Below are positions 1 through 64,000 of a stretch of 64,000 nt of DNA, piece by piece. Where the stretch lies: the NCBI RefSeq assembly GCF_900106535.1, contig NZ_FNOH01000001.1, positions 620,001 through 684,000 on the forward strand. Direction: 5' to 3'. The position numbers and the translations under genes were made by a program. The DNA is from Myxococcus xanthus (GTDB lineage: Bacteria > Myxococcota > Myxococcia > Myxococcales > Myxococcaceae). How positions within the stretch are numbered: position 1 is the stretch's first letter; each line of letters begins with the position of its first letter. The notes beneath the pieces were generated by a model. That model was not told the DNA's origin, searched no databases, and was given only the letters and a program-made list of their open reading frames with translations.

Positions 1-526
1 GCGCTGACTCGAAGCGCGCCGCCGCCAGCCCCGCCTCCAGCGGCTTCTCCTCGGGGAGCGCCGTGGGCGGCAGCGTCCCCCGGGCCTCGGCGTCGCGGTA
101 CTCCGGCGTCTGCCGCAGGGCCTCGCTGGTGACGTGGAGCAGCGTGTCACGCACGGGCTCGAACAGCAGGGCGGTAAGGTACCAGGCCGGGGCGTAATCC
201 AACCGGATGAGGCCGTGTACGCTCCACCTGTGCGGCGCGTAGTCCCACGGGCAGCGGCCGAGCAGGCGCTTGAGCAACCAGCCCGTGCCGTACTCCGCGC
301 CGAAGATGAGCCCCGTGTAGACCAGGGCTCGCAGCGGCCGGGGCAGGGGCTTGAGCCGGGCGGAGACCTCTTCCAGCGCCAGCGCCGTGCCTCCGTAGAT
401 GGGGTGCATCCACAGGTAGGTGCGCGCCGTGGCGTTCCGGTCCTTCTTCAGCGCAGCCCCCGTGCCGGTGAACATCACCTCGAGCACCCAGCCCACGCAC
501 CCATAGACGAGGAATCTTGAAAGCAC
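1..526 (-). CDS. putative CmpB/ABC-transporter type IV-like membrane protein, partial at window edge
   Basis: The minus frame is open from a GTG at 526 to the window edge, with an in-frame TAG at 536-538 that fixes the upstream limit. The product begins VLSRFLVYGCVGWVLEV and contains the motif HPIYGGTAL. This resembles the small membrane proteins of the PF06541 (CmpB, putative ABC-transporter type IV) family, which share a W-x-E-V helix and a P-I-Y-G turn. The following segments are hydrophobic and end in a polar tail rich in Glu. There is no clear ribosome site before the GTG, so the start could lie further in, at the ATG of EVMFTG. The C-terminus is outside the window. Family assignment is by motif memory only; a transport role is inference. 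Confidence 0.5.
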   Translation of the reverse strand, partial: MLSRFLVYGCVGWVLEVMFTGTGAALKKDRNATARTYLWMHPIYGGTALALEEVSARLKPLPRPLRALVYTGLIFGAEYGTGWLLKRLLGRCPWDYAPHRWSVHGLIRLDYAPAWYLTALLFEPVRDTLLHVTSEALRQTPEYRDAEARGTLPPTALPEEKPLEAGLAAARFESA

Positions 527-668
527 CTCGGAAAGCTAAGGCTGTCCCGCAGAAGGGGCACTCCCACCCCCTGGGGTCGGTGCTGGCCGCCTGCCTCGGC
601 TGTGCCATGGCGGACGGTGTGCCTGTCCCCAGAGGGAATCCCAACCGGACGACACGGGCCCACACGCC

Positions 669-700
669 CAGGAGCCCGCCCAGGGCGGGCGGGCCCCTGA
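669..700 (-). terminator. GC-rich hairpin downstream of the LEA-like gene
   Basis: The segment contains complementary GCCCGCCC and GGGCGGGC arms a few bases apart, located about 10-40 bases beyond the stop of the minus-strand gene ending at 711. There is no clear T tract, so it is at best a weak or Rho-assisted terminator. Confidence 0.3.
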
Positions 701-710
701 CAGCGCCGGC

Positions 711-2654
711 TCAGCCCGGGATGCCGGCCGACCAGCGCTGCGTGAGGTACAGCTCGGCGAGCTGCGCCGCGTTGAGGTCCTGCTCCTCGCCCACGTAGGT
801 GCGCTCGGTGGACAGGCCCACCTCGCCGCCGCCCACGCCCGCGTGAACGCCCACGCCAAAGTCGCCGGTGACCTTGTGCTTGTCCTGGACGGTGGCCTTG
901 ATTTCGACCTTGTCCTTGAGCTGGTCCAGCGCCTGGCCCACGTCGCCCCGGGCGATGCTGCCGAAGGCGCCGCTGGTGGCGATGTCGTTGATGTTGCCGC
1001 TGATTTCCGCCTTCACCTCGCGGCCCGTCGCGCCGCCCAGGCCCAGCGCGGACGCGTTGGCCTGACGCGAGTCGGTCAGCGTCAGCTTGGCCTCATGGGT
1101 GTCACGCACGCTGGCGCCAATCTCGCGAGCGGTGCCCTTCGGGTCCTTGATGAAGTCGGTCGGGTTGAAGCCCTCGGGCAGCTCCACGCTCTGCTCCAGC
1201 TCCACCCCGAGCGAACCGGACACCCCCGCGGACGCGTTGGTGGGCAGCGACACGGAGTCCCCGCCACCGGTGGGGATGCCCACGCCCGCGGACGCGCTGG
1301 CGTTGCCGTTGATTTCGAGGCTCTGCTTGAGGGTCAGCTTCTGGGGCTTGCCGCCCTCCATCTCGATGCGGGCCGTGGTGCTCTGGTTGATTCCGGCACT
1401 CGCGCCGGCGCCCGCGCTGATGGCCTCCGGCAGGCCCTTCATGCCCAGCTCGGCGTTGACGCTGGCCTCGGCGCCCAGCTTGAACTCCACGGCGCTCATG
1501 TTCTTCGTCAGGCCCGCCAGGTCCGACAGCGGATCCCCAAGGACGTGATTCACGCCGGCGCCCAGCACGGGGTTGCTCGCGGCGGCGCCCGCGGTGGCGG
1601 TGGAGGCCGCGATGATGCGGGTGGCGTTCTTGGCCTCCTCGGCCGTGTCGAACTTGAACTCCACCGTGGCCCCGGCGGTGCCGAAGGCCTCCGCGCCCGC
1701 GTCCGCCGCGCCCTTGGCGCCCAGCTTGGCCGCGACGCCCGCGCCCACCTCGCCGGTGACGGACACCGTGTAGCCGCCGCCCTCTTCCTCACTGCGGCTG
1801 ACGCCCAGGGTGCCCTTCACCTTGCCGGCCAGCGTGGCGCCGTTGGCCTCGGCGTAGAGGCTGATGGAGGTGCTCTCACCCGGCTTGAGCTGGTCCACCT
1901 GCCGGTTGAGGTTGACCGCGTCGCCAATGGCCCGGGCCGTGTCCACCGGGTCGCGCACCACGTCCGCGGTGCCCTGGAGCGCCCCGCCGATGATGTCGTT
2001 GGTGATGCCCTGCAGGGGGTTGAGCGTGGGCGCGTCCTGGATGGCCCGGCCCGCCACGTCCAGGCCGTCCGCGGCGATGTCGGTCGCCTTGTCGAGCACC
2101 GGGCCCGCCCGCTCCGCCGCATCCTTGAGGACATTGCCCAGGCCATTCGCGGTGACGGCGGCCGCGGTGCCGGTGGCGCTCAGGGTGCGCTGGGTCGCGG
2201 TGCGGCCTGCCTCGAACACGTCGCCGGCGGCGTTGCGCACGTTGCCCGCCGCGTCCTGCACCCGGTCCTTGGTTCCTTCGACGACGTTCTGCGTGACGTT
2301 GGCCACGCCGCCCACGACGTCACCGGCCTTGTCCTTGGCACCCTCGACGACGTTCTGCGTCGCGTTGGCCACGCCGCCCACGACGTTCTTGGTGGCGTTG
2401 GCCACGCCGCCCACGGCGTCACCGGCCTTGTCCTTGGCGCCCTCGAAGACGTCCCGGGTCCGCTCCTGGGCCACGTTGGAGATCTTCTCCTTGGCCTCCT
2501 GCGCCTTGGCCGCCGCCTGCTCCGCGGCTTCCGCGGCCTTGCGCGCCGCCGCCTCCGCCGCGCGCCGGGCCGCCTCCGCCGCACGCTTCGCCGCGGCCTC
2601 GGCGGCCCGCTTCGCCGCGTCCGCCGCTCCGCCAATCAGTTTTCCGATTCCCAT
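711..2654 (-). CDS. LEA-like repeat protein with beta-rich C-terminal domain, function unknown
   Basis: This 647-residue protein starts at an ATG preceded by GGAGAAGGA. Residues 1-60 are an Ala/Lys/Glu-rich amphipathic helix made of heptad-like AAKRAAEAARRAAEA units. Residues 60-160 carry degenerate repeats such as EGAKDKAGDAVGGVANAT and EGTKDRVQDAAGN, which look like the 11-residue repeats of group 3 late-embryogenesis-abundant proteins. From about residue 260 the protein is Gly/Ser/Thr rich and probably beta-structured (alternating polar and hydrophobic residues, many Gly). No signal peptide is visible. LEA-like repeats suggest desiccation or spore protection or membrane association, but that is inference; the C-terminal domain is not one I recognise. 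It is transcribed away from the small gene at 2986. Confidence 0.75.
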   Translation of the reverse strand: MGIGKLIGGAADAAKRAAEAAAKRAAEAARRAAEAAARKAAEAAEQAAAKAQEAKEKISNVAQERTRDVFEGAKDKAGDAVGGVANATKNVVGGVANATQNVVEGAKDKAGDVVGGVANVTQNVVEGTKDRVQDAAGNVRNAAGDVFEAGRTATQRTLSATGTAAAVTANGLGNVLKDAAERAGPVLDKATDIAADGLDVAGRAIQDAPTLNPLQGITNDIIGGALQGTADVVRDPVDTARAIGDAVNLNRQVDQLKPGESTSISLYAEANGATLAGKVKGTLGVSRSEEEGGGYTVSVTGEVGAGVAAKLGAKGAADAGAEAFGTAGATVEFKFDTAEEAKNATRIIAASTATAGAAASNPVLGAGVNHVLGDPLSDLAGLTKNMSAVEFKLGAEASVNAELGMKGLPEAISAGAGASAGINQSTTARIEMEGGKPQKLTLKQSLEINGNASASAGVGIPTGGGDSVSLPTNASAGVSGSLGVELEQSVELPEGFNPTDFIKDPKGTAREIGASVRDTHEAKLTLTDSRQANASALGLGGATGREVKAEISGNINDIATSGAFGSIARGDVGQALDQLKDKVEIKATVQDKHKVTGDFGVGVHAGVGGGEVGLSTERTYVGEEQDLNAAQLAELYLTQRWSAGIPG

Positions 2655-2985
2655 GGGGGCTTCCTTCTCCAGGCTGTCACGGCCGTGCGTCGTCTCGCGG
2701 GGGCGGGACGCGGCGCGTGCGCGCTTCAGGGGTGTGGTGCCGGCTGGGGCCTTGTGGCGGGCCAGCCGAAGCCCTCAGCAGTGTCGAGTCTTGAAAGCAG
2801 GCATGGACGACTCCTGCCCTTTAGAAAGAGCGGGTACTCTGTGAGGGCTGCGGGGATTCTCAGGAAATGAGGCGGAAGAGTTTCGTCGGCGCGGCAGAAA
2901 CCTGGCCGCCGAGCGCTGGATTGGCGTTTTCCCGCCGCGGGGGAGCGCTTTACTGGGTGGCACCCGCGTAATACAGGAGAAGCGG

Positions 2986-3495
2986 ATGTGCTCCGCAGGC
3001 CCGACAGCCCCGCTATCCCCACCCGGGCGACGCGCGCGCGGGATGCTGCTGGCCATTGCCCTGGGCACGGCGCTTGCGTCCGTGCCGGGGATCAACGCGC
3101 TGGAACGGATGGTGGCCGCCGAGGTCCACGCCGTGTACGGGCCCTCTGATGAGAGAAACGGCGCGCGGGTGGACCGGGGCGGCGTGGCCTTCGTGGGCAA
3201 GCGCACGCGCCAGTTGCGCTGTGGGCGACTGGCCGGGGTGGGGAGCGACACCTGGGCCGCGGTGATGAGCGCCACGGCTGGGGTGAAGACGAAACCGACC
3301 CTGGGCCGGGAACTCGAGTCCTTTCAGCCGGGCTTCCATGAAGCCCACCGTCAGGCTCGAGAACGTCGGCGGGCCGTTGCCACCGACACTGTCCGGCTGC
3401 TGCGCTCCGCGGCCCGGATGGTGCGGGGAGGCAACGCCGGTGACCGGCCGACGCTCGTCACCCAGTCGTTGCGCGGGCCTCCCGGGCGCGGCTGA
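2986..3495 (+). CDS. hypothetical protein
   Basis: The start at 2986 is supported by AGGAGA at 2975-2980, five bases upstream. The 169-residue product has high third-position GC in its first half (residues 20-60, MLLAIALGTALASVPGINAL and onward), as expected for a coding frame here. It becomes Arg-rich and less convincing toward the end. Residues 20-36 are hydrophobic and could be a membrane anchor. I do not recognise the family. The weaker coding signal in the second half may mean the true reading frame is disrupted, so a decayed gene is possible. Confidence 0.45.
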   Translation: MCSAGPTAPLSPPGRRARGMLLAIALGTALASVPGINALERMVAAEVHAVYGPSDERNGARVDRGGVAFVGKRTRQLRCGRLAGVGSDTWAAVMSATAGVKTKPTLGRELESFQPGFHEAHRQARERRRAVATDTVRLLRSAARMVRGGNAGDRPTLVTQSLRGPPGRG

Positions 3496-3634
3496 AGACT
3501 GCGCTCGGAATCGGGCCGGCGGGTAACGCGCCTGCCTTCTTTGTTTCCTCCCGCATGATGCGCGGTCCGACGCACGGCGCCGGGCCGGTCCGAACCTCAA
3601 TCTTCCGCTAGGTTGTTTTTTTCGAGGTGTACCG

Positions 3635-5734
3635 ATGCATGGAGCCCACGAGGTCCTCCAAGCCATTGCCGTCGTCCTGTGCGTCGCGGCAGTGACGACG
3701 GTCCTCTTCCAGAAGCTTCGCCAGCCCGTGGTGCTGGGCTACATCCTGGCCGGCCTCGTCGTCGGCCCGTACCTGCCGATTCCGCTGGTCGCCAACCCGG
3801 AGGTGGTGACGACGCTCTCGGAGCTGGGCGTCATCCTCCTGATGTTCTCGTTGGGGTTGGAGTTCAGCCTCCGCAAGCTGTTCGCCGTGGGCCCCACGGC
3901 GGGTGTCACCGCCGTCATCCAGTGCAGCATCATGATTTGGCTGGGCTTCGTGGTGGGGCGCGCCTTCGGGTGGACCACCCTGGAGAGCCTCTTCACTGGC
4001 GCGCTCATCTCCGTGTCCAGCACCACCATCATCGCCAAGGCCTTCGACGAGCAGAACATCCGGGGCCGGCTGCGGGAACTGGTGGTGGGCGTCCTCATCG
4101 TCGAGGACCTCATCGCCGTCCTCCTGATGGCGACGCTGACGGCCATCTCCTCCGGCACTGGCCTGTCCGTGGGGGAGCTGTCGTTGACGACGGGCCGCCT
4201 GGTGGCGTTCCTCGTCGGGCTGGTGGTGGTGGGGCTGTTCATCATCCCCCGCGCGGTGCGCTACGTGGTGAAGCTCAACAAGCCAGAGACGACCCTGGTG
4301 GCCAGCGTGGGCATCTGCTTCGCGGTGGCGCTGCTGGCGCAGGCCTTCGGGTATTCGGTGGCGCTGGGGGCCTTCCTGGCGGGCTCGCTGGTGGCGGAGT
4401 CCGGCGAGGAGAAGGTGGTGGAGCACCTGGTGCAGCCGGTGAAGGACATCTTCGCGGCCATCTTCTTCGTGTCCGTGGGCATGCTCATCAACCCGGCGCT
4501 CATCGCGGAGCACTGGGCGGCCATCCTGGTGCTCACGGTCGTGGTCATCGTTGGCAAGCTCTTCAGCGTGACGCTGGGCGCGTTCCTCACGGGGCACAGC
4601 ACCCGGACCTCCGTGCAGGCGGGCATGAGCCTGGCGCAGATTGGCGAGTTCTCCTTCATCATCGCGGGCCTGGGCCTGTCGCTGAAGGCCACGGGCAACT
4701 TCATCTACCCGGTGGCGGTGGCCGTCTCCGCGATTACGACGCTCACGACGCCCCTGCTGATTCGCGTGTCAGGGCCGGTGGCCAGCTATGTGGACCGCAA
4801 GCTGCCCAAGCCGCTGCAGACGTTCGTGACGTTGTACGGCACCTGGGTTGAGCGGCTGCGCGACGCGCCCCGGCGCCAGACGTTCGGGGCCTCGGTGCGG
4901 CGGCTGGCGCGGTTGATGGTGCTGGACGCCGTGTTGCTGATTGTCCTGGTGATTGGCACGTCGTTGACAGCGGGCAAGCTGGGCTCCCTCATCGAGCAGC
5001 GGCTGGGCATCGATGAGAACCTGTCCCGCTACATCATCCTGGGCGGCGCGGTGCTGCTCTCCATCCCGTTCCTGGTGGGCGTGGTGCAGGTGGCGCGCCG
5101 GTTGGGCGAGGAGCTGGCGGAGGCGGCGCTACCCGGGCGGAAGGATGGGCGGGTGGACCTAGCGGCGGCGCCCCGGCGCGTGCTGCTGGTGACGCTGCAA
5201 CTGGGCATCATCCTGCTGGTGAGCGTGCCCGTGGTGGCGATTACCCAGCCCTTCGTCCGGGGCGCCATGGGCCCCCTCATCTTGCTGGCCCTGATTGGCG
5301 CGCTGGGCGTGACGTTCTGGCGAGGCGCCACCAACCTGCACGGCCACGTCCGCGCGGGCGCGCAGGTCATCGTGGAGGCGCTGGCGGCGCAGTCCCACTC
5401 GCGAGAGCCGGGCGCGGATGAGCACGCGCTCGACCACGTCTCCAAGGTGCTCCCGGGCCTGGGCGAGCCCGTGCCCGTGCGGCTGGAGACCTCCAGTCCC
5501 GCGGCGGGGAAGACGCTGGCCGAGGTGAACCTCCGCGGCCTCACGGGGGCCACGGTGCTGGCCATCCGGCGCGGGGACTCGAGCGTGTCCGTGCCGTCCG
5601 CGCAGGAGGTGCTGCAGCCGGGTGACGTGCTGGCGCTGACGGGTACGCAGGACGCGGTGGAGGCGGCCAAGAGCCTGCTCACCGGTGCACCGGCGCCCAC
5701 CTCGGAGCCGGAGCCGACGGGCGCCCAGGTGTGA
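3635..5734 (+). CDS. Kef-type monovalent cation:proton antiporter (CPA2) with C-terminal TrkA-C domain
   Basis: The 699-residue protein starts at ATG 3635 behind GAGGTG. Residues 1-390 form the Na+/H+ exchanger membrane domain with about 12 hydrophobic segments and the CPA2 signature LMFSLGLEFSLRKLF. Residues 420-590 add further membrane segments not present in minimal KefB proteins. Residues about 605-690 (beginning PVPVRLETSS, containing LQPGDVLALTG) are a TrkA-C/RCK-C ligand-binding domain. There is no preceding Rossmann (TrkA-N/KTN) domain, so gating by NAD(H) is unlikely. The protein should exchange K+ or Na+ for protons in the inner membrane. It stands alone between intergenic gaps; substrate ion is not determinable from sequence. 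Confidence 0.9.
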   Translation: MHGAHEVLQAIAVVLCVAAVTTVLFQKLRQPVVLGYILAGLVVGPYLPIPLVANPEVVTTLSELGVILLMFSLGLEFSLRKLFAVGPTAGVTAVIQCSIMIWLGFVVGRAFGWTTLESLFTGALISVSSTTIIAKAFDEQNIRGRLRELVVGVLIVEDLIAVLLMATLTAISSGTGLSVGELSLTTGRLVAFLVGLVVVGLFIIPRAVRYVVKLNKPETTLVASVGICFAVALLAQAFGYSVALGAFLAGSLVAESGEEKVVEHLVQPVKDIFAAIFFVSVGMLINPALIAEHWAAILVLTVVVIVGKLFSVTLGAFLTGHSTRTSVQAGMSLAQIGEFSFIIAGLGLSLKATGNFIYPVAVAVSAITTLTTPLLIRVSGPVASYVDRKLPKPLQTFVTLYGTWVERLRDAPRRQTFGASVRRLARLMVLDAVLLIVLVIGTSLTAGKLGSLIEQRLGIDENLSRYIILGGAVLLSIPFLVGVVQVARRLGEELAEAALPGRKDGRVDLAAAPRRVLLVTLQLGIILLVSVPVVAITQPFVRGAMGPLILLALIGALGVTFWRGATNLHGHVRAGAQVIVEALAAQSHSREPGADEHALDHVSKVLPGLGEPVPVRLETSSPAAGKTLAEVNLRGLTGATVLAIRRGDSSVSVPSAQEVLQPGDVLALTGTQDAVEAAKSLLTGAPAPTSEPEPTGAQV

Positions 5735-5776
5735 GGGACACGGGCCTGGGGGCGGCGTTCGTGCCGCCTCCGGGGC

Positions 5777-6529
5777 CTACCGCTTCACGCTGTACTTGGC
5801 GATGGCGTAGAGGGCGCGTACGCCGTCCTTCCAGCCAATCTTCTTGCCCTCTTCGTAGGTGCGCCCGTGGTAGCTGATGGGCACCTCGAAGACGCGCCAG
5901 CGGCCACGGGCCACCTTGGCGGTGATTTCCGGCTCGAAGCCGAAGCGGTCCTCCTCCACCTGCACGGAGCGCAGCACCTCGGCGCGGAAGGCCTTGTAGC
6001 AGGTCTCCATGTCGGTGAGGTTCAGGCCGCTGGTCATGTTGGACAGCGTGGTGAGCACGTTGTTCAGCACGGTGTGCCAGTAATAGAGGACGCGCCGGGG
6101 CGTGCCGGTGAAGCGGCTGCCGAAGACGACGTCCGCGACCCCGTCGATGATGGGCTGGATGACGTTGGGGATGTCGCGCGGGTCGTATTCCAGGTCCGCG
6201 TCCTGGACGATGATGATGTCACCCGTGGATTCGGTGAAGCCTCGCCGCAGCGCCGCTCCCTTGCCCTGGTTCTTCTCCTGGAAGAGGACGCGCACCTCGT
6301 TGCGGTTGCGCGGTGTACCGCCCAACAGGCCCACACCCTGCTCCTGAAGCTGGCGCAGGAATTCGCGGCTGCCGTCCTTGGAGCAGTCGTCGATGAGGAC
6401 GAGCTCCTTCGGGAAGTCGACGGCGACGCAGCGGCGCAGCAGTTCGGCGAGGGTGGGAATCTCGTTGTAGACGGGGATGACGAGTGAGACGAGCATGGCG
6501 TTTTGCGGCTGTACCGCATTTTGCGTCAT
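5777..6529 (-). CDS. family 2 glycosyltransferase (dolichyl-phosphate mannose synthase-like)
   Basis: The ATG at 6529 (MTQNAVQPQ) is preferred over the in-frame GTG at 6547 because AGAAGG lies seven bases before it. The 250-residue protein has the GT-A fold signatures LVIPVYNE near the N-terminus and the D-x-D-type metal site QDADLEYDP, followed by GSRFTG. There is no C-terminal membrane domain, so it resembles soluble DPM1-type polyprenyl-phosphate glycosyltransferases. It probably transfers a sugar from a nucleotide donor to a lipid phosphate on the cytoplasmic face. It lies 48 bases downstream of the decarboxylase gene and is probably co-transcribed with it. The sugar and acceptor are unknown. 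Confidence 0.88.
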   Translation of the reverse strand: MTQNAVQPQNAMLVSLVIPVYNEIPTLAELLRRCVAVDFPKELVLIDDCSKDGSREFLRQLQEQGVGLLGGTPRNRNEVRVLFQEKNQGKGAALRRGFTESTGDIIIVQDADLEYDPRDIPNVIQPIIDGVADVVFGSRFTGTPRRVLYYWHTVLNNVLTTLSNMTSGLNLTDMETCYKAFRAEVLRSVQVEEDRFGFEPEITAKVARGRWRVFEVPISYHGRTYEEGKKIGWKDGVRALYAIAKYSVKR

Positions 6530-6577
6530 GGGGCGACCTTCTGGCACGGAAGGTGCGGGCCGGGTGGGGCGCGGCGT

Positions 6578-8020
6578 TCAGCGGAGCGCTGCGGCCCGGA
6601 GCGCGTCCATGAGGGCGTCCAGGTCCGCGTCGGTGGTGAGCGGGTTGATGAGGGTGACACGGAGATAGACGCCACGGGGCAGCTTTGTCTGCACCAGGTA
6701 GAAATCTCCGCGAGTCACCAGTCGCTCGCGCAGCTTCGTCTGGAGGGTGTCCCACTGCTCGGCGGGGACGTGCGCGGGCGTGTGGCGGAAGCAGAGGATG
6801 TTGCACTCGGGCGGCACGGCGACCTCGAAGTCGCTGGCGGCGGAGAGGCGCTGGGCGAAGCGGTGGGCCTGCTCGTAGGACTCCGTCACCGCGTCGGAGA
6901 AGAGCCGGGTGCCCAGCACGGCGAGGCAGGCGTACACCTTGAGGGCCATCATCTCCTTGGTGCACTCCAGGGTGCGCAGGGCCACGTCGCTCCAGGGGCG
7001 CTCCGCGTCGCCGTGGAAGATGTAGCTGGCCTCCTGTGAGAAGGACTCGAAGGAGCGGGCGCCGTCGCGGAAGAGGACGGCCGTTACCAGCGCGGGCATC
7101 AGCAGCCCCTTGTGGGCGTCCCACACCACGGAGTCCGCCCGGTCGATGCCGCGCACGAGGTGCCGGTGGGCGGGGCTGAGGACGGCGGAGGCGCCGTGTG
7201 CGCCGTCGACGTGGAACCACAGGTCATGGCGCTCGCAGAAGTCGGCCACGGGTTCCAGTGGGTCGAAGGCGCCGGTGGCGGTGGAGCCGGCGTTGGCCAC
7301 CACGGCGATGGGCTTGCGCCCAGCGCGCGTGGCGGACTCGAGCGCGGCGTCGAGTGCCTCGGGGCGCAGGCGGAAGTGTTCGTCCACCGGGACGGGCGTC
7401 ACGCCGCCTTCGCCAAAGCCCATGACGCGGGTGGCGCGGGCGAGGCTGTAGTGCGTCGTCTGGGCGGTCAGCACGGTGAGGGGCGGGCCGGCGTGGGCGC
7501 CGCCGTTCCACGCGTCGTAGCCGGCCTTGGCCTGCCGCGCGGCGAGCAGGGCGGTGAGGTTGCCCAGGGAGCCGCCGGAGGTGAGCACGCCGTCGGTTGT
7601 TTCGGGCAGGCCGAGCCGCGCGGCCATCCAGCGCAGGACGTTGCGCTCCATGGCGGTGGAGACGGGGCCCATCTCGTACACGGCCATGCCGTTGTTGAGC
7701 AGGGAAGACACCGCGTCGCACAGGGCGGCCAGCGGCACGGGGGCCGTCACCTGGTGGCCCACGTAGCGTGGGTGGTGCAGGTGGTTGGACCCGGAGAGCA
7801 CGCGGGTGATGAGGTCTGCGAAGTCGCCCGTGGGCGCTTCGGGGAAGGCTGCGGCGAAGCGGTCCACGTTCACCGCGGGGGCGGCCCAGGGGAGCACGGG
7901 GCCTTCGGCGCGGGTGGCGCGCGCGAGGTAGTCGGAGAGCGTGTCCATCAGCCGGTGGGATTCACGGCGGAAGGCGTCAGCGTCGTAGGCGGCAGCGATT
8001 CGCGCTTGAAAGTCCGTCAT
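6578..8020 (-). CDS. PLP-dependent amino-acid decarboxylase (group II, aromatic/diaminobutyrate type)
   Basis: This 480-residue protein matches pyridoxal-dependent group II decarboxylases in length and motifs. WFHVDGAHGAS holds the Asp that contacts the pyridine nitrogen, and VVWDAHKGLL carries the Schiff-base lysine at about residue 304. The N-terminal region resembles the substrate-loop part of aromatic-L-amino-acid and L-2,4-diaminobutyrate decarboxylases. The canonical N-x-H-K-W is replaced by D-x-H-K-G, which is common in the broader family, so the substrate cannot be named. It is cytosolic and is followed closely by a glycosyltransferase gene. No strong ribosome site precedes the ATG. 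Confidence 0.88.
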   Translation of the reverse strand: MTDFQARIAAAYDADAFRRESHRLMDTLSDYLARATRAEGPVLPWAAPAVNVDRFAAAFPEAPTGDFADLITRVLSGSNHLHHPRYVGHQVTAPVPLAALCDAVSSLLNNGMAVYEMGPVSTAMERNVLRWMAARLGLPETTDGVLTSGGSLGNLTALLAARQAKAGYDAWNGGAHAGPPLTVLTAQTTHYSLARATRVMGFGEGGVTPVPVDEHFRLRPEALDAALESATRAGRKPIAVVANAGSTATGAFDPLEPVADFCERHDLWFHVDGAHGASAVLSPAHRHLVRGIDRADSVVWDAHKGLLMPALVTAVLFRDGARSFESFSQEASYIFHGDAERPWSDVALRTLECTKEMMALKVYACLAVLGTRLFSDAVTESYEQAHRFAQRLSAASDFEVAVPPECNILCFRHTPAHVPAEQWDTLQTKLRERLVTRGDFYLVQTKLPRGVYLRVTLINPLTTDADLDALMDALRAAALR

Positions 8021-8196
8021 GGCGCGGCGGAACGTAACCGTGCCGGTGCGAGGGCGGAATGGTCCCTTCGTCCGTTACCGGGTGTGCGGAGAACCCTTGG
8101 TAAGAAGGGGCGAGTGAGCAGGCGGGGTGGCGTGTGGTGGTGGCGCGCACTAAGCTTGGCTCATGGGGCGCGCATGCCGTGTGCCCTGCTCACGTG

Positions 8197-8202
8197 AGGA
8201 GG
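8197..8202 (+). promoter_or_regulatory. Shine-Dalgarno of the selenoprotein gene
   Basis: AGGAGG lies six bases before ATG 8209 and directly abuts a second in-frame ATG at 8203. The spacing selects 8209 as the start and shows that a ribosome is meant to enter this otherwise interrupted frame. Confidence 0.75.
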
Positions 8203-8208
8203 ATGGCC

Positions 8209-8445
8209 ATGGCCGACCCGAAGGTGACGATTACCTACTGTACCGCTTGAGGCTACAGGCCTCGGGCCGCCCGTGCGGCGGCCGCATTGAAGGATGAGCT
8301 GGATGTAGAGGCAGAGCTGTTGCCGGGCCCTTCGGGTAGCTACGAGGTCGCCGTGGATGGCAAGGTCGTCATCCGGAAGGCGTCGCTCGCATTCCCCACG
8401 GACCACGAGGTGGTGGACGCGGTGGCGAAGGTGCTGGGGCGGTAG
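8209..8445 (+). CDS. SelW-like (Rdx family) selenoprotein with in-frame TGA as selenocysteine
   Basis: The frame runs 78 codons from ATG 8209 to TAG 8443 with a single internal TGA at 8248-8250 (codon 14). Reading that TGA as selenocysteine gives VTITYCTAUGYRPRA. This is the Rdx-family redox motif C-x-x-U in the usual place after the first beta strand and followed by the usual G-Y-x-P-R. After it come a helix, a second part containing SGSYEVAVDGKVV (the family has G-x-F-E-V-x-V-x-G), and a C-terminal helix DHEVVDAVAKVL. Length fits bacterial SelW-like proteins (about 75-100 residues). A strong AGGAGG site precedes the ATG, and codon bias is maintained on both sides of the TGA. Rdx proteins are small thioredoxin-fold oxidoreductases. 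The host must supply SelA/B/C/D from elsewhere; none is in this window. Confidence 0.82.
8249..8283 (+). promoter_or_regulatory. candidate bacterial SECIS: tandem hairpins at and after the Sec codon
   Basis: A perfect 7-bp stem GGCCGCC (8265-8271) / GGCGGCC (8277-8283) closes a 5-base loop CGTGC. The loop G at 8273 is 22 bases past the TGA, within the spacing generally accepted for bacterial SECIS elements, which sit inside the coding region and expose a G near the loop start. A second 5-bp stem, GAGGC (8249-8253) / GCCTC (8259-8263), begins within the TGA itself. Function as a SelB-binding SECIS is inference. Confidence 0.55.
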
Positions 8446-8562
8446 CGGGCAGGTTGCCTTGGCCGCTTCGTGCGATGCTGGGCGCGAGTGAGGGGCGGGC
8501 CGCCTCACGACGCGCCCGCTTCGCGCGGACGAGATTCGCCATGGTTGAGCAGGGGAACTTCA

Positions 8563-9096
8563 ATGTCTGCACGGCGCTGTGCCACGAGAGTCCTTGGCGT
8601 TGCTGCTCTTCTTTGGGTCACGCCCCTGGCGGCGGCTGAGAAGTCTGTCTTTGCACGACTGCATCCTGCAATGACTCGCGCCGAGGTCGAGAAGCTCGGG
8701 AACAAGGTATCCCTGGGGGCATACCAGGGGCATCTCATGTCCTCGTTCACGAGCGAAGGTGCGCTTCAGCGCGTCGGCGCGATTGCCACGTTCCGGCAGG
8801 GGAGTTGTCCGGAGGCGCTGGAGAGCGTGCGCCGGTACCTGGAGCAGGATTTCGGCGCGCCACGCAGTCTGAAACCGCATATCCCACTGTATGGCGGGCT
8901 GCATCAGCGCTGTCATGACTGGAGGCTCGGTGCCGCGTGGCTGCAGGTCTGCTGCGCTCGGCATGAACTCAAGAAGGGCCGTCCCCCGTTGATGCACGTA
9001 TCGGTCACCTATGGAGTCAAAGGCAGGGACACGCCCGTTGAGCATGGAGGCCACGGAGGGGACTCGCTCATCATCCCCTTCGACGGTTTTCACTGA
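8563..9096 (+). CDS. hypothetical exported protein
   Basis: The start at 8563 is chosen because AGGGGA lies six bases upstream and because it gives a good signal peptide (MSARRCATRVLGVAALLWV, cleavage probably after the Ala-rich PLAAA). The mature part is about 155 residues with four or more cysteines (SCPEA, RCHDW, VCCAR) that could form disulfides in the periplasm. Residues 28-110 (HPAMTRAEVEKLG and onward) look like a small alpha/beta domain similar in style to SmpA/BamE-like proteins, whose motif G-M-T-x-x-E-V is comparable, but I cannot assign it. It follows the selenoprotein gene by 117 bases in the same direction. Confidence 0.65.
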   Translation: MSARRCATRVLGVAALLWVTPLAAAEKSVFARLHPAMTRAEVEKLGNKVSLGAYQGHLMSSFTSEGALQRVGAIATFRQGSCPEALESVRRYLEQDFGAPRSLKPHIPLYGGLHQRCHDWRLGAAWLQVCCARHELKKGRPPLMHVSVTYGVKGRDTPVEHGGHGGDSLIIPFDGFH

Positions 9097-9309
9097 CATG
9101 CCTCTCACAAGAACGTGAACGGCACCACTCACGGCCCGAGTCCCTCGCCGTTGGTGTGCAAGCGTCCAGCCAACATTCCAAGAAAGGCATGAAAAATCGA
9201 GTGCTACGCGGGGCAGGCGGCCGAGCAACCAAGCGGGAATCAGGTCCCGGTGGTCCGCTCCCGGACATGGCGTGGGGGCCCCAGCTTTAGGGCATAGGAG
9301 GTGACACTC
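9097..9309. other. intergenic, nothing recognised
   Basis: This 213-base gap between two same-strand small genes has no convincing small frame, hairpin or repeat. It presumably carries the promoter of the gene at 9310. Confidence 0.4.
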
Positions 9310-9627
9310 ATGGCGTGGCCGACAGTCGCGTCGCCCTACGAGCGGCGCTCCCTCACCAGTGGACTGCGGGTTCGGGACGAAAGCGGGGCGATGCTGGGCT
9401 ACGTAGCCCTCATTGGCCGCGAGCACCTCTACGCGCGGCGCTGGCCCTTCAGCCGGCAGTGGACGGAGTTCCCGCTGGCCCGCGTGCGGCATGTCTCCCG
9501 GGGCTCGGTGTTCCTGGAGGGGCAGATGCCGGGGCGGGTGGTAGCGGCCGACAAGGGCGCACACGCGGAGATTCCCACGCAGACCCTGCCCCTGGCGGAA
9601 CTGGACGAGGCGTCCACTCCCGCCTGA
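9310..9627 (+). CDS. small PRC-barrel/DUF2171-like protein
   Basis: ATG 9310 has AGGAGG at 9296-9301. The 105-residue product begins MAWPTVASPYERRS. Its middle region (GLRVRDESGAMLGYVALI, then FPLARVRHVS and GSVFLEG) is a set of short beta strands with the G-x-x-V-x-D-x-x-G-x-x-L-G pattern of PRC-barrel or DUF2171 domains. These small domains often bind RNA or ribosome-associated partners or occur alone as stress-related proteins. Function here is unknown; assignment by pattern only. Confidence 0.6.
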   Translation: MAWPTVASPYERRSLTSGLRVRDESGAMLGYVALIGREHLYARRWPFSRQWTEFPLARVRHVSRGSVFLEGQMPGRVVAADKGAHAEIPTQTLPLAELDEASTPA

Positions 9628-9680
9628 GCCCTTCAACCAGGTGCGGCGCGGCGCGGGGTTTTGTGCTTCAAGGAGGCGCC

Positions 9681-10505
9681 ATGGCCCCTATCGATGAGCT
9701 GTCCCAGAGGGTGTCCGCCGCGTTCGCGGATCGGACGTTGTTGAAGGACGCGGCCCACGTGGCCGCCGTGCGCGAGACGCTGGCGCGGCTGGACTCGGGT
9801 GAGCTCCGCGTGGCGGAGAAGGGCGTGGACGGCTGGAAGGTGAACGCCTGGGTGAAGGAGGCCATCCTCCTCTTCTTCGCGGTGTCGGAGATGAAGGTGA
9901 TGGAGGTGGGGCCCTTCGAGTTCTACGACAAGGTACCGCTGAAGAAGGGCCTGGAGGCGGCGGGCGTGCGCGTGGTGCCCCCGGGTACGGTGCGCTACGG
10001 CGCCTTCGTGGAGAAGGGCGCGGTGGTGATGCCGGGCTATGTGAACATCGGCGCGCGCGTGGGCGCGGGCACCATGGTGGACACGTGGGCCACGGTGGGC
10101 AGCTGCGCCCAGGTGGGCAAGCACGTCCACCTGTCCGGCGGCGTAGGGCTGGGCGGGGTGCTGGAGCCGCCTTCCGCGTCGCCCGTCATTATCGAGGACG
10201 GTGCCTTCCTGGGCAGCCGCTCCATCGTCGTGGAGGGCGTCGTGGTGGAGGAGGAGGCGGTGCTGGGCGCCAACGTGGTGCTCACCGCGTCCACTCAAAT
10301 CATCGACGTCACCGGCCCCGAGGAGCGTGTCTTCAAGGGCCGCGTCCCCGCGCGCAGCGTGGTGATTCCCGGCATGCGGGAGAAGCAGTTCCCGGCCGGC
10401 AAGTACATGGTGCCGTGCGCGCTCATCATCGGTCAGCGGACGAAGTCCACCGACCAGAAGACCAGCCTCAATGCGGCGCTGCGCGACTTCGCGGTGGCGG
10501 TGTAA
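9681..10505 (+). CDS. dapD: 2,3,4,5-tetrahydropyridine-2,6-dicarboxylate N-succinyltransferase
   Basis: The 274-residue protein begins at ATG 9681 behind AGGAGG. It has the DapD N-terminal helical domain (WKVNAWVKEAILLFF), then the left-handed beta-helix with hexapeptide repeats (VMPGYVNIGARVGAG, VDTWATVGSCAQVG), the loop GVGLGGVLEPP, and the conserved C-terminal KTSLNAALRDF. It transfers succinyl from succinyl-CoA to tetrahydrodipicolinate, the first committed step of the succinylase branch of lysine and meso-diaminopimelate synthesis. dapE lies two genes downstream, which supports the assignment. Cytosolic trimer by family. Confidence 0.96.
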   Translation: MAPIDELSQRVSAAFADRTLLKDAAHVAAVRETLARLDSGELRVAEKGVDGWKVNAWVKEAILLFFAVSEMKVMEVGPFEFYDKVPLKKGLEAAGVRVVPPGTVRYGAFVEKGAVVMPGYVNIGARVGAGTMVDTWATVGSCAQVGKHVHLSGGVGLGGVLEPPSASPVIIEDGAFLGSRSIVVEGVVVEEEAVLGANVVLTASTQIIDVTGPEERVFKGRVPARSVVIPGMREKQFPAGKYMVPCALIIGQRTKSTDQKTSLNAALRDFAVAV

Positions 10506-10566
10506 CGGCTGAAATCCAGCAGCCCGCGCGCGCCGTAGAAGGCGTGTGACGGCACGGAACGTGACG

Positions 10567-11196
10567 ATGGCGCACCATCTGGACGACATCCTGCCCGAAT
10601 GGGCACTGGGGATGCTGGAGGCCCCAGCCCGGGCGTCCGTCGAGCAGCACCTCGCGGAGTGCGCGAGGTGCCGCGAGGTGGCGGACCGGCTGGTGTCCAC
10701 GCACGCGGCGCTGGCGTCGCTGGTGGTGCCGCCGCCCGCGGTGCTGGCGCGGTTGATGGACCAGATGGAAGGTCCGGGGAGGCTTGCCCGCTTCGCGGAC
10801 CGGGTGGCGGCCTTCTTCGACCTGTCGCGCGAGCGAGCGCTGGCGTTGCTGGACGCTGTGAGCGACCCGGCGGCGTGGATGCCCGGACCGGTGGAGGGCT
10901 CGGAGCTGATGCCGGTGGAGACGGGCCCCGCGCGCGAAGGCACGATGGCCGCCATCCTCCGGCTCCACCCAGGGGTGCGCTACCCCCGGCACACGCACCA
11001 CGGCCGGGAGTGGAACCTGGTGCTGGAGGGCGGCTTCCGCGAGGATGATGGGCACGAGGTCTGGCCCGGCGAGGAGCTGGAGAAGACGGACGGCAGCGCA
11101 CATGGCTTCACGGCGCTGACGGAAGGGCCGGCGTGTCTGTGCGCCTCCGTCCTGGAGGGCGTGACGAGCTTCGAGGAAGCGTTCGCGGACGGCTGA
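10567..11196 (+). CDS. ChrR-like anti-sigma protein with zinc finger and cupin domain
   Basis: The start at ATG 10567 (MAHHLDDILPEWALGML) is preferred over the GTG at 10546, whose AAGG is only three bases away. Residues 1-70 form an anti-sigma domain with the zinc motif H-x-x-x-C-x-x-C (EQHLAECARC). Residues about 110-205 are a cupin of the ChrR type, with the metal-binding cluster RHTHHGREWN and a distal Glu (GEELE). In Rhodobacter, ChrR uses this pair of metal sites to hold and release an ECF sigma factor in response to singlet oxygen. No ECF sigma gene is adjacent; the one at 31735 has its own anti-sigma. The gene sits between dapD and dapE, 60 and 25 bases away. Confidence 0.8.
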   Translation: MAHHLDDILPEWALGMLEAPARASVEQHLAECARCREVADRLVSTHAALASLVVPPPAVLARLMDQMEGPGRLARFADRVAAFFDLSRERALALLDAVSDPAAWMPGPVEGSELMPVETGPAREGTMAAILRLHPGVRYPRHTHHGREWNLVLEGGFREDDGHEVWPGEELEKTDGSAHGFTALTEGPACLCASVLEGVTSFEEAFADG

Positions 11197-11221
11197 CGCC
11201 CGGCGCTATGGTGGAAGGCGT

Positions 11222-12310
11222 ATGGCTTCCATCGACCTCGCCACGCGGCTGGCTCGCACCACGCTCGAGCTGTGCCGCATCCCCAGTCCCATCACCCAGG
11301 AAGGGCCCATCGCCGACCATGTGGAGCGCTGGGCGCTCCAGCACTTCCCGCGGGAAGAGGTGTTCCGAGTCGGCCACACGCTGCTGCTCGGCAAGCTGGA
11401 GGATGCGCGCCCCACGGTGGCCCTCATCGGTCACCTGGACACGGTGCCCGCGCACCCCAGCGACGCGGGCCGCGAGGCGCGCATCGAGGGCGAGCGCGTC
11501 TTCGGGCTGGGCGCCTCGGACATGAAGGGCGGGTTGGCGGTGATGATGGCGCTCGCGGAGGATTTGCGCCGCGACACGCTGCCCGTGAATCTGGCCTTCC
11601 TCTTCTACGAGCGCGAAGAGGGCGCTTACGCCGAAAGCGGCCTCATCCCCCTGTATGAGAAGCGGCCGGACCTGGCGAAGGTGCGGTTCGGCATCGCCAT
11701 GGAGCCCACCGACAGCGTGGTGCAGGTGGGCTGCGTCGGCTCCATGCAGGTCACCGTGCGTTTCACCGGGCGCAGCGCGCACTCCGCTCGGCCGTGGCAG
11801 GGGGAGAACGCCATCCACAAGGCGGGGCCGTTCCTCGCCGAGTTGCTCGGGCGTCAGCGCGTGGAGGTCAACGTCGCGGGCTTCCCGTTCTACGAGGTCA
11901 TCAACGCCACGCTCGCCAAGGGTGGCCGCGCGCGCAACGTCATCCCCGAGGCCTTCGAGCTGAACCTCAACTACCGCTTCGCGCCGGGCAAGAGCATCGA
12001 ACAGGCGAAGGCGGACGTGCACGCGCTCGTCGCCGGGCGGGCCGAGGTGGAGTTCACCGATGCGTCGCCCAGCGGCCCGGTGGTGGCGGGCAACCCGCTG
12101 TTCCAGAAGTTGATGGCCCTCACCGGCCTGCCCGCGGCCTCCAAGCAGGCCTGGACGGACGTGGCGCGCTTCGGCGAGTGGGGCGTGGATGCCATCAACT
12201 TCGGGCCCGGTGAGACGGCCCAGGCGCATCAGGCCAATGAGAGCGCGCCCATCGCGCCGCTCGCGGACGCGTACGAGAAGCTCGCGGCCTTCCTCAAGGG
12301 CGCGAGCTGA
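11222..12310 (+). CDS. dapE: succinyl-diaminopimelate desuccinylase
   Basis: This 362-residue M20-family metallohydrolase has the metal ligands in order: GHLDTVP with His71 and Asp73, GASDMKGG with the bridging Asp100, and EREEG with the catalytic and ligand Glu132/Glu133. A dimerisation domain with FTGRSAHSARPW follows. DapE hydrolyses N-succinyl-LL-diaminopimelate to LL-diaminopimelate and succinate using two zinc ions. The presence of dapD upstream supports dapE over other M20 peptidases. It starts 25 bases after the cupin gene, so the three are probably one transcript. Confidence 0.93.
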   Translation: MASIDLATRLARTTLELCRIPSPITQEGPIADHVERWALQHFPREEVFRVGHTLLLGKLEDARPTVALIGHLDTVPAHPSDAGREARIEGERVFGLGASDMKGGLAVMMALAEDLRRDTLPVNLAFLFYEREEGAYAESGLIPLYEKRPDLAKVRFGIAMEPTDSVVQVGCVGSMQVTVRFTGRSAHSARPWQGENAIHKAGPFLAELLGRQRVEVNVAGFPFYEVINATLAKGGRARNVIPEAFELNLNYRFAPGKSIEQAKADVHALVAGRAEVEFTDASPSGPVVAGNPLFQKLMALTGLPAASKQAWTDVARFGEWGVDAINFGPGETAQAHQANESAPIAPLADAYEKLAAFLKGAS

Positions 12311-12477
12311 CGAGGACTCGTCGCGGGACATGCCCTCCGGGGCATGACGCCCGCGCGCGGTGCATGTCATTCGTCCGCTGTCGTTCATCTGCGTGCCTTC
12401 ACCGCACACGCCCTGGCGTGCATGGGCGTACCCTGTCCATGCATCGCCTGCAGTCTTCCCCAACCGGAGCCGACTGA

Positions 12478-12879
12478 ATGACGAACGAGTCCGTCAATCC
12501 GCAGCTGACCGACGATGTCTCTCCCTCCCCGGCGGAGGCGGGCATTGCGCCCACGCCGCGGCGCCGCACCGCCACGAAGCGCAAGAGCGCTTCACGGACG
12601 GGTAGCACGCGGAAGTCCGCGCGCAAGGCCACCGCCAAGCGTGGGACTCCCCGCGCGAAGAAGACGGCGGCACGCGGGAAGACGGCCACCCGCAAGTCCG
12701 CTACGCGCAAGTCCGCCACGCGTGCCACCGGCCGCGGCGCGCGCAAGGCCACCCCGCGGAAGACGGGGACGGCGGGACGGACCGCCCGCAAGACGGGGAC
12801 GCGCGGCACCGCGACGAAGCGGACCACCACGGGTGGCGGCGCCCGGAAGTCGCCGGCCCGGCGAACGACGCGCCGCTGA
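12478..12879 (+). CDS. histone H1-like basic DNA-binding protein
   Basis: The 133-residue product starts at ATG 12478 with GGAG eleven bases upstream. Residues 1-25 are acidic to neutral. Residues 27-133 are almost only Lys, Arg, Ala, Thr, Gly, Ser and Pro, with degenerate units such as ARKATAKRGTPRAKK and RKSATRKSATR. This is the composition of bacterial histone H1-like and AlgP-like tails, which bind DNA without a folded domain. It is expected in the nucleoid. A strong terminator follows directly, so the gene is transcribed as the end of its unit. Confidence 0.75.
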   Translation: MTNESVNPQLTDDVSPSPAEAGIAPTPRRRTATKRKSASRTGSTRKSARKATAKRGTPRAKKTAARGKTATRKSATRKSATRATGRGARKATPRKTGTAGRTARKTGTRGTATKRTTTGGGARKSPARRTTRR

Positions 12880-12902
12880 GGCGTTCCGCGGACAATCACT
12901 TC

Positions 12903-12933
12903 AGGGCCATGGGGGCTGGACTCCCATGGCCCT
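12903..12933 (+). terminator. strong intrinsic terminator between convergent genes
   Basis: A perfect 11-bp stem, AGGGCCATGGG (12903-12913) with CCCATGGCCCT (12923-12933), has a 9-base loop and is followed by TGGTGTTTTC. It separates the plus-strand histone-like gene from the minus-strand lipoprotein gene ending at 12953 and could end both transcripts. Confidence 0.8.
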
Positions 12934-12952
12934 TGGTGTTTTCAGGCGCCGC

Positions 12953-14497
12953 TCAGCGCTTCAGTCGCAGCAGGAAGACATCGCCGCGCGCGAAGCTCTG
13001 GCGTCCGGTGCCGAAGTCCGTCTCGCGGTCCGTGTGGCCGAAGAGGAAGACATCCCCGTCGGGCAGCACGCCCATGGAGGGAATGGCTTCCAGGCCATAC
13101 AGCTCGCCTCTCGGCCGGGGCGGGTCCGCCAGGAACATCGTCGTGAGAAGCGACGTGCCCGCTGCGTCGTAGCGCAGGGCCACGGGCTGCGCCGAGCCCA
13201 TGCCGTCCTTGCCTGCCACGCCGTTCTCGATGCGGTTGAAGGTGAAGCCCGCCACCATCAGCTCTCCGGAGGGCGCCAGCGCGAGCGCGTCCACCTGGAG
13301 CCCGTCCCCCAGGCCCTTGGCCCATGTCTCCTGTCCTTCCGCCTTGGCGGAGACGACGAAGGGGGTTTCCCGGAACGCATGCCCCGGCACCTGCATGTCA
13401 CCCCAGCGCACGGTGCCCAGGAATGGGCCCGCGGCCACCACGGTGCCCTCGCCGTCGATCGCCACGTCGCGCATGGTGCCGCGTGCCTGGCTCATGGCCT
13501 TGGTCCACGTCAGCGAGCCTTGCTGGTAGAGCGCGACGAAGGGACTGCCGCTTTCGGCGGCGCTCACCTGCTGACTGCCGAAGCGCACCGCGCCCTCGTA
13601 CTGGCCGCCCACCGCCATGCGCCCGGCGCCATCCACCGCCATCGTCGTGAGCGCCACGCGCCCGCCCCCCTGGGGCTCGCCCACGGACACGGCGGATTCG
13701 GCCAGCCCTCCGTGGGCGTACGTCACCACCACCGCGCCAGCGCCGGTGACGCCGTTGCCGAAGTCCGTGCTGCCCGGCGCGTTGAAGGCCACCAGCGTCC
13801 GTCCCTGGGTGTCCACCGCCAGGTCCGCCACCGCGAGGCCGGTGCCCACGGGCGTGTTCGTCCACAGGACGTTGCCGTCCGCGTCCATCCGGACCACGAA
13901 GGTGCCATCCCCCAGCTTGTGGCTGAGGAGGTCCAGGACGCCCTCCGTGGTGCCGGCGATGACGATGCCGCCCGCCGGGTCCGCGGCGATGCGGCCCCGG
14001 ACGAACGCGCGCCGCTCCGGCGGCGCCTCCGGGGCCCTCACGTCGAAGGCCTTCTGCCAGCGCGGCTCGCCCGTGGGCGCGCGCCGCGTCAGCACCAGCT
14101 TCGCCCGGTCATCCGTGGGCTGAAGGCTGTCCAGGTCATCGATGTCATGCAGCGACAGCGTGAGGAGGTCGCCGCTGGCATCCACCGCCGCGCCCAGCGC
14201 CAGGTCGTCCTGGGGCGTGCCCTCGCGCTGCATCCACAGCGTGCTGCCCGGCCCCGGCGGTGGCAGTGGCGGACGCGGTGGTGGCGGTGGCACGCCGGGT
14301 GGTCGCTCTTCCGGAGGGGTCTCCGGACCAGGTGCTTCTTCCGGAGGCGCGACGCAGTCCCCCGTGGGGTCCTCCGTACAGTGCTCCTCGCCGGGAAGCT
14401 CGCTCGTGCTTTTCCCACCACAGCCCAGCCACAACCCCGCCCCACCCAGAACCGCCGCACTCACGACGGTCCGGACCCATCGCCACGCTGGATGCAT
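12953..14497 (-). CDS. lipoprotein with beta-propeller (SBBP-like) repeats
   Basis: The ATG at 14497 gives MHPAWRWVRTVV and a lipoprotein signal with lipobox W-L-G-C. After a Pro/Glu-rich linker (residues 40-85, runs such as PPPPPRPPLPPP) come about seven propeller-type repeats with patterns such as GAAVDASGDLLTL, RGRIAADPAGGIVIAG, VRMDADGNVLW and SGELMVAGFTF. These D-x-x-G-N/D-x-x-x-x-G strands match bacterial SBBP/delta-60 style repeats. The mature 490-residue protein is probably anchored to the outer membrane and exposed. Function is unknown; such lipoproteins with proline stalks are abundant in myxobacteria. Confidence 0.75.
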   Translation of the reverse strand: MHPAWRWVRTVVSAAVLGGAGLWLGCGGKSTSELPGEEHCTEDPTGDCVAPPEEAPGPETPPEERPPGVPPPPPRPPLPPPGPGSTLWMQREGTPQDDLALGAAVDASGDLLTLSLHDIDDLDSLQPTDDRAKLVLTRRAPTGEPRWQKAFDVRAPEAPPERRAFVRGRIAADPAGGIVIAGTTEGVLDLLSHKLGDGTFVVRMDADGNVLWTNTPVGTGLAVADLAVDTQGRTLVAFNAPGSTDFGNGVTGAGAVVVTYAHGGLAESAVSVGEPQGGGRVALTTMAVDGAGRMAVGGQYEGAVRFGSQQVSAAESGSPFVALYQQGSLTWTKAMSQARGTMRDVAIDGEGTVVAAGPFLGTVRWGDMQVPGHAFRETPFVVSAKAEGQETWAKGLGDGLQVDALALAPSGELMVAGFTFNRIENGVAGKDGMGSAQPVALRYDAAGTSLLTTMFLADPPRPRGELYGLEAIPSMGVLPDGDVFLFGHTDRETDFGTGRQSFARGDVFLLRLKR

Positions 14498-14693
14498 GCA
14501 GTCCCCCCGCTTCGCCCAGGGGAGGGTCGGCATGCGTGTCTGTGTCAGCAACACCCACTGGGGCGTTTGCCTGCCTGGCCGCCCGGATGCGTGAGGCGGC
14601 CCCGCTGACAGTGGGAAATGTCGCCCCGAAGGTGGCACTCCCATTGCCCCAGCAGGGGCCTGGGATGCCATGGCCGTGGCGCTTAAGGGGGCC

Positions 14694-15935
14694 TCAGCGC
14701 CAGAAGCCCACGGACAGGCCCACGTTGGTGTAGCGGCGCGCCAGGTCGAAGGAGGCCGTCACGGACCAGTCCTCCCAGTAGCGGAAGACGAACACCTCGA
14801 ATCCGCCGGTGACGTGGGGGCGCGCGGGCCGCTTGTCGAAGGGGGACGGCTCCGCGTACGCGCCGGCCCGCAGCCGAATCATGCCCGGCACCGTGTCATG
14901 CTCCACGCCGATGCGCGGCGCGAAGGAGGTGCCCTTGCCCACCATGGCCTCGTCCGCCGTGGACGCGAAGGTGCGCGCGGGCACCGCGTTGTCCACGCTG
15001 GAGATGAGGTCCACCTGGGCGCTGATGAGCCAGCGGCCAGCGGGCGCGTCCAGGGGCTCGGCTTCCGGCACCGGTAGCGCGTCTCCCTCCACGAGGAGCT
15101 GTCGCCGTGCCGCGGGGGACAGCCGGTTGTAGCGCTCCGCGCCTTCGCCCAGCCGCCAGCTGGCGCCCACCGACAGCACGGCGGGGGACACCACCGCGCC
15201 GAAGAGGGTACGCCCCGCGAGCTCCGGGAGCTGTTTCGGCTCGCGCCGCCAGTCTCCCACCACCTCCGGCCGCACCGTCACGCCCATGCGCCAGGGGCGC
15301 CCATGCGGCCGGTACAGGATGTCCACCGCCACGCCCGTGTCGCCGTAGCGCAGGTCCGTGCCTCCGGAGTCCAGCCGGAAGGAGGCCTGCGCCGCGTAGA
15401 TGCCCAGCGCGAGGATGAAGTCGTCCTGGCCAAAGGACATGGCCCCCGCCAGCACCGACTGCGTGAGCGACACGCGGATGCGCTCACCGGGCCCCGCGCA
15501 CGCGGCCGTGGCGCAGTAGGACACCACGCTGTTGCGCATCGCGAAGCCGATGCCGAAGCGCTTGTACTGGAGCAGCAGGCCGCCCAGCAGTTGCCGGCTG
15601 TCGTGGGACTCGTCGGGCTGCCCGTCGTTGTCCACGTCCCGCTTGCGCGAGCCGGTGAAGGGCAGGTCCAACCAGGACAGGGTGACGCCCAAATCCCAGT
15701 CCTTCTCCAAGGCCGGACCCCGGTGCGCCAGCGAGGCCAGGTTGCTGGGCAGCCCCGCGGCGCCCTCGGCGATGCCCACGTACGCGCCGCCCATCGCCAC
15801 CATGCGCGCGGAGCCCAGCAGCGCGCCGGGGTTGAGGTACAGCCGCTCCGGGCGAGGCTCCAGCGGCGGGGGCGTCTCCTGCGCCCATGCCGCTGATGTG
15901 GCGCCCAGCACCAGCGCGCACCCGAACGCTTTCAC
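14694..15935 (-). CDS. putative outer-membrane beta-barrel protein
   Basis: The GTG at 15935 is chosen because it opens a signal peptide (VKAFGCALVLGATSAAWAQ). The mature protein (about 390 residues) begins with RLYLNPGALLGSARMVAMGG, then alternates amphipathic strands, and ends in GLSVGFWR with an aromatic near the C-terminus as in barrel proteins. The A-M-G-G-A-Y-V-G-I-A-E-G start resembles the N-terminal hatch of FadL/PorV-like (UPF0164) porins. It may transport a hydrophobic solute or be a secretion-associated barrel, but that is inference. It lies 47 bases downstream of the pterin dehydratase gene on the same strand. Confidence 0.7.
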   Translation of the reverse strand: MKAFGCALVLGATSAAWAQETPPPLEPRPERLYLNPGALLGSARMVAMGGAYVGIAEGAAGLPSNLASLAHRGPALEKDWDLGVTLSWLDLPFTGSRKRDVDNDGQPDESHDSRQLLGGLLLQYKRFGIGFAMRNSVVSYCATAACAGPGERIRVSLTQSVLAGAMSFGQDDFILALGIYAAQASFRLDSGGTDLRYGDTGVAVDILYRPHGRPWRMGVTVRPEVVGDWRREPKQLPELAGRTLFGAVVSPAVLSVGASWRLGEGAERYNRLSPAARRQLLVEGDALPVPEAEPLDAPAGRWLISAQVDLISSVDNAVPARTFASTADEAMVGKGTSFAPRIGVEHDTVPGMIRLRAGAYAEPSPFDKRPARPHVTGGFEVFVFRYWEDWSVTASFDLARRYTNVGLSVGFWR

Positions 15936-15982
15936 CCCCCCGCCACCGCGTCCTGCCGGACGCGCCACCGACCTGGAAGGAC

Positions 15983-16294
15983 TCACCGAGCGCGCGTGGC
16001 CTCCGTGAAGAGACGGTCCGCCTCGGTGGCCAGCGCGGTGTCGCGGGCGGTGAGGCCCCCGGCGTCGTGGGTGACGAGCGCCAGCGTGACCTTGCGCCAG
16101 CGGATGTCGATGTCCGGGTGGTGGTCCGCCTTCTCCGCCGCCTGCGCCACCTGCTCCACGAAGGCGATGCCGGCGAGGAAGGTGGGGGCCTCGAAGGTGC
16201 GGCGAATCATCCCGCCCTCGTGCTTCCACTCGGTGTGCTGCGAGAGGAAGGACTGGAGCGCCTCGGGTGCGAGCAGCGTGGGTTTGGAAGCCAT
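15983..16294 (-). CDS. phhB: 4a-hydroxytetrahydrobiopterin dehydratase (pterin carbinolamine dehydratase)
   Basis: The start at 16294 (MASKPTLLAPEALQSFL) has AAGGCGG upstream; an in-frame ATG at 16351 is too far out and unsupported. The 103-residue length and the motif EKADHHPDIDIRW followed by THDAGGLTARD are diagnostic: the HHP histidines are the catalytic pair. The enzyme dehydrates 4a-hydroxytetrahydropterin to quinonoid dihydropterin, recycling the cofactor of aromatic amino-acid hydroxylases; in some bacteria it serves molybdopterin metabolism instead. No phenylalanine hydroxylase is in the window. Confidence 0.93.
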   Translation of the reverse strand: MASKPTLLAPEALQSFLSQHTEWKHEGGMIRRTFEAPTFLAGIAFVEQVAQAAEKADHHPDIDIRWRKVTLALVTHDAGGLTARDTALATEADRLFTEATRAR

Positions 16295-16347
16295 GGCCGC
16301 CTTTCTACCCGCTCCCAGGCTTGAGGGAAGACACCCGCCGTCCATCG

Positions 16348-17705
16348 TCACGGGGTGGACGGCCGCGCGTACACTTTCACGCCGTACAGAATGTTCCAGT
16401 GCTCCAGGTGGAAGTAGCGCCGACCGACGAAGGGTGGCCGGCGCCCGTCAGGAGACGGCAGCAGCTCCAGGACGACGGTGCCCGTCTCCGCGCTCCAGCG
16501 GGGCACGGCGTAGGGCCTCGAGGAACCCGTGGCCGGCGACACCACGGGGACGCCGAAGCCCGTTGTCCGCAGACGCTCGGCGCCCTGGAAATGGAAGGAG
16601 GAGGTCATCTCCATGACGCCGTCCAGGCGCAGGCGGCCGCTCGCCGCCGAGTACCGGAGCAGCGCCAGGCTCTGCGGGCCGGAGGCGGCGCGCACCCACA
16701 GCACACCCTCCTCATGGCCCACGGGCAGTCCGGGGACGCTATGGCAGGGCTCGCCGGGGACGGGCTGCGGCGCGCCCGCGGCGTCGAGCTGGTAGGGGCA
16801 GGCCTCGATGGCCATGGTGGCGGGCGCTGGCGCATCGGCGATGCGGACCACCAGAAGCCGCTCGCCCGCGCGCATCAGCAGCGAGGGGATGTCATCGCTG
16901 AACGTGGCCAGCCGCGAGGGAGGAACGGGGGGGGAGCCCGTGGCGCGCAGTCCCTCCTCCTCCGAGAAGGCGTAGCGGTGCAGATGCGTTTCATCCAGCA
17001 GCAGCAACTCCGTCGCGGTGGCGAGCCGCGCATGGGGCGGCGCATCGGCGGGCGCGCCCGTGGCGGGGAAGGGCGCATCGGCGGAGGTCGCGAGGGGCCC
17101 GTTTCCCAGGTCGACATAGCGGCGCACCCGGGCGGCCTCCGTCACCCACACCACGTCGCCGGCCACGACGGCGGGGGCGAAGTAGTCGCCCAGGGGCTGG
17201 GGCTCCTGGTCCGGCGTGCGCAGCGCCTGGCTGCCGCACAGCCACGTTCCCGACGACGTCCGGTCCACGCCACGGCACTCCAGCACGGTGGACAAGTCCG
17301 CCAGGGGCGCCTGGGCGCTGTGGTCCTCCACCGCGTAGAGGGAGGACTGGCGGATGCTGCCCACCGGAGAGAAGGCGACGACGAGGTGGTGGCGCCCCGT
17401 CTGCTCCGGCGTGAACCGCACGATGGCGGACCTCCCATGCACCGCCAGCTGCGCGGTGGCGGGGACCACGCGGTTCTGCGGGTCCCTCACCTCCACGGAG
17501 ACGGATTGCGCCCGGTCTTCCTGCGAGGAGTCACACCTGCTGAAGACGCCGTGGACGGTGAGCGCCTGCGGCTGGCCCACGCCGACCATCGCGTCGTTGA
17601 AGAGGGGGGATGGCCCGTGCTCCTCGCAAGGGCCCATGGGGCACCCCACCCCCGTGCCCACCGCCAGCAGCACCGTCAGCAACCGAAGGACCTGGGGGGC
17701 CTGTC

Positions 17706-17709
<4 letters not shown>
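16348..17709 (-). CDS. lipoprotein, function unknown, translationally coupled to glpK
   Basis: The GTG at 17709 overlaps the glpK stop in a GTGA arrangement, so it is the likely start. It gives VRQAPQVLRLLTVLLAVGTG and the lipobox G-V-G-C. The 430-residue mature part begins with a presumed Ig-like segment (residues 40-120, SVSVEVRDPQNRVV), then repeats of short strands that look like a propeller, ending in VYARPSTP. I do not recognise a family. Coupling to glycerol kinase does not by itself imply a role in glycerol metabolism. Confidence 0.7.
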
Positions 17710-19196
<1,487 letters not shown>

Positions 19197-19288
19197 GGGG
19201 TGTGCCCTCCCTATGGTGGATGCCAGCGGGGAGGGACCCTACTCCAGACGAGGGGCCGGGCAGGCGTGCTTCCTGCCCGGCGACGCGG

Positions 19289-19513
19289 CTAGTAGCCGTA
19301 GGGGCGCCGGTTTCCGAGCACCTTCCGAAGGCCGAACGCGGCCAGCCCGCCCAGGGCGAGGCGGCCCAGCGGGCTGCCGAACACGCCGCTCGAGGCCGCG
19401 CGGCCGCGGCCGTAACCGCCGTGGCCCCGGCGTCCATACCTGCTCCGGCCACGGTTCCATCCACCGAAGCCCGAGCTGCGACGATTCCCCAAGATGTTGT
19501 CCAGTAGCGACAT
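19289..19513 (-). CDS. small Gly/Arg-rich protein
   Basis: ATG 19513 has GAGGAG five bases upstream. The 74-residue product starts MSLLDNILGNRRSSGFGGWN, passes through a Gly/Arg/Tyr-rich stretch (RSRYGRRGHGGYGRGR), and ends with a short hydrophobic helix (LGRLALGGLAAFGLRKVLGN). The repeated N-x-L-G-N-R-R at both ends is notable. RGG-like composition suggests RNA or membrane contact, but no family is known to me. Confidence 0.65.
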   Translation of the reverse strand: MSLLDNILGNRRSSGFGGWNRGRSRYGRRGHGGYGRGRAASSGVFGSPLGRLALGGLAAFGLRKVLGNRRPYGY

Positions 19514-19633
19514 GGTGGCTCCTCTGTTCGTCGATGCGTTGAGAGCCCCCGCCGGGGCGGAGATGCCCCGCGGGCGCGGAGTGCCCTCAAGTTGACGCTT
19601 CCCTCCGCCGGGGGCAGCCCTGGCCGAAGGACG

Positions 19634-19667
19634 TGCCTCCCGGGCCCCCTGGCGGGCACGGGAGGCA
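19634..19667 (-). terminator. 8-bp inverted repeat downstream of the propeller lipoprotein
   Basis: TGCCTCCC (19634-19641) pairs with GGGAGGCA (19660-19667) around an 18-base loop that is itself GC rich. It lies just beyond the stop of the minus-strand gene ending at 19682, so a terminator role is likely, though no T tract follows. Confidence 0.45.
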
Positions 19668-19681
19668 GCCATGCGGTCTGC

Positions 19682-21322
19682 CTACTTCCCGCTGTAGATG
19701 CCGATGGCCCCAGGGCGGACGATGGTGCCCGCCGCGTCCCGCTGGGCACTGAAGGCCACCAGCACCTTGCGCGCGTCACCGCTGCCCACCATCTGGATGT
19801 CCCAGACGGGCAGGGCGGACAGCCCTCCGAGCGCCGGGTTGTGGCTGACGAACTCCCCCTCGCCGTGCATGCGCCTCAGGCCCTTGCCCCAGCGGTGGCC
19901 AATCCAGAGGCTGCCGTCGCGCGGGTCCAGCTCCAGCGAGGAGATGTTGCGGTCGCCGTCGCCCTCCAGCAGGTAGCCCGTCACCAGTCCGGCGTCGCTC
20001 ATCTTCGCCAGGCCCCACGCGAAGCTGGACACCCAGACGGTGCCGTCCGGCATCAGCACCAGGTCGCTCACCAGGTCGTCCTTGCGCTGCGCATGGGTGG
20101 GGAACTGGGGTTCGGCCACGGCATCCGGCCACAGGTCGATGCGGTTGGCGACGTGCTTCTTCTCCTCGCTCTGCTTGCGCGCCATCTCGAAGTTCCATGG
20201 AGCGCCGGTGCCTACGTGGCCCACGGCGTTGGTCATGATCTTGAACCGCGTGGTCCGGATGTGCGTGGCCAGCCAGACGTCGCCGTCGGGCCGCACCGCC
20301 ACGCCCCAGACGTCTCCGGCGAGCCGGCTGTCCTCGCTGGTGCCGTCCCCCATCGCGATGGCGGGATGGATGTGCTCCATGACGCCGAACTTGCAGCGCT
20401 GGCGATTCTCGCCCCCCGTGTAGACCCACGCGTTGGCGGCGATGACCTCGGCGTTGGTGCACGCCTCGCCGCCCTGGTAGTCGGGCTCACCCCACGCCAG
20501 GCCGTGGTTGGACGCGAACCACAGGCTGTTGCGTGCCTTGTCCCAGATGATGCGGTTCACCGAGCAGAGCTTCTCGCGGTGGCCGTAACCGGGCACGGAG
20601 TGCGCGGGCGAGTGGAGGTCGTAGTGCACCACGCGGAGCGTTCCGTCCGCCTGGAGCTCCACGCGGTCCGCGTCACCGCTCTTGAAGATGGCGGGGTCCT
20701 CGAACACGCCGGGGGCCTTGTAGAACTCGCTCTCGCAGTTGGGCCGGCCCTCGTAGCCGACGAAGACGGTGCCCGCGGGGCCCCCCGTCACCGAGAGGAC
20801 CTTGAGGTAGCGCGCTTCGGGTGCTGGGTCCTTGCCCTTCCACGGCGCCCAGGGCTTCAGGCCGTCCGCCAGGGTGTAGCAACGCAGGGCGGTGGCGCCC
20901 GGACGCAGGAGGCACAGGCCGTCCTCGCCGCCCGCGACCCAGATGTTGCCGCCCTCGTCCTGGGTGACACCCAGGACCTCGCGAGGGCCGCCCTCGGCGG
21001 TACCCAAGAAGCGCCAGTTCGCGCTGTCGGGAGGAATGGGTTCGCCGCCGTCCCCGGGACCGTTCGTGCCCGCGTCCGGCTCCACCGGTGGTGGGTCCAC
21101 GGGCGTCCCCGAGTCCGGATCCTCTTCACCCACGGGCGGCGGCTCCTCGCCTTCGCCCGGTGGTGGATCTCCGGGCGGCTCGGTGGGTGGTGGTTCGTTC
21201 CCTTCGCCAATCCCATCGTCCGTGGACGGCGGCGACTGGAGCTGCTCGCTGCCGTGACAGCTCAGCAGCAATGTCAGCCCGAGCACGCCCGCCCACCACT
21301 TGCACTGTCCAAGTCCGCTCAT
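19682..21322 (-). CDS. lipoprotein with two-component-regulator-like propeller
   Basis: The 546-residue protein has a lipoprotein signal with lipobox L-L-S-C (residues 12-22, AGVLGLTLLLSC). A 70-residue Pro/Glu/Gly stalk (PPPTEPPGDPPPGEG) follows. The remainder has repeats such as GGNIWVAGGEDGLCLL, NSLWFASNHGLAWG, DGDVWLATHI and DGTVWVSSFAWGLAK. The W-V/L-A-x-x-x-G-L pattern is that of the Reg_prop propeller found in periplasmic sensor regions. No kinase part is attached. It is probably a surface-exposed lipoprotein of unknown ligand. Confidence 0.78.
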   Translation of the reverse strand: MSGLGQCKWWAGVLGLTLLLSCHGSEQLQSPPSTDDGIGEGNEPPPTEPPGDPPPGEGEEPPPVGEEDPDSGTPVDPPPVEPDAGTNGPGDGGEPIPPDSANWRFLGTAEGGPREVLGVTQDEGGNIWVAGGEDGLCLLRPGATALRCYTLADGLKPWAPWKGKDPAPEARYLKVLSVTGGPAGTVFVGYEGRPNCESEFYKAPGVFEDPAIFKSGDADRVELQADGTLRVVHYDLHSPAHSVPGYGHREKLCSVNRIIWDKARNSLWFASNHGLAWGEPDYQGGEACTNAEVIAANAWVYTGGENRQRCKFGVMEHIHPAIAMGDGTSEDSRLAGDVWGVAVRPDGDVWLATHIRTTRFKIMTNAVGHVGTGAPWNFEMARKQSEEKKHVANRIDLWPDAVAEPQFPTHAQRKDDLVSDLVLMPDGTVWVSSFAWGLAKMSDAGLVTGYLLEGDGDRNISSLELDPRDGSLWIGHRWGKGLRRMHGEGEFVSHNPALGGLSALPVWDIQMVGSGDARKVLVAFSAQRDAAGTIVRPGAIGIYSGK

Positions 21323-21485
21323 ACCTGGGTCCGCCTCCGGTGTCTGTCTTTGGACGCGTTACTTCGCGTCCTGACTCCAGAGGCAAGCAGGGTGCCAGGG
21401 GGCGAATGCCGGGCCGTGGGGGTGGCAGGGGAAGGCCGAGGAAGCGGTAGGGCTCCGCGCTGCCCTCACCGGGAACCTGGACGCC

Positions 21486-22370
21486 TCACCCTCGGGGGCG
21501 TGCCGTGTGTCCGTTGGCCGCGGAGGACAGGACGCGAGGCCTGCGCACGGGCGGGAGCGCGTCGGGGTCCACGTGGTGCGCCACGCAGCCGGGCCGGAGC
21601 CGCTCGAGCTTCCGGGCCTCCTGGAGTCCCAGGCCCGGGTTGCCGTCGAACCAGACCTCCCGCAGGTTCTTGAAGGCGGCCAGGATTTCGACGCCCTCCG
21701 CGCCCACGCGGGTCTGCACCAGCCGGAGTCTTGGGACGGCGCCGATGTCCGTCTGCTCCCGCAGCGTGTGCAGCATCGCCGTGTCGACCGCGCCGCCGAG
21801 CATCTGGAACTCCTCCGTCGGCGTCAGCGCGCTCAATATCTCCATGTCCAGGAAGCTCGCGTCCCGCAGCACCAGCTCCCGCAGGTGGCCGTCGTCCCGC
21901 GTGTTGAGGCCGTAGACGAGCTCCCCCTTCAATCCCCGGCGCTGGATGCGTCCGTCGGGGAACCAGGACGTGTACTCACCTCCGTCCACGTGCATCTTGG
22001 GTTGTCCCGACACGTACCAGCGCCGCTCGGACACCTCGGTGGCGAAGCCGCCCGCGTATTCCACCTCGGAGGTACAGTAGCCGTTGCGCGTGAAGGCATA
22101 GGCGACGCCTGTGAAGGGCCGGCCCTGGAAGAGCCGAGGCCCATAGTCCTCGGGCATCTCCAGCAGCGCGCTGTTCACGCGCAGCCCGCCTTCGGGCAGC
22201 GGGAGCCAGTCGGGGGAGGGGCCGGTGATGACACCTTCCGACGCCGCCATCAGCGAATCCAGCGTGCCGTCGTGCCTCAAGGAATACGCCAGGCCCGAGA
22301 AGAGCGCCTTGCCGTGTCGCAGCCTGCCGTCCACGCCCCGAATCAGAAAGCTTGCTCGCATCCGTTGCAT
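21486..22370 (-). CDS. MORN-variant and leucine-rich-like repeat protein
   Basis: The 294-residue protein starts at ATG 22370 behind GGGAG. Residues 10-125 contain three or so repeats such as HGKALFSGLAYSL, QGRPFTGVAYAF and PDGRIQRRGLKGE, matching the G-x-x-F-x-G-x-A-x-x-x-x-x-x-G of the MORN-variant (toxin-antitoxin-like YwqK) repeat. Residues 140-250 turn into LRR-like units (HLRELVLRDASFLD, NLREVWFDGNPGL). It lacks a signal peptide, so it is cytosolic or secreted by another route. Such proteins are scattered in myxobacterial genomes with no known function. Confidence 0.6.
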   Translation of the reverse strand: MQRMRASFLIRGVDGRLRHGKALFSGLAYSLRHDGTLDSLMAASEGVITGPSPDWLPLPEGGLRVNSALLEMPEDYGPRLFQGRPFTGVAYAFTRNGYCTSEVEYAGGFATEVSERRWYVSGQPKMHVDGGEYTSWFPDGRIQRRGLKGELVYGLNTRDDGHLRELVLRDASFLDMEILSALTPTEEFQMLGGAVDTAMLHTLREQTDIGAVPRLRLVQTRVGAEGVEILAAFKNLREVWFDGNPGLGLQEARKLERLRPGCVAHHVDPDALPPVRRPRVLSSAANGHTARPRG

Positions 22371-22549
22371 GGTCCGCTCCCGTTCTCACCGGGCACGCGC
22401 CGGTGAAGGCCCTGGCACCTGCTTCGTGCCACTGGAGCGGAGGCCCGGGCAATCCAGGCAGGCGGCAAAGCGTTTGCCCTGGCCGTTCGGCGATTCCGGC
22501 TGTCTGGAGTTGGCGAACGGGATGCCCCCGGGTTGGAGGCGAGGATGCG

Positions 22550-23788
22550 CTACCGGATGTTCTGCGTGGTTTGCGCATCCGGCGCGCCTCGCGCCTGGGA
22601 CTCCCTGCGTCGAGGCCCCTGCGTGTCCGCGTAGCCCGTCAGCTCCACATACCCGCGCCCCGTGAGGGGCTGGCCCGCGCGCGTCCCCTCCAGCCCTACC
22701 GTGCCTTCCCAGTACAGCACGCTGACGGGGAGCTCCTGGTCCGCCAGGCGCGGTGTCACGGTGAGGTCCAGGCCCAGCGAATCCACCTGCATGCGCCAGC
22801 GTGACGGGTACTCACCGCCACTGTGTGGGCTCTTCCAGGTGTCCAGCACCGTGAGCTTCATGTCGTCGCGGCCGACGTGCACCGCTTCACCCGTGCCTTC
22901 GGGGGGCACCCACAGGCCGGTGCTGAACGCGTCCGGCGAGCCGTCCCGGTGACGGAGCTGGTAGTACATCAGCTCGCTGCCATCGGAGAGCTGGAGCGAG
23001 AACCAATCCCAGCCCACCTGGGTCGCGCCGAGCGCGCTGGTGCTCCACTCGCGGTCCATCCAGCTATGGCCCTTCACCGCGTACGTGCGCCCGTCCACCC
23101 GCACCGTGCCGCGCGAGGGCATGCGCGTCATGGAGTAGTAGTAGGACGCGTTGCCGCGCTCCGCGCTCTTCTGGCTCAGGCCCCGGTCGCCCTGGAGCAC
23201 CGGTGGTTTGCCCGGCTCCAGGAGCAGCTCCAGTGTCACCGCGTCCGTCCGCGCGCGCAGCCGCATGGGCCAGGTGGACGGGCCCGCGCTGGCCGCCTCC
23301 CAGTCCTCCAGCCACACCTTGAAGGGTTGCGAGGTGGCGCCGGACAGTCCCAGCGCCACGCGGCTGAAGCGCTCCGAGGCGTGGAATCCGCCGCTGGCCA
23401 CGTCCGTCACCGCGAAGTGCCCCATGTAGACCTGGCTGGCGCCCCAGGCGGAGTCACGCGGCGCGGCCTCGGGGGCCAGCGCGTTGCGGAACAGGGTGAA
23501 CTGGTAGCCGAAGGCGCGCCCGTCCTCCGTCTCCAGGTTGCCTGTCCAGTACCACCACTCCGTGCGGTACTCCGGATGCGGGCCGTGGTCCTCGGGGAAG
23601 TGGAAGTCCCGAGGTTCCTTCGCGCGCGCGTAGCCCTCCGTGCTGCCGCTCATGGCGCTGGCCACGGTCAGCGTGCCGCCCTGGCGCAGCGCGGGCAGTG
23701 GTTGCTCGCGGGTGATGGCCACCACCGCCGCAGCCAGTCCCACCAACACCACCACCGTTCCCACGACGAGTCCCCGGCCGTTGCTCAT
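22550..23788 (-). CDS. AttH/CrtC-like lipocalin-domain protein (predicted secreted hydrolase)
   Basis: The 412-residue protein has an N-terminal membrane anchor (residues 7-25, VVGTVVVLVGLAAAVVAI). The family hallmark follows near residue 65: FPEDHGPHPEYRTEWWYWTGNL. Further signatures are GYQFTLFRN, YYYSMTRM and the central GHSWMDREWSTSALG, all typical of the AttH/CrtC (carotenoid 1,2-hydratase-like) fold of two lipocalin domains. The gene starts four bases after the permease stop and completes an ATPase-permease-AttH operon. In such operons AttH acts outside the membrane, probably binding or modifying a lipidic substrate of the transporter. Substrate unknown; carotenoid chemistry is less likely here. 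Confidence 0.85.
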   Translation of the reverse strand: MSNGRGLVVGTVVVLVGLAAAVVAITREQPLPALRQGGTLTVASAMSGSTEGYARAKEPRDFHFPEDHGPHPEYRTEWWYWTGNLETEDGRAFGYQFTLFRNALAPEAAPRDSAWGASQVYMGHFAVTDVASGGFHASERFSRVALGLSGATSQPFKVWLEDWEAASAGPSTWPMRLRARTDAVTLELLLEPGKPPVLQGDRGLSQKSAERGNASYYYSMTRMPSRGTVRVDGRTYAVKGHSWMDREWSTSALGATQVGWDWFSLQLSDGSELMYYQLRHRDGSPDAFSTGLWVPPEGTGEAVHVGRDDMKLTVLDTWKSPHSGGEYPSRWRMQVDSLGLDLTVTPRLADQELPVSVLYWEGTVGLEGTRAGQPLTGRGYVELTGYADTQGPRRRESQARGAPDAQTTQNIR

Positions 23789-23791
23789 GTG

Positions 23792-26332
23792 TCACTCCTC
23801 CCGCAGCGCCAGCGCGGGATGGGCGCGCGCCATCTTCCAGGCGGGGTAGAGGCCCGCCAGCGCCGCCGCCACCAGCGCCAGCACCACGGCCTGCACCAGC
23901 GTCTGGGGTGTCAGGGCCAGTTGAAGCGTCCAGCCGAAGGACCGCTGGTTGATGACGTGCACCAGCACGTAGGCCAGCCCCACGCCCAATGGCACGGAGA
24001 ACAGCCCCGCCAGCAGTCCCAACAGTCCTGTCTGCAGTGACACCAGTCCCCAGAGCTGCTCCGGCGTCAGGCCGGTGGCGCGCAGCACGGCGAACTCGCG
24101 CGCCCGCTCCAGTTGCAGCGCCATCAGTGCGCTCAGCACGCCCACGAAGGCCACGCCAATGGCGAGCAGCCGCAGCACCTGCGTAATCGTGAAGGTGCGG
24201 TCGAAGACGTCCAGGGACGCCTGCCGCAGCGAGCGGTTGGCGCGCACCAGTAGCGCCTGGGTGTCTCCGGCGCGCTCGCGCACCGAGGCCACCAGCGCGT
24301 CCACGTCCTGGCCGGGCGCCGCGTACAGCGCCACGCCGCTGATGCCCCGGTCGTCGAACCAGTGCTCGTAGGTGGTGCGTGGCATCAGCAGCGTGCCCAC
24401 GTCGGAGCCGTAGTCGAAGTACACGCCCACCACGCGGAAGTCGCGGGGGCCCTTGTCCGTGGCCAGTCGCACGGAGTCCCCCAGCTCCACGCCCCGGTGG
24501 AAGCCGAAGGGCTCCGAGACGAGAATCGTGTCGGGCGAGGACTCCAACTCACGCCACGCCGTCTTCGCGTCACCCTGCTTGAAGGTGTAGGGGCGCACCG
24601 GCGTGCGCGAGAAGTCGACGGCCATCAGGTCCGTGGGCACGCCGTCCACGCGCACGTTCGCCACGCGAAGGGTGCTGCTGCCCGCGACGCCCGGCGTGGC
24701 GCGCAGCGTCTCCGCCAGACCGGGGAGCAGCGTCGCGCCTCCGCGCCGCGCCACGAGCGAGGGCGGCGAGATGAACACGTCCGCCTGGAGCGAGGTGTCC
24801 AGCCACGACACCACCGTGCCCCGGAAGCTGGACACCATGAGGCCCACACCCACCGTGGTGGCCACCGCCACCATTAGCGCCGCCAGCGCCACGGACGTGC
24901 GGCTGAGGCTGGTGTGCACACCTCGCGCGGCCATGCGCCCCAGCAGACCAAAGGCCATGCCCAGCGGTCGTGCCGCCAGCGCGGACACCGTCTGTGTGGC
25001 CCAGGGCACCAGCAGCGCCGCGCCCAGCAGCACCGAGAAGAGGCCGCCATACGCGGGAAGCAGCGCCTGGGTGGGCCACCGCAGCAGCACGGTGCCCGCG
25101 GCCAGCACCCCGAGGCCCAGCAGCGCCAACCGGGGCGCCCGTCCGCGCGATACGTCCTCCAGCGTGGACCTGCGCATCGTCGTCACTGGCGGCGAACGCG
25201 CGGCCTCCCACGCAGGCACCAGCGCGGCCAGCAGCGTGGCGCCCAGTCCCAGCGCCAGCCCCTTGAACAGGGTGAAGGGCTCCAGCGCCAGCCGCCGCAC
25301 GCTCACCACGAAATACAAATCATTGAGCGTCTGGGTGACGAGCTCCACCAGCCCTCGCGCCAGCAACACGCCCAAGAGCAAGCCCGCCACGGTCCCCACC
25401 GCGCCCAGCACGGCCGCTTCGCCCAGCACCAGCGCGAAGAGCTCGCGCCGGGTGATGCCCACCGCGCGCAGGCGGCCCAGCAGCCCGCGCCGCTGCACCA
25501 CGGAGAACGTCATGGTGTTGTAGATGAGGAACATCCCCACCACGAGCGCCAGCAGCGACAGCGCGGTGAGGTTGGTGCGGAAGGCCCGCGTCATCTGCTC
25601 CACCGTGCCCGCCCGCGCGGCGGCGCGCACCAACTCCAGGCCTTGCGGCAGCGTGGCCGCCACGGCTCGTTCCTGCGCGTCGCCGCCGGTCAGCCGCAGG
25701 TCCACGCGCGTCAGCCGGCCGGTGTGCCCCAGCAGCTCCTGCGCGGTGGACACGTCGGTGAGCACCAGGGCCTCCAGGGCCCGCGCGGTGTCCTCGTCCG
25801 CGGGCTCCAGCAGGCCCACCACGCGCAGCGGCTTCTCCAGTCCTTCCAGGCGCACCGGCAGCGTGTCGCCGGTGGACAGGCCCAGGGCGCGCGCGGCGCG
25901 GGCGCTCAGCATCACCGCGCCCGGCTCGGTGAGCAGCGCGCTCACGTTCCCCACCGCCTCACCCCGGGCGTAGTCGCGGAACGGCCCTTCCGCGAAGGGG
26001 TCCACGCCCAGCACGGTGAGCGTGCGCTTGTCGCCCACCGCCGCCTGGACGTAGCCCTCCACCACGGGCGCGGCCACGGGGGCGCCGGGGCGCACGCGCA
26101 GCGCCTGGTATACCGCCTCCGGCACGCCCGTGGAGCCGCCCAGGAGCTGGTGCGTGGCGCGTCCGGCCACCGCGTCCGTGGAGCGCTCGAAGGCGCGCAG
26201 GGCGCTGCCGCTGGCCAGGTCGATGGACACCACCACCGCCACGCCCAGCGCGATGCCCAGCAGCGACAGGGCCGTCAGCCACGGGTGGCGGCCCAGGTGG
26301 CGCAGGCTGGAGCGGACCAGCAGCCCCTTCAC
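23792..26332 (-). CDS. FtsX-like ABC transporter permease, two-module (fused AttF/AttG type)
   Basis: The 846-residue protein contains two MacB-PCD plus FtsX units. The first has an N-terminal helix at residues 16-38 and three helices around 270-390. The second has a helix near 480-510 and three final helices around 720-840. Two copies in one chain are the arrangement seen in the large permeases of lipoprotein or lipid-type exporters. Its ATG overlaps the ATPase stop as ATGA, and the AttH-like gene follows at once. Both mean translational coupling. It should work in the inner membrane with the MacB/LolD-type ATPase to move a hydrophobic substrate out. Confidence 0.88.
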   Translation of the reverse strand: MKGLLVRSSLRHLGRHPWLTALSLLGIALGVAVVVSIDLASGSALRAFERSTDAVAGRATHQLLGGSTGVPEAVYQALRVRPGAPVAAPVVEGYVQAAVGDKRTLTVLGVDPFAEGPFRDYARGEAVGNVSALLTEPGAVMLSARAARALGLSTGDTLPVRLEGLEKPLRVVGLLEPADEDTARALEALVLTDVSTAQELLGHTGRLTRVDLRLTGGDAQERAVAATLPQGLELVRAAARAGTVEQMTRAFRTNLTALSLLALVVGMFLIYNTMTFSVVQRRGLLGRLRAVGITRRELFALVLGEAAVLGAVGTVAGLLLGVLLARGLVELVTQTLNDLYFVVSVRRLALEPFTLFKGLALGLGATLLAALVPAWEAARSPPVTTMRRSTLEDVSRGRAPRLALLGLGVLAAGTVLLRWPTQALLPAYGGLFSVLLGAALLVPWATQTVSALAARPLGMAFGLLGRMAARGVHTSLSRTSVALAALMVAVATTVGVGLMVSSFRGTVVSWLDTSLQADVFISPPSLVARRGGATLLPGLAETLRATPGVAGSSTLRVANVRVDGVPTDLMAVDFSRTPVRPYTFKQGDAKTAWRELESSPDTILVSEPFGFHRGVELGDSVRLATDKGPRDFRVVGVYFDYGSDVGTLLMPRTTYEHWFDDRGISGVALYAAPGQDVDALVASVRERAGDTQALLVRANRSLRQASLDVFDRTFTITQVLRLLAIGVAFVGVLSALMALQLERAREFAVLRATGLTPEQLWGLVSLQTGLLGLLAGLFSVPLGVGLAYVLVHVINQRSFGWTLQLALTPQTLVQAVVLALVAAALAGLYPAWKMARAHPALALREE

Positions 26333-27057
26333 AGCGCCTCCTTCATCGCGCGGATGGGCGTGTGCTCCACCTCCACCAGCCGGCCGCCCTCCATCGTCAG
26401 GACGCGGTGCGCGCGGGCCACCAGGCCGGGCTCGTGGGTGACGACCAGCGCGCAGGTGTTGCCCTTCTGGGTCAGCGCCTCCAGCAGGTCCAGCACCTGC
26501 CGTCCCGTGGCCTCGTCGAGGTTGCCGGTGGGCTCGTCCGCCAGCAGCAACGGTGGTTCATGGGCCAGCGCGCGGGCCACCGCGACGCGCTGCTGCTCGC
26601 CGCCGGACAACCGGTCCGGGAAGCTGCTGGCGCGGGTGCCGAGCCCCACCTGATCGAGCAGCGCCCGCGCCCGCACACTGGCCTCCGCGCCGCCCTGGCC
26701 GTTGAGCTCCAGCGGCAGCCGTACGTTCTCCTCCACCGTCAGCGTGGGGAGCAGGTTGAAGGCCTGGAAGATGAAGCCGATGCGCTCGCGCCGCAGCAGC
26801 GTGCGCTCGCGCTCATTCATCCGTCCCAGGTCGCGGCCATCCACGCGGACCTCGCCCTGACTGGCCAGGTCGATGCCACTGATGAGGTTGAGCAGCGTGG
26901 ACTTGCCCGAGCCGCTGCGCCCCAGCAGCACCACGAACTCGCCTCGACGCAAGGAGAGCCGCACGCCGGAGAGCACCTCGCGCGTGGTGTCGCCTTCGGC
27001 GTAGGCCTTCGTGACGTCGCGCAGTTCGACCAGGGGAGGGGAGTCGGGCGGGGACAT
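26329..27057 (-). CDS. LolD/MacB-type ABC transporter ATP-binding protein
   Basis: The ATG at 27057 is preferred over longer readings because GGAG lies eight bases upstream and the domain starts directly ([16 protein letters not shown]). In 242 residues it has Walker [11 protein letters not shown]-loop [10 protein letters not shown], signature LSGGEQQR, Walker [14 protein letters not shown] and the switch His in VVTHEP. It powers the adjacent FtsX-type permease, with which it overlaps by four bases. First gene of a three-gene operon. Confidence 0.93.
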
Positions 27058-27122
27058 GGGGGCTTCTCCATACACGGATGCCCTGTCCGTCGCTCGACCT
27101 TCAGCGCATGCCCGCACCCCAC

Positions 27123-27956
27123 TCAGGCGCCAGCGGCGGGCGACGCGGACTCCCACCACGAGGCGCTCCGCTGCTGCGCCAGGAAGTCTCCGACCTCCGC
27201 CGCCAGCAAGGGCCCCGCCGTGTCCCGAGGGATGACGTGATACCCCTGCCGCAGCGACAGGACGCGCACCGACGGCGCCGCGGTGAGGCGCCGTGCGAGC
27301 CACCGCCCTCCCTCCGGGGCCACGACGTGGTCCTGCTCCGCCACCGCCACCAGGGTGGGGCAGCGCACGCGGGCCGCGTCCCGGATGGCCAGCGTCTGCA
27401 ACGTGCACAGGTCCCGCAACCGGGCCACGGGAAAGGCGGGCAGCACGGGCGCTTCCGCCAGCGCCTCCGGGTCCGAGATGTCGGTGCCCGTCTTCTCCAC
27501 CCACGGACGCGTCCACTCCAGGACGGGCGTGCGCGCCAGTTGCCGGACCAGGAACATGCGCGGCCCCCGGAAGCGCACGGCGGGCGCCATCAGCGTCAGC
27601 GCGCGTATCTCCTCCGGATGCCGCGCGGCCAGCTCGAGCGCCAGCAGCGCGCCCATGGACAGGCCCGCCACGAACACACTCCGGTGGCCCCGGAGCGCGT
27701 GCAGGGCGTGCTCCGCCGCCGCCAACCAGTCACGCCAGGTGACGTCGAGCAGGGCCTGTGGGGTGGTGCCATGGCCGGGCAGGCGCGGCGCCACCACGCG
27801 CAGCCCACGGACCGCCAGGGCCTCGCCCAGGGGGCGCACGTCCCAGGGGCTCCCCGTGAAGCCGTGCAGGAGCAGGCACACCTCCTCGCCCCGGCCCAGC
27901 TCGAAGGGCGCCGTCTTTCGCGGGTCCAAGGGAGCGGCTTCTGGGAACGGGCTCAC
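27123..27956 (-). CDS. alpha/beta-hydrolase, carboxylesterase/monoacylglycerol-lipase type
   Basis: A GTG at 27956 starts VSPFPEAAPLDPRKTAPFE and gives 277 residues, the usual length of Est30-like or thermostable monoacylglycerol lipases. The oxyanion-hole segment LLLHGFTGSPWDVRP, the nucleophile elbow GLSMG with Ser100, the acid EQDHVV and the histidine QGYHVIPRD form a complete triad. It probably hydrolyses short-chain or monoacyl esters in the cytosol. The gene stands 65 bases upstream of the ABC operon on the same strand but reads into it; a shared promoter is possible. The ribosome site before the GTG is weak, so the start is uncertain by a few codons. Confidence 0.87.
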   Translation of the reverse strand: MSPFPEAAPLDPRKTAPFELGRGEEVCLLLHGFTGSPWDVRPLGEALAVRGLRVVAPRLPGHGTTPQALLDVTWRDWLAAAEHALHALRGHRSVFVAGLSMGALLALELAARHPEEIRALTLMAPAVRFRGPRMFLVRQLARTPVLEWTRPWVEKTGTDISDPEALAEAPVLPAFPVARLRDLCTLQTLAIRDAARVRCPTLVAVAEQDHVVAPEGGRWLARRLTAAPSVRVLSLRQGYHVIPRDTAGPLLAAEVGDFLAQQRSASWWESASPAAGA

Positions 27957-28004
27957 GCCGTGACACTGGCCACGCGCGAGCGCAGGCGCTATGCCCCCTG
28001 CCTC

Positions 28005-28295
28005 ATGGCGGACACTCCGAAGCCCCCGGACATGCAGTTGCAGATTCAGATGGACGAAGACGTGGCCAATGGTCAGTACGTCAACATGGCCCTGGTGAAC
28101 CACTCCGACACCGAGTTCACCCTGGACTTCATTTACGTCCAGCCCCAGCAGCCCAAGGCCCGGGTGCGTTCGCGCATCATCACCAACCCCAAGCACATGA
28201 AGCGCCTGGTGGCGGCGATGCAGGACAACATCCAGCGCTACGAGGCGAAGTTCGGCCCCATCGCGATTCCAGAGGAAGACGGCGGCATGCACTGA
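28005..28295 (+). CDS. DUF3467 protein
   Basis: The 96-residue product has the DUF3467 pattern: DEDVANGQYVNMALVNHSDTEF, then DFIYVQP, ARVRSRIITNPKHMKRL, and a helix ending NIQRYEAKFG. This small domain occurs across many bacteria with no known function. It is divergent from the hydrolase gene, from which it is 48 bases away. The start lacks a good ribosome site. Confidence 0.85.
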   Translation: MADTPKPPDMQLQIQMDEDVANGQYVNMALVNHSDTEFTLDFIYVQPQQPKARVRSRIITNPKHMKRLVAAMQDNIQRYEAKFGPIAIPEEDGGMH

Positions 28296-28385
28296 GCGCC
28301 GTTTTCGCCGGGGAGACCCGCACGTCGCGTGTTTCCATGGGCGCTTCACTGGCCTTCGGGGCCGGTGACGCGCAGACTCGGGGTC

Positions 28386-29144
28386 ATGGTGCTGAGATTC
28401 CTGGTCCCCTTGCTCGTATCGCTCTATGCCTCTTCCGCCGCGGCCCAGTGCCTGGGGGATGGCGTGCAGCTCTTCCCCACACCGGGCTCCATCATCCCCA
28501 CCAACTCCCGCTTCCTGCTGGAAGGCGTCGGGACGGCGCGCCCCCAGGTGGCCGCGCTGGTGGGGAAGAAGCTGCGGCTGGTGTCGGACAGCCACGTCGT
28601 CGAGGTGGCGGTGCAGCGCGGCTGGGAGAGCAGCCTGGGCCGCGTCACCGTCATCCTCAAGCCAGCCGGGGCCATGGAGGCGGACAAGCGCTACACGCTG
28701 CGCGTGGATGAGGTTCTGCCCAACGTGGCGCTCCTCAACGGCCGGGGCACTATGCTGCCCGAGTGGCGCACAGGCAAGGGGCCGGACAAGCAGGCCCCGC
28801 GCTGGCTCAAGCGGCCCGCCGTCTCGGAGGGCTTCCTTCGCCGCACCGCGCAGGGCACCGCCCGCTTCGTGCGGCTCAACCTGTCGCTGAAGGAGGACAG
28901 CCCGGCGTACCTGGTGGTGAAGCTGGAGCCGCGCCGTCCTGGCCCCAGCGTGCAGCAGTACGTGGTGCCGGTGAGCAACAACACCGCCTTCATCGGCCAT
29001 GAGGCCTGCAGCGGCACCTTCGCCATGGAGGACGGCCGCAGCTACCGGGCCCGCATCCAGGCCTTCGACGCGGCGGGGCAGATGGCGCCGGCCGTCCCGC
29101 CCGTGGACTTCGAGGCCCCGGACGAATACTCGATGCAGCAGTAG
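28386..29144 (+). CDS. hypothetical exported protein
   Basis: ATG 28386 gives a signal peptide (VLRFLVPLLVSLYASSAAA) with cleavage before QCLGDG. The 230-residue mature part contains PTPGSIIPTNSRFLLEG and DKRYTLRVDE, a pattern of bacterial Ig-like domains, in two copies separated near residue 135. Two cysteines flank the ends. It may be a periplasmic or surface Ig-like protein. No functional neighbour link is evident. Confidence 0.7.
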   Translation: MVLRFLVPLLVSLYASSAAAQCLGDGVQLFPTPGSIIPTNSRFLLEGVGTARPQVAALVGKKLRLVSDSHVVEVAVQRGWESSLGRVTVILKPAGAMEADKRYTLRVDEVLPNVALLNGRGTMLPEWRTGKGPDKQAPRWLKRPAVSEGFLRRTAQGTARFVRLNLSLKEDSPAYLVVKLEPRRPGPSVQQYVVPVSNNTAFIGHEACSGTFAMEDGRSYRARIQAFDAAGQMAPAVPPVDFEAPDEYSMQQ

Positions 29145-29226
29145 GGCGCGGGAGTTCTCCCCGGGGCCGGGAAGTTGGTGTAGGCCTGACGCGGGCGCCC
29201 CACGCGCCGAGCCCTCGGGAGAGCGA

Positions 29227-30132
29227 ATGAAGACGGTGGACGTTGAGAGCCTCAAGGAGCGGATGACGGGCTTCATCCGGTCGCTGCAGGACGACATCTG
29301 CGGCGGCCTGGAGCGGCTGGACGGCTCGACGCGTTTCCGCGAGGACTCCTGGACCCGGCCGGGCGGCGGCGGTGGACGCAGCCGGGTGCTGGAGGACGGC
29401 GCCGTGCTGGAGAAGGCCGGCGTCAATACGTCCGTGGTGTACGGCGAACTGGAGGAGCAGTTCGCGCAGAAGCTCCAGGGCGAGGGCCGCCACTTCTGGG
29501 CGGGCGGCATCTCCCTGGTGCTGCACCCGCGCAACCCGCATGTGCCCACCGTGCACGCCAACTACCGCTTCATCCAGCAGGGCGGGAAGGCGTGGTTCGG
29601 CGGCGGCGCGGACCTGACGCCCTACTACCTCTATGAAGAGGACGCGGCGCACTTCCACCGCGTGCACCAGGCCGCCTGTGACAAGCACGACGCGGGCTAC
29701 TACCCGCGCTTCAAGAGCGCCTGTGACAAGTACTTCTACCTGCGCCACCGCGAGGAGACGCGCGGGGTAGGCGGCATCTTCTTCGAGAACATGGGCGGGG
29801 AGCTGGAGAAGGAGTTCGCCTTCGTCCAGGACTGCGGCCGGGCCTTCCTGGACGCGTACCTGCCCATCGCCGAGCGGCGCAAGGACACGCCGGCGACGGA
29901 GGGGCAGCGCTTCTGGCAGGAGGTGCGGCGCGGGCGCTACGTGGAGTTCAACCTCGTCTATGACCGGGGCACCGTCTTCGGCCTGGAGACGCGCGGGCGC
30001 ACCGAGTCCATCCTCATGTCCCTGCCGCCGCAGGTCCGCTGGCGCTACGACTACCACCCCGAGCCCGGCACGCCGGAGGCACGGCTGGTGGAGGTGTTGC
30101 GCCAGCCACGCGACTGGGCGAGAGGAGGCTGA
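29227..30132 (+). CDS. hemF: oxygen-dependent coproporphyrinogen III oxidase
   Basis: The 301-residue protein starts at ATG 29227 behind GGGAGAG and shows all HemF signatures: FREDSWTRPGGGGGRSRVLEDG, HPRNPHVPTVHANYRF, WFGGGADLTPYYLYEEDA, the GVGGIFFEN loop, and the C-terminal GRYVEFNLVYDRGT and LMSLPPQVRW. It converts coproporphyrinogen III to protoporphyrinogen IX using O2, consistent with an aerobe. The small pilin-like gene begins two bases after its stop, so the two are co-translated. Confidence 0.97.
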   Translation: MKTVDVESLKERMTGFIRSLQDDICGGLERLDGSTRFREDSWTRPGGGGGRSRVLEDGAVLEKAGVNTSVVYGELEEQFAQKLQGEGRHFWAGGISLVLHPRNPHVPTVHANYRFIQQGGKAWFGGGADLTPYYLYEEDAAHFHRVHQAACDKHDAGYYPRFKSACDKYFYLRHREETRGVGGIFFENMGGELEKEFAFVQDCGRAFLDAYLPIAERRKDTPATEGQRFWQEVRRGRYVEFNLVYDRGTVFGLETRGRTESILMSLPPQVRWRYDYHPEPGTPEARLVEVLRQPRDWARGG

Positions 30133-30133
30133 G

Positions 30134-30634
30134 ATGGCGTGGAATGAGTCGGACTGGAATGCGCCGCTCCGGAGGCGGCCGGCCCCCCTCATCCTCGTCG
30201 TCGTGCTCGCGGTGACCGCGGGCCACTTGCTGGTGACGCAGTGTTCGGGAAGGAGCCCCGCCACACAGGCGGCGCCTCCCAGCGACGCCGAGGCCCGCGT
30301 CAACGTGCTCGCGCTGTGTGACGCCGTCCAGACCTACCGCGACGAGCACGGCGTCTACGTCACCGCGGGCCCCACGCCGAAGGAAGTTCCGCGCGGCGGC
30401 AGGGCCGTGGCTTTCCCCAAGGACGAAGCCTTTCACCGGATTGGTTTCGAGCCCGACGGAAAGGTCCACTTCCAGTATCAGGTGGTGGTGCAGGAGAGCC
30501 CCGTGGGCGAGCCGGAGGTGTCCTGCATCGCGCGGGGTGACTTCGACGGCGACGGGCTGAACTCCCTCTACCGCGTTCGTCTGGATGCCAACGGAATGAC
30601 GACGCCCATCGAGGTGGAGCGCGAGGGCGAATAG
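30134..30634 (+). CDS. membrane-anchored pilin-like hypothetical protein
   Basis: ATG 30134 has GAGGAGG within the end of hemF. The 166-residue product has one N-terminal membrane helix (residues 18-36, PLILVVVLAVTAGHLLV). The periplasmic part begins ARVNVLALCDAVQTYRDEHG, a helix then loop, and shows ARGDFDGDGLNSLYRVRLD near the end. The order helix, short strands and D-x-D-G-D-G loop resembles the globular domains of minor type IV pilin-like proteins, but the prepilin-peptidase G-F-T-L-x-E site is absent. Function unknown. Confidence 0.65.
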   Translation: MAWNESDWNAPLRRRPAPLILVVVLAVTAGHLLVTQCSGRSPATQAAPPSDAEARVNVLALCDAVQTYRDEHGVYVTAGPTPKEVPRGGRAVAFPKDEAFHRIGFEPDGKVHFQYQVVVQESPVGEPEVSCIARGDFDGDGLNSLYRVRLDANGMTTPIEVEREGE

Positions 30635-30712
30635 TCCGCCGCGCAACCCCGCGCTTCCGTCCGCCGAAAATCAGGAAGCCGGGACCCCCCAAGCCAGGGT
30701 GAGGCATTGCCC

Positions 30713-31645
30713 ATGTCCTCCTTCCGCATCCCCAACGTGATTGACCGCGCCCTCCGCTCGCTGGGGGGCGGTCGTGGCGCCAGACGCCCCGAAGGTCCGG
30801 GCGCGCCGGGGCCTCAGCTCCAGGACTGGGGCCCGTCGGCGCAGCCACCCCGGCCGGGGGACAACTTCCGCCCGCGATTGCCGCCGCCCCTGCACCCACC
30901 CATGGGCGGCCAGGAGCGCGCGCCGGTGAAGTCGGTGGCGGAGCTGGTGCCACCGGGCCTGGAGGACACGCCGGGGCAGGAGGCATTGGGCCAGCGCTTC
31001 GGGTCGGACGCGGCGCTGCTGGCCTCGCATCTGTCGCCTCCGCAGGTGCCAGGCTCGGAGCGGGCCACGCGGCTGTGGGCGTTCTACACGGCCTACGCCA
31101 CGGCGGCGGCGCGGCACCCGCCCCAGCCCGAGGCGCGCCAGGCCTTCCGCGAGGCGCTGGAGGGGCAGGGCTTCGGCGAGCTGCGGGACGCGCGCACCGG
31201 CGAGGACGGCGTGACGCGGGGCCTGTGGGTGATGGAAGCCCGCACCCCCGCCGAAGCCCGGACGCGAGCCGCCGAGGTGCGGCTGGATCCGCCTCCCGAG
31301 GTGCGCCACTCGGAGGAAGCCGCGGCCCGGCCAGCCGAGCAGCCGCTCGTCCAGGCGGCCGGCGCCCGCGCGGCCACGGCCCTTCACGGCCCGGTCATGC
31401 CCGCGCTGCGTCCGCGCGACGAGGCCTCTTCATCGGAGGACGCGCAGCAAGACGGGGATACCCAGCGCCGACGCGGGACGAACCGCCGCCTGGGCGCGCG
31501 GATGCTGTGGAACGTGCTGCACCGCTTCCGCGCGGGGCCGGACGACGGGGCGGTGGCGGAGGGGCAGTGGGACCGGGTGACGTTTGGCGCACTGCTGGTG
31601 CTGCTGGCCATCGCGCTGGCCGTGGCGGCGCTCGTCAGCCTCTAG
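30713..31645 (+). CDS. hypothetical tail-anchored protein
   Basis: ATG 30713 (MSSFRIPNVIDRALRSLG) is preferred over the TTG at 30707 because GAGG lies eight bases before it. Residues 20-80 are Pro/Gly/Arg rich. Residues 95-170 hold a compact alpha-helical part (ATRLWAFYTAYATAAARH, GLWVMEARTPAEARTRAAEV). The last 20 residues (GALLVLLAIALAVAALVSL) form a membrane helix at the very C-terminus. No family recognised. Confidence 0.7.
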   Translation: MSSFRIPNVIDRALRSLGGGRGARRPEGPGAPGPQLQDWGPSAQPPRPGDNFRPRLPPPLHPPMGGQERAPVKSVAELVPPGLEDTPGQEALGQRFGSDAALLASHLSPPQVPGSERATRLWAFYTAYATAAARHPPQPEARQAFREALEGQGFGELRDARTGEDGVTRGLWVMEARTPAEARTRAAEVRLDPPPEVRHSEEAAARPAEQPLVQAAGARAATALHGPVMPALRPRDEASSSEDAQQDGDTQRRRGTNRRLGARMLWNVLHRFRAGPDDGAVAEGQWDRVTFGALLVLLAIALAVAALVSL

Positions 31646-31647
31646 GC

Positions 31648-31672
31648 CCGTCGGCCCGTCGGCCCGTCGGCG
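31648..31672. repeat. three tandem 8-base units (CCCGTCGG)
   Basis: Directly after the stop at 31645 the sequence repeats CCCGTCGG three times and continues into GCGGCG. It may be slippage DNA rather than a functional site. Confidence 0.6.
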
Positions 31673-31695
31673 GCGCCTTCGCCGGCGCGAATCTC

Positions 31696-31723
31696 CTTGG
31701 ATTGTGTCCGCTTGTGCTAGGTT
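31696..31723 (+). promoter_or_regulatory. possible promoter of the sigma-factor gene
   Basis: TTGGAT and TAGGTT lie about 15 bases apart just upstream of the sigma gene, and transcription from here would begin within about 10 bases of the TTG start codon, implying a very short leader. Low confidence. Confidence 0.25.
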
Positions 31724-31734
31724 GCCGCACCTAC

Positions 31735-32349
31735 TTGGCAACCGACGACCTCACTCTCGTCAAGCGCGTCCGGACCGGCGACCAGCGCGCTTTCAAACTC
31801 CTCGTCGAGCGTTACCAGCGCAAGGTGTACGCCGTTGCGTTGGGCATGCTGAAGGACAAGGAGGAAGCGATGGACGTCTCCCAGGAGGCGTTCGTCAAGG
31901 TCTACAAGTATCTGGACCACTTCAAGGGCGACTCGTCCTTCTACACGTGGCTCTACCGCATCACCGTCAACATCTGCATCGACGTCATCCGCAAGCGTGG
32001 CGGAGGCGGCGAGGTCGTGGAGTTCGACGAGAGCCAGTCCGTGGACCTGTCCGAGGCCCGAATCGGCGCCCTGGGCAGCCGGCTGGGCACCAATCCCCAG
32101 AAGAGCGCCCTGCGCCGCGAACTGGCGGAGAAGATCCAGGAGGCCCTGGCCACGGTGCCGGAGAAGCATCGGGCCATCCTCCTGCTGCGGGAAATCGAGG
32201 GCATGTCCTACGACGACCTCGCCCGCACCCTGGACATCCCCAAGGGCACGGTGATGAGCCGGCTTTTCCATGCCCGGGCCAAGGTTCAGAAAATCCTCAG
32301 TGAATACCTGGAGTTGGACGAAGCGAAGAGCGGCGTGGGCAGTGATTGA
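31735..32349 (+). CDS. ECF RNA polymerase sigma factor (RpoE type)
   Basis: The start is taken as TTG 31735, giving LATDDLTLVKRVRTGDQRAF; an in-frame GTG at 31714 is the alternative, and there is no ATG until inside region 2. Of 204 residues, 10-85 are sigma region 2 (YLDHFKGDSSFYTWLYRITV) and about 135-190 are region 4 with the helix-turn-helix EGMSYDDLARTLDIPKGTVM. It is the RpoE-like class used for envelope stress and, in Myxococcus, motility and development (RpoE1). The next two genes, zinc anti-sigma and exported partner, form its control operon. Confidence 0.92.
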   Translation: MATDDLTLVKRVRTGDQRAFKLLVERYQRKVYAVALGMLKDKEEAMDVSQEAFVKVYKYLDHFKGDSSFYTWLYRITVNICIDVIRKRGGGGEVVEFDESQSVDLSEARIGALGSRLGTNPQKSALRRELAEKIQEALATVPEKHRAILLLREIEGMSYDDLARTLDIPKGTVMSRLFHARAKVQKILSEYLELDEAKSGVGSD

Positions 32350-32421
32350 GCGGGCCTCGAATATCTGAGGGACCTGCCCGTCCCAATTTTCGCAGCCCCT
32401 TCCAGCAAGCAGGTGGAACCA

Positions 32422-33066
32422 ATGGCCGGTAATCCCGCGTGTGAGCGTTTCGTACCCATGCTGTCCCCGTACGTCGACGGAGAGCTGAGCTCCGGCGAGC
32501 GCGTCAACGTGGAGCGGCACCTGGCGGCCTGCCGGGACTGTACTGGACGGGCGGCGGACCTTCGCGCGGAATCCGGGCTCCTTCGGGTGGGCCTGGACAT
32601 GGCCGTGGACGACGTGGACTTCAAGGACTTCACCCAGCGCGTCATGGCGCGGGTGACGCCGGACAAGCCGCCCCTCATGGAGCGGCTGAAGCTGGCAGTG
32701 TCCGAAATGTTTCTCTACCAGCGCACCGCGATGATTTCGTCGCTGGCCACCGCGGCCGTGCTGCTACTGGTGGGGGTCCCCCTGCTGACGAGCGACCGGG
32801 CGCCGGTGGGGTACGCCTCCGAGCGCATGACGGTGAAGTCCATCCAGCCCTACCGCAACGCCCAGGTGGCGCCGGTGGTGATGGAGACGGACAATGGGGG
32901 CACCATCATCTGGCTGGTGGACGAGGACTCGGACGTCCTGTCTCCCGGCGCGGAGAAGGGTGAGCGGCAGGACCAGACAGGTGTCGGTCAGCCAGACGCA
33001 AGCGGGCGCAACGTCCCCGCGCGCCCGGCCCCCGACGCCCCCAGGCCGTCGGGAGGTTCCTTGTGA
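32422..33066 (+). CDS. zinc-containing membrane anti-sigma factor
   Basis: ATG 32422 has AGGTGG upstream; the GTG at 32413 lies inside that site. The 214-residue protein has an N-terminal anti-sigma domain with the ZAS motif in VERHLAACRDC, one membrane helix around residues 108-127 (SSLATAAVLLLVGVPLL), and a periplasmic tail ending in a Pro-rich run. It should hold the upstream sigma factor at the membrane until a signal releases it. The stop overlaps the start of the third gene as GTGA. Confidence 0.88.
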   Translation: MAGNPACERFVPMLSPYVDGELSSGERVNVERHLAACRDCTGRAADLRAESGLLRVGLDMAVDDVDFKDFTQRVMARVTPDKPPLMERLKLAVSEMFLYQRTAMISSLATAAVLLLVGVPLLTSDRAPVGYASERMTVKSIQPYRNAQVAPVVMETDNGGTIIWLVDEDSDVLSPGAEKGERQDQTGVGQPDASGRNVPARPAPDAPRPSGGSL

Positions 33067-33518
33067 GAAGACACGTGTCGTCGGGCCGGATGCTGTGGGC
33101 GCTGCTGGGGCTGGGCCTGTTGCTGCCCATGGCCGCCAGCGCACAAGACGCGAAAGTCCAGGTCCAGGTCGAGGTAGTGCTCGCCTCGAAGAAGGGCACC
33201 GAGGTCGACCCGCCCGAGCTGGAGAAGATGAAGGAGCAGTTCCAGAAGCAGAACTTCAGCTTCACCTCGTTCAAGCGCCTCTCGAATGAGGTGCTGACGG
33301 TGAGCGCGAAGAGCGCCTCCGAGGTGAAGCTGCCCAACGGCGCCAACGCGACGCTGCAACTGCAGGGCATCAAGGACGGCACGGCCACGGTGCGCGTGGC
33401 CATTCCCCGTCAGCCCACGCTGGACGTGGAGCTGGGCCGCCAGGGCGCCGTCTACCAGAAGGCCGGTAAGTACGTGGGCGGGGAGCTCATCCTCGTGCTC
33501 TCCCCTCCCGCGCGGTAG
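33063..33518 (+). CDS. exported partner protein of the sigma/anti-sigma operon
   Basis: The GTG start overlaps the anti-sigma stop, so translation is coupled. A signal peptide (LWALLGLGLLLPMAASA) precedes a mature part of about 124 residues with VQVEVVLASKKG, the helix PELEKMKEQFQKQNFSF and strands such as LSNEVLTVSA and NATLQLQGIK. The mature part looks like one small alpha/beta domain. A plausible role is to sense or bind a periplasmic signal for the sigma system, inferred only from the operon. Confidence 0.78.
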   Translation: MRRHVSSGRMLWALLGLGLLLPMAASAQDAKVQVQVEVVLASKKGTEVDPPELEKMKEQFQKQNFSFTSFKRLSNEVLTVSAKSASEVKLPNGANATLQLQGIKDGTATVRVAIPRQPTLDVELGRQGAVYQKAGKYVGGELILVLSPPAR

Positions 33519-33534
33519 TTCCCCCAGCGCCGCC

Positions 33535-34320
33535 TCAGGCGGCGCGGGCTTCCCCGTCCTCCTCCAGGACGATGATTTCCAGGTCCTCTTCCATCTCCAG
33601 GGGGAGGACTTCGGCGGTGGCGGTGTGCGCCTGGAGGCCCGGTGCGGGGGCCTCGGCGTGCTCCCGCTCCAGGTTGACGCGCAGCCCGTCGAACATGGTG
33701 TCGAACGCCGCGTAGATGCGGTCCACCATGGCCAGGGCGTCCGCGCGCACCTCCGGGGACAACTGCATGGCCTCCAGCTCCGCCGCCAGCTCCTGTTCGA
33801 ACATGGCGTGCTGCGCTTCGGCCTGCATGTGGTGGTCGGAGAAGTACTTCAGCCGGTCGTCCGCGCCCTGCGCCGCGCTGATGATGGCGGTGCGGCTGAA
33901 GAAGACATGGCTGGTGGACTCCAGCGCCCACAGCAGGACGATGCGCAGCCGGTCATCCACCGGGCGGTACACCTCGCTGATGATGGCGTAGGCCGCGTCA
34001 CGCGTCTTCACGTGCGCGCGGCCGTACATGGTGCCGATGCTCAGCGAGCCGCCCGTGAGCGCGGAGATGTCGTCCTCGAACCACTGGTCATGCCCGCCCT
34101 CCTCGGCATGGTGCCGCGTGGCCAGCGCCTTGAGGTGCGCGTCCTGGATGAAGTGTGCGTTGAGGCGCAGCACGTCCTGGAACGTCATCACCCAGAAGGT
34201 CAGGCGTGGCGCGAAGGCCATCACCTGTTCAATGGGGCGGTCCATCCGCATGTCGGAGAAGAAGGGGTGCGCTGCGAAGCGCGCCTCGCGCACGGCGATG
34301 TGTTGGAGCACTTCCTTCAT
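33535..34320 (-). CDS. haem-oxygenase-fold / iron-containing redox enzyme-like protein
   Basis: ATG 34320 has GGGAGG at optimal distance. The 261-residue protein is nearly all alpha-helical, with potential metal ligands in TRHHAEEGGHDQWFEDD, ESTSHVF and FSDHHMQAEAQHAMFEQ. Repeated His/Glu on helices is the pattern of the haem-oxygenase-like (PqqC/TenA, iron-containing redox enzyme) and ferritin-like folds. The tail (residues 225-261) is acidic and probably disordered. It lies 59 bases downstream of the V4R-like gene and is likely co-transcribed. A di-iron oxygenase or oxidase role is inference. Confidence 0.6.
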   Translation of the reverse strand: MKEVLQHIAVREARFAAHPFFSDMRMDRPIEQVMAFAPRLTFWVMTFQDVLRLNAHFIQDAHLKALATRHHAEEGGHDQWFEDDISALTGGSLSIGTMYGRAHVKTRDAAYAIISEVYRPVDDRLRIVLLWALESTSHVFFSRTAIISAAQGADDRLKYFSDHHMQAEAQHAMFEQELAAELEAMQLSPEVRADALAMVDRIYAAFDTMFDGLRVNLEREHAEAPAPGLQAHTATAEVLPLEMEEDLEIIVLEEDGEARAA

Positions 34321-34379
34321 GATGGACCTCCCTGGGGTGTCTGGTGATGCGCCGCCCCCGGCCCGCTGGCGGGACTCCG

Positions 34380-34955
34380 CTACCAATTGATGCTGTACGT
34401 GCAGGCACTGTCGCCGCGCCGCCGGCAACTCTTGGCCTCATGTTCAATACGCACCCAAAGTGAATCCTTGGGACGGAACCGGTCGCCAATGGCTTCGATG
34501 AGCCCCAGGTCCAGGTCACACGGATAGGGGTTGTCACACACCATGCGAGCGTTTCGCTTATCCACCGGCTCGAAGCGGTAGCCGCCGATGGCACCCTTGC
34601 CGCGGTGGTTCATCCGGTATGCCATGTCCACCGCGCGCAGCCCCTTCTCCAGCGTGTCGATGTCCGGCGGGAAGTGCGCGCTGTCTGGAATCTTCCGGCC
34701 AATGGTTCTCACCGTGCTGGGACCAATCTTGTCGAACACCAGCCGGAACGACTTCAGCAGGGCGGGCATGGGGTACCAGGCATCCGCCTTCAGCGGCGCG
34801 ATGCCGTTCTCCCCCAGGATGCGCAACGCGCGTGACTGGGCGAGCTCCATGCCGTTGACGATGGCGAGAATCGACTGGCCGATGACTTCGATGCCCTGGA
34901 ACGACATGGGCTGAAGGGTCGGTGCGGTGGCGCTGATGGGAGTCTTCAATTCCAT
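34380..34955 (-). CDS. V4R (4-vinyl reductase)-like small-molecule-binding protein
   Basis: The 191-residue protein starts at ATG 34955. After a 50-residue helical lead (FQGIEVIGQSILAIVNGMEL) it shows WYPMPALLKSFRLVFDKIGP, a long helix, then MVCDNPYPCDLDLGLIEAIG and ends with the paired-cysteine segment SCRRRGDSACTYSINW. The order helix, C-x-N-P-Y-P-C, then R-R-G-x-x-x-C-x-Y is that of V4R or haem-NO-binding-like domains, which bind porphyrins, hydrocarbons or NO. The neighbouring redox protein may use the same ligand. A palindrome precedes it. Confidence 0.55.
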   Translation of the reverse strand: MELKTPISATAPTLQPMSFQGIEVIGQSILAIVNGMELAQSRALRILGENGIAPLKADAWYPMPALLKSFRLVFDKIGPSTVRTIGRKIPDSAHFPPDIDTLEKGLRAVDMAYRMNHRGKGAIGGYRFEPVDKRNARMVCDNPYPCDLDLGLIEAIGDRFRPKDSLWVRIEHEAKSCRRRGDSACTYSINW

Positions 34956-35424
34956 ACGGGTAACGCCCTCGTGAGGAGTGACACGTATTGAAGCGGCTTT
35001 TTCCTATATTTTCAAATAGACTTACATGTCTGTAATTTTCCGGAAGATTCGATATGGGATTCCCCGTGGCTCCATAACGACCCGCGCGGTCGGTATGAAG
35101 CCAGGTGACCTGGGTTTCGCTGTGAGTGGGCGTGCGCTCACGCGGCGCGCGGGAGCGGGCATCCGTGGGCCCCGTGGGGCGGGATGCCCCAGCGGGGCAA
35201 CCTGCCCCGGCGGAGTGCCCCAGCGGCCGGATGCCGTCATCAGGCCTCGGGGAAGAACTTCCGTCGGAAGCTCGCCGGGACAGGGCTGAAAAAAAGTCAG
35301 AAGTCCGGTCCCTGGGGCGGGGGGGCAGGCAGCCGGCCTTCGGAAAATCGCGGGGTTGGTGCTCGGCACGCCGGTTGCTGAAGGAAGCAGCACAAGCAAC
35401 CCTCTCACCCTTGGAGACGAAATC
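34956..35424. other. intergenic: AT-rich leader and GC-rich repeats
   Basis: Near the V4R gene the DNA is unusually AT rich (about 34990-35060), unlike any other stretch in the window, and contains the palindrome at 35022-35035. Further right (35170-35225) it holds several copies of the motif GGGGCA/TGCCCC, with GGGATGCCCCAGC and GAGTGCCCCAGC among them, which could fold. No convincing gene on either strand. Confidence 0.5.
35022..35035 (-). promoter_or_regulatory. palindromic operator candidate TTACA-N4-TGTAA
   Basis: TTACATGTCTGTAA has perfect 5-base arms (35022-35026 and 35031-35035) inside the AT-rich leader of the V4R-like gene, about 70 bases before its ATG. Size and symmetry suit a dimeric helix-turn-helix regulator; which one is unknown. 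Confidence 0.45.
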
Positions 35425-35664
35425 ATGGCGAAGACTCAGAAGCGTGGACAGGTCATCCGTCGTGAGGCCCAGCAGATGGAGGTGTCGGCAGCGAGCGCGG
35501 TGAAGGGGGCTGGCCGGGGCGCCCGCCAGGTGCAGGTGACGCTGGGCGACCTCATCGCGGCGGCCTTCGACACGGTGGGCGGCGAGGTGAAGAAGGTGGC
35601 GCAGGTGATGTCCTCCAAGGACATGGCGGTCGCCACGGGCAAGCACATCGTCTTCGTCGGCTGA
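35425..35664 (+). CDS. small basic hypothetical protein
   Basis: The 79-residue product starts at ATG 35425 with GGAGA upstream. It reads AKTQKRGQVIRREAQQMEV, then a Gly/Ala turn, a hydrophobic helix (VTLGDLIAAAFDTVGGEV) and ends HIVFVG. The repeated V-x-V and A-A pattern suggests a helical coat-like protein. Codon use fits the genome, so it is likely real. Function unknown. Confidence 0.6.
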   Translation: MAKTQKRGQVIRREAQQMEVSAASAVKGAGRGARQVQVTLGDLIAAAFDTVGGEVKKVAQVMSSKDMAVATGKHIVFVG

Positions 35665-35756
35665 CACACGCCAATCCGGGGCGTGTGCGGTGCAGGAGGA
35701 CCTGGCGGTGGCGCCAGGTGAGGGCGGCCGAGGCGGGGACGGGAAGGGACGCACCT

Positions 35757-37346
35757 GTGAGACGCATCATCTGTCCCGGGCGGAATTGCTGGACGGTGGA
35801 GGAGGCGAGCGACGCGGGCGTACTGGTGGACGCGCGCGACTACTACCGGGAGCTGTACCGGGCCGCGCAGAAGGCCCGTCGTTACATCGCGATGACCGGC
35901 TGGCAGTTCGACAGCGACGTGGCGCTGCTGAGAGGCGAGGACCTTCGCGAGGCGCGCGGCGAGTCACGGCTGCTGCCGATGCTGGACGAGCTGTGCCGGG
36001 CCAACCCGGAGCTGCGCGTCTACGTGCTGGCGTGGGACTTCAGCCTGCTGCTCGCCATGGAGCGCGAGTGGATGCAGCGGCTCATCTTCAATTGGACGGC
36101 GAACGGGCAGGTGTGCTTCCGCTTCGACGCCTCCAGTCCGTTGTATGGCGCGCATCACCAGAAGCTGGTCGTCATCGACGGCGCGGTGGCTTTCTCCGGC
36201 GGCATGGATGTCTGTGATTGCCGGTGGGATGACCGGGAACACCGGGTGCACTCGGAGCTGCGCTGTGACAGTGGGAGGGATCCGCACGGCCCCTACCATG
36301 ACGTGCAGTCCGTGCTGACGGGGCCGGTGGTGGACCGCCTGGCGGAGTTGTTCGAGGCGCGCTGGGCGCACTCGGGCGGCGGTGAGCTGCGGCTGCCCAG
36401 GGTGTCTCGGGATGACGTGGACTTCACGCCGAGCCTGCCAGCGCCGCTGGGGCCGGTGGCCATCAGCCGCACCTTCGGCAAGACGCTCCTCCCGCCGCAG
36501 CCCCCGGTGCAGGAGGTGGCCATGCTGTATCTGGACGCCATCGCTTCGGCCGAGCGCTTCATCTACATCGAAAACCAGTACTTCTCCTCGCGGGCCATCT
36601 TCCAGGCGCTGGTGAAACGCATGCGGTCCTCCTGGCGGGGACGGCTGCAGATTGTCCTGGTGCTGCCGCGGCAGCCGGAGGCGCTGCGCGAACAGTTGGC
36701 CATGGGCATCGCCCAGGTGCGGCTGCTGCGCACGCTGGAGCGCGTGGCGCACGAGACGGGACATGCCTTTGGCGTGTACTGCTCCGCGGGGCACGACGCG
36801 CGCACCGGCGAGGACATCTACACGTACATCCACTCGAAGGTGATGGTGGTGGATGACCGCTTCCTCACGCTGGGCTCCGCGAACACCACCAACCGCAGCC
36901 TCGGGTTGGATTCGGAGCTGAACCTGAGCTGGGAGGCGGAGGCGCCGAACGACGCGACGACGCGCGCCATCCGCCGCATCCGCGTGTCGCTGATGGCTGA
37001 GCACGCGGGGCTGGAGGGCCTGGCGGCCCTGCGCCTGCTGGCGGCCGCGGACAGCGGACTGGTGGAGTGGCTGGACGACGTGGCTGTCATGGGGCTGCGG
37101 CGCCTGCGCGTCCACCCGATGTCGACGGTGTTCGACCAGAGTCCGCTGCTCAAGTCGCTGGAGCCCGAGGAGCTCATCATCGACCCGGAGCAGTCGGTGC
37201 TGGACGAGTCCCTCTTCGAGGCGCTCCACCGCGCCGAGGACGGGCTGTTCGCCTCCGGGGTCCGCTTGCTGTCGCGCTGGCTGGTGGGCACGGGCACCGA
37301 GCGCCCGCACCGCGCCATCCTTCCCTGCACGCAGGACGAAGGCTAG
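35757..37346 (+). CDS. phospholipase D family protein (cardiolipin synthase-like) with two HKD motifs
   Basis: A GTG at 35757 gives 529 residues (VRRIICPGRNCWTVEEASD). The two catalytic motifs are HHQKLVVIDGAVAFSGG (residues about 135-150) and HSKVMVVDDRFLTLGSANTT (about 360-380). Each has H-x-K-x4-D, so both half-sites are complete. Between them is YIENQYFSS, typical of PLD-superfamily transphosphatidylases. It may make or remodel phospholipids or act as a hydrolase. No signal peptide or membrane helix is evident, unlike classical Cls. Confidence 0.9.
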   Translation: MRRIICPGRNCWTVEEASDAGVLVDARDYYRELYRAAQKARRYIAMTGWQFDSDVALLRGEDLREARGESRLLPMLDELCRANPELRVYVLAWDFSLLLAMEREWMQRLIFNWTANGQVCFRFDASSPLYGAHHQKLVVIDGAVAFSGGMDVCDCRWDDREHRVHSELRCDSGRDPHGPYHDVQSVLTGPVVDRLAELFEARWAHSGGGELRLPRVSRDDVDFTPSLPAPLGPVAISRTFGKTLLPPQPPVQEVAMLYLDAIASAERFIYIENQYFSSRAIFQALVKRMRSSWRGRLQIVLVLPRQPEALREQLAMGIAQVRLLRTLERVAHETGHAFGVYCSAGHDARTGEDIYTYIHSKVMVVDDRFLTLGSANTTNRSLGLDSELNLSWEAEAPNDATTRAIRRIRVSLMAEHAGLEGLAALRLLAAADSGLVEWLDDVAVMGLRRLRVHPMSTVFDQSPLLKSLEPEELIIDPEQSVLDESLFEALHRAEDGLFASGVRLLSRWLVGTGTERPHRAILPCTQDEG

Positions 37347-37498
37347 CCGCGCGCGGAGGCAGGCGGCTACCAAGGGCCTGCCCGCCCGCCCGCCTTGGGA
37401 CGGGCCCGGGGGCACGGGCACGGCTGGCGGGTTGTCCCTGCCGCGCGGGACGCCACCTTGTCGAGAGCACAACTTCTCTCACGCAAGGGGGATTCACC

Positions 37499-37993
37499 AT
37501 GAAGCTTCCTCTCACGGCCGCAGTGGCGGCGCTGGCCTTCTGGGGTTGTTCGAGCAACTCGGCGAACACGCGCGCGGATGACAGTGCCATCGGTGGTTCG
37601 GGCACGGAGACGACGGCGCCCGAGTCCGTGGACACGTCTTCTGAATGGGATGACCGCAGCGCGGGTGAGGCCGCGGACGTGACGAAAAACGAGCGCCGGG
37701 ACAGGCAGGACGCGCCCACCGTCTACGACGGCGAGGCCACCGGTGGCAGTGGCCCCGGCATGGGCGCGGGCACCTCGGTGACGACGCCGGATGGCGAGAA
37801 GTACGACGTGCAGGACGGCCCGCTCCTGGGTGGCCAGCAGAGTGAAGAGGCCCGCAAGGATGGCGTGGGCGGCTCCGGCAACATCCAGCGCGAGCCGGTG
37901 GACGGCAAGTCCGACGTCAAGGAGCTCGACGCCAGCGACGTGGAGACGCGGGAAGTGGAAGCTGACGAGGTTGAAGTCGACGGCAACCGTTGA
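37499..37993 (+). CDS. acidic lipoprotein, function unknown
   Basis: ATG 37499 has AAGGGGG upstream. The signal (MKLPLTAAVAALAFWGC) ends in the lipobox F-W-G-C. The 147-residue mature part is rich in Asp, Glu, Gly and Thr with no predicted structure (IGGSGTETTAPESVDTSSE, repeated GGSG). Such low-complexity lipoproteins are common in Myxococcaceae; homologues would be hard to find. Confidence 0.7.
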   Translation: MKLPLTAAVAALAFWGCSSNSANTRADDSAIGGSGTETTAPESVDTSSEWDDRSAGEAADVTKNERRDRQDAPTVYDGEATGGSGPGMGAGTSVTTPDGEKYDVQDGPLLGGQQSEEARKDGVGGSGNIQREPVDGKSDVKELDASDVETREVEADEVEVDGNR

Positions 37994-38126
37994 CGTGGCG
38001 TGAAGGTCGCGCGTCGCCCGCTGGCGCCAGGCGGGGGCGCGTGTACCGACGGTCCGTAGTGGCACCCACACGCGGATGCAGTCACCTGCTTCGTCTCGCG
38101 CCATGGACAGGTAGAGTCGGGGGACG

Positions 38127-39539
38127 ATGACTGGCGCCCCCCTCTTCGCTCTTCTCGCCCTGGTGTCCACGCAGTACGACGGCAGCTCTACCGTGGAGGA
38201 GGTCTCTTCAGAGGAGGTCTCCTCGACATCGCGGAGGGAAGGTGCCCCCGTCTCCGCCGCGCGGCTGGATGAGCCCGCGCCTCCGGGCAGTGCCCACACG
38301 GGTGGCGTGGGCTTCGGCTTCAGCGGCCAGTTGGAGGTCGGTGGCCTGAGCCTTCCCTCAGGGCCTCGCGGCGGGGGGCAGGACTTCTTCGCGCGCATCT
38401 ACCCCTCGTTGGGGCTGACGCACGGGGAGACCTTCGTGCTGCGGCTGGGGGCGAACCTGCGGCTGCGGGTCGTGGACGAAGCGCCCACGACCACGGAGGA
38501 CTACAGCGGCGGCCTGCGCCGTGAGGACTGGGATGAGCTGAGTGACCTCGGGCAGGTGGTGCGCATGCTGCGCATCGGCCAGGAGGGTCGCCCCTTCTTC
38601 CTCCGCGTCGAGCCATTCTCCGAAGAGACGCTGGGCCGCGGCTATCTCGTGGGCCGCTACAGCAACGCGCTGGCGCCGGACTATCACCCCGCGGGTGGCT
38701 CGCTCACCTTCGTGAAGGGTGCGGTCCGCGCGGAGATTCTGGCCAGTGACGTGCTCGCCGCGCGCATCTTCGCGGGCGAGGCGCTGCTGGACATCGGCCG
38801 CATGGCCAGTGACGACGCCAATCGTTTCGACCGCTACCTCATCCGGCTGTCCGCGGCGCATGACGCGGGCCGCGCGGGTGGCACTTCGCCCGACCTCACC
38901 CTCGCGTCAGTGGGCGGAGACGTTGCCCTGTACAAGGGGGAGCGCCTGCGCGCGTGGGCCCTGCTGGGCGGCGGCGCGCGCTTCACGCGGGCCTACACGC
39001 CGTCCTTCGGCGGATTGCTGGGCGTGGCCTTGGAGGGACAGATGGCCAGTGGCACGCAGGTGAGCGTGACGGTCCAGGGCCGCAAGCAGGGGGGGCGCTT
39101 CCGCTTCGGCATGTTCGGTCCCGACTACGAGCTGGGCCGCTTCTCCGGTGTCGGTATGTCGGAGACGCCCATCGCGGACGAGGTGCTTCCGTCGGGCTTC
39201 GCTGGCTACGTGGAGCTGAGCGTCGCGAAGGGGAATCCCAACGAGCTGCTCCTGCTGGGCAGCGTGGCGGCGCAGTACTTCGGCTTTGGCAGGACGGACA
39301 CGGATGTGTCCGCTGGCTTCGAATTGCCGGGCGGCAGGACGCGGGCGTTGGGGCGCGTGGTGCTGACGGGCCTGGGGGACAGGCCGCGTTACTCGGCGGG
39401 CGTGGAGCTGCGCCAGCGCATCGTCAACCACGTCTATGCCTGGGGCTCCGGCGGAACCGTTCATTTTCCACAGCCGGACGGCACGCTCGTGCGAGGTGTC
39501 ACCGCGGGCGCCGGCGTCGGCGTGGACTTCCAGCGCTGA
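38127..39539 (+). CDS. exported beta-barrel-like protein
   Basis: The 470-residue product starts at ATG 38127 (MTGAPLFALLALVSTQYDG), a short hydrophobic lead with a following Ser/Glu-rich linker. From residue 55 it is a series of Gly- and aromatic-rich strands (GVGFGFSGQLEVGGL, GETFVLRLGANLRLRV, FAGYVELSVAKGN, YSAGVELRQRIVNHV). It ends GVGVDFQR. Alternating strands over 400 residues suggest an outer-membrane barrel. No close family recognised. Confidence 0.72.
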   Translation: MTGAPLFALLALVSTQYDGSSTVEEVSSEEVSSTSRREGAPVSAARLDEPAPPGSAHTGGVGFGFSGQLEVGGLSLPSGPRGGGQDFFARIYPSLGLTHGETFVLRLGANLRLRVVDEAPTTTEDYSGGLRREDWDELSDLGQVVRMLRIGQEGRPFFLRVEPFSEETLGRGYLVGRYSNALAPDYHPAGGSLTFVKGAVRAEILASDVLAARIFAGEALLDIGRMASDDANRFDRYLIRLSAAHDAGRAGGTSPDLTLASVGGDVALYKGERLRAWALLGGGARFTRAYTPSFGGLLGVALEGQMASGTQVSVTVQGRKQGGRFRFGMFGPDYELGRFSGVGMSETPIADEVLPSGFAGYVELSVAKGNPNELLLLGSVAAQYFGFGRTDTDVSAGFELPGGRTRALGRVVLTGLGDRPRYSAGVELRQRIVNHVYAWGSGGTVHFPQPDGTLVRGVTAGAGVGVDFQR

Positions 39540-40002
39540 ACGGCAGCGACTCGAGCGGCGAGTGGGTCTTCAGGGGCTTGCCGCCGCTGTCTTCTTGCCC
39601 GGCTTGACTGCGGCTGTCGTCAGTCGTGCCTTCCTCGTGACTACGTGTGTCGTCACGGGAAGGTCCATGAAGAAGCCGGTGGGAGAGCAGGACATGGGCC
39701 CGTGCGTACTCCTTCCGTGGGCCCGCCAACCGCCGTCTGGATAAACGACCCCGTGCGGCTCTCCGCCTCCCAGGACGCTGCGCAGTCATCTGTCGAGGTC
39801 GACTTGGAGTCGCCAATCACCAAAGGAAATGCGGACGGCTGGCTTGTTCGCAGCGGAATGCTGATTGTACCGAGCACCGGTGTGAGTCTTACCGCCCGGA
39901 GTGTCTCGGGCACTGGGGGGCGCACAAATTTGTAGAGTTCCTCGGGGAGTAATAGGGTGCCCCCCTCTTCTCTGAACCGAGACTGACGCTCAAATCTTCG
40001 TC
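39540..40002. other. intergenic, with one candidate small minus-strand gene
   Basis: This 463-base gap lies between the barrel gene and the LuxR gene. It holds the candidate 41-codon frame listed separately (39570-39695). The rest has lower GC toward the LuxR start and no clear structure. Confidence 0.4.
39570..39695 (-). CDS. candidate 41-residue protein with Lys-rich tail
   Basis: The minus frame from ATG 39695 encodes MSCSPTGFFMDLPVTTHVV and a basic tail RKARLTTAAVKPGKKTAAASP ending at TGA 39570. The C-terminal Lys/Ala/Pro composition resembles histone-like or ribosome-associated tails. AAGGAG lies 13 bases upstream, too far for an ideal ribosome site. It could be a small gene or the tail of a decayed one. 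Confidence 0.28.
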   Translation of the reverse strand: MSCSPTGFFMDLPVTTHVVTRKARLTTAAVKPGKKTAAASP

Positions 40003-40875
40003 TTGAATCACGTCCCAATTTCTATCATCAAGGCTGGGCTGCACGTCTCCGAACGCCATGGAATCCCTCGCGCGACGCTCCTGGGCAGGCCGTCCGTCGA
40101 GGAGCGCGAGCTGACCGGACCGCTTCGTAGAATCAGTTGGGATTCCTTCTGCGAATTCAATGACCGGATCGAACACGCATGGAGCTCGCTGGGGGGCGTC
40201 GAGCAGTTTGCCCTGGCGGTGAACGAGCAAGTCCCCGAGATATTGGCGGTGGCCCGAAGGGTCCTTTCGCCTCTTCAGCTCCTCCGGTTGGTGATCTCCG
40301 TCGGGAGCTGGGCGCATCCTCGGATAACGGTCCGGAGCAAGCTTCTCGGGCCGGAGCGGCTCCAACTCGAACTGTCGCTGCCGGAGGATTGGCGTGATTC
40401 GCCGGCGTTCTTCCGCATCAGCGGCGCCTCGCTCGCGAACACGCCACGGCTCATTGGCCTGCCCCGGGCTCAGGTGGAGATGGAGCTCGTGCCGCATCGA
40501 GCCGTGTATCGGTTCCAGCTCCCACCCTCTCGAACGGCCTTCTCTCTCGGGAGTGAAGTGGCCAGCCATGCCCACCTGCTGATGCTGGAGCGAATCTCCC
40601 ATCTCCAGGCGGAGGTCAGCGTACTCCTGAGAACGCCGCGAGGCGGGAGCTCCACGGGGGCTCGCAGGCGGTTCCTTGCCTGGCGCGGGGCGCTCACGGC
40701 CCGCCAGACCGAGGTCCTGGAATTGGTCGCTCAGGGAATCTCGAACCGGGAAATCGCGAACCGCCTCCGGTGCGCCGAGCGCACGGTGGAGGTGCACATC
40801 ACGGACATCCTCAAGAAGTCTGGCAATCAGAGCCGAGCCCAGTTGATCGCCGCGTTCTGGGGAGCGCTGGGCTGA
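40003..40875 (+). CDS. LuxR-type transcriptional regulator
   Basis: The start is TTG 40003 (LNHVPISIIKAGLHVSERHG); no better start lies near. Of 290 residues the C-terminal 60 are a LuxR helix-turn-helix: ALTARQTEVLELVAQG, then SNREIANRLRCAERTVEVHI and the end of the recognition helix. The N-terminal 200 residues are alpha/beta with no known ligand domain; EFNDRIEHAWSSLGG and PEILAVARRVLSPLQLL resemble the N-terminal halves of bacterial arabinose-type or OruR-type sensors. Codon bias is weaker here than in neighbours, which suggests acquisition. Its target may be the following lipoprotein gene. Confidence 0.8.
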   Translation: MNHVPISIIKAGLHVSERHGIPRATLLGRPSVEERELTGPLRRISWDSFCEFNDRIEHAWSSLGGVEQFALAVNEQVPEILAVARRVLSPLQLLRLVISVGSWAHPRITVRSKLLGPERLQLELSLPEDWRDSPAFFRISGASLANTPRLIGLPRAQVEMELVPHRAVYRFQLPPSRTAFSLGSEVASHAHLLMLERISHLQAEVSVLLRTPRGGSSTGARRRFLAWRGALTARQTEVLELVAQGISNREIANRLRCAERTVEVHITDILKKSGNQSRAQLIAAFWGALG

Positions 40876-41007
40876 GGGATTTACGCCTCGTGGAAAACCA
40901 CTAGCCGCCTTCATACGCTCCGCCTGGAAGGGCAGATAGGGCTTGAGTCCCTACGCAGCCCGCACCGATACGGATGCGCGCAATACTCACCCTTTGGAGG
41001 CAGTGCC

Positions 41008-42498
41008 GTGCGCGCTTCTCGTATGCGTTGTTTGTTATTGTCCCTCTTCGTTGCTGGCTGTGGCGCCGACTCTGGCAAGGGAGATGGTCCTCCCCCTCCC
41101 AGGCCCACGCCTACGGACTCCACCATCACCGTCGCGGGGAGCAAGAATACTCTCGCTGTCAATGAGGTGCTCGTGTTGACCGCCTCGGGGCGGGACAGCA
41201 GTGGCCAGCCGGTGGTGCTCGACGACGTCATCTGGAGTTCGAGCGAAGCCTCCGTCGTACGTGTGGAGCGGGACGGGACGGTGACGGGAATGGGGGCTGG
41301 GACTGCGACGGTCACCGCCGCGTCGGGGAACAAGAGCGGGAACCTGACGCTAACGGTTCGGGGGGCCATTCACCGAAACGGAAGCATCTTGACCAGCGAG
41401 ACGTGGCGCGAGGTGGACAACCCGCATATCGTCCTTGATGACATTGTCGTTGCGGGGCCCGGCACCCCGGTGCTCACCATCGAAGCGGGGAGCATCATTC
41501 GCCTCGAGCATGGCGCATCAATCGAGATTGGCTACGGCGGCGAGGGCGGGACGCTCCGGGTTCAGGGGACAGCGGAGAAGCCGGTGACTTTCACCACGAA
41601 TGCCGCCTCGCCGGCTCCGGGCCAGTGGCAGGGCCTGTACTTGTTGGAAGGGACCACCTCCAGCAACATCTCCCACGCCGTCGTTGAGTACTGTGGTTCG
41701 AATTCGGGCTACGGCGCCGCGAACGATGCCTGCATCATCGTGAGTGGAAGCACCGTGCGTCCCAACTTTCAGGACGTGACGATTCAGCACAGCGCGTCCC
41801 AGGGCATCACGTTCATGTACGAAGGTGCCTTCGGCTCGAACTCGAGGGGGCTGACGGTCACGGACGTGGCGACTTCCCCCATCTCCATGGGAGTCAACCA
41901 ACTCGGAAGCCTCCCGGGGGACAGCGTCTTCAAGACCAACGGACGCAACGTCATCCGGTCGCCCGGTGGGCAGGTGGACCGCTCGCAGACCTGGGTCAAC
42001 GTTGGCGTCCCCTACGTCATGGAGGACTCCGTCTATGTCGATGGCGCAACCACTCCGACGCTGACGTTGAGCCCGGGAGTCACGCTGCGCTTCGGTCGCC
42101 TGAGCTACTTCGAGATCGGCACGGGAGAGGGTGGCAACCTGCGTGCCGAGGGAACGGCCGAGGCCCCCATCACGCTGACGGCCGACGCGGAGTTCCCCAT
42201 GTCTGGCCATTGGCAGGGCCTTGCGTTCGGCGAGATGGCGACGGCCGCCAGCAAGCTGACGCAGGCCGTGGTCGAGTACGGTGGCGCGCCCGCGAGCGAT
42301 GGGAACCCAAACGCGAACGTCAGGGTCATTGTTGACAAGGGGCCCATCATTACCCAGACCACGCTTCGTCACTCCATGGGGTGTGGAATCACTCGCGCGA
42401 CGACCCCCAACTATGACACCTTCACCACGGATTTCACCGCGCCGAGCTTGGGGAACGTGTTCTCTGATAACTCAGGTTCCGCGCAGTGCGGCCCTTGA
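41008..42498 (+). CDS. lipoprotein with bacterial Ig-like (BIG2) domain and right-handed parallel-helix-like region
   Basis: The GTG at 41008 has GGAGG seven bases before it. The signal MRASRMRCLLLSLFVAGC ends in lipobox V-A-G-C. Residues 38-115 are a BIG2 domain (SKNTLAVNEVLVLTASG, VWSSSEASVVRVERDGTVTG with I for the first V). Residues 120-495 contain two copies of a region with TLTIEAGSIIRLEHGASIEIG and GNLRAEGTAEAPITLTADAE, repeated GTAE-P-ITFT elements and WQGLYLLEG / WQGLAFGE, as in beta-helix surface proteins. It is likely exposed on the outer membrane. Role unknown. Confidence 0.78.
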   Translation: MRASRMRCLLLSLFVAGCGADSGKGDGPPPPRPTPTDSTITVAGSKNTLAVNEVLVLTASGRDSSGQPVVLDDVIWSSSEASVVRVERDGTVTGMGAGTATVTAASGNKSGNLTLTVRGAIHRNGSILTSETWREVDNPHIVLDDIVVAGPGTPVLTIEAGSIIRLEHGASIEIGYGGEGGTLRVQGTAEKPVTFTTNAASPAPGQWQGLYLLEGTTSSNISHAVVEYCGSNSGYGAANDACIIVSGSTVRPNFQDVTIQHSASQGITFMYEGAFGSNSRGLTVTDVATSPISMGVNQLGSLPGDSVFKTNGRNVIRSPGGQVDRSQTWVNVGVPYVMEDSVYVDGATTPTLTLSPGVTLRFGRLSYFEIGTGEGGNLRAEGTAEAPITLTADAEFPMSGHWQGLAFGEMATAASKLTQAVVEYGGAPASDGNPNANVRVIVDKGPIITQTTLRHSMGCGITRATTPNYDTFTTDFTAPSLGNVFSDNSGSAQCGP

Positions 42499-42512
42499 GC
42501 CCTGATGCGTGA

Positions 42513-42827
42513 GGTGGGACCTGGACCGTCCCCTCATTTGAATCACACGAAGCCGAATGCTTCGCGGAAGACGGCCTGCTCGCGGATGCGTTCGGCGAAC
42601 TTCTACATGAGGGGGCGGCGCCACTTCTCTCGCATGTTGGCGAGGGCGCTGGAGTTGCCCCCGCAGGGTGGGTCCTCGATACCTCCCGCCGGGATGGCAG
42701 GCCGCGCCCTCGCACTTCGAGGCGAAGGCGGATGCCGCTGCGAGTGTGGGCGGTGCTCGGTCCCGCGGGCACGGACCGCACGGGCAAGTGGCTCCGTGAA
42801 CTGCCGGGACTCGATACCCCGTGGTAG
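42513..42827 (+). pseudogene. gene remnant without a start codon
   Basis: Between two intact genes a plus frame is open from a TGA at 42510-42512 to TAG at 42825-42827 with no ATG or GTG in frame. It reads PSFESHEAECFAEDGLLADA, continues through FGELLHEGAAPLLSHVGEG with good coding composition, turns Arg-rich near residue 60 and recovers as TDRTGKWLRELPGLDTPW. It looks like the 3-prime part of a decayed gene with an internal frameshift. The parent family is not recognised. Confidence 0.35.
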
Positions 42828-42837
42828 ATGCTGATGC

Positions 42838-44007
42838 ATGGCTTCGACGCATGCTCAGGAAGGGGGTCGCTTCCTTCAAATGGGACAGACCCAGGACGCG
42901 GTGAAGAGCTTCCAGAAGGGGCTCTCCATTGCTCCGAATGACGTGGATTGCCTCCTGGGGCTGGTTCGAGTGCACCTGAGCACCGGCGCGGCGGCGGATG
43001 CGGAGGCCGCCGTGCTCCGCCTGCTGGAGGCGAAGCCGGACCACACGGAGGGGCAGGCGCACCTCGCCATGCTTCGCGCCCAGGCGGGCAATCCGGAGGC
43101 GCTGGAGTCCCTCAAGGCGTTGGCCGCCGCGCCCACCGCGGGCTACTTCGAGCGCTTCAACCTGGGCTCGCTGCTGTTCGAGCGCGGGGACCTGGCGGGA
43201 GCGCGCGCCGCCTTCGAGTCCGTGCTCCAGATTTCCCCCGGCAGCACCCACGTCCATTTCGAACTGGGGCGCATCCGCCTTCAGCAGAACGAGCCGGATG
43301 GCGCGGTGTCGCACTTCCTGCGGGCCGCCGAGGGCGCGCCACAGGAGGCCATGCCGCTGCTGATGCTGTCGCGGGCCCATGCCGCATGCGGCCAATTGGG
43401 GCTGGCCATCCAGGCCGCCACGCAGGCGCTGGAGAAGGCGCGGGGTGGGCTCCAGCGCGCGGTGCTGGAGGACCTCTTCAAACTGTACCTGTCCGCCGGC
43501 AGCTCGGATGGCGCCAAGCGCGTGGCTCAGGAGTTGCGCAAGCTGGACCCTTCCAGCATCACCTATCTCTACCTGCTCGGCCTGGCGACGATGAGCGCTG
43601 GCGCCTTCGCCGAGGCCAAGGACGTCTTCGCGGAGGTGCTACGGCAGGCGCCCGGAAGCTGGCAGGCCCAGCACGCGCTGGCGCAGATGCACCTCGCCCT
43701 GGGCGAGCGCGCCGAGGCGGTGAAGCTGCTGGAGGCGGCTGTGGCCACGGTGCCGACGGACCCCGGTCCCACCAACGACCTCGCGGTGGTGCTGATGCAG
43801 GACAACGAACACTCGCGGGTCGCGGCGTTGCTGGCGCCCGTGTTGGGCGCGCACCCGAATGACGCGGGCACGCACCTCAACATGGCCCTGGGGACCTTCC
43901 CCGCGGACAAGGAGCTCTCAGCGCGCCACGCGAAGCAGGCGCAGGCGCTGGGCGCCGAGGACGTGCGCGCGCGTGCCGAGCAGTTGTTGAAGCAGCTCGG
44001 CGCCTGA
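42838..44007 (+). CDS. tetratricopeptide-repeat protein
   Basis: The 389-residue protein starts at ATG 42838, 10 bases after the remnant. It consists of about ten degenerate TPR units of 34 residues, e.g. GRFLQMGQTQDAVKSFQKGL, NLGSLLFERGDLAGARAAFE, ELGRIRLQQNEPDGAVSHF and ALAQMHLALGERAEAVKLLE. No signal peptide or catalytic domain is present, so it is a cytosolic scaffold. Partners unknown. Confidence 0.88.
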   Translation: MASTHAQEGGRFLQMGQTQDAVKSFQKGLSIAPNDVDCLLGLVRVHLSTGAAADAEAAVLRLLEAKPDHTEGQAHLAMLRAQAGNPEALESLKALAAAPTAGYFERFNLGSLLFERGDLAGARAAFESVLQISPGSTHVHFELGRIRLQQNEPDGAVSHFLRAAEGAPQEAMPLLMLSRAHAACGQLGLAIQAATQALEKARGGLQRAVLEDLFKLYLSAGSSDGAKRVAQELRKLDPSSITYLYLLGLATMSAGAFAEAKDVFAEVLRQAPGSWQAQHALAQMHLALGERAEAVKLLEAAVATVPTDPGPTNDLAVVLMQDNEHSRVAALLAPVLGAHPNDAGTHLNMALGTFPADKELSARHAKQAQALGAEDVRARAEQLLKQLGA

Positions 44008-44025
44008 CGCACCGGCGGGAGGGCG

Positions 44026-44180
44026 TCAGCCCTCCTCGTGCGGCTCGGAGTACAGGCGCGGGAGGATGCGTTCGCGCGCGACGTTGACGGGCAGGCCGAT
44101 GCGCGTGGAACAGCGTGCCGAGCTCCGCTTCGAGCGCCGACGAAACAATGTGTCGGAGCGCAGCCCCTTTCTCAATCCGC
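44026..44180 (-). pseudogene. frameshifted gene remnant
   Basis: The minus strand ends in RLYSEPHEEG and a stop at 44026. The coding-like sequence jumps frame: RIEKGAALRHIVSSALEAEL in one frame, then GLPVNVARERILPRLYSEP in the next, about 70 bases apart. The two halves together look like the last 50 residues of an alpha-helical protein. The 5-prime part is gone, replaced by the short-chain dehydrogenase gene region. Family unknown. Confidence 0.3.
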
Positions 44181-44241
44181 TCACGGCTCCCAATTCATGG
44201 ACAGGTGCGGCACACCGCCGCGTCACCGGAAAGGATTGGAG

Positions 44242-45012
44242 ATGAGCACCTCGAAGAACATGCCCGTGGCTCTCATCACGGGGGGAAGCCGTGGACTGGG
44301 GCGGAACATGGCGCTCAAGCTGGCGGCCCGGGGCACCGGCATCATCCTGACGTACCGCACCGGCGCGGACGAAGCGGCGGCGGTCGTGAAGCAGATTGAA
44401 GCAGCAGGCGGCAAGGCGGTGGCGCTCCCGCTCGACGTGGGGGACACGCGGGGCTTCGGCGCCTTCGTGGAAGCGGTGCGGACGGAGCTGGGCCGTCACT
44501 TCGGGCGCGAGCGGCTGGACTTCCTGGTGAACAACGCGGGCATGGGCATCCAAGTCAGCTTCGCGGAGACGACCGAGGCCCAGTTCGACGCGCTGATGAA
44601 CGTCCACCTCAAGGGGACGTTCTTCCTCACGCAGCGGCTGTTGCCGGTGCTGGCGGATGGGGGGCGCATCCTGAACATCTCCTCCGGGCTCGCGCGCTTC
44701 ACCTTCCCTGGCCACGCCGCCTACGCGACCATGAAGGCGGGCGTGGAGGCGCTCACCCGGTACCTCGCGAAGGAGCTGGGGGCCCGGAGGATTTCCGTCA
44801 ACGTGCTCGCGCCGGGCGCGACCGCGACGGACTTCGGGGGCGGCGTCGTCCGTGACAACCCGGAGCTGAACAAGACGCTGGCCGCCCAGGTTGCGCTCGG
44901 CCGTGTGGGTCAGCCCGACGACATCGGGGATGCGGTCGCCATGCTGCTGTCGCCGGAGAGCGCGTGGGTGACGGGCCAGCGCATCGAGGCCTCGGGCGGG
45001 ATGATGCTCTGA
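44242..45012 (+). CDS. short-chain dehydrogenase/reductase
   Basis: ATG 44242 follows AAGGA. The 256-residue protein has the NAD(P) motif ITGGSRGLG (T-G-x-x-x-G-x-G) at residues 10-18, NNAGMG, the catalytic Ser in NISSG (147-148) and the Tyr/Lys pair in YATMK (161/165). It is a classical SDR. Arg after the first Gly pair and a Tyr-Arg at the end of the second strand (LTYRTG) suggest NADPH preference. The substrate is unknown; the length and insertions fit 3-oxoacyl-ACP reductase-like members. Confidence 0.92.
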   Translation: MSTSKNMPVALITGGSRGLGRNMALKLAARGTGIILTYRTGADEAAAVVKQIEAAGGKAVALPLDVGDTRGFGAFVEAVRTELGRHFGRERLDFLVNNAGMGIQVSFAETTEAQFDALMNVHLKGTFFLTQRLLPVLADGGRILNISSGLARFTFPGHAAYATMKAGVEALTRYLAKELGARRISVNVLAPGATATDFGGGVVRDNPELNKTLAAQVALGRVGQPDDIGDAVAMLLSPESAWVTGQRIEASGGMML

Positions 45013-45064
45013 CGGCGCGCGCTCCAGCGTCCTTGGGCAAGGCCGGAGCGCTGAAGGCCCGTGC

Positions 45065-46228
45065 TCAGCGCTTCAGGCGGAGGATGACGTCCTTGTCCGG
45101 GCCGCAGTCACCGCGTCCGTCGCAGTTGCTGGTGGTGACGTAGAGGTGGCCATCCGGCCCCATGATGACCTCGCGCAGCCGGCCGTAGGTGTTGCGCAGG
45201 TACACCTCGTGCCTGGTCACGCGGCTCGAATCCGGCGCGAACTCCACGCGCTGGAGGTGGCGTGAGCCCAGCGTGCCGATGAGCAGCGAGCCCTTCCATT
45301 CGGGGATGGCCGTTCCGGTGTAGATGGCGGCGCCGCCTGGGGGCATTGCGTCCTTGTAGGTGATGGACGGTGTGATTTGCCCCTCGCGCGTCTCGCACGA
45401 GTAGATGCCGGGCCAGCCCAGGTTGTCACCGCGGCGGGCGACGCTGACCTCGTCGTGTCCCCGGCGCAGCGTCTCACCGCTGGGGCCGTGGTCCGCGATG
45501 TACAGCGTGGAGGCATCGCGCCAGTCGAAGGCCTGGAGGTTGCGGATGCCGGTGAGGAACGCGGGCGAGCCAGGGATGGGATTGTCCTGGGGCACCGCTC
45601 CCTCCGGCGTGAGGCGCAGCAGCTTTCCGGCCGGGTCGTTCGCGTTCTGCGAGCGGTCCGGGTCTCTCGCGTCACCGGTGCCCGCGTACAACATGCCATC
45701 CGAGCCGAAGCGCAGGCGCCCACCGTCGTGATACTTGGCGGAGGCGATGCCGCCGAAGATGACGCGCTCGTGCGTCGCCGTGGTGTGGTCCTCCGACAGC
45801 GTCCACCGCTCGATGCGGTTCTCCTCGGTGCCGCCCGCGTCCGTGGTGACGTAGATGTAGAACTGGCGGTTGTTCGCGAAGTTCGGGTGGGCCGCGATGC
45901 CGAGCAGGCCGCCCTCCGCGGCGTCCGCGACGGGCACCGTCGCCACGGGCCGCGGCTGGAGGACGCCGTCCTTGAGCAGGCGGATGCGGCCCGGGCGCTC
46001 GGTGACGAGCGCGTCGCCTCCGGGGAGCCACGCGATGCCCCACGGCGTCTCCAGGCCCCGCGCCACCACCTCGACGTTGAAGGGCACGGTGCCGTCGGCG
46101 CCCCAGCCTTTCTCTACGAGGATGCAGTCCTGGGGAGACGCGGTGCCTTGCGCCTGGCTCTTGCGGCAGGCGGAGGCGGACAGGGCGAGCACCACGAGAG
46201 CGGGGAGGAGCGTCAAAGAGGCGCGCAT
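45065..46228 (-). CDS. PQQ-type glucose/sorbosone dehydrogenase lipoprotein
   Basis: A lipoprotein signal (LTLLPALVVLALSASAC) leads into the GSDH propeller: GLETPWGIAWLPGGDALVTE, EGGLLGIAAHPNF, GGRLRFGSDGMLYAGTGD, GIRNLQAFDW and GPDGHLYVTTSN. These match the YliI/Asd family of soluble aldose sugar dehydrogenases, which use PQQ and calcium in the periplasm. The His and Arg expected at the PQQ site are in HDGGRLRFG and NRIERW. It lies tail to tail with the SDR gene, 52 bases apart. Confidence 0.9.
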   Translation of the reverse strand: MRASLTLLPALVVLALSASACRKSQAQGTASPQDCILVEKGWGADGTVPFNVEVVARGLETPWGIAWLPGGDALVTERPGRIRLLKDGVLQPRPVATVPVADAAEGGLLGIAAHPNFANNRQFYIYVTTDAGGTEENRIERWTLSEDHTTATHERVIFGGIASAKYHDGGRLRFGSDGMLYAGTGDARDPDRSQNANDPAGKLLRLTPEGAVPQDNPIPGSPAFLTGIRNLQAFDWRDASTLYIADHGPSGETLRRGHDEVSVARRGDNLGWPGIYSCETREGQITPSITYKDAMPPGGAAIYTGTAIPEWKGSLLIGTLGSRHLQRVEFAPDSSRVTRHEVYLRNTYGRLREVIMGPDGHLYVTTSNCDGRGDCGPDKDVILRLKR

Positions 46229-46341
46229 GAGTGGATTAATGTCCGCGAGCGCGTGGATGCGCCAGCCTCCCGGGTGCGGAGCGTCCAGGGACGGACGCGC
46301 GTGCCGGGCTGCTTGCTTGAGACCTGGAGGCAGGCCCGGCG

Positions 46342-47244
46342 TCAGTGGTCCGCGTAGCGTTTCTCGCCGGCCTCCACGCGCGTGGCGAGCCGGTTGCCGC
46401 GCGGAGGCAGCGGGCAGGTGGCGAACTTCGTGAATGCGCAGGGTGGATTGTAGGCCCGGTTGAAGTCGAGCACGACGCGCCCGTCGGTGGGCATGTCCGC
46501 GGAGAGGAAGCGGCCCGCGCCGTAGGTCGCGTCGCGGTTGGTCTCATCCGCGAAGATGATGAAGAGCTTGCCCGAACCGTCCTCCACGGGCGTCAGCCGG
46601 TGCTCCTTGCCCGCCACCGTGAACACGAGCGTGCCGGGGGCCTTCATCTCGTCGATGGTTCCCAGCACGTTGGGGACCTGCAGCATCCGAGGCGTCTGCG
46701 CGGGCTCGAAGCGCGCCTCGATGCGCCAGTCGTTGCTCGCCGGGTACGTGGGGATGCCCTGGAACTGCTTGCGCGCCGCCGCGCCGGAGTCCCTCACGCG
46801 GACGCCCAGCTTGTCGCCTCGGAGGATGAGCTGGAAGCTGACGTTGCCGAGCTTGAGCACGTCCGGCGTGCCCTGCTCGTCCGACTGGAGCGCTCCGCCC
46901 GTGAAGGGCTGGCCGTTGCGGGTGAAGGTGACGCCAGGCGCGGGCTGGAAGCGCGCGGTGTTGCCCTGCCGTGTGAAGGTGCCCAGCTTCGGGGGCGTGC
47001 CCGCGGGGAAGTCCAGGTCGCTCTCGGGCGCGGAGCCTGCTGTCTGCTCGCCTTCATTGAGCCAGAACAGGCCCACGAGGGTGAGCCAGCCGTCCTCCGC
47101 CTGGAGTCGCTGGATGCGCTGCTCGTGCCAGGCGCGGGTGGATGTCTGCAAGTCATCGGTGGTGGGCGCGGTGGTCTGGGACATGTTCTGGGGGGCTGGC
47201 GAGGCTTGGAGGGCGAGAGACAGGGCCAGGGCGATGGGCGTCAT
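46342..47244 (-). CDS. DUF1684 domain exported protein
   Basis: ATG 47244 has GAGG seven bases before. A signal peptide (TPIALALSLALQASPAP) precedes the DUF1684 region: WHEQRIQRLQAEDGWLTLVG, LFWLNEGE, and the C-terminal block GRFLSADMPTDGRVVLDFNR and YNPPCAFTKFATCPLPP. The family is widespread and uncharacterised, with conserved NPPCA-x-T-x-x-A-T-C-P-x-P that looks like a disulfide or metal site. The protein is presumably periplasmic. Its 5-prime end faces the divergent E2-like gene. Confidence 0.88.
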   Translation of the reverse strand: MTPIALALSLALQASPAPQNMSQTTAPTTDDLQTSTRAWHEQRIQRLQAEDGWLTLVGLFWLNEGEQTAGSAPESDLDFPAGTPPKLGTFTRQGNTARFQPAPGVTFTRNGQPFTGGALQSDEQGTPDVLKLGNVSFQLILRGDKLGVRVRDSGAAARKQFQGIPTYPASNDWRIEARFEPAQTPRMLQVPNVLGTIDEMKAPGTLVFTVAGKEHRLTPVEDGSGKLFIIFADETNRDATYGAGRFLSADMPTDGRVVLDFNRAYNPPCAFTKFATCPLPPRGNRLATRVEAGEKRYADH

Positions 47245-47340
47245 GTCGGGGCCTCGGGGGGAGGGAAGCCCCTGTCTAACAGGGCGGCGGGCCAGGCGCA
47301 GGGCTCCGCACAGGGCCACAGTTGCAGGGGACCGGGCTCC

Positions 47341-48231
47341 GTGCGAAGGCGGAAGCTGCCCGTGCACCTCGACCTTCAGCCCGCACCGCCGGCCGGTGCC
47401 TTCCGCAAGCTCGCCCTGGGGACATGGCGTTCGCCGGGAGACCCCAGCGCCTATGCGGCGGTGGAGGTGCGCATGGAGCGGGCGGTGGCCTTCCTCGAAG
47501 CCTTCCGTGCCCGGACGGGACAGCGCCTCACGGTGACGCATCTGGTGGCCAAGGCCGCCGCGGATGCGCTGCGCCGCCATCCCGAAGTGAATGTCCTGAT
47601 GCGCTGGAATCGCCCCTGGCGGCGCAAGGAGGTTGGCGTCTGCGTGTTGGTGGTGCAGCCCTCGGAGACGGGGCGCGCGGACCTGACGACGGCCACGGTG
47701 CATCGCGCGGACTCGCTGTCACTGGGGGCTTTCGCGGAGACGATGGCCTCGCGCATCGCAGCGGTCCGAGCGCGCCGGGATGCCGTCATCGAGCGTGGCA
47801 AGCGGCGCTCCTCGCTCATCCCTGGCTTCCTGATGGGATTGGCGCTGCGGATGTTGTCCTTCGTTTGGTTCACGTTGAACGTGGACCTGCGCTGGGTGGG
47901 CATGCCGTGGGACCCGTTCGGCTCGGTGGCGGTAACGAGTCTGGGCTCGTTGGGGCTGGAGCGGGGCTATGTGGCCCTGGTGCCGTACACGCGCGTGCCC
48001 TTCCTGCTGGCCCCGGGCGCGGTGCGGACGGAGCCCGTGGTGGATGCGGGCGCGCTGGTGCCTGGACAGGTGATGACGCTCACTTGCACCTGGGACGCCC
48101 GGCTCATCGGTGTGGAGGATGCCGCGCGTGTCTTGCGCGACATCGGCGCCGCGCTGGAGGATCCGGAGGGGACGTGGGGCTCGGCTTCGCCAGAAGGGGG
48201 CGGGGCTGCGAGCGGTGCGGAGGTGGGGTAG
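47341..48231 (+). CDS. 2-oxoacid dehydrogenase acyltransferase (E2)-like domain, catalytic His missing
   Basis: The GTG at 47341 gives VRRRKLPVHLDLQPAP and 296 residues. The fold is that of the E2 catalytic domain alone, with no lipoyl or peripheral-subunit-binding domain: TVTHLVAKAAADALRRHPEV, FGSVAVTSLGSLGLE and the C-terminal block. At that block, where active E2 proteins have D-H-R-x-x-D-G, this protein has WDARLIG: Asp252 stays, His is Ala253 and the second Asp is Gly. It cannot use the normal His/Asp chemistry. It may be a regulatory or binding relative. A hydrophobic segment (LIPGFLMGLALRMLSFVWF) is also unusual for E2. Confidence 0.8.
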   Translation: MRRRKLPVHLDLQPAPPAGAFRKLALGTWRSPGDPSAYAAVEVRMERAVAFLEAFRARTGQRLTVTHLVAKAAADALRRHPEVNVLMRWNRPWRRKEVGVCVLVVQPSETGRADLTTATVHRADSLSLGAFAETMASRIAAVRARRDAVIERGKRRSSLIPGFLMGLALRMLSFVWFTLNVDLRWVGMPWDPFGSVAVTSLGSLGLERGYVALVPYTRVPFLLAPGAVRTEPVVDAGALVPGQVMTLTCTWDARLIGVEDAARVLRDIGAALEDPEGTWGSASPEGGGAASGAEVG

Positions 48232-48261
48232 CATCGGGCCGCTGCTTCGAAAGGGGCCTTC

Positions 48262-48489
48262 ATGTCCGTGGATACGAACCGCCGTGTCATTGCTTCGCGC
48301 CCCGTGGGGCGCGCGCTCGGTGGGCAGGACCGCTTCGAGAAGGAGGGGCTGGAAGGGCCCGCGGAGGGCGGCCTCGCGATGGCTCGGCGGCAGCGGATGG
48401 CGGGCGGGACGCTGCGGGCTGGGGAGGAGAGCCCGTTCGCCGCGAAGCTGCGGAAGCTCGCGGGCGGCGCTTCGGATGACGAGCGTTGA
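48262..48489 (+). CDS. small hypothetical protein
   Basis: ATG 48262 has AAAGGGG six bases before. The 75-residue product (SVDTNRRVIASRPVGRALGG and on to KLRKLAGGASDDER) is basic and has no recognisable fold. Codon use fits the genome. Function unknown. Confidence 0.55.
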   Translation: MSVDTNRRVIASRPVGRALGGQDRFEKEGLEGPAEGGLAMARRQRMAGGTLRAGEESPFAAKLRKLAGGASDDER

Positions 48490-48568
48490 ATCCGCTTGAG
48501 CCTCACGCCGCGTGAGGCCGTACCCATCTCATCACGCCACACTGCCGTGGCGGGATGAGGTGTGAATC

Positions 48569-48916
48569 ATGTTCGAGAAGCACTACACGCCGGAGCAGCT
48601 CCAGCAGTTGAAGGCCCGCCGCGAGGCACTGGGCGAGGAGGCCATCCGCCAGGTCGAGGCCGAGTGGCCCCAACTCATCGCTCGCGTCCGCGCGGAGATG
48701 GACCAGGGCACGGACCCCACGAGCGAGCCGGTGCGCTCGCTGGCCATGCGCTGGCGGGAGCTGCTGAAGGCGTTCACGGGGGGCGACCCTGGCATCGAAG
48801 GGGCGCTGAATGCGACGCATCAGCAGGAACCCGAGGTCGCGGTGAAGCACGGGTTGGACCCCGCGCTCTTCGCGTACATCGGCAAGGCAATGGCCAGTCT
48901 GGAGGAGCAGGCGTAG
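48569..48916 (+). CDS. TipAS-like stand-alone domain protein
   Basis: The 115-residue protein (MFEKHYTPEQLQQLKARREA) matches the TipAS antibiotic-recognition domain, an all-helical globin-like fold that forms the C-terminal half of MerR-family TipA regulators. Here no MerR helix-turn-helix precedes it. The motif WPQLIARVRAEMDQGTDP and the terminal helix ALFAYIGKAMASLEEQ are typical. It could bind a thiopeptide or other macrocycle without regulating transcription itself. Confidence 0.82.
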   Translation: MFEKHYTPEQLQQLKARREALGEEAIRQVEAEWPQLIARVRAEMDQGTDPTSEPVRSLAMRWRELLKAFTGGDPGIEGALNATHQQEPEVAVKHGLDPALFAYIGKAMASLEEQA

Positions 48917-49018
48917 CCGTGGTGAGGCTGCTTGCTTCTTTGTCTTCGCTGGATTCAGTCACGGCGCTCCAGGCGCGTCCCTGGGGCCCTGTGTCACCGA
49001 ACGCGAGGCGTGGATGCC

Positions 49019-49327
49019 ATGAAGGTCTATCTGGATGACGAGCGGGCCACTCCCGACGGCTGGGTGCGTGTGCGGTGGCCCGAAGAGGCGATTTCGCTGC
49101 TGGCGTCCGGGCAGGTGACGGAGCTGAGCCTGGACCATGACCTGGGCGATGACACGCATGGCACCGGATACGACGTCTTGCTGTGGCTGGAAGAGGCCGT
49201 GGCGACCCGTGGCTTCGTGCCGCCACGGGTCGTCCAGGTGCATTCGGCGAACAGCTCCGCGCGACAGAAGATGACGCTGGCCATCGCCCGCATCGAGCGC
49301 TTCGTCCAGGATGGGCAGGGTGGTTGA
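49019..49327 (+). CDS. cyclic-phosphate-processing receiver-like (cREC) protein
   Basis: The 102-residue product begins KVYLDDERATPDGWVRVRWP and contains LSLDHDLGDDTHGTGYDV. The D-D-E-R near the first strand and the L-D-H-D-L-G after the third are the signature of the cREC branch of receiver domains, often linked to nucleotide-processing systems. It lacks an output domain. It lies 102 bases after the TipAS-like gene. Function unknown. Confidence 0.75.
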   Translation: MKVYLDDERATPDGWVRVRWPEEAISLLASGQVTELSLDHDLGDDTHGTGYDVLLWLEEAVATRGFVPPRVVQVHSANSSARQKMTLAIARIERFVQDGQGG

Positions 49328-49355
49328 GCTCGTCCCCTGGTGAAGGGGCGGGGCT

Positions 49356-50744
49356 TCAGCGCCTGCGGCCGGGATAGGCCCGAATCTGCGTGGCGTAGGT
49401 GTCACCATCCGCGATGTAGTTGAACGCGGCCTGCACGGGCGTGCCCTCGGAGAGTTGCTGTGGTGAGACGCGCTTGCCGTTGGCGCTGATGCGGGTGGTG
49501 TTGGTCACAAAGAGGTTGAAGGTGTCTCCGGACTCCGCGTCGCGGACCACGACGTGGTCCTTTCCGACGGAGGCCACCCGCCCTTGCATGACGACGCTGG
49601 CCAGCACCGTGGTCCCCGTGTCCGCGTCAGACGCCGTGGCCTGCGTCCCCGAGCCGCCCGTCCCCGTGCCCTCGCGCCGCAAGGTGTTCACCTCGGCTTC
49701 GAGTCGCTGGACCTGGTCGCGAAGCCGCGCGACCTCTTGCTCGAGGTTCTCGGGCCGCGCGCTGCTGGCTGCCTGAGTCTTTGCTGCGCCGCCGCTGGCC
49801 GCGCCGCCCGTGGGCGCGCCAGCCGGTGTTTCACTGCCACCCGTCGAACTGCCCGGGCCCGTCGTAGAGGGCTGGGTTCCCATCGTGCTGCTGCCGGCCG
49901 CGCCGTCCGTCGCGGAGCCGGTCGTCATGCCACTGCCGCCGGTCGCCGTACCGCCGACATCGGAGCTGGAGTCTGTCGACATGCCACTGCCGCCGGTCGC
50001 CGTACCGCCGACATTGGAGCTGGAGCCTGTCGACATGCCACTGCCGCCGGTCGCCGTACCGCCGACATCGGAGCTGGAGTCTGTCGACATGCCACTGCCG
50101 CCAGTCGCCGTACCGCCGACATCGGAGCTGGAGTCCGTCGACATGCCACTGCCGCCCGTCGCCGTATCGCCGACATCGGAGCTGGAGCCTGTCGTCAAGC
50201 CGCCGCCGGTCGCCGTACCGCCGACATCGGAGCTGGAGCCTGTCGTCAGGCCGCTGCCGCCGGTCGCCGTACCGCTAACGCCGGAGTTCGCGCCTGCCGT
50301 GTTCGTGCTTCCGCTGGTCGTGCCCGTTCCACCGGTGCCACTCACGCCCGACCCACCTGTGCCGGTCGTGCTCGTGGAAGGAGCGTTCATTCCAGTTCCC
50401 CAGGTGCCGTCGGCGGCGTTCGCGGATGTGTCAGGTTGTCCGCTCCCGCCAATACCCGGTTGTGGGGTGTACCCGCGTGTCGCGCCCGCCGGTGGCGCGG
50501 CAACGGGCTCCGCGCCGGTGTTGGTCTCAATCGTGTCCATCGAGTTTCTTCCCGAGTCGCCGGGAGCCGTTTGCGGCGGAGGTGAGAAGTTGCCTGGTTC
50601 GTAGGCGTCCTGTGGCTGGAAGATGCCCGGCGCTCCGCCAGACGCCGCGCCTCCGGCCGAGCCACCGCCTGCTGACTGGGCGAGCCCGGCCGACGACGTG
50701 AGGAGGCTGAAGGTCAGGGCGGCATGGGTAATGGCGCGTCGCAT
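49356..50744 (-). CDS. exported protein with Gly/Ser/Thr tandem repeats and C-terminal OB-like domain
   Basis: ATG 50744 has AAGGAA upstream and a signal peptide (AITHAALTFSLLTSSAGLA). Residues 150-275 contain about seven 18-residue units of the type SDVGGTATGGSGMSTDSS. A coiled coil (ENLEQEVARLRDQVQRLEAE) follows, then a beta-rich domain ARVASVGKDHVVVRDAESG (with V for A first) and ISANGKRVSP, which resembles a small PRC or OB-like fold. The repeats suggest a flexible stalk. It is periplasmic or surface bound; function unknown. Confidence 0.78.
   Translation of the reverse strand: MRRAITHAALTFSLLTSSAGLAQSAGGGSAGGAASGGAPGIFQPQDAYEPGNFSPPPQTAPGDSGRNSMDTIETNTGAEPVAAPPAGATRGYTPQPGIGGSGQPDTSANAADGTWGTGMNAPSTSTTGTGGSGVSGTGGTGTTSGSTNTAGANSGVSGTATGGSGLTTGSSSDVGGTATGGGLTTGSSSDVGDTATGGSGMSTDSSSDVGGTATGGSGMSTDSSSDVGGTATGGSGMSTGSSSNVGGTATGGSGMSTDSSSDVGGTATGGSGMTTGSATDGAAGSSTMGTQPSTTGPGSSTGGSETPAGAPTGGAASGGAAKTQAASSARPENLEQEVARLRDQVQRLEAEVNTLRREGTGTGGSGTQATASDADTGTTVLASVVMQGRVASVGKDHVVVRDAESGDTFNLFVTNTTRISANGKRVSPQQLSEGTPVQAAFNYIADGDTYATQIRAYPGRRR
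49927..50285 (-). repeat. 54-bp tandem repeat array within the exported protein gene
   Basis: Units beginning ATGCCACTGCC start at 49927, 49981, 50035, 50089 and 50143, exactly 54 bases apart; the next two are degenerate and one is shortened by three bases. Several copies differ by only one to three bases, so recent expansion or homogenisation is likely. Confidence 0.9.
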
Positions 50745-50889
50745 GGTCGGTTCCTTTCCCTTTTCTTTGAAAAGGTGCGGTCCGGGGGCGAGGCGGCAAG
50801 CGCGGGAACAGGCGAACAGCCAGGAGGATGGCCGCATGTAGGGAGCGTTGACGTCAGGAAGCCACTGTCGAGTCCACCCTTCGGGCCTC

Positions 50890-51627
50890 TCAGCGCCGGG
50901 GACATGACGGCTCACGAGCGGGGGAGCTCAGTGCCGGTAGCGACGTGCGCGCTGCTTCAGCTTCAGCCGCACTGACGACGCCGGCGTCGGACAGGTGCCC
51001 CAGCAGTCTGTCTCGCCGCTGTCGAAGCCGGTCTGGAGCGCACCCGACGTCTCGAGGGTTCTCGGCAACGGCGAGGAGCAACGCTGCGTCTGTCGCGTCG
51101 AGCTGTGCCCACTCCTTGCGCAGCAGCACAGGCGCGGCGGCATGTGCGCCGATAAGGTCACGACCCAACCAGAGGTGCCTCGCTTCGAAAGCAAGCAACT
51201 CCTCCGCGGTCCAGTTTCGGGTGAGCCAGATGGTCAGGGCAAGTGTTCCAAAGACGCGTATCCGCCTTTCGCCAGCCCCGTCCTGAATGCGTGACCATGT
51301 GTGAGCCACACTGCCGGCAAGCCTGAACCCGTGAGGCATTGTGCCGCGCATTCCTCCTGCCGCGGGGCGACTCAGCGTGACCTTCATCAGGGTGAAGAGG
51401 AGGGTGGTCGGCCAGACCGGTTGCACGCGAAGCGCCGACGTGTGTTCGCTCTGCGCCCACCGCACCTGATTCCAGGAGGCCGGGGGCGACGGGCCCTCCA
51501 CCTTCTGGGGAAGGGAGGGCACCCGCGCGAGCATGGCCTGGTAGACGCACTCCACAGTGGCCAGCGGCACCACAAGCCCGAGGCTCAACAGCCACATCAT
51601 CACCTTGAAAGCCCGTCTCCAGCGCAT
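50890..51627 (-). CDS. degenerate GT51 (peptidoglycan glycosyltransferase)-like membrane protein
   Basis: The 245-residue protein has one N-terminal membrane helix (residues 9-27, MMWLLSLGLVVPLATVECV). Its second half (ALTIWLTRNWTAEELL, then ATDAALLLAVAENPRD and RLRQRRDRLLGHLSDAGVVS) follows the order of the GT51 transglycosylase C-terminal region: the K-L-x-R-x-x-S-K-x-E-I-L helix, the A-A-L-L-A-x-x-x-x-P helix and the R-R-x-x-V-L-x-x-M segment. The first half lacks the E-D-x-x-F-x-x-H catalytic motif, so it is probably inactive. A role in wall synthesis is inference. Confidence 0.5.
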   Translation of the reverse strand: MRWRRAFKVMMWLLSLGLVVPLATVECVYQAMLARVPSLPQKVEGPSPPASWNQVRWAQSEHTSALRVQPVWPTTLLFTLMKVTLSRPAAGGMRGTMPHGFRLAGSVAHTWSRIQDGAGERRIRVFGTLALTIWLTRNWTAEELLAFEARHLWLGRDLIGAHAAAPVLLRKEWAQLDATDAALLLAVAENPRDVGCAPDRLRQRRDRLLGHLSDAGVVSAAEAEAARTSLPALSSPAREPSCPRR

Positions 51628-51770
51628 GGCCCAGGTGCATGAGCAACCTTCAGGCCAGCGAAGCCACCCGTGAGCACCGCTGCCTCTGTCCTGGCCACAT
51701 TCCCATGGGGACTCCGGTGCCCAAGCGAATGCGCGCGTGGCGAGCCCGGCCCTGGACGGGCTTCAGAGCT

Positions 51771-51830
51771 TGCTGTTCGGAAATGTCGGGACTTTTGAGC
51801 GGCGAAATGTCCCGACATTTCCGAACAGCA
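51771..51830. repeat. perfect 22-bp inverted repeat with 16-bp loop
   Basis: The arms 51771-51792 (TGCTGTTCGGAAATGTCGGG plus AC) and 51809-51830 are perfect reverse complements over 22 bases. It lies 30 bases beyond the stop of the minus-strand TonB-type gene, so it may be its terminator, but the arm length and lack of a T tract are unusual. It could also be a small mobile inverted repeat. Confidence 0.9.
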
Positions 51831-51860
51831 GCCGGCACCCTCGGCCAGGGGAGCTCTGCC

Positions 51861-54170
51861 TCAGAAGGAGTAGCGAACCCCTAGGCGGAGCTGTCGTGGC
51901 GTCTGGTACTGCAAGGGCAGCAACGTCTCCTCACGGAGAGTTGTTTGTGCATTGAGCACATTGAACGCGTCGATCCTCAGCGTCACGATGTGCTGGTCGT
52001 CAGTGTCGTAGCGCGCGCTCAGCTGGGCATCGATGGTGTGTACCCACGGCGTCCGCGTGCTGGCCGCTTCGCGCGGTGCCCCAGCCGCGCCCAGGTAGGC
52101 GAGGCCCGCGTTGAGCGTGAGCTTCCGCGTGAGCGTGAACTCCTTGGATGCAAAGGCCTTGAAGACATGGGGCCGGTCCGCTGCGAGCAATCGCGACTGT
52201 GACAGCGGCCGTCCGCCATCAGTGCCGAAGGGGCCTGCGTAGTTCCCATGGAGCCAAGACCATGTGTAACGGAGCTGGGCCTGCCAGCCGTCCCAAAAGC
52301 TGCGGCCAAGCTCCACCGTGACGGCATCATAGGTGCGCGTTGCCTTCGGCAAGCTGGCAGCAGGGCCCGCGCCGGGATTGACGATGAGAAACCCGCCCGC
52401 ACCGTCGTCCGCAATGGTCGCGAGCGCATCATCCAGGCGGCGGCGCGTGTAGGTCACACCCGCCTTCGCGAACAGCGAGAGCTCATGCTCCGCGCCCGCG
52501 ATGAACTCGGAAGACGACGTCGGGCCGAGCCGCGAAGCGATGCGCGCGTCCGGCGTGAGCAACCCCAGGGGAACCATCCCCTGATACTTCGCGGCGTGCG
52601 CGAACAGCTTCATCCGGCCGTTCCCGCCGGGGTCGAAGACGAGTCCGACTCGTGGTGAGAGCTGGTGATGCGTCATGTTTCCACGCACGTCCGCATCGAG
52701 GAACTGCGCGTCGTAGCGAAGACCTCCATTCAGCGTGAGCCGGTCGTTCAAGGTCCATCGGTCCTGCACGAACCCGCTCAAGTTGCTGCTGGTGATGTCG
52801 GCGACCTGCGATGGGCGTTGGACGACATGTTCGAGCTCCAGGCCTGTTTCCAGCGCATGGTGTCCCAGGGCCTTCAGCCAATAGGAGGCCTGCGTCTTCG
52901 CCTGGAATCGGTCCGTGTCGACGCTCGCAGGGGCAACAGGCGACAGCCGGGTGACATCGTGGCCCAGCCAACTCGCCTTGGCATCGAGCGTGACGCGTCC
53001 GTCGAGGACCATGGCGTTGTAGGCGAGCACGGTCATGACCGTGTCGCTGTCCACCGCCCGCGGAGCCTGCGCGCCTTCCATCCCCCGCATCAACGCGGGA
53101 GTGGTGACAACCGTCAGCGATGTCCAATGTCTGTGTTTGAGGGCATACGTCAGCCTGGCCAGTGCCTGGAGGCTGCGCTGGTCCATGAAGCCGGCGTCCT
53201 GTTCGACGCGGCTGAGCGCGGGGACGATGCCCGCGAAGAACCAGAGCCGGTCCTTGAGCAGCGGTCCGCCCAGTGTCCCGCCGAAATCCCCCAGGTGGCG
53301 GAGCGCGCCGTCCGAGGAGAGGGCGGGGCGGGGGCCTGTCGCAGGCCTCCATGCCCCTTCCAGCGCGCCCGGTGCCCAGTTCGCGAAGACCTCACCATGC
53401 AGCTCATTGGAGATGACCACTGGCTCCAGGTCGATGATACCCCCCGTGGTACGTCCGTACTCCGGCATGTATCCGCCGGTGAGCACGCTGATGTCGCTGA
53501 CCAGTTCCTGGCTCAGCGGGAGCAGGTTGCGGCCCGTGGTCGGATCGCGAGTCGAAAGCCCATCCAGCAGGTATTCGTTTTCAAAGGGAGTGGCACCGCT
53601 GAAGGACCTTCCGTCCACGCTGTCCACCGTGCCGGGTACCCACTCCGCGAGGCTGTCCGAGGTGCGCATGGCGCCAGCCCACTTCGTTGGGCGGCTGACC
53701 GGAACGCGCGAGACGTCTTCTCGCCACTGGATGAACCGAAGTGTCGAACTGCTCGTGTCGACAGTCGGGCCTCCGCAGAACAATCCAACGGCCTCTCCTG
53801 GCTCCGTCGGCTGGAGCTCGACGTTGACGCGTAAGGTGCGCCCTTCACTGACGGAGAGGGGGAGGGAGTAGGGCTCGAACAGCTCGCGCTCGAAGCGGAG
53901 CGCGTAGTCGCCCGGGGGCAGGTCGGGAATCCGATACCTTCCGTCGGGCTGGGTCACGGCGATGCGCTCACCGCCCTGCGCGGACAGGCTCGCCGTTACG
54001 ACGACCTCCGCGACGGGCTGCCGTGACTGGGCATCGATGACCGTGCCCAGAATGGCACTCCGTGGATTCTCCGCGGCGCCGGCCGTCAGCAACGCGGCCA
54101 GGGCGACTCCCACGATTCGCAGCGCCTTCTCCCCCACCATGCGGGCGTTGTCTCCCCTCGAGAACATCAT
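51861..54170 (-). CDS. TonB-dependent receptor-like outer-membrane protein with carboxypeptidase-type N-terminal domain
   Basis: The 769-residue protein begins at ATG 54170; an ATG at 54140 (MVGEKALRIVGVALAALLTAG) is an alternative that puts the signal peptide first. Residues 35-115 are a CarboxypepD_reg domain (LGTVIDAQSRQPVAEVVVTA, GDYALRFERE). A plug-like region follows (EYLLDGLSTRDPTTG, EYGRTTGGIIDL). The remainder is a long barrel ending QLRLGVRYSF with the terminal Phe needed for outer-membrane insertion. No TonB box is clear. Such proteins transport bulky substrates in myxobacteria. No linked transport genes. Confidence 0.88.
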   Translation of the reverse strand: MMFSRGDNARMVGEKALRIVGVALAALLTAGAAENPRSAILGTVIDAQSRQPVAEVVVTASLSAQGGERIAVTQPDGRYRIPDLPPGDYALRFERELFEPYSLPLSVSEGRTLRVNVELQPTEPGEAVGLFCGGPTVDTSSSTLRFIQWREDVSRVPVSRPTKWAGAMRTSDSLAEWVPGTVDSVDGRSFSGATPFENEYLLDGLSTRDPTTGRNLLPLSQELVSDISVLTGGYMPEYGRTTGGIIDLEPVVISNELHGEVFANWAPGALEGAWRPATGPRPALSSDGALRHLGDFGGTLGGPLLKDRLWFFAGIVPALSRVEQDAGFMDQRSLQALARLTYALKHRHWTSLTVVTTPALMRGMEGAQAPRAVDSDTVMTVLAYNAMVLDGRVTLDAKASWLGHDVTRLSPVAPASVDTDRFQAKTQASYWLKALGHHALETGLELEHVVQRPSQVADITSSNLSGFVQDRWTLNDRLTLNGGLRYDAQFLDADVRGNMTHHQLSPRVGLVFDPGGNGRMKLFAHAAKYQGMVPLGLLTPDARIASRLGPTSSSEFIAGAEHELSLFAKAGVTYTRRRLDDALATIADDGAGGFLIVNPGAGPAASLPKATRTYDAVTVELGRSFWDGWQAQLRYTWSWLHGNYAGPFGTDGGRPLSQSRLLAADRPHVFKAFASKEFTLTRKLTLNAGLAYLGAAGAPREAASTRTPWVHTIDAQLSARYDTDDQHIVTLRIDAFNVLNAQTTLREETLLPLQYQTPRQLRLGVRYSF

Positions 54171-54291
54171 GGCACGGCCACCCTTCGGCCCCGTTCTGTG
54201 CTGTCGTGGGGAAACGAACTGGGACGTGGCGCCGGGCCGCTGTTGACACCATCACCCGGCAAGGTCGGGAACACCGCCGCGAGGAGCCGCC

Positions 54292-55176
54292 GTGAGTGGA
54301 CGCGAGAGTCCGGTGTCAGGAGGCAAGGCGGCGCGCGCTTCCGCGAAGGAGGCTCGCCTGCGCCGAGCCGGCCCATGGCCGCTCACCGTGGCCACCGCCG
54401 CCGCGCTCGGGTTGCTCATCTACGTCGCCACCACCAGCCTGCCCTACCTCATCTCCGCGCCCACCTCGGATCCGCACTTCGGCGCGCTGAACCACTGTCT
54501 CGCCCGCCTCCTGCAACGCCCCCTGCTGGGCTGGGCCGTCTCGCCGGATGCCTCGCGCGCCGCCGTCTACGGCGCCCAGGCCATGGCGGTCTGTACCCTG
54601 CCGGAGGGCTCCCAGCGGTTCCCCCTGGCAGGCGTACGCGCCGTCACCTTCGACCGGGAGAATCGCCTCTGGTGGTCGCAGGCCGGACAGCTCTGGCGCG
54701 ACGACGGGGCCGAGCCCAGGCGCATGGGCGACTTCTCCCCAGTATCACTCGTCAGCCACGGGGGCGGAGTGCTGGCGCTCGACGCGGAGGGGCAGCTCGT
54801 CTCGGTGGCGCCTGACGGAGCGGTGCTGGGACAGGTGCCGGTATCCGGGGCGGAAGCGCGGCTGTCCGTGGGAGCGGAGGGCACCTTCGCCGCCGTGCTC
54901 GACGAGGCCGCGCTCCGCTTCTACGAAGCGCGAACCCTCACTCCACTCCCCGTGGAGTTGCCGTGTGAAGTAGCGGGCTTGTGGTGGCTCGAGCGCCCCG
55001 AGCGCGTCCTGATCGCCTGCGCCCAGGGGAACGAGCAGGCTTTCGCGGTGGATCTCCAGACCGCCCGGTACGAGCCGGCGCAGCGCCCGCCAGGGGCGCC
55101 TGCTCGGAGGCTCCTCGGACGGCCCCTCTATGTGCACGGCTGCGACGGATTTCCGTGCACGGCCCCTGCCCCCTGA
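54292..55176 (+). CDS. single-pass membrane protein with periplasmic propeller-like domain
   Basis: GTG 54292 has GAGGAG six bases before. Residues 30-50 (TVATAAALGLLIYVATTSL) form one membrane helix. The 230-residue external part has repeated strands such as GWAVSPDASRAAVYG, VRAVTFDRENRLWWSQ and VLALDAEGQLVSVAPDG, suggesting a six- or seven-bladed propeller. Cys pairs near the end (VHGCDGFPCTAP) could form a disulfide. Function unknown; divergent from the receptor gene. Confidence 0.72.
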   Translation: MSGRESPVSGGKAARASAKEARLRRAGPWPLTVATAAALGLLIYVATTSLPYLISAPTSDPHFGALNHCLARLLQRPLLGWAVSPDASRAAVYGAQAMAVCTLPEGSQRFPLAGVRAVTFDRENRLWWSQAGQLWRDDGAEPRRMGDFSPVSLVSHGGGVLALDAEGQLVSVAPDGAVLGQVPVSGAEARLSVGAEGTFAAVLDEAALRFYEARTLTPLPVELPCEVAGLWWLERPERVLIACAQGNEQAFAVDLQTARYEPAQRPPGAPARRLLGRPLYVHGCDGFPCTAPAP

Positions 55177-55239
55177 GATGTTGGTAGGAGGTGCGGCGCC
55201 GGGTGCCTTTCACGGGCGGTCCGGGCCTCTGAACCACCG

Positions 55240-55255
55240 CGTTCATTGGTGAACG
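55240..55255 (+). promoter_or_regulatory. palindromic operator candidate CGTTCA-N4-TGAACG
   Basis: Perfect 6-base arms (55240-55245 and 55250-55255) with spacer TTGG lie 121 bases before the kinase start. No strong promoter hexamers are visible next to it. Candidate only. Confidence 0.35.
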
Positions 55256-55375
55256 TTCAGGGTTCCGCGGGGCCTGCATTGAATCGACAAGCCCGCGAAC
55301 TCCCTGGAGATTCGTCCCAGCCCGGGCGCCGCTCAGCGCAGCCAGCAGCGTTCATCCCGATCAGAGGTTTCTCGC

Positions 55376-62812
<7,437 letters not shown>

Positions 62813-62934
62813 TTCGCTGAGTGATGGTTACCGTACGGCGCCTCTCTTCCGGGCTTGGGTCCGGTCGAGGGGCCACCTAGCCTCTTCCACCTTGAGAACA
62901 GGTGGGACCGGGGCAGATTCATCCGCCGACTTCA

Positions 62935-64000
62935 ATGACGCCTAGCGAACACATCTCCGCGGACCGCAACCAGGAAAGGGCTTCCCAGCCCCGAGCGAGC
63001 ATCCTGATGGTGGACGACCATCCGTCCAACCTGCTCGCGCTGGAGGCCATTCTCGAGCCGCTCGGGCAGGAGTTGGTGAAGGCCACCAGCGGTGAGGAGG
63101 CCCTCAAGTTCCTGCTTCAGCGCGACTTCGCCGTCATCCTGATGGACGTGCAGATGCCAGGGCTGGACGGCTTCCAGACGGCCACGCTCATCAAGCAGCG
63201 CGAGCGCACGCGCACCATCCCCATCATCTTCCTCACCGCGCTCAGCCGCGACGCGGCCCACGTCTTCAAGGGCTACGCGCACGGCGCGGTGGACTACCTG
63301 CTCAAGCCGTTCGACCCGGAAATCCTCCGCTCCAAGGTCAGCGTCTTCGTGGACCTGTTCCTCAAGGAGCAGCAGATTCAGCGGCAGGCGGTGCTCCTCC
63401 GGCAGCGCGAGCGCGAGGCGCTGGAGCGGCAGAGCGAGCTGCGCCACCTGCGGCTCACGGAGTCCTTGCCGGAGGTGATGTGGGCGGCGCGCTCGGACGG
63501 CAGCTTCACCTACGCCAACCGCGCCGCGCGGGACTACACCGGCATCCAGGCGGAACAGCCGCTGTCGCTCAACACCTTCCTGGAGTTCGTCCACCCGGTG
63601 GACCGCGAGGCCATGCGCGCCGCGTGGGTGCAGGCCATCCGCATGGGACAGCGCGTGGAGCGCGAGTTCCGCCTGCGCCGCTTCGACGGCGTGTACCGCT
63701 GGCACCTGGCGCGCGCGGTGCCGGAGCGGGACGAGAATGGCCTGCTGGCCGGCTGGATTGCCGTGGCCACGGACATCGACGACAAGCGCCGGGCGGAGGA
63801 GGCGCTGGGGCGCTTCAAGGCGACGCTGGACGCGACGCTGGACTGCGTCCTCATGTTCTCCCCGGACTCGCTGACGCTCACCTACGCCAACGCGGGCGCT
63901 GCCAAGCAGTTGGCCAGCAGCACCGATGAACTGGTGGGCCTGTCGGTGCTGGAGGTGGAGGGCGCCTTCGACGAGGCCGGCTTCCGCAAGCTGCTGGCGC
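62935..64000 (+). CDS. receiver-PAS signalling protein, partial (open at window end)
   Basis: ATG 62935 opens MTPSEHISADRNQERASQPR, then a receiver domain: ILMVDDHPSNLLALEAILEP with the acidic pair, Asp71 in ILMDVQMPGLDG, the Thr in FLTALS and Lys in LLKPFDP. A coiled-coil (residues about 140-170, LKEQQIQRQAVLLRQRERE) leads into a PAS domain (PEVMWAARSDGSFTYANRAA, FVHPVDREAMRAAW, RRFDGVYRWHLARAVPERDE) and a second PAS begins at the edge (LDCVLMFSPDSLTLTYANAG). A kinase domain probably follows outside the window. The gene starts 122 bases after the poly-HAMP kinase. Confidence 0.9.
   Translation, partial: MTPSEHISADRNQERASQPRASILMVDDHPSNLLALEAILEPLGQELVKATSGEEALKFLLQRDFAVILMDVQMPGLDGFQTATLIKQRERTRTIPIIFLTALSRDAAHVFKGYAHGAVDYLLKPFDPEILRSKVSVFVDLFLKEQQIQRQAVLLRQREREALERQSELRHLRLTESLPEVMWAARSDGSFTYANRAARDYTGIQAEQPLSLNTFLEFVHPVDREAMRAAWVQAIRMGQRVEREFRLRRFDGVYRWHLARAVPERDENGLLAGWIAVATDIDDKRRAEEALGRFKATLDATLDCVLMFSPDSLTLTYANAGAAKQLASSTDELVGLSVLEVEGAFDEAGFRKLLA

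Follow-up and report, generated by a model that had tools for sequence, protein, structure and literature searches.

A predicted SelW-type selenoprotein gene with an in-frame UGA in Myxococcus xanthus

A selW-like gene interrupted by a single TGA

The window analysed here, a stretch of 64,000 nucleotides of the Myxococcus xanthus genome, carries on its plus strand a selW-like gene of 78 codons followed by a TAG (8209..8445), which was delimited by read-through translation, profile matches, conservation and dN/dS and which contains one in-frame TGA. This TGA is codon 14 (8248-8250), and translation with TGA read as U gives a product of 78 residues (MADPKVTITYCTAUGYRPRAARAAAALKDELDVEAELLPGPSGSYEVAVDGKVVIRKASLAFPTDHEVVDAVAKVLGR), in which 13 residues precede U and 64 follow it, before the frame is closed by the TAG at 8443-8445. 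The Sec codon is the last of the four codons that form the redox motif C-T-A-U (8239..8250, plus strand). A Shine-Dalgarno sequence, AGGAGG (8197..8202, plus strand), lies six bases 5' of the ATG at 8209, as expected from the strong AGGAGG and ATG described in the first-pass annotation of this DNA; the coordinates, codon counts and motif given there, with the TGA after 13 codons and 64 codons open beyond it, also proved exact. A second in-frame ATG at 8203 abuts AGGAGG and is the poorer start of the two.

The selW-like gene looks broken by a stop codon; it is real and easily missed. A mechanical list of open reading frames contains no plus-strand frame of at least 60 codons on 8209-8445, and two minus-strand frames from the same list overlap the gene (8161-8508, 115 aa, and 8369-8572, 67 aa). 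In the window genome (9,261,617 bases in 91 contigs) the selW-like gene is the single match to the Rdx family, and the closest named locus is that of Myxococcus sp. CA023, with 97% protein identity. AGGAG is present 5' of the start in 22 of 27 selW loci of the same genus. At seven loci (L018, L020, L021, L023, L025, L027 and L028) there is no Shine-Dalgarno sequence and a conserved CTTGGnTACGAC stands immediately 5' of the ATG, which is perhaps the promoter element of a leaderless transcript in those seven.

Downstream in the window, a frame at 8563-9096 with no NCBIfam match sits between the selW-like gene and dapD. Across 74 selW loci, a divergent gene for a PLP-dependent decarboxylase lies upstream in 43 and dapD lies downstream in 21, while 29 are without any of the window neighbours; as flanks of unequal length were compared (usually 1.5 or 3 kb), these neighbour counts are lower bounds.

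The read-through product scored 49.2 bits against the Pfam Rdx profile (PF10262; cut-off 22.6, E 6.4e-13) and 45.9 bits against TIGR02174 (cut-off 34.2). Its score against NF041051 (SelTWH_Campy) was 66.9 bits, under the cut-off of 88, which places it in the same wider family and not in the SelTWH_Campy equivalog. In a structure model that drew on 33 of the 74 sequences from the family (mean pLDDT 80.6, pTM 0.65), residues 6-11 form the first strand, C11-T-A-U14 follows it and residues 17-31 form a helix. Among solved structures, this model matched proteins of the SelW family best (E values from 4.4e-06), and thioredoxins ranked behind them; TM-scores normalised to the query were 0.80-0.87 for 2obk, 3dex and 2fa8, and 0.66 for mouse SelW (2npb). 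A profile search of PDB sequences gave 8 distinct chains at E <= 0.1, including mouse SelW and other SelW-related entries. With both Rdx profiles above cut-off and the fold of solved members matched, the earlier assignment to the Rdx (SelW/SelT/SelH) family with a CxxU motif holds, and a thioredoxin-like fold that bears CxxU points to a small redox protein.

Conservation and selection behind the TGA

Of the 96 genomes in the same family, 74 have Rdx, and in every one of the 74 a copy shows the CxxU-GY pattern and a single internal stop, a TGA; these genomes share ancestry, so that the counts are not independent. At the level of the phylum, Rdx matched at E <= 1e-5 in 99 of 195 genomes, of which only two (G110 and G151) were without a TGA copy. 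In 27 genomes of the same genus, pS is 0.372 and pN 0.101 (dN/dS 0.211) over codons +13 to +60 downstream of the UGA, and the frame behind the TGA is under purifying selection. Codons +1 to +12 have a pS of 0.093 and a pN of 0.054, that is, synonymous change is about four-fold lower where the hairpin described below sits.

These values bear on two readings that do without selenocysteine. The TGA breaks the frame, and homologues with Cys at the place of Sec exist (L102, L140, L141 and a tandem copy in genome G046), as would be the case if a Cys homologue had recently acquired a nonsense mutation and the locus were a pseudogene; but all 74 family copies carry the TGA at this codon, dN/dS behind it is 0.21 and the hairpin is under synonymous constraint, and we regard a pseudogene as extremely unlikely. 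Equally hard to credit is a 13-codon open frame followed by a regulatory hairpin, with the remainder untranslated: such a reading takes in the position of the hairpin just 3' of the stop, but leaves aside both the purifying selection on the 48 codons behind the hairpin and the complete Rdx fold.

Non-decay of the frame behind the TGA had been proposed from the window sequence, and is upheld by the 74 open copies and by the dN/dS within the genus. Nor did we find a relative that combines the TGA with frame decay, as the one damaged gene (G024, locus L148, before dapD) is a case of deletion. This remnant of a Sec gene ends 14 bases behind the TGA: its 5' part is retained and everything from there to the 3' flank is missing, a pattern as after one deletion, which argues for gene loss and not for slow decay behind the stop; the genome is a draft of about 800 contigs, in which an assembly fault may also produce a cut gene. 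The stretch before dapD was examined in 15 genomes out of a set of 20 (13 without Rdx, together with G018 and G028). Protein searches there found SelW only as the G024 remnant, and short DNA matches in five other genomes had E values of 0.002-0.007. In G018 (L145 compared with L068) and G028 (L147 compared with L047) the Sec gene is located elsewhere and the site before dapD where it normally lies is vacant; judging from these positions, the gene moved or was regained in both genomes.

The hairpin and the selenocysteine machinery

Inside the coding sequence, on the plus strand, lies a putative SECIS hairpin (8265..8283), with a stem formed by 8265-8271 and 8277-8283 and the loop CGTGC at 8272-8276. 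Bacterial SECIS elements are hairpins just behind the UGA, with a loop approximately 16-37 nt away that has an early G. The selW hairpin agrees with this in distance and loop, as it occupies nucleotides 15-33 behind the UGA, with 21 nt separating the UGA from the loop CGUGC. An Rfam scan of the window gave no match. The 63 bases from the UGA in the window fold at -28.8 kcal/mol (z -2.29), and 4 of 200 shuffles were as good; of the synonymous recodings of the window peptide, 24 of 2000 folded as well as the real segment. All seven pairs arose in 1915 of 20000 recodings, given the GC-rich codon usage, and therefore a single hairpin proves little and the weight rests on conservation.

This conservation was assessed in an alignment of 74 sequences, 61 of them distinct, in which the stem corresponds to columns 18-24 paired with 30-36. 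Pairing is found in 96.5% of stem cells and falls to 24.6-71.4% when the partner is slid by 1 to 3 columns. Changes on both sides of a pair occur in 15 cells, where shuffles gave 3.4 and none of 500 reached 15, and are compensatory, pair 18-36 being GC, AU or GU and pair 21-33 being CG, UA or UG; counted per pair, double changes are seen in 2, no more than in shuffles (356 of 500 reached this number). Pair 22-32 is non-standard in 9 of the 61 distinct rows, and RNAalifold, unaided, returned the same stem minus this pair. All seven pairs are kept in 61 of the 74 Sec copies and 13 copies miss at least one. Codon choice points the same way: the loop codon for Arg22 is CGT in 64 of 74 copies, CGG in 10 and CGC in none, whereas among 158 Arg codons of five neighbouring genes CGC accounts for 59.5% and CGT for 4.4%. 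Going by these codon counts, the hairpin loop fixes a rare Arg codon at this position.

In genome G046, a second Rdx copy without a stop follows the Sec copy, with its Cys codon 374 bases behind the UGA. It reads CVTC-NY, and retains the helix residues A-T-R-A-A and three of the seven hairpin pairs; the segment folds only slightly better in the Sec copy (-10.5) than in the Cys copy (-9.0), and into a different structure. Of the other Cys homologues, L140 has no fold in the hairpin segment and L141 a weak one, while L102 nevertheless folds a hairpin there (-9.4 kcal/mol). With its 74 Sec copies, a single tandem Cys copy and one deletion-truncated gene, this dense family set allows the evolution of a SECIS element inside coding sequence to be tested directly.

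The window genome contains one tRNA-Sec match over the cut-off (74.8 bits, anticodon UCA; seven weaker matches fall below it), selB (307.4 bits), selA (545.6 bits) and selD (385.8 bits), the last without an internal stop and encoding Cys at what we take to be the position held by Sec or Cys in SelD. The four genes proposed at the outset as a check, selA, selB, selC and selD, are thus all present; in particular, neither selB nor the tRNA-Sec (UCA), either of which might have been absent, is lacking. Together with the hairpin and the conserved TGA, this machinery supports the suggestion that this myxobacterium decodes Sec.

Among 14 named control genomes, selB was over the cut-off in 2 and tRNA-Sec in 5, which makes a tRNA-Sec match alone the weaker sign. 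Within the family, selB (E <= 1e-60) was found in 85 of 96 genomes and tRNA-Sec (E <= 1e-8) in 87. One or the other was present in 73 of 74 genomes with Rdx and in 16 of 22 without it (Fisher p 0.0005, uncorrected for relatedness), the remaining 6 of the latter having neither. Five Rdx-bearing genomes are without a selB match (G008, G047, G082, G083 and G093) and two without a tRNA-Sec match (G049 and G083), so that G083, which is 87% complete, is the only one without both. Four genomes at least 90% complete had no match to either selB or tRNA-Sec (G036, G051, G085 and G086), and none of them has Rdx. Genome G007 has two tRNA-Sec matches (C1:5182915-5183007 and 5204985-5205079) that exceed the Rfam cut-off.

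Ordinary near-cognate readthrough of the UGA, as Trp, Cys or Arg and without Sec insertion, was weighed against decoding by tRNA-Sec on genomic data. We consider it very unlikely in view of the complete Sec machinery that co-occurs with the gene and of the covarying hairpin at SECIS distance, and also because a bacterial SelW is reportedly read by tRNA-Sec, with peptides detected beyond the site (PMC11955535). Pseudogene, ordinary readthrough and short peptide were all rejected on conservation, machinery, hairpin and selection behind the UGA.

Selenocysteine insertion, known SelW proteins and other candidates

With family, Sec codon, constraint, hairpin and full machinery established by sequence evidence, we consider it highly likely that the locus encodes a SelW/Rdx selenoprotein into which Sec would be inserted at the UGA via the hairpin and the complete machinery. 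By analogy with the known bacterial system, SelA and SelD would make Sec-tRNA-Sec, SelB would carry it and, so loaded, would bind this hairpin, 15-33 nt downstream of the UGA, during translation, and selenocysteine would be inserted at position 14 of the chain instead of termination. The small gene would be transcribed on its own and would encode a 78-residue redox protein of the SelW/Rdx family, probably cytosolic, in which C-x-x-U on the thioredoxin-like fold could serve as a selenol-thiol redox centre for oxidised protein or small-molecule partners.

Our data support a predicted SECIS-directed selenoprotein of the SelW type, a known bacterial family. SelW-like selenoproteins were listed for bacteria in 2006, with Desulfotalea, Geobacter, Alkaliphilus, Desulfotomaculum and Symbiobacterium named as carriers in the available part of that source (PMC1794560), and in the GOS ocean set no other selenoprotein family is represented by as many sequences as SelW-like (PMC2398784). 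The protein described here shares with them the N-terminal CxxU, profile matches over the cut-offs and the fold, and differs in its host, Myxococcus; in the 2006 listing, Anaeromyxobacter is a user of Sec in a row without SelW-like (PMC1794560). The SelW of Campylobacter jejuni, like the window protein, has about 80 residues and a UGA, which in C. jejuni is reportedly read by tRNA-Sec, and its full-length translation beyond the UGA was reported by Ribo-seq and proteomics (PMC11955535). Solved Rdx proteins (2obk, 2fa8 and 3dex) share the fold and the sequence profile, and 3dex has Cys where the window protein has Sec. Among the matches listed from the literature searched there was no report of selenoproteins in Myxococcus or myxobacteria, and the main texts of seven papers (PMC1794560, PMC2398784, PMC5029168, PMC13188914, PMC12013277, PMC1914089 and PMC5330540) do not mention Myxococcus, a listing in their supplementary tables being possible. 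The selW-like gene of Myxococcus is a new, well-supported member of the known SelW family.

If SelW were the only or dominant selenoprotein of the window Myxococcus, this bacterium would keep four Sec genes for one redox protein of 78 residues. Myxococcus is an aerobic soil predator. The proposal is favoured by the SelD of the window genome, a Cys form whose frame is free of internal stops, but we think it unlikely on present evidence. Also in its favour, no Sec formate dehydrogenase was found in the window genome, where one paralogue without a stop matched TIGR01591 at 235 bits; this Fdh-alpha profile matched 90 of 96 family genomes at E <= 1e-60, and 19 of 96 over its cut-off. Twelve relatives (G017, G022, G024, G030, G032-G035, G037-G039 and G050) have selB and tRNA-Sec but neither Rdx nor, in the listed SelD or Fdh-alpha matches, a TGA, and there is thus probably another, unrecognised selenoprotein in the family, which speaks against the proposal. 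PF24696, presumably the accession of the UGSC selenoprotein family, matched none of 15 genomes, and the controls were likewise without a match. A scan for other conserved in-frame TGA codons, covering 16 stretches around sel genes in five genomes, gave 2730 candidate frames, of which 2005 had some W/C match; most of this number is to be expected from spurious frames in DNA rich in GC, and among the matches listed no candidate was taken.

The selD gene itself varies within the family. One in-frame TGA is present in 29 of the 91 selD-bearing genomes (7 of 27 within the genus of the window) and none in the others, and forms with and without the TGA alternate between close relatives.
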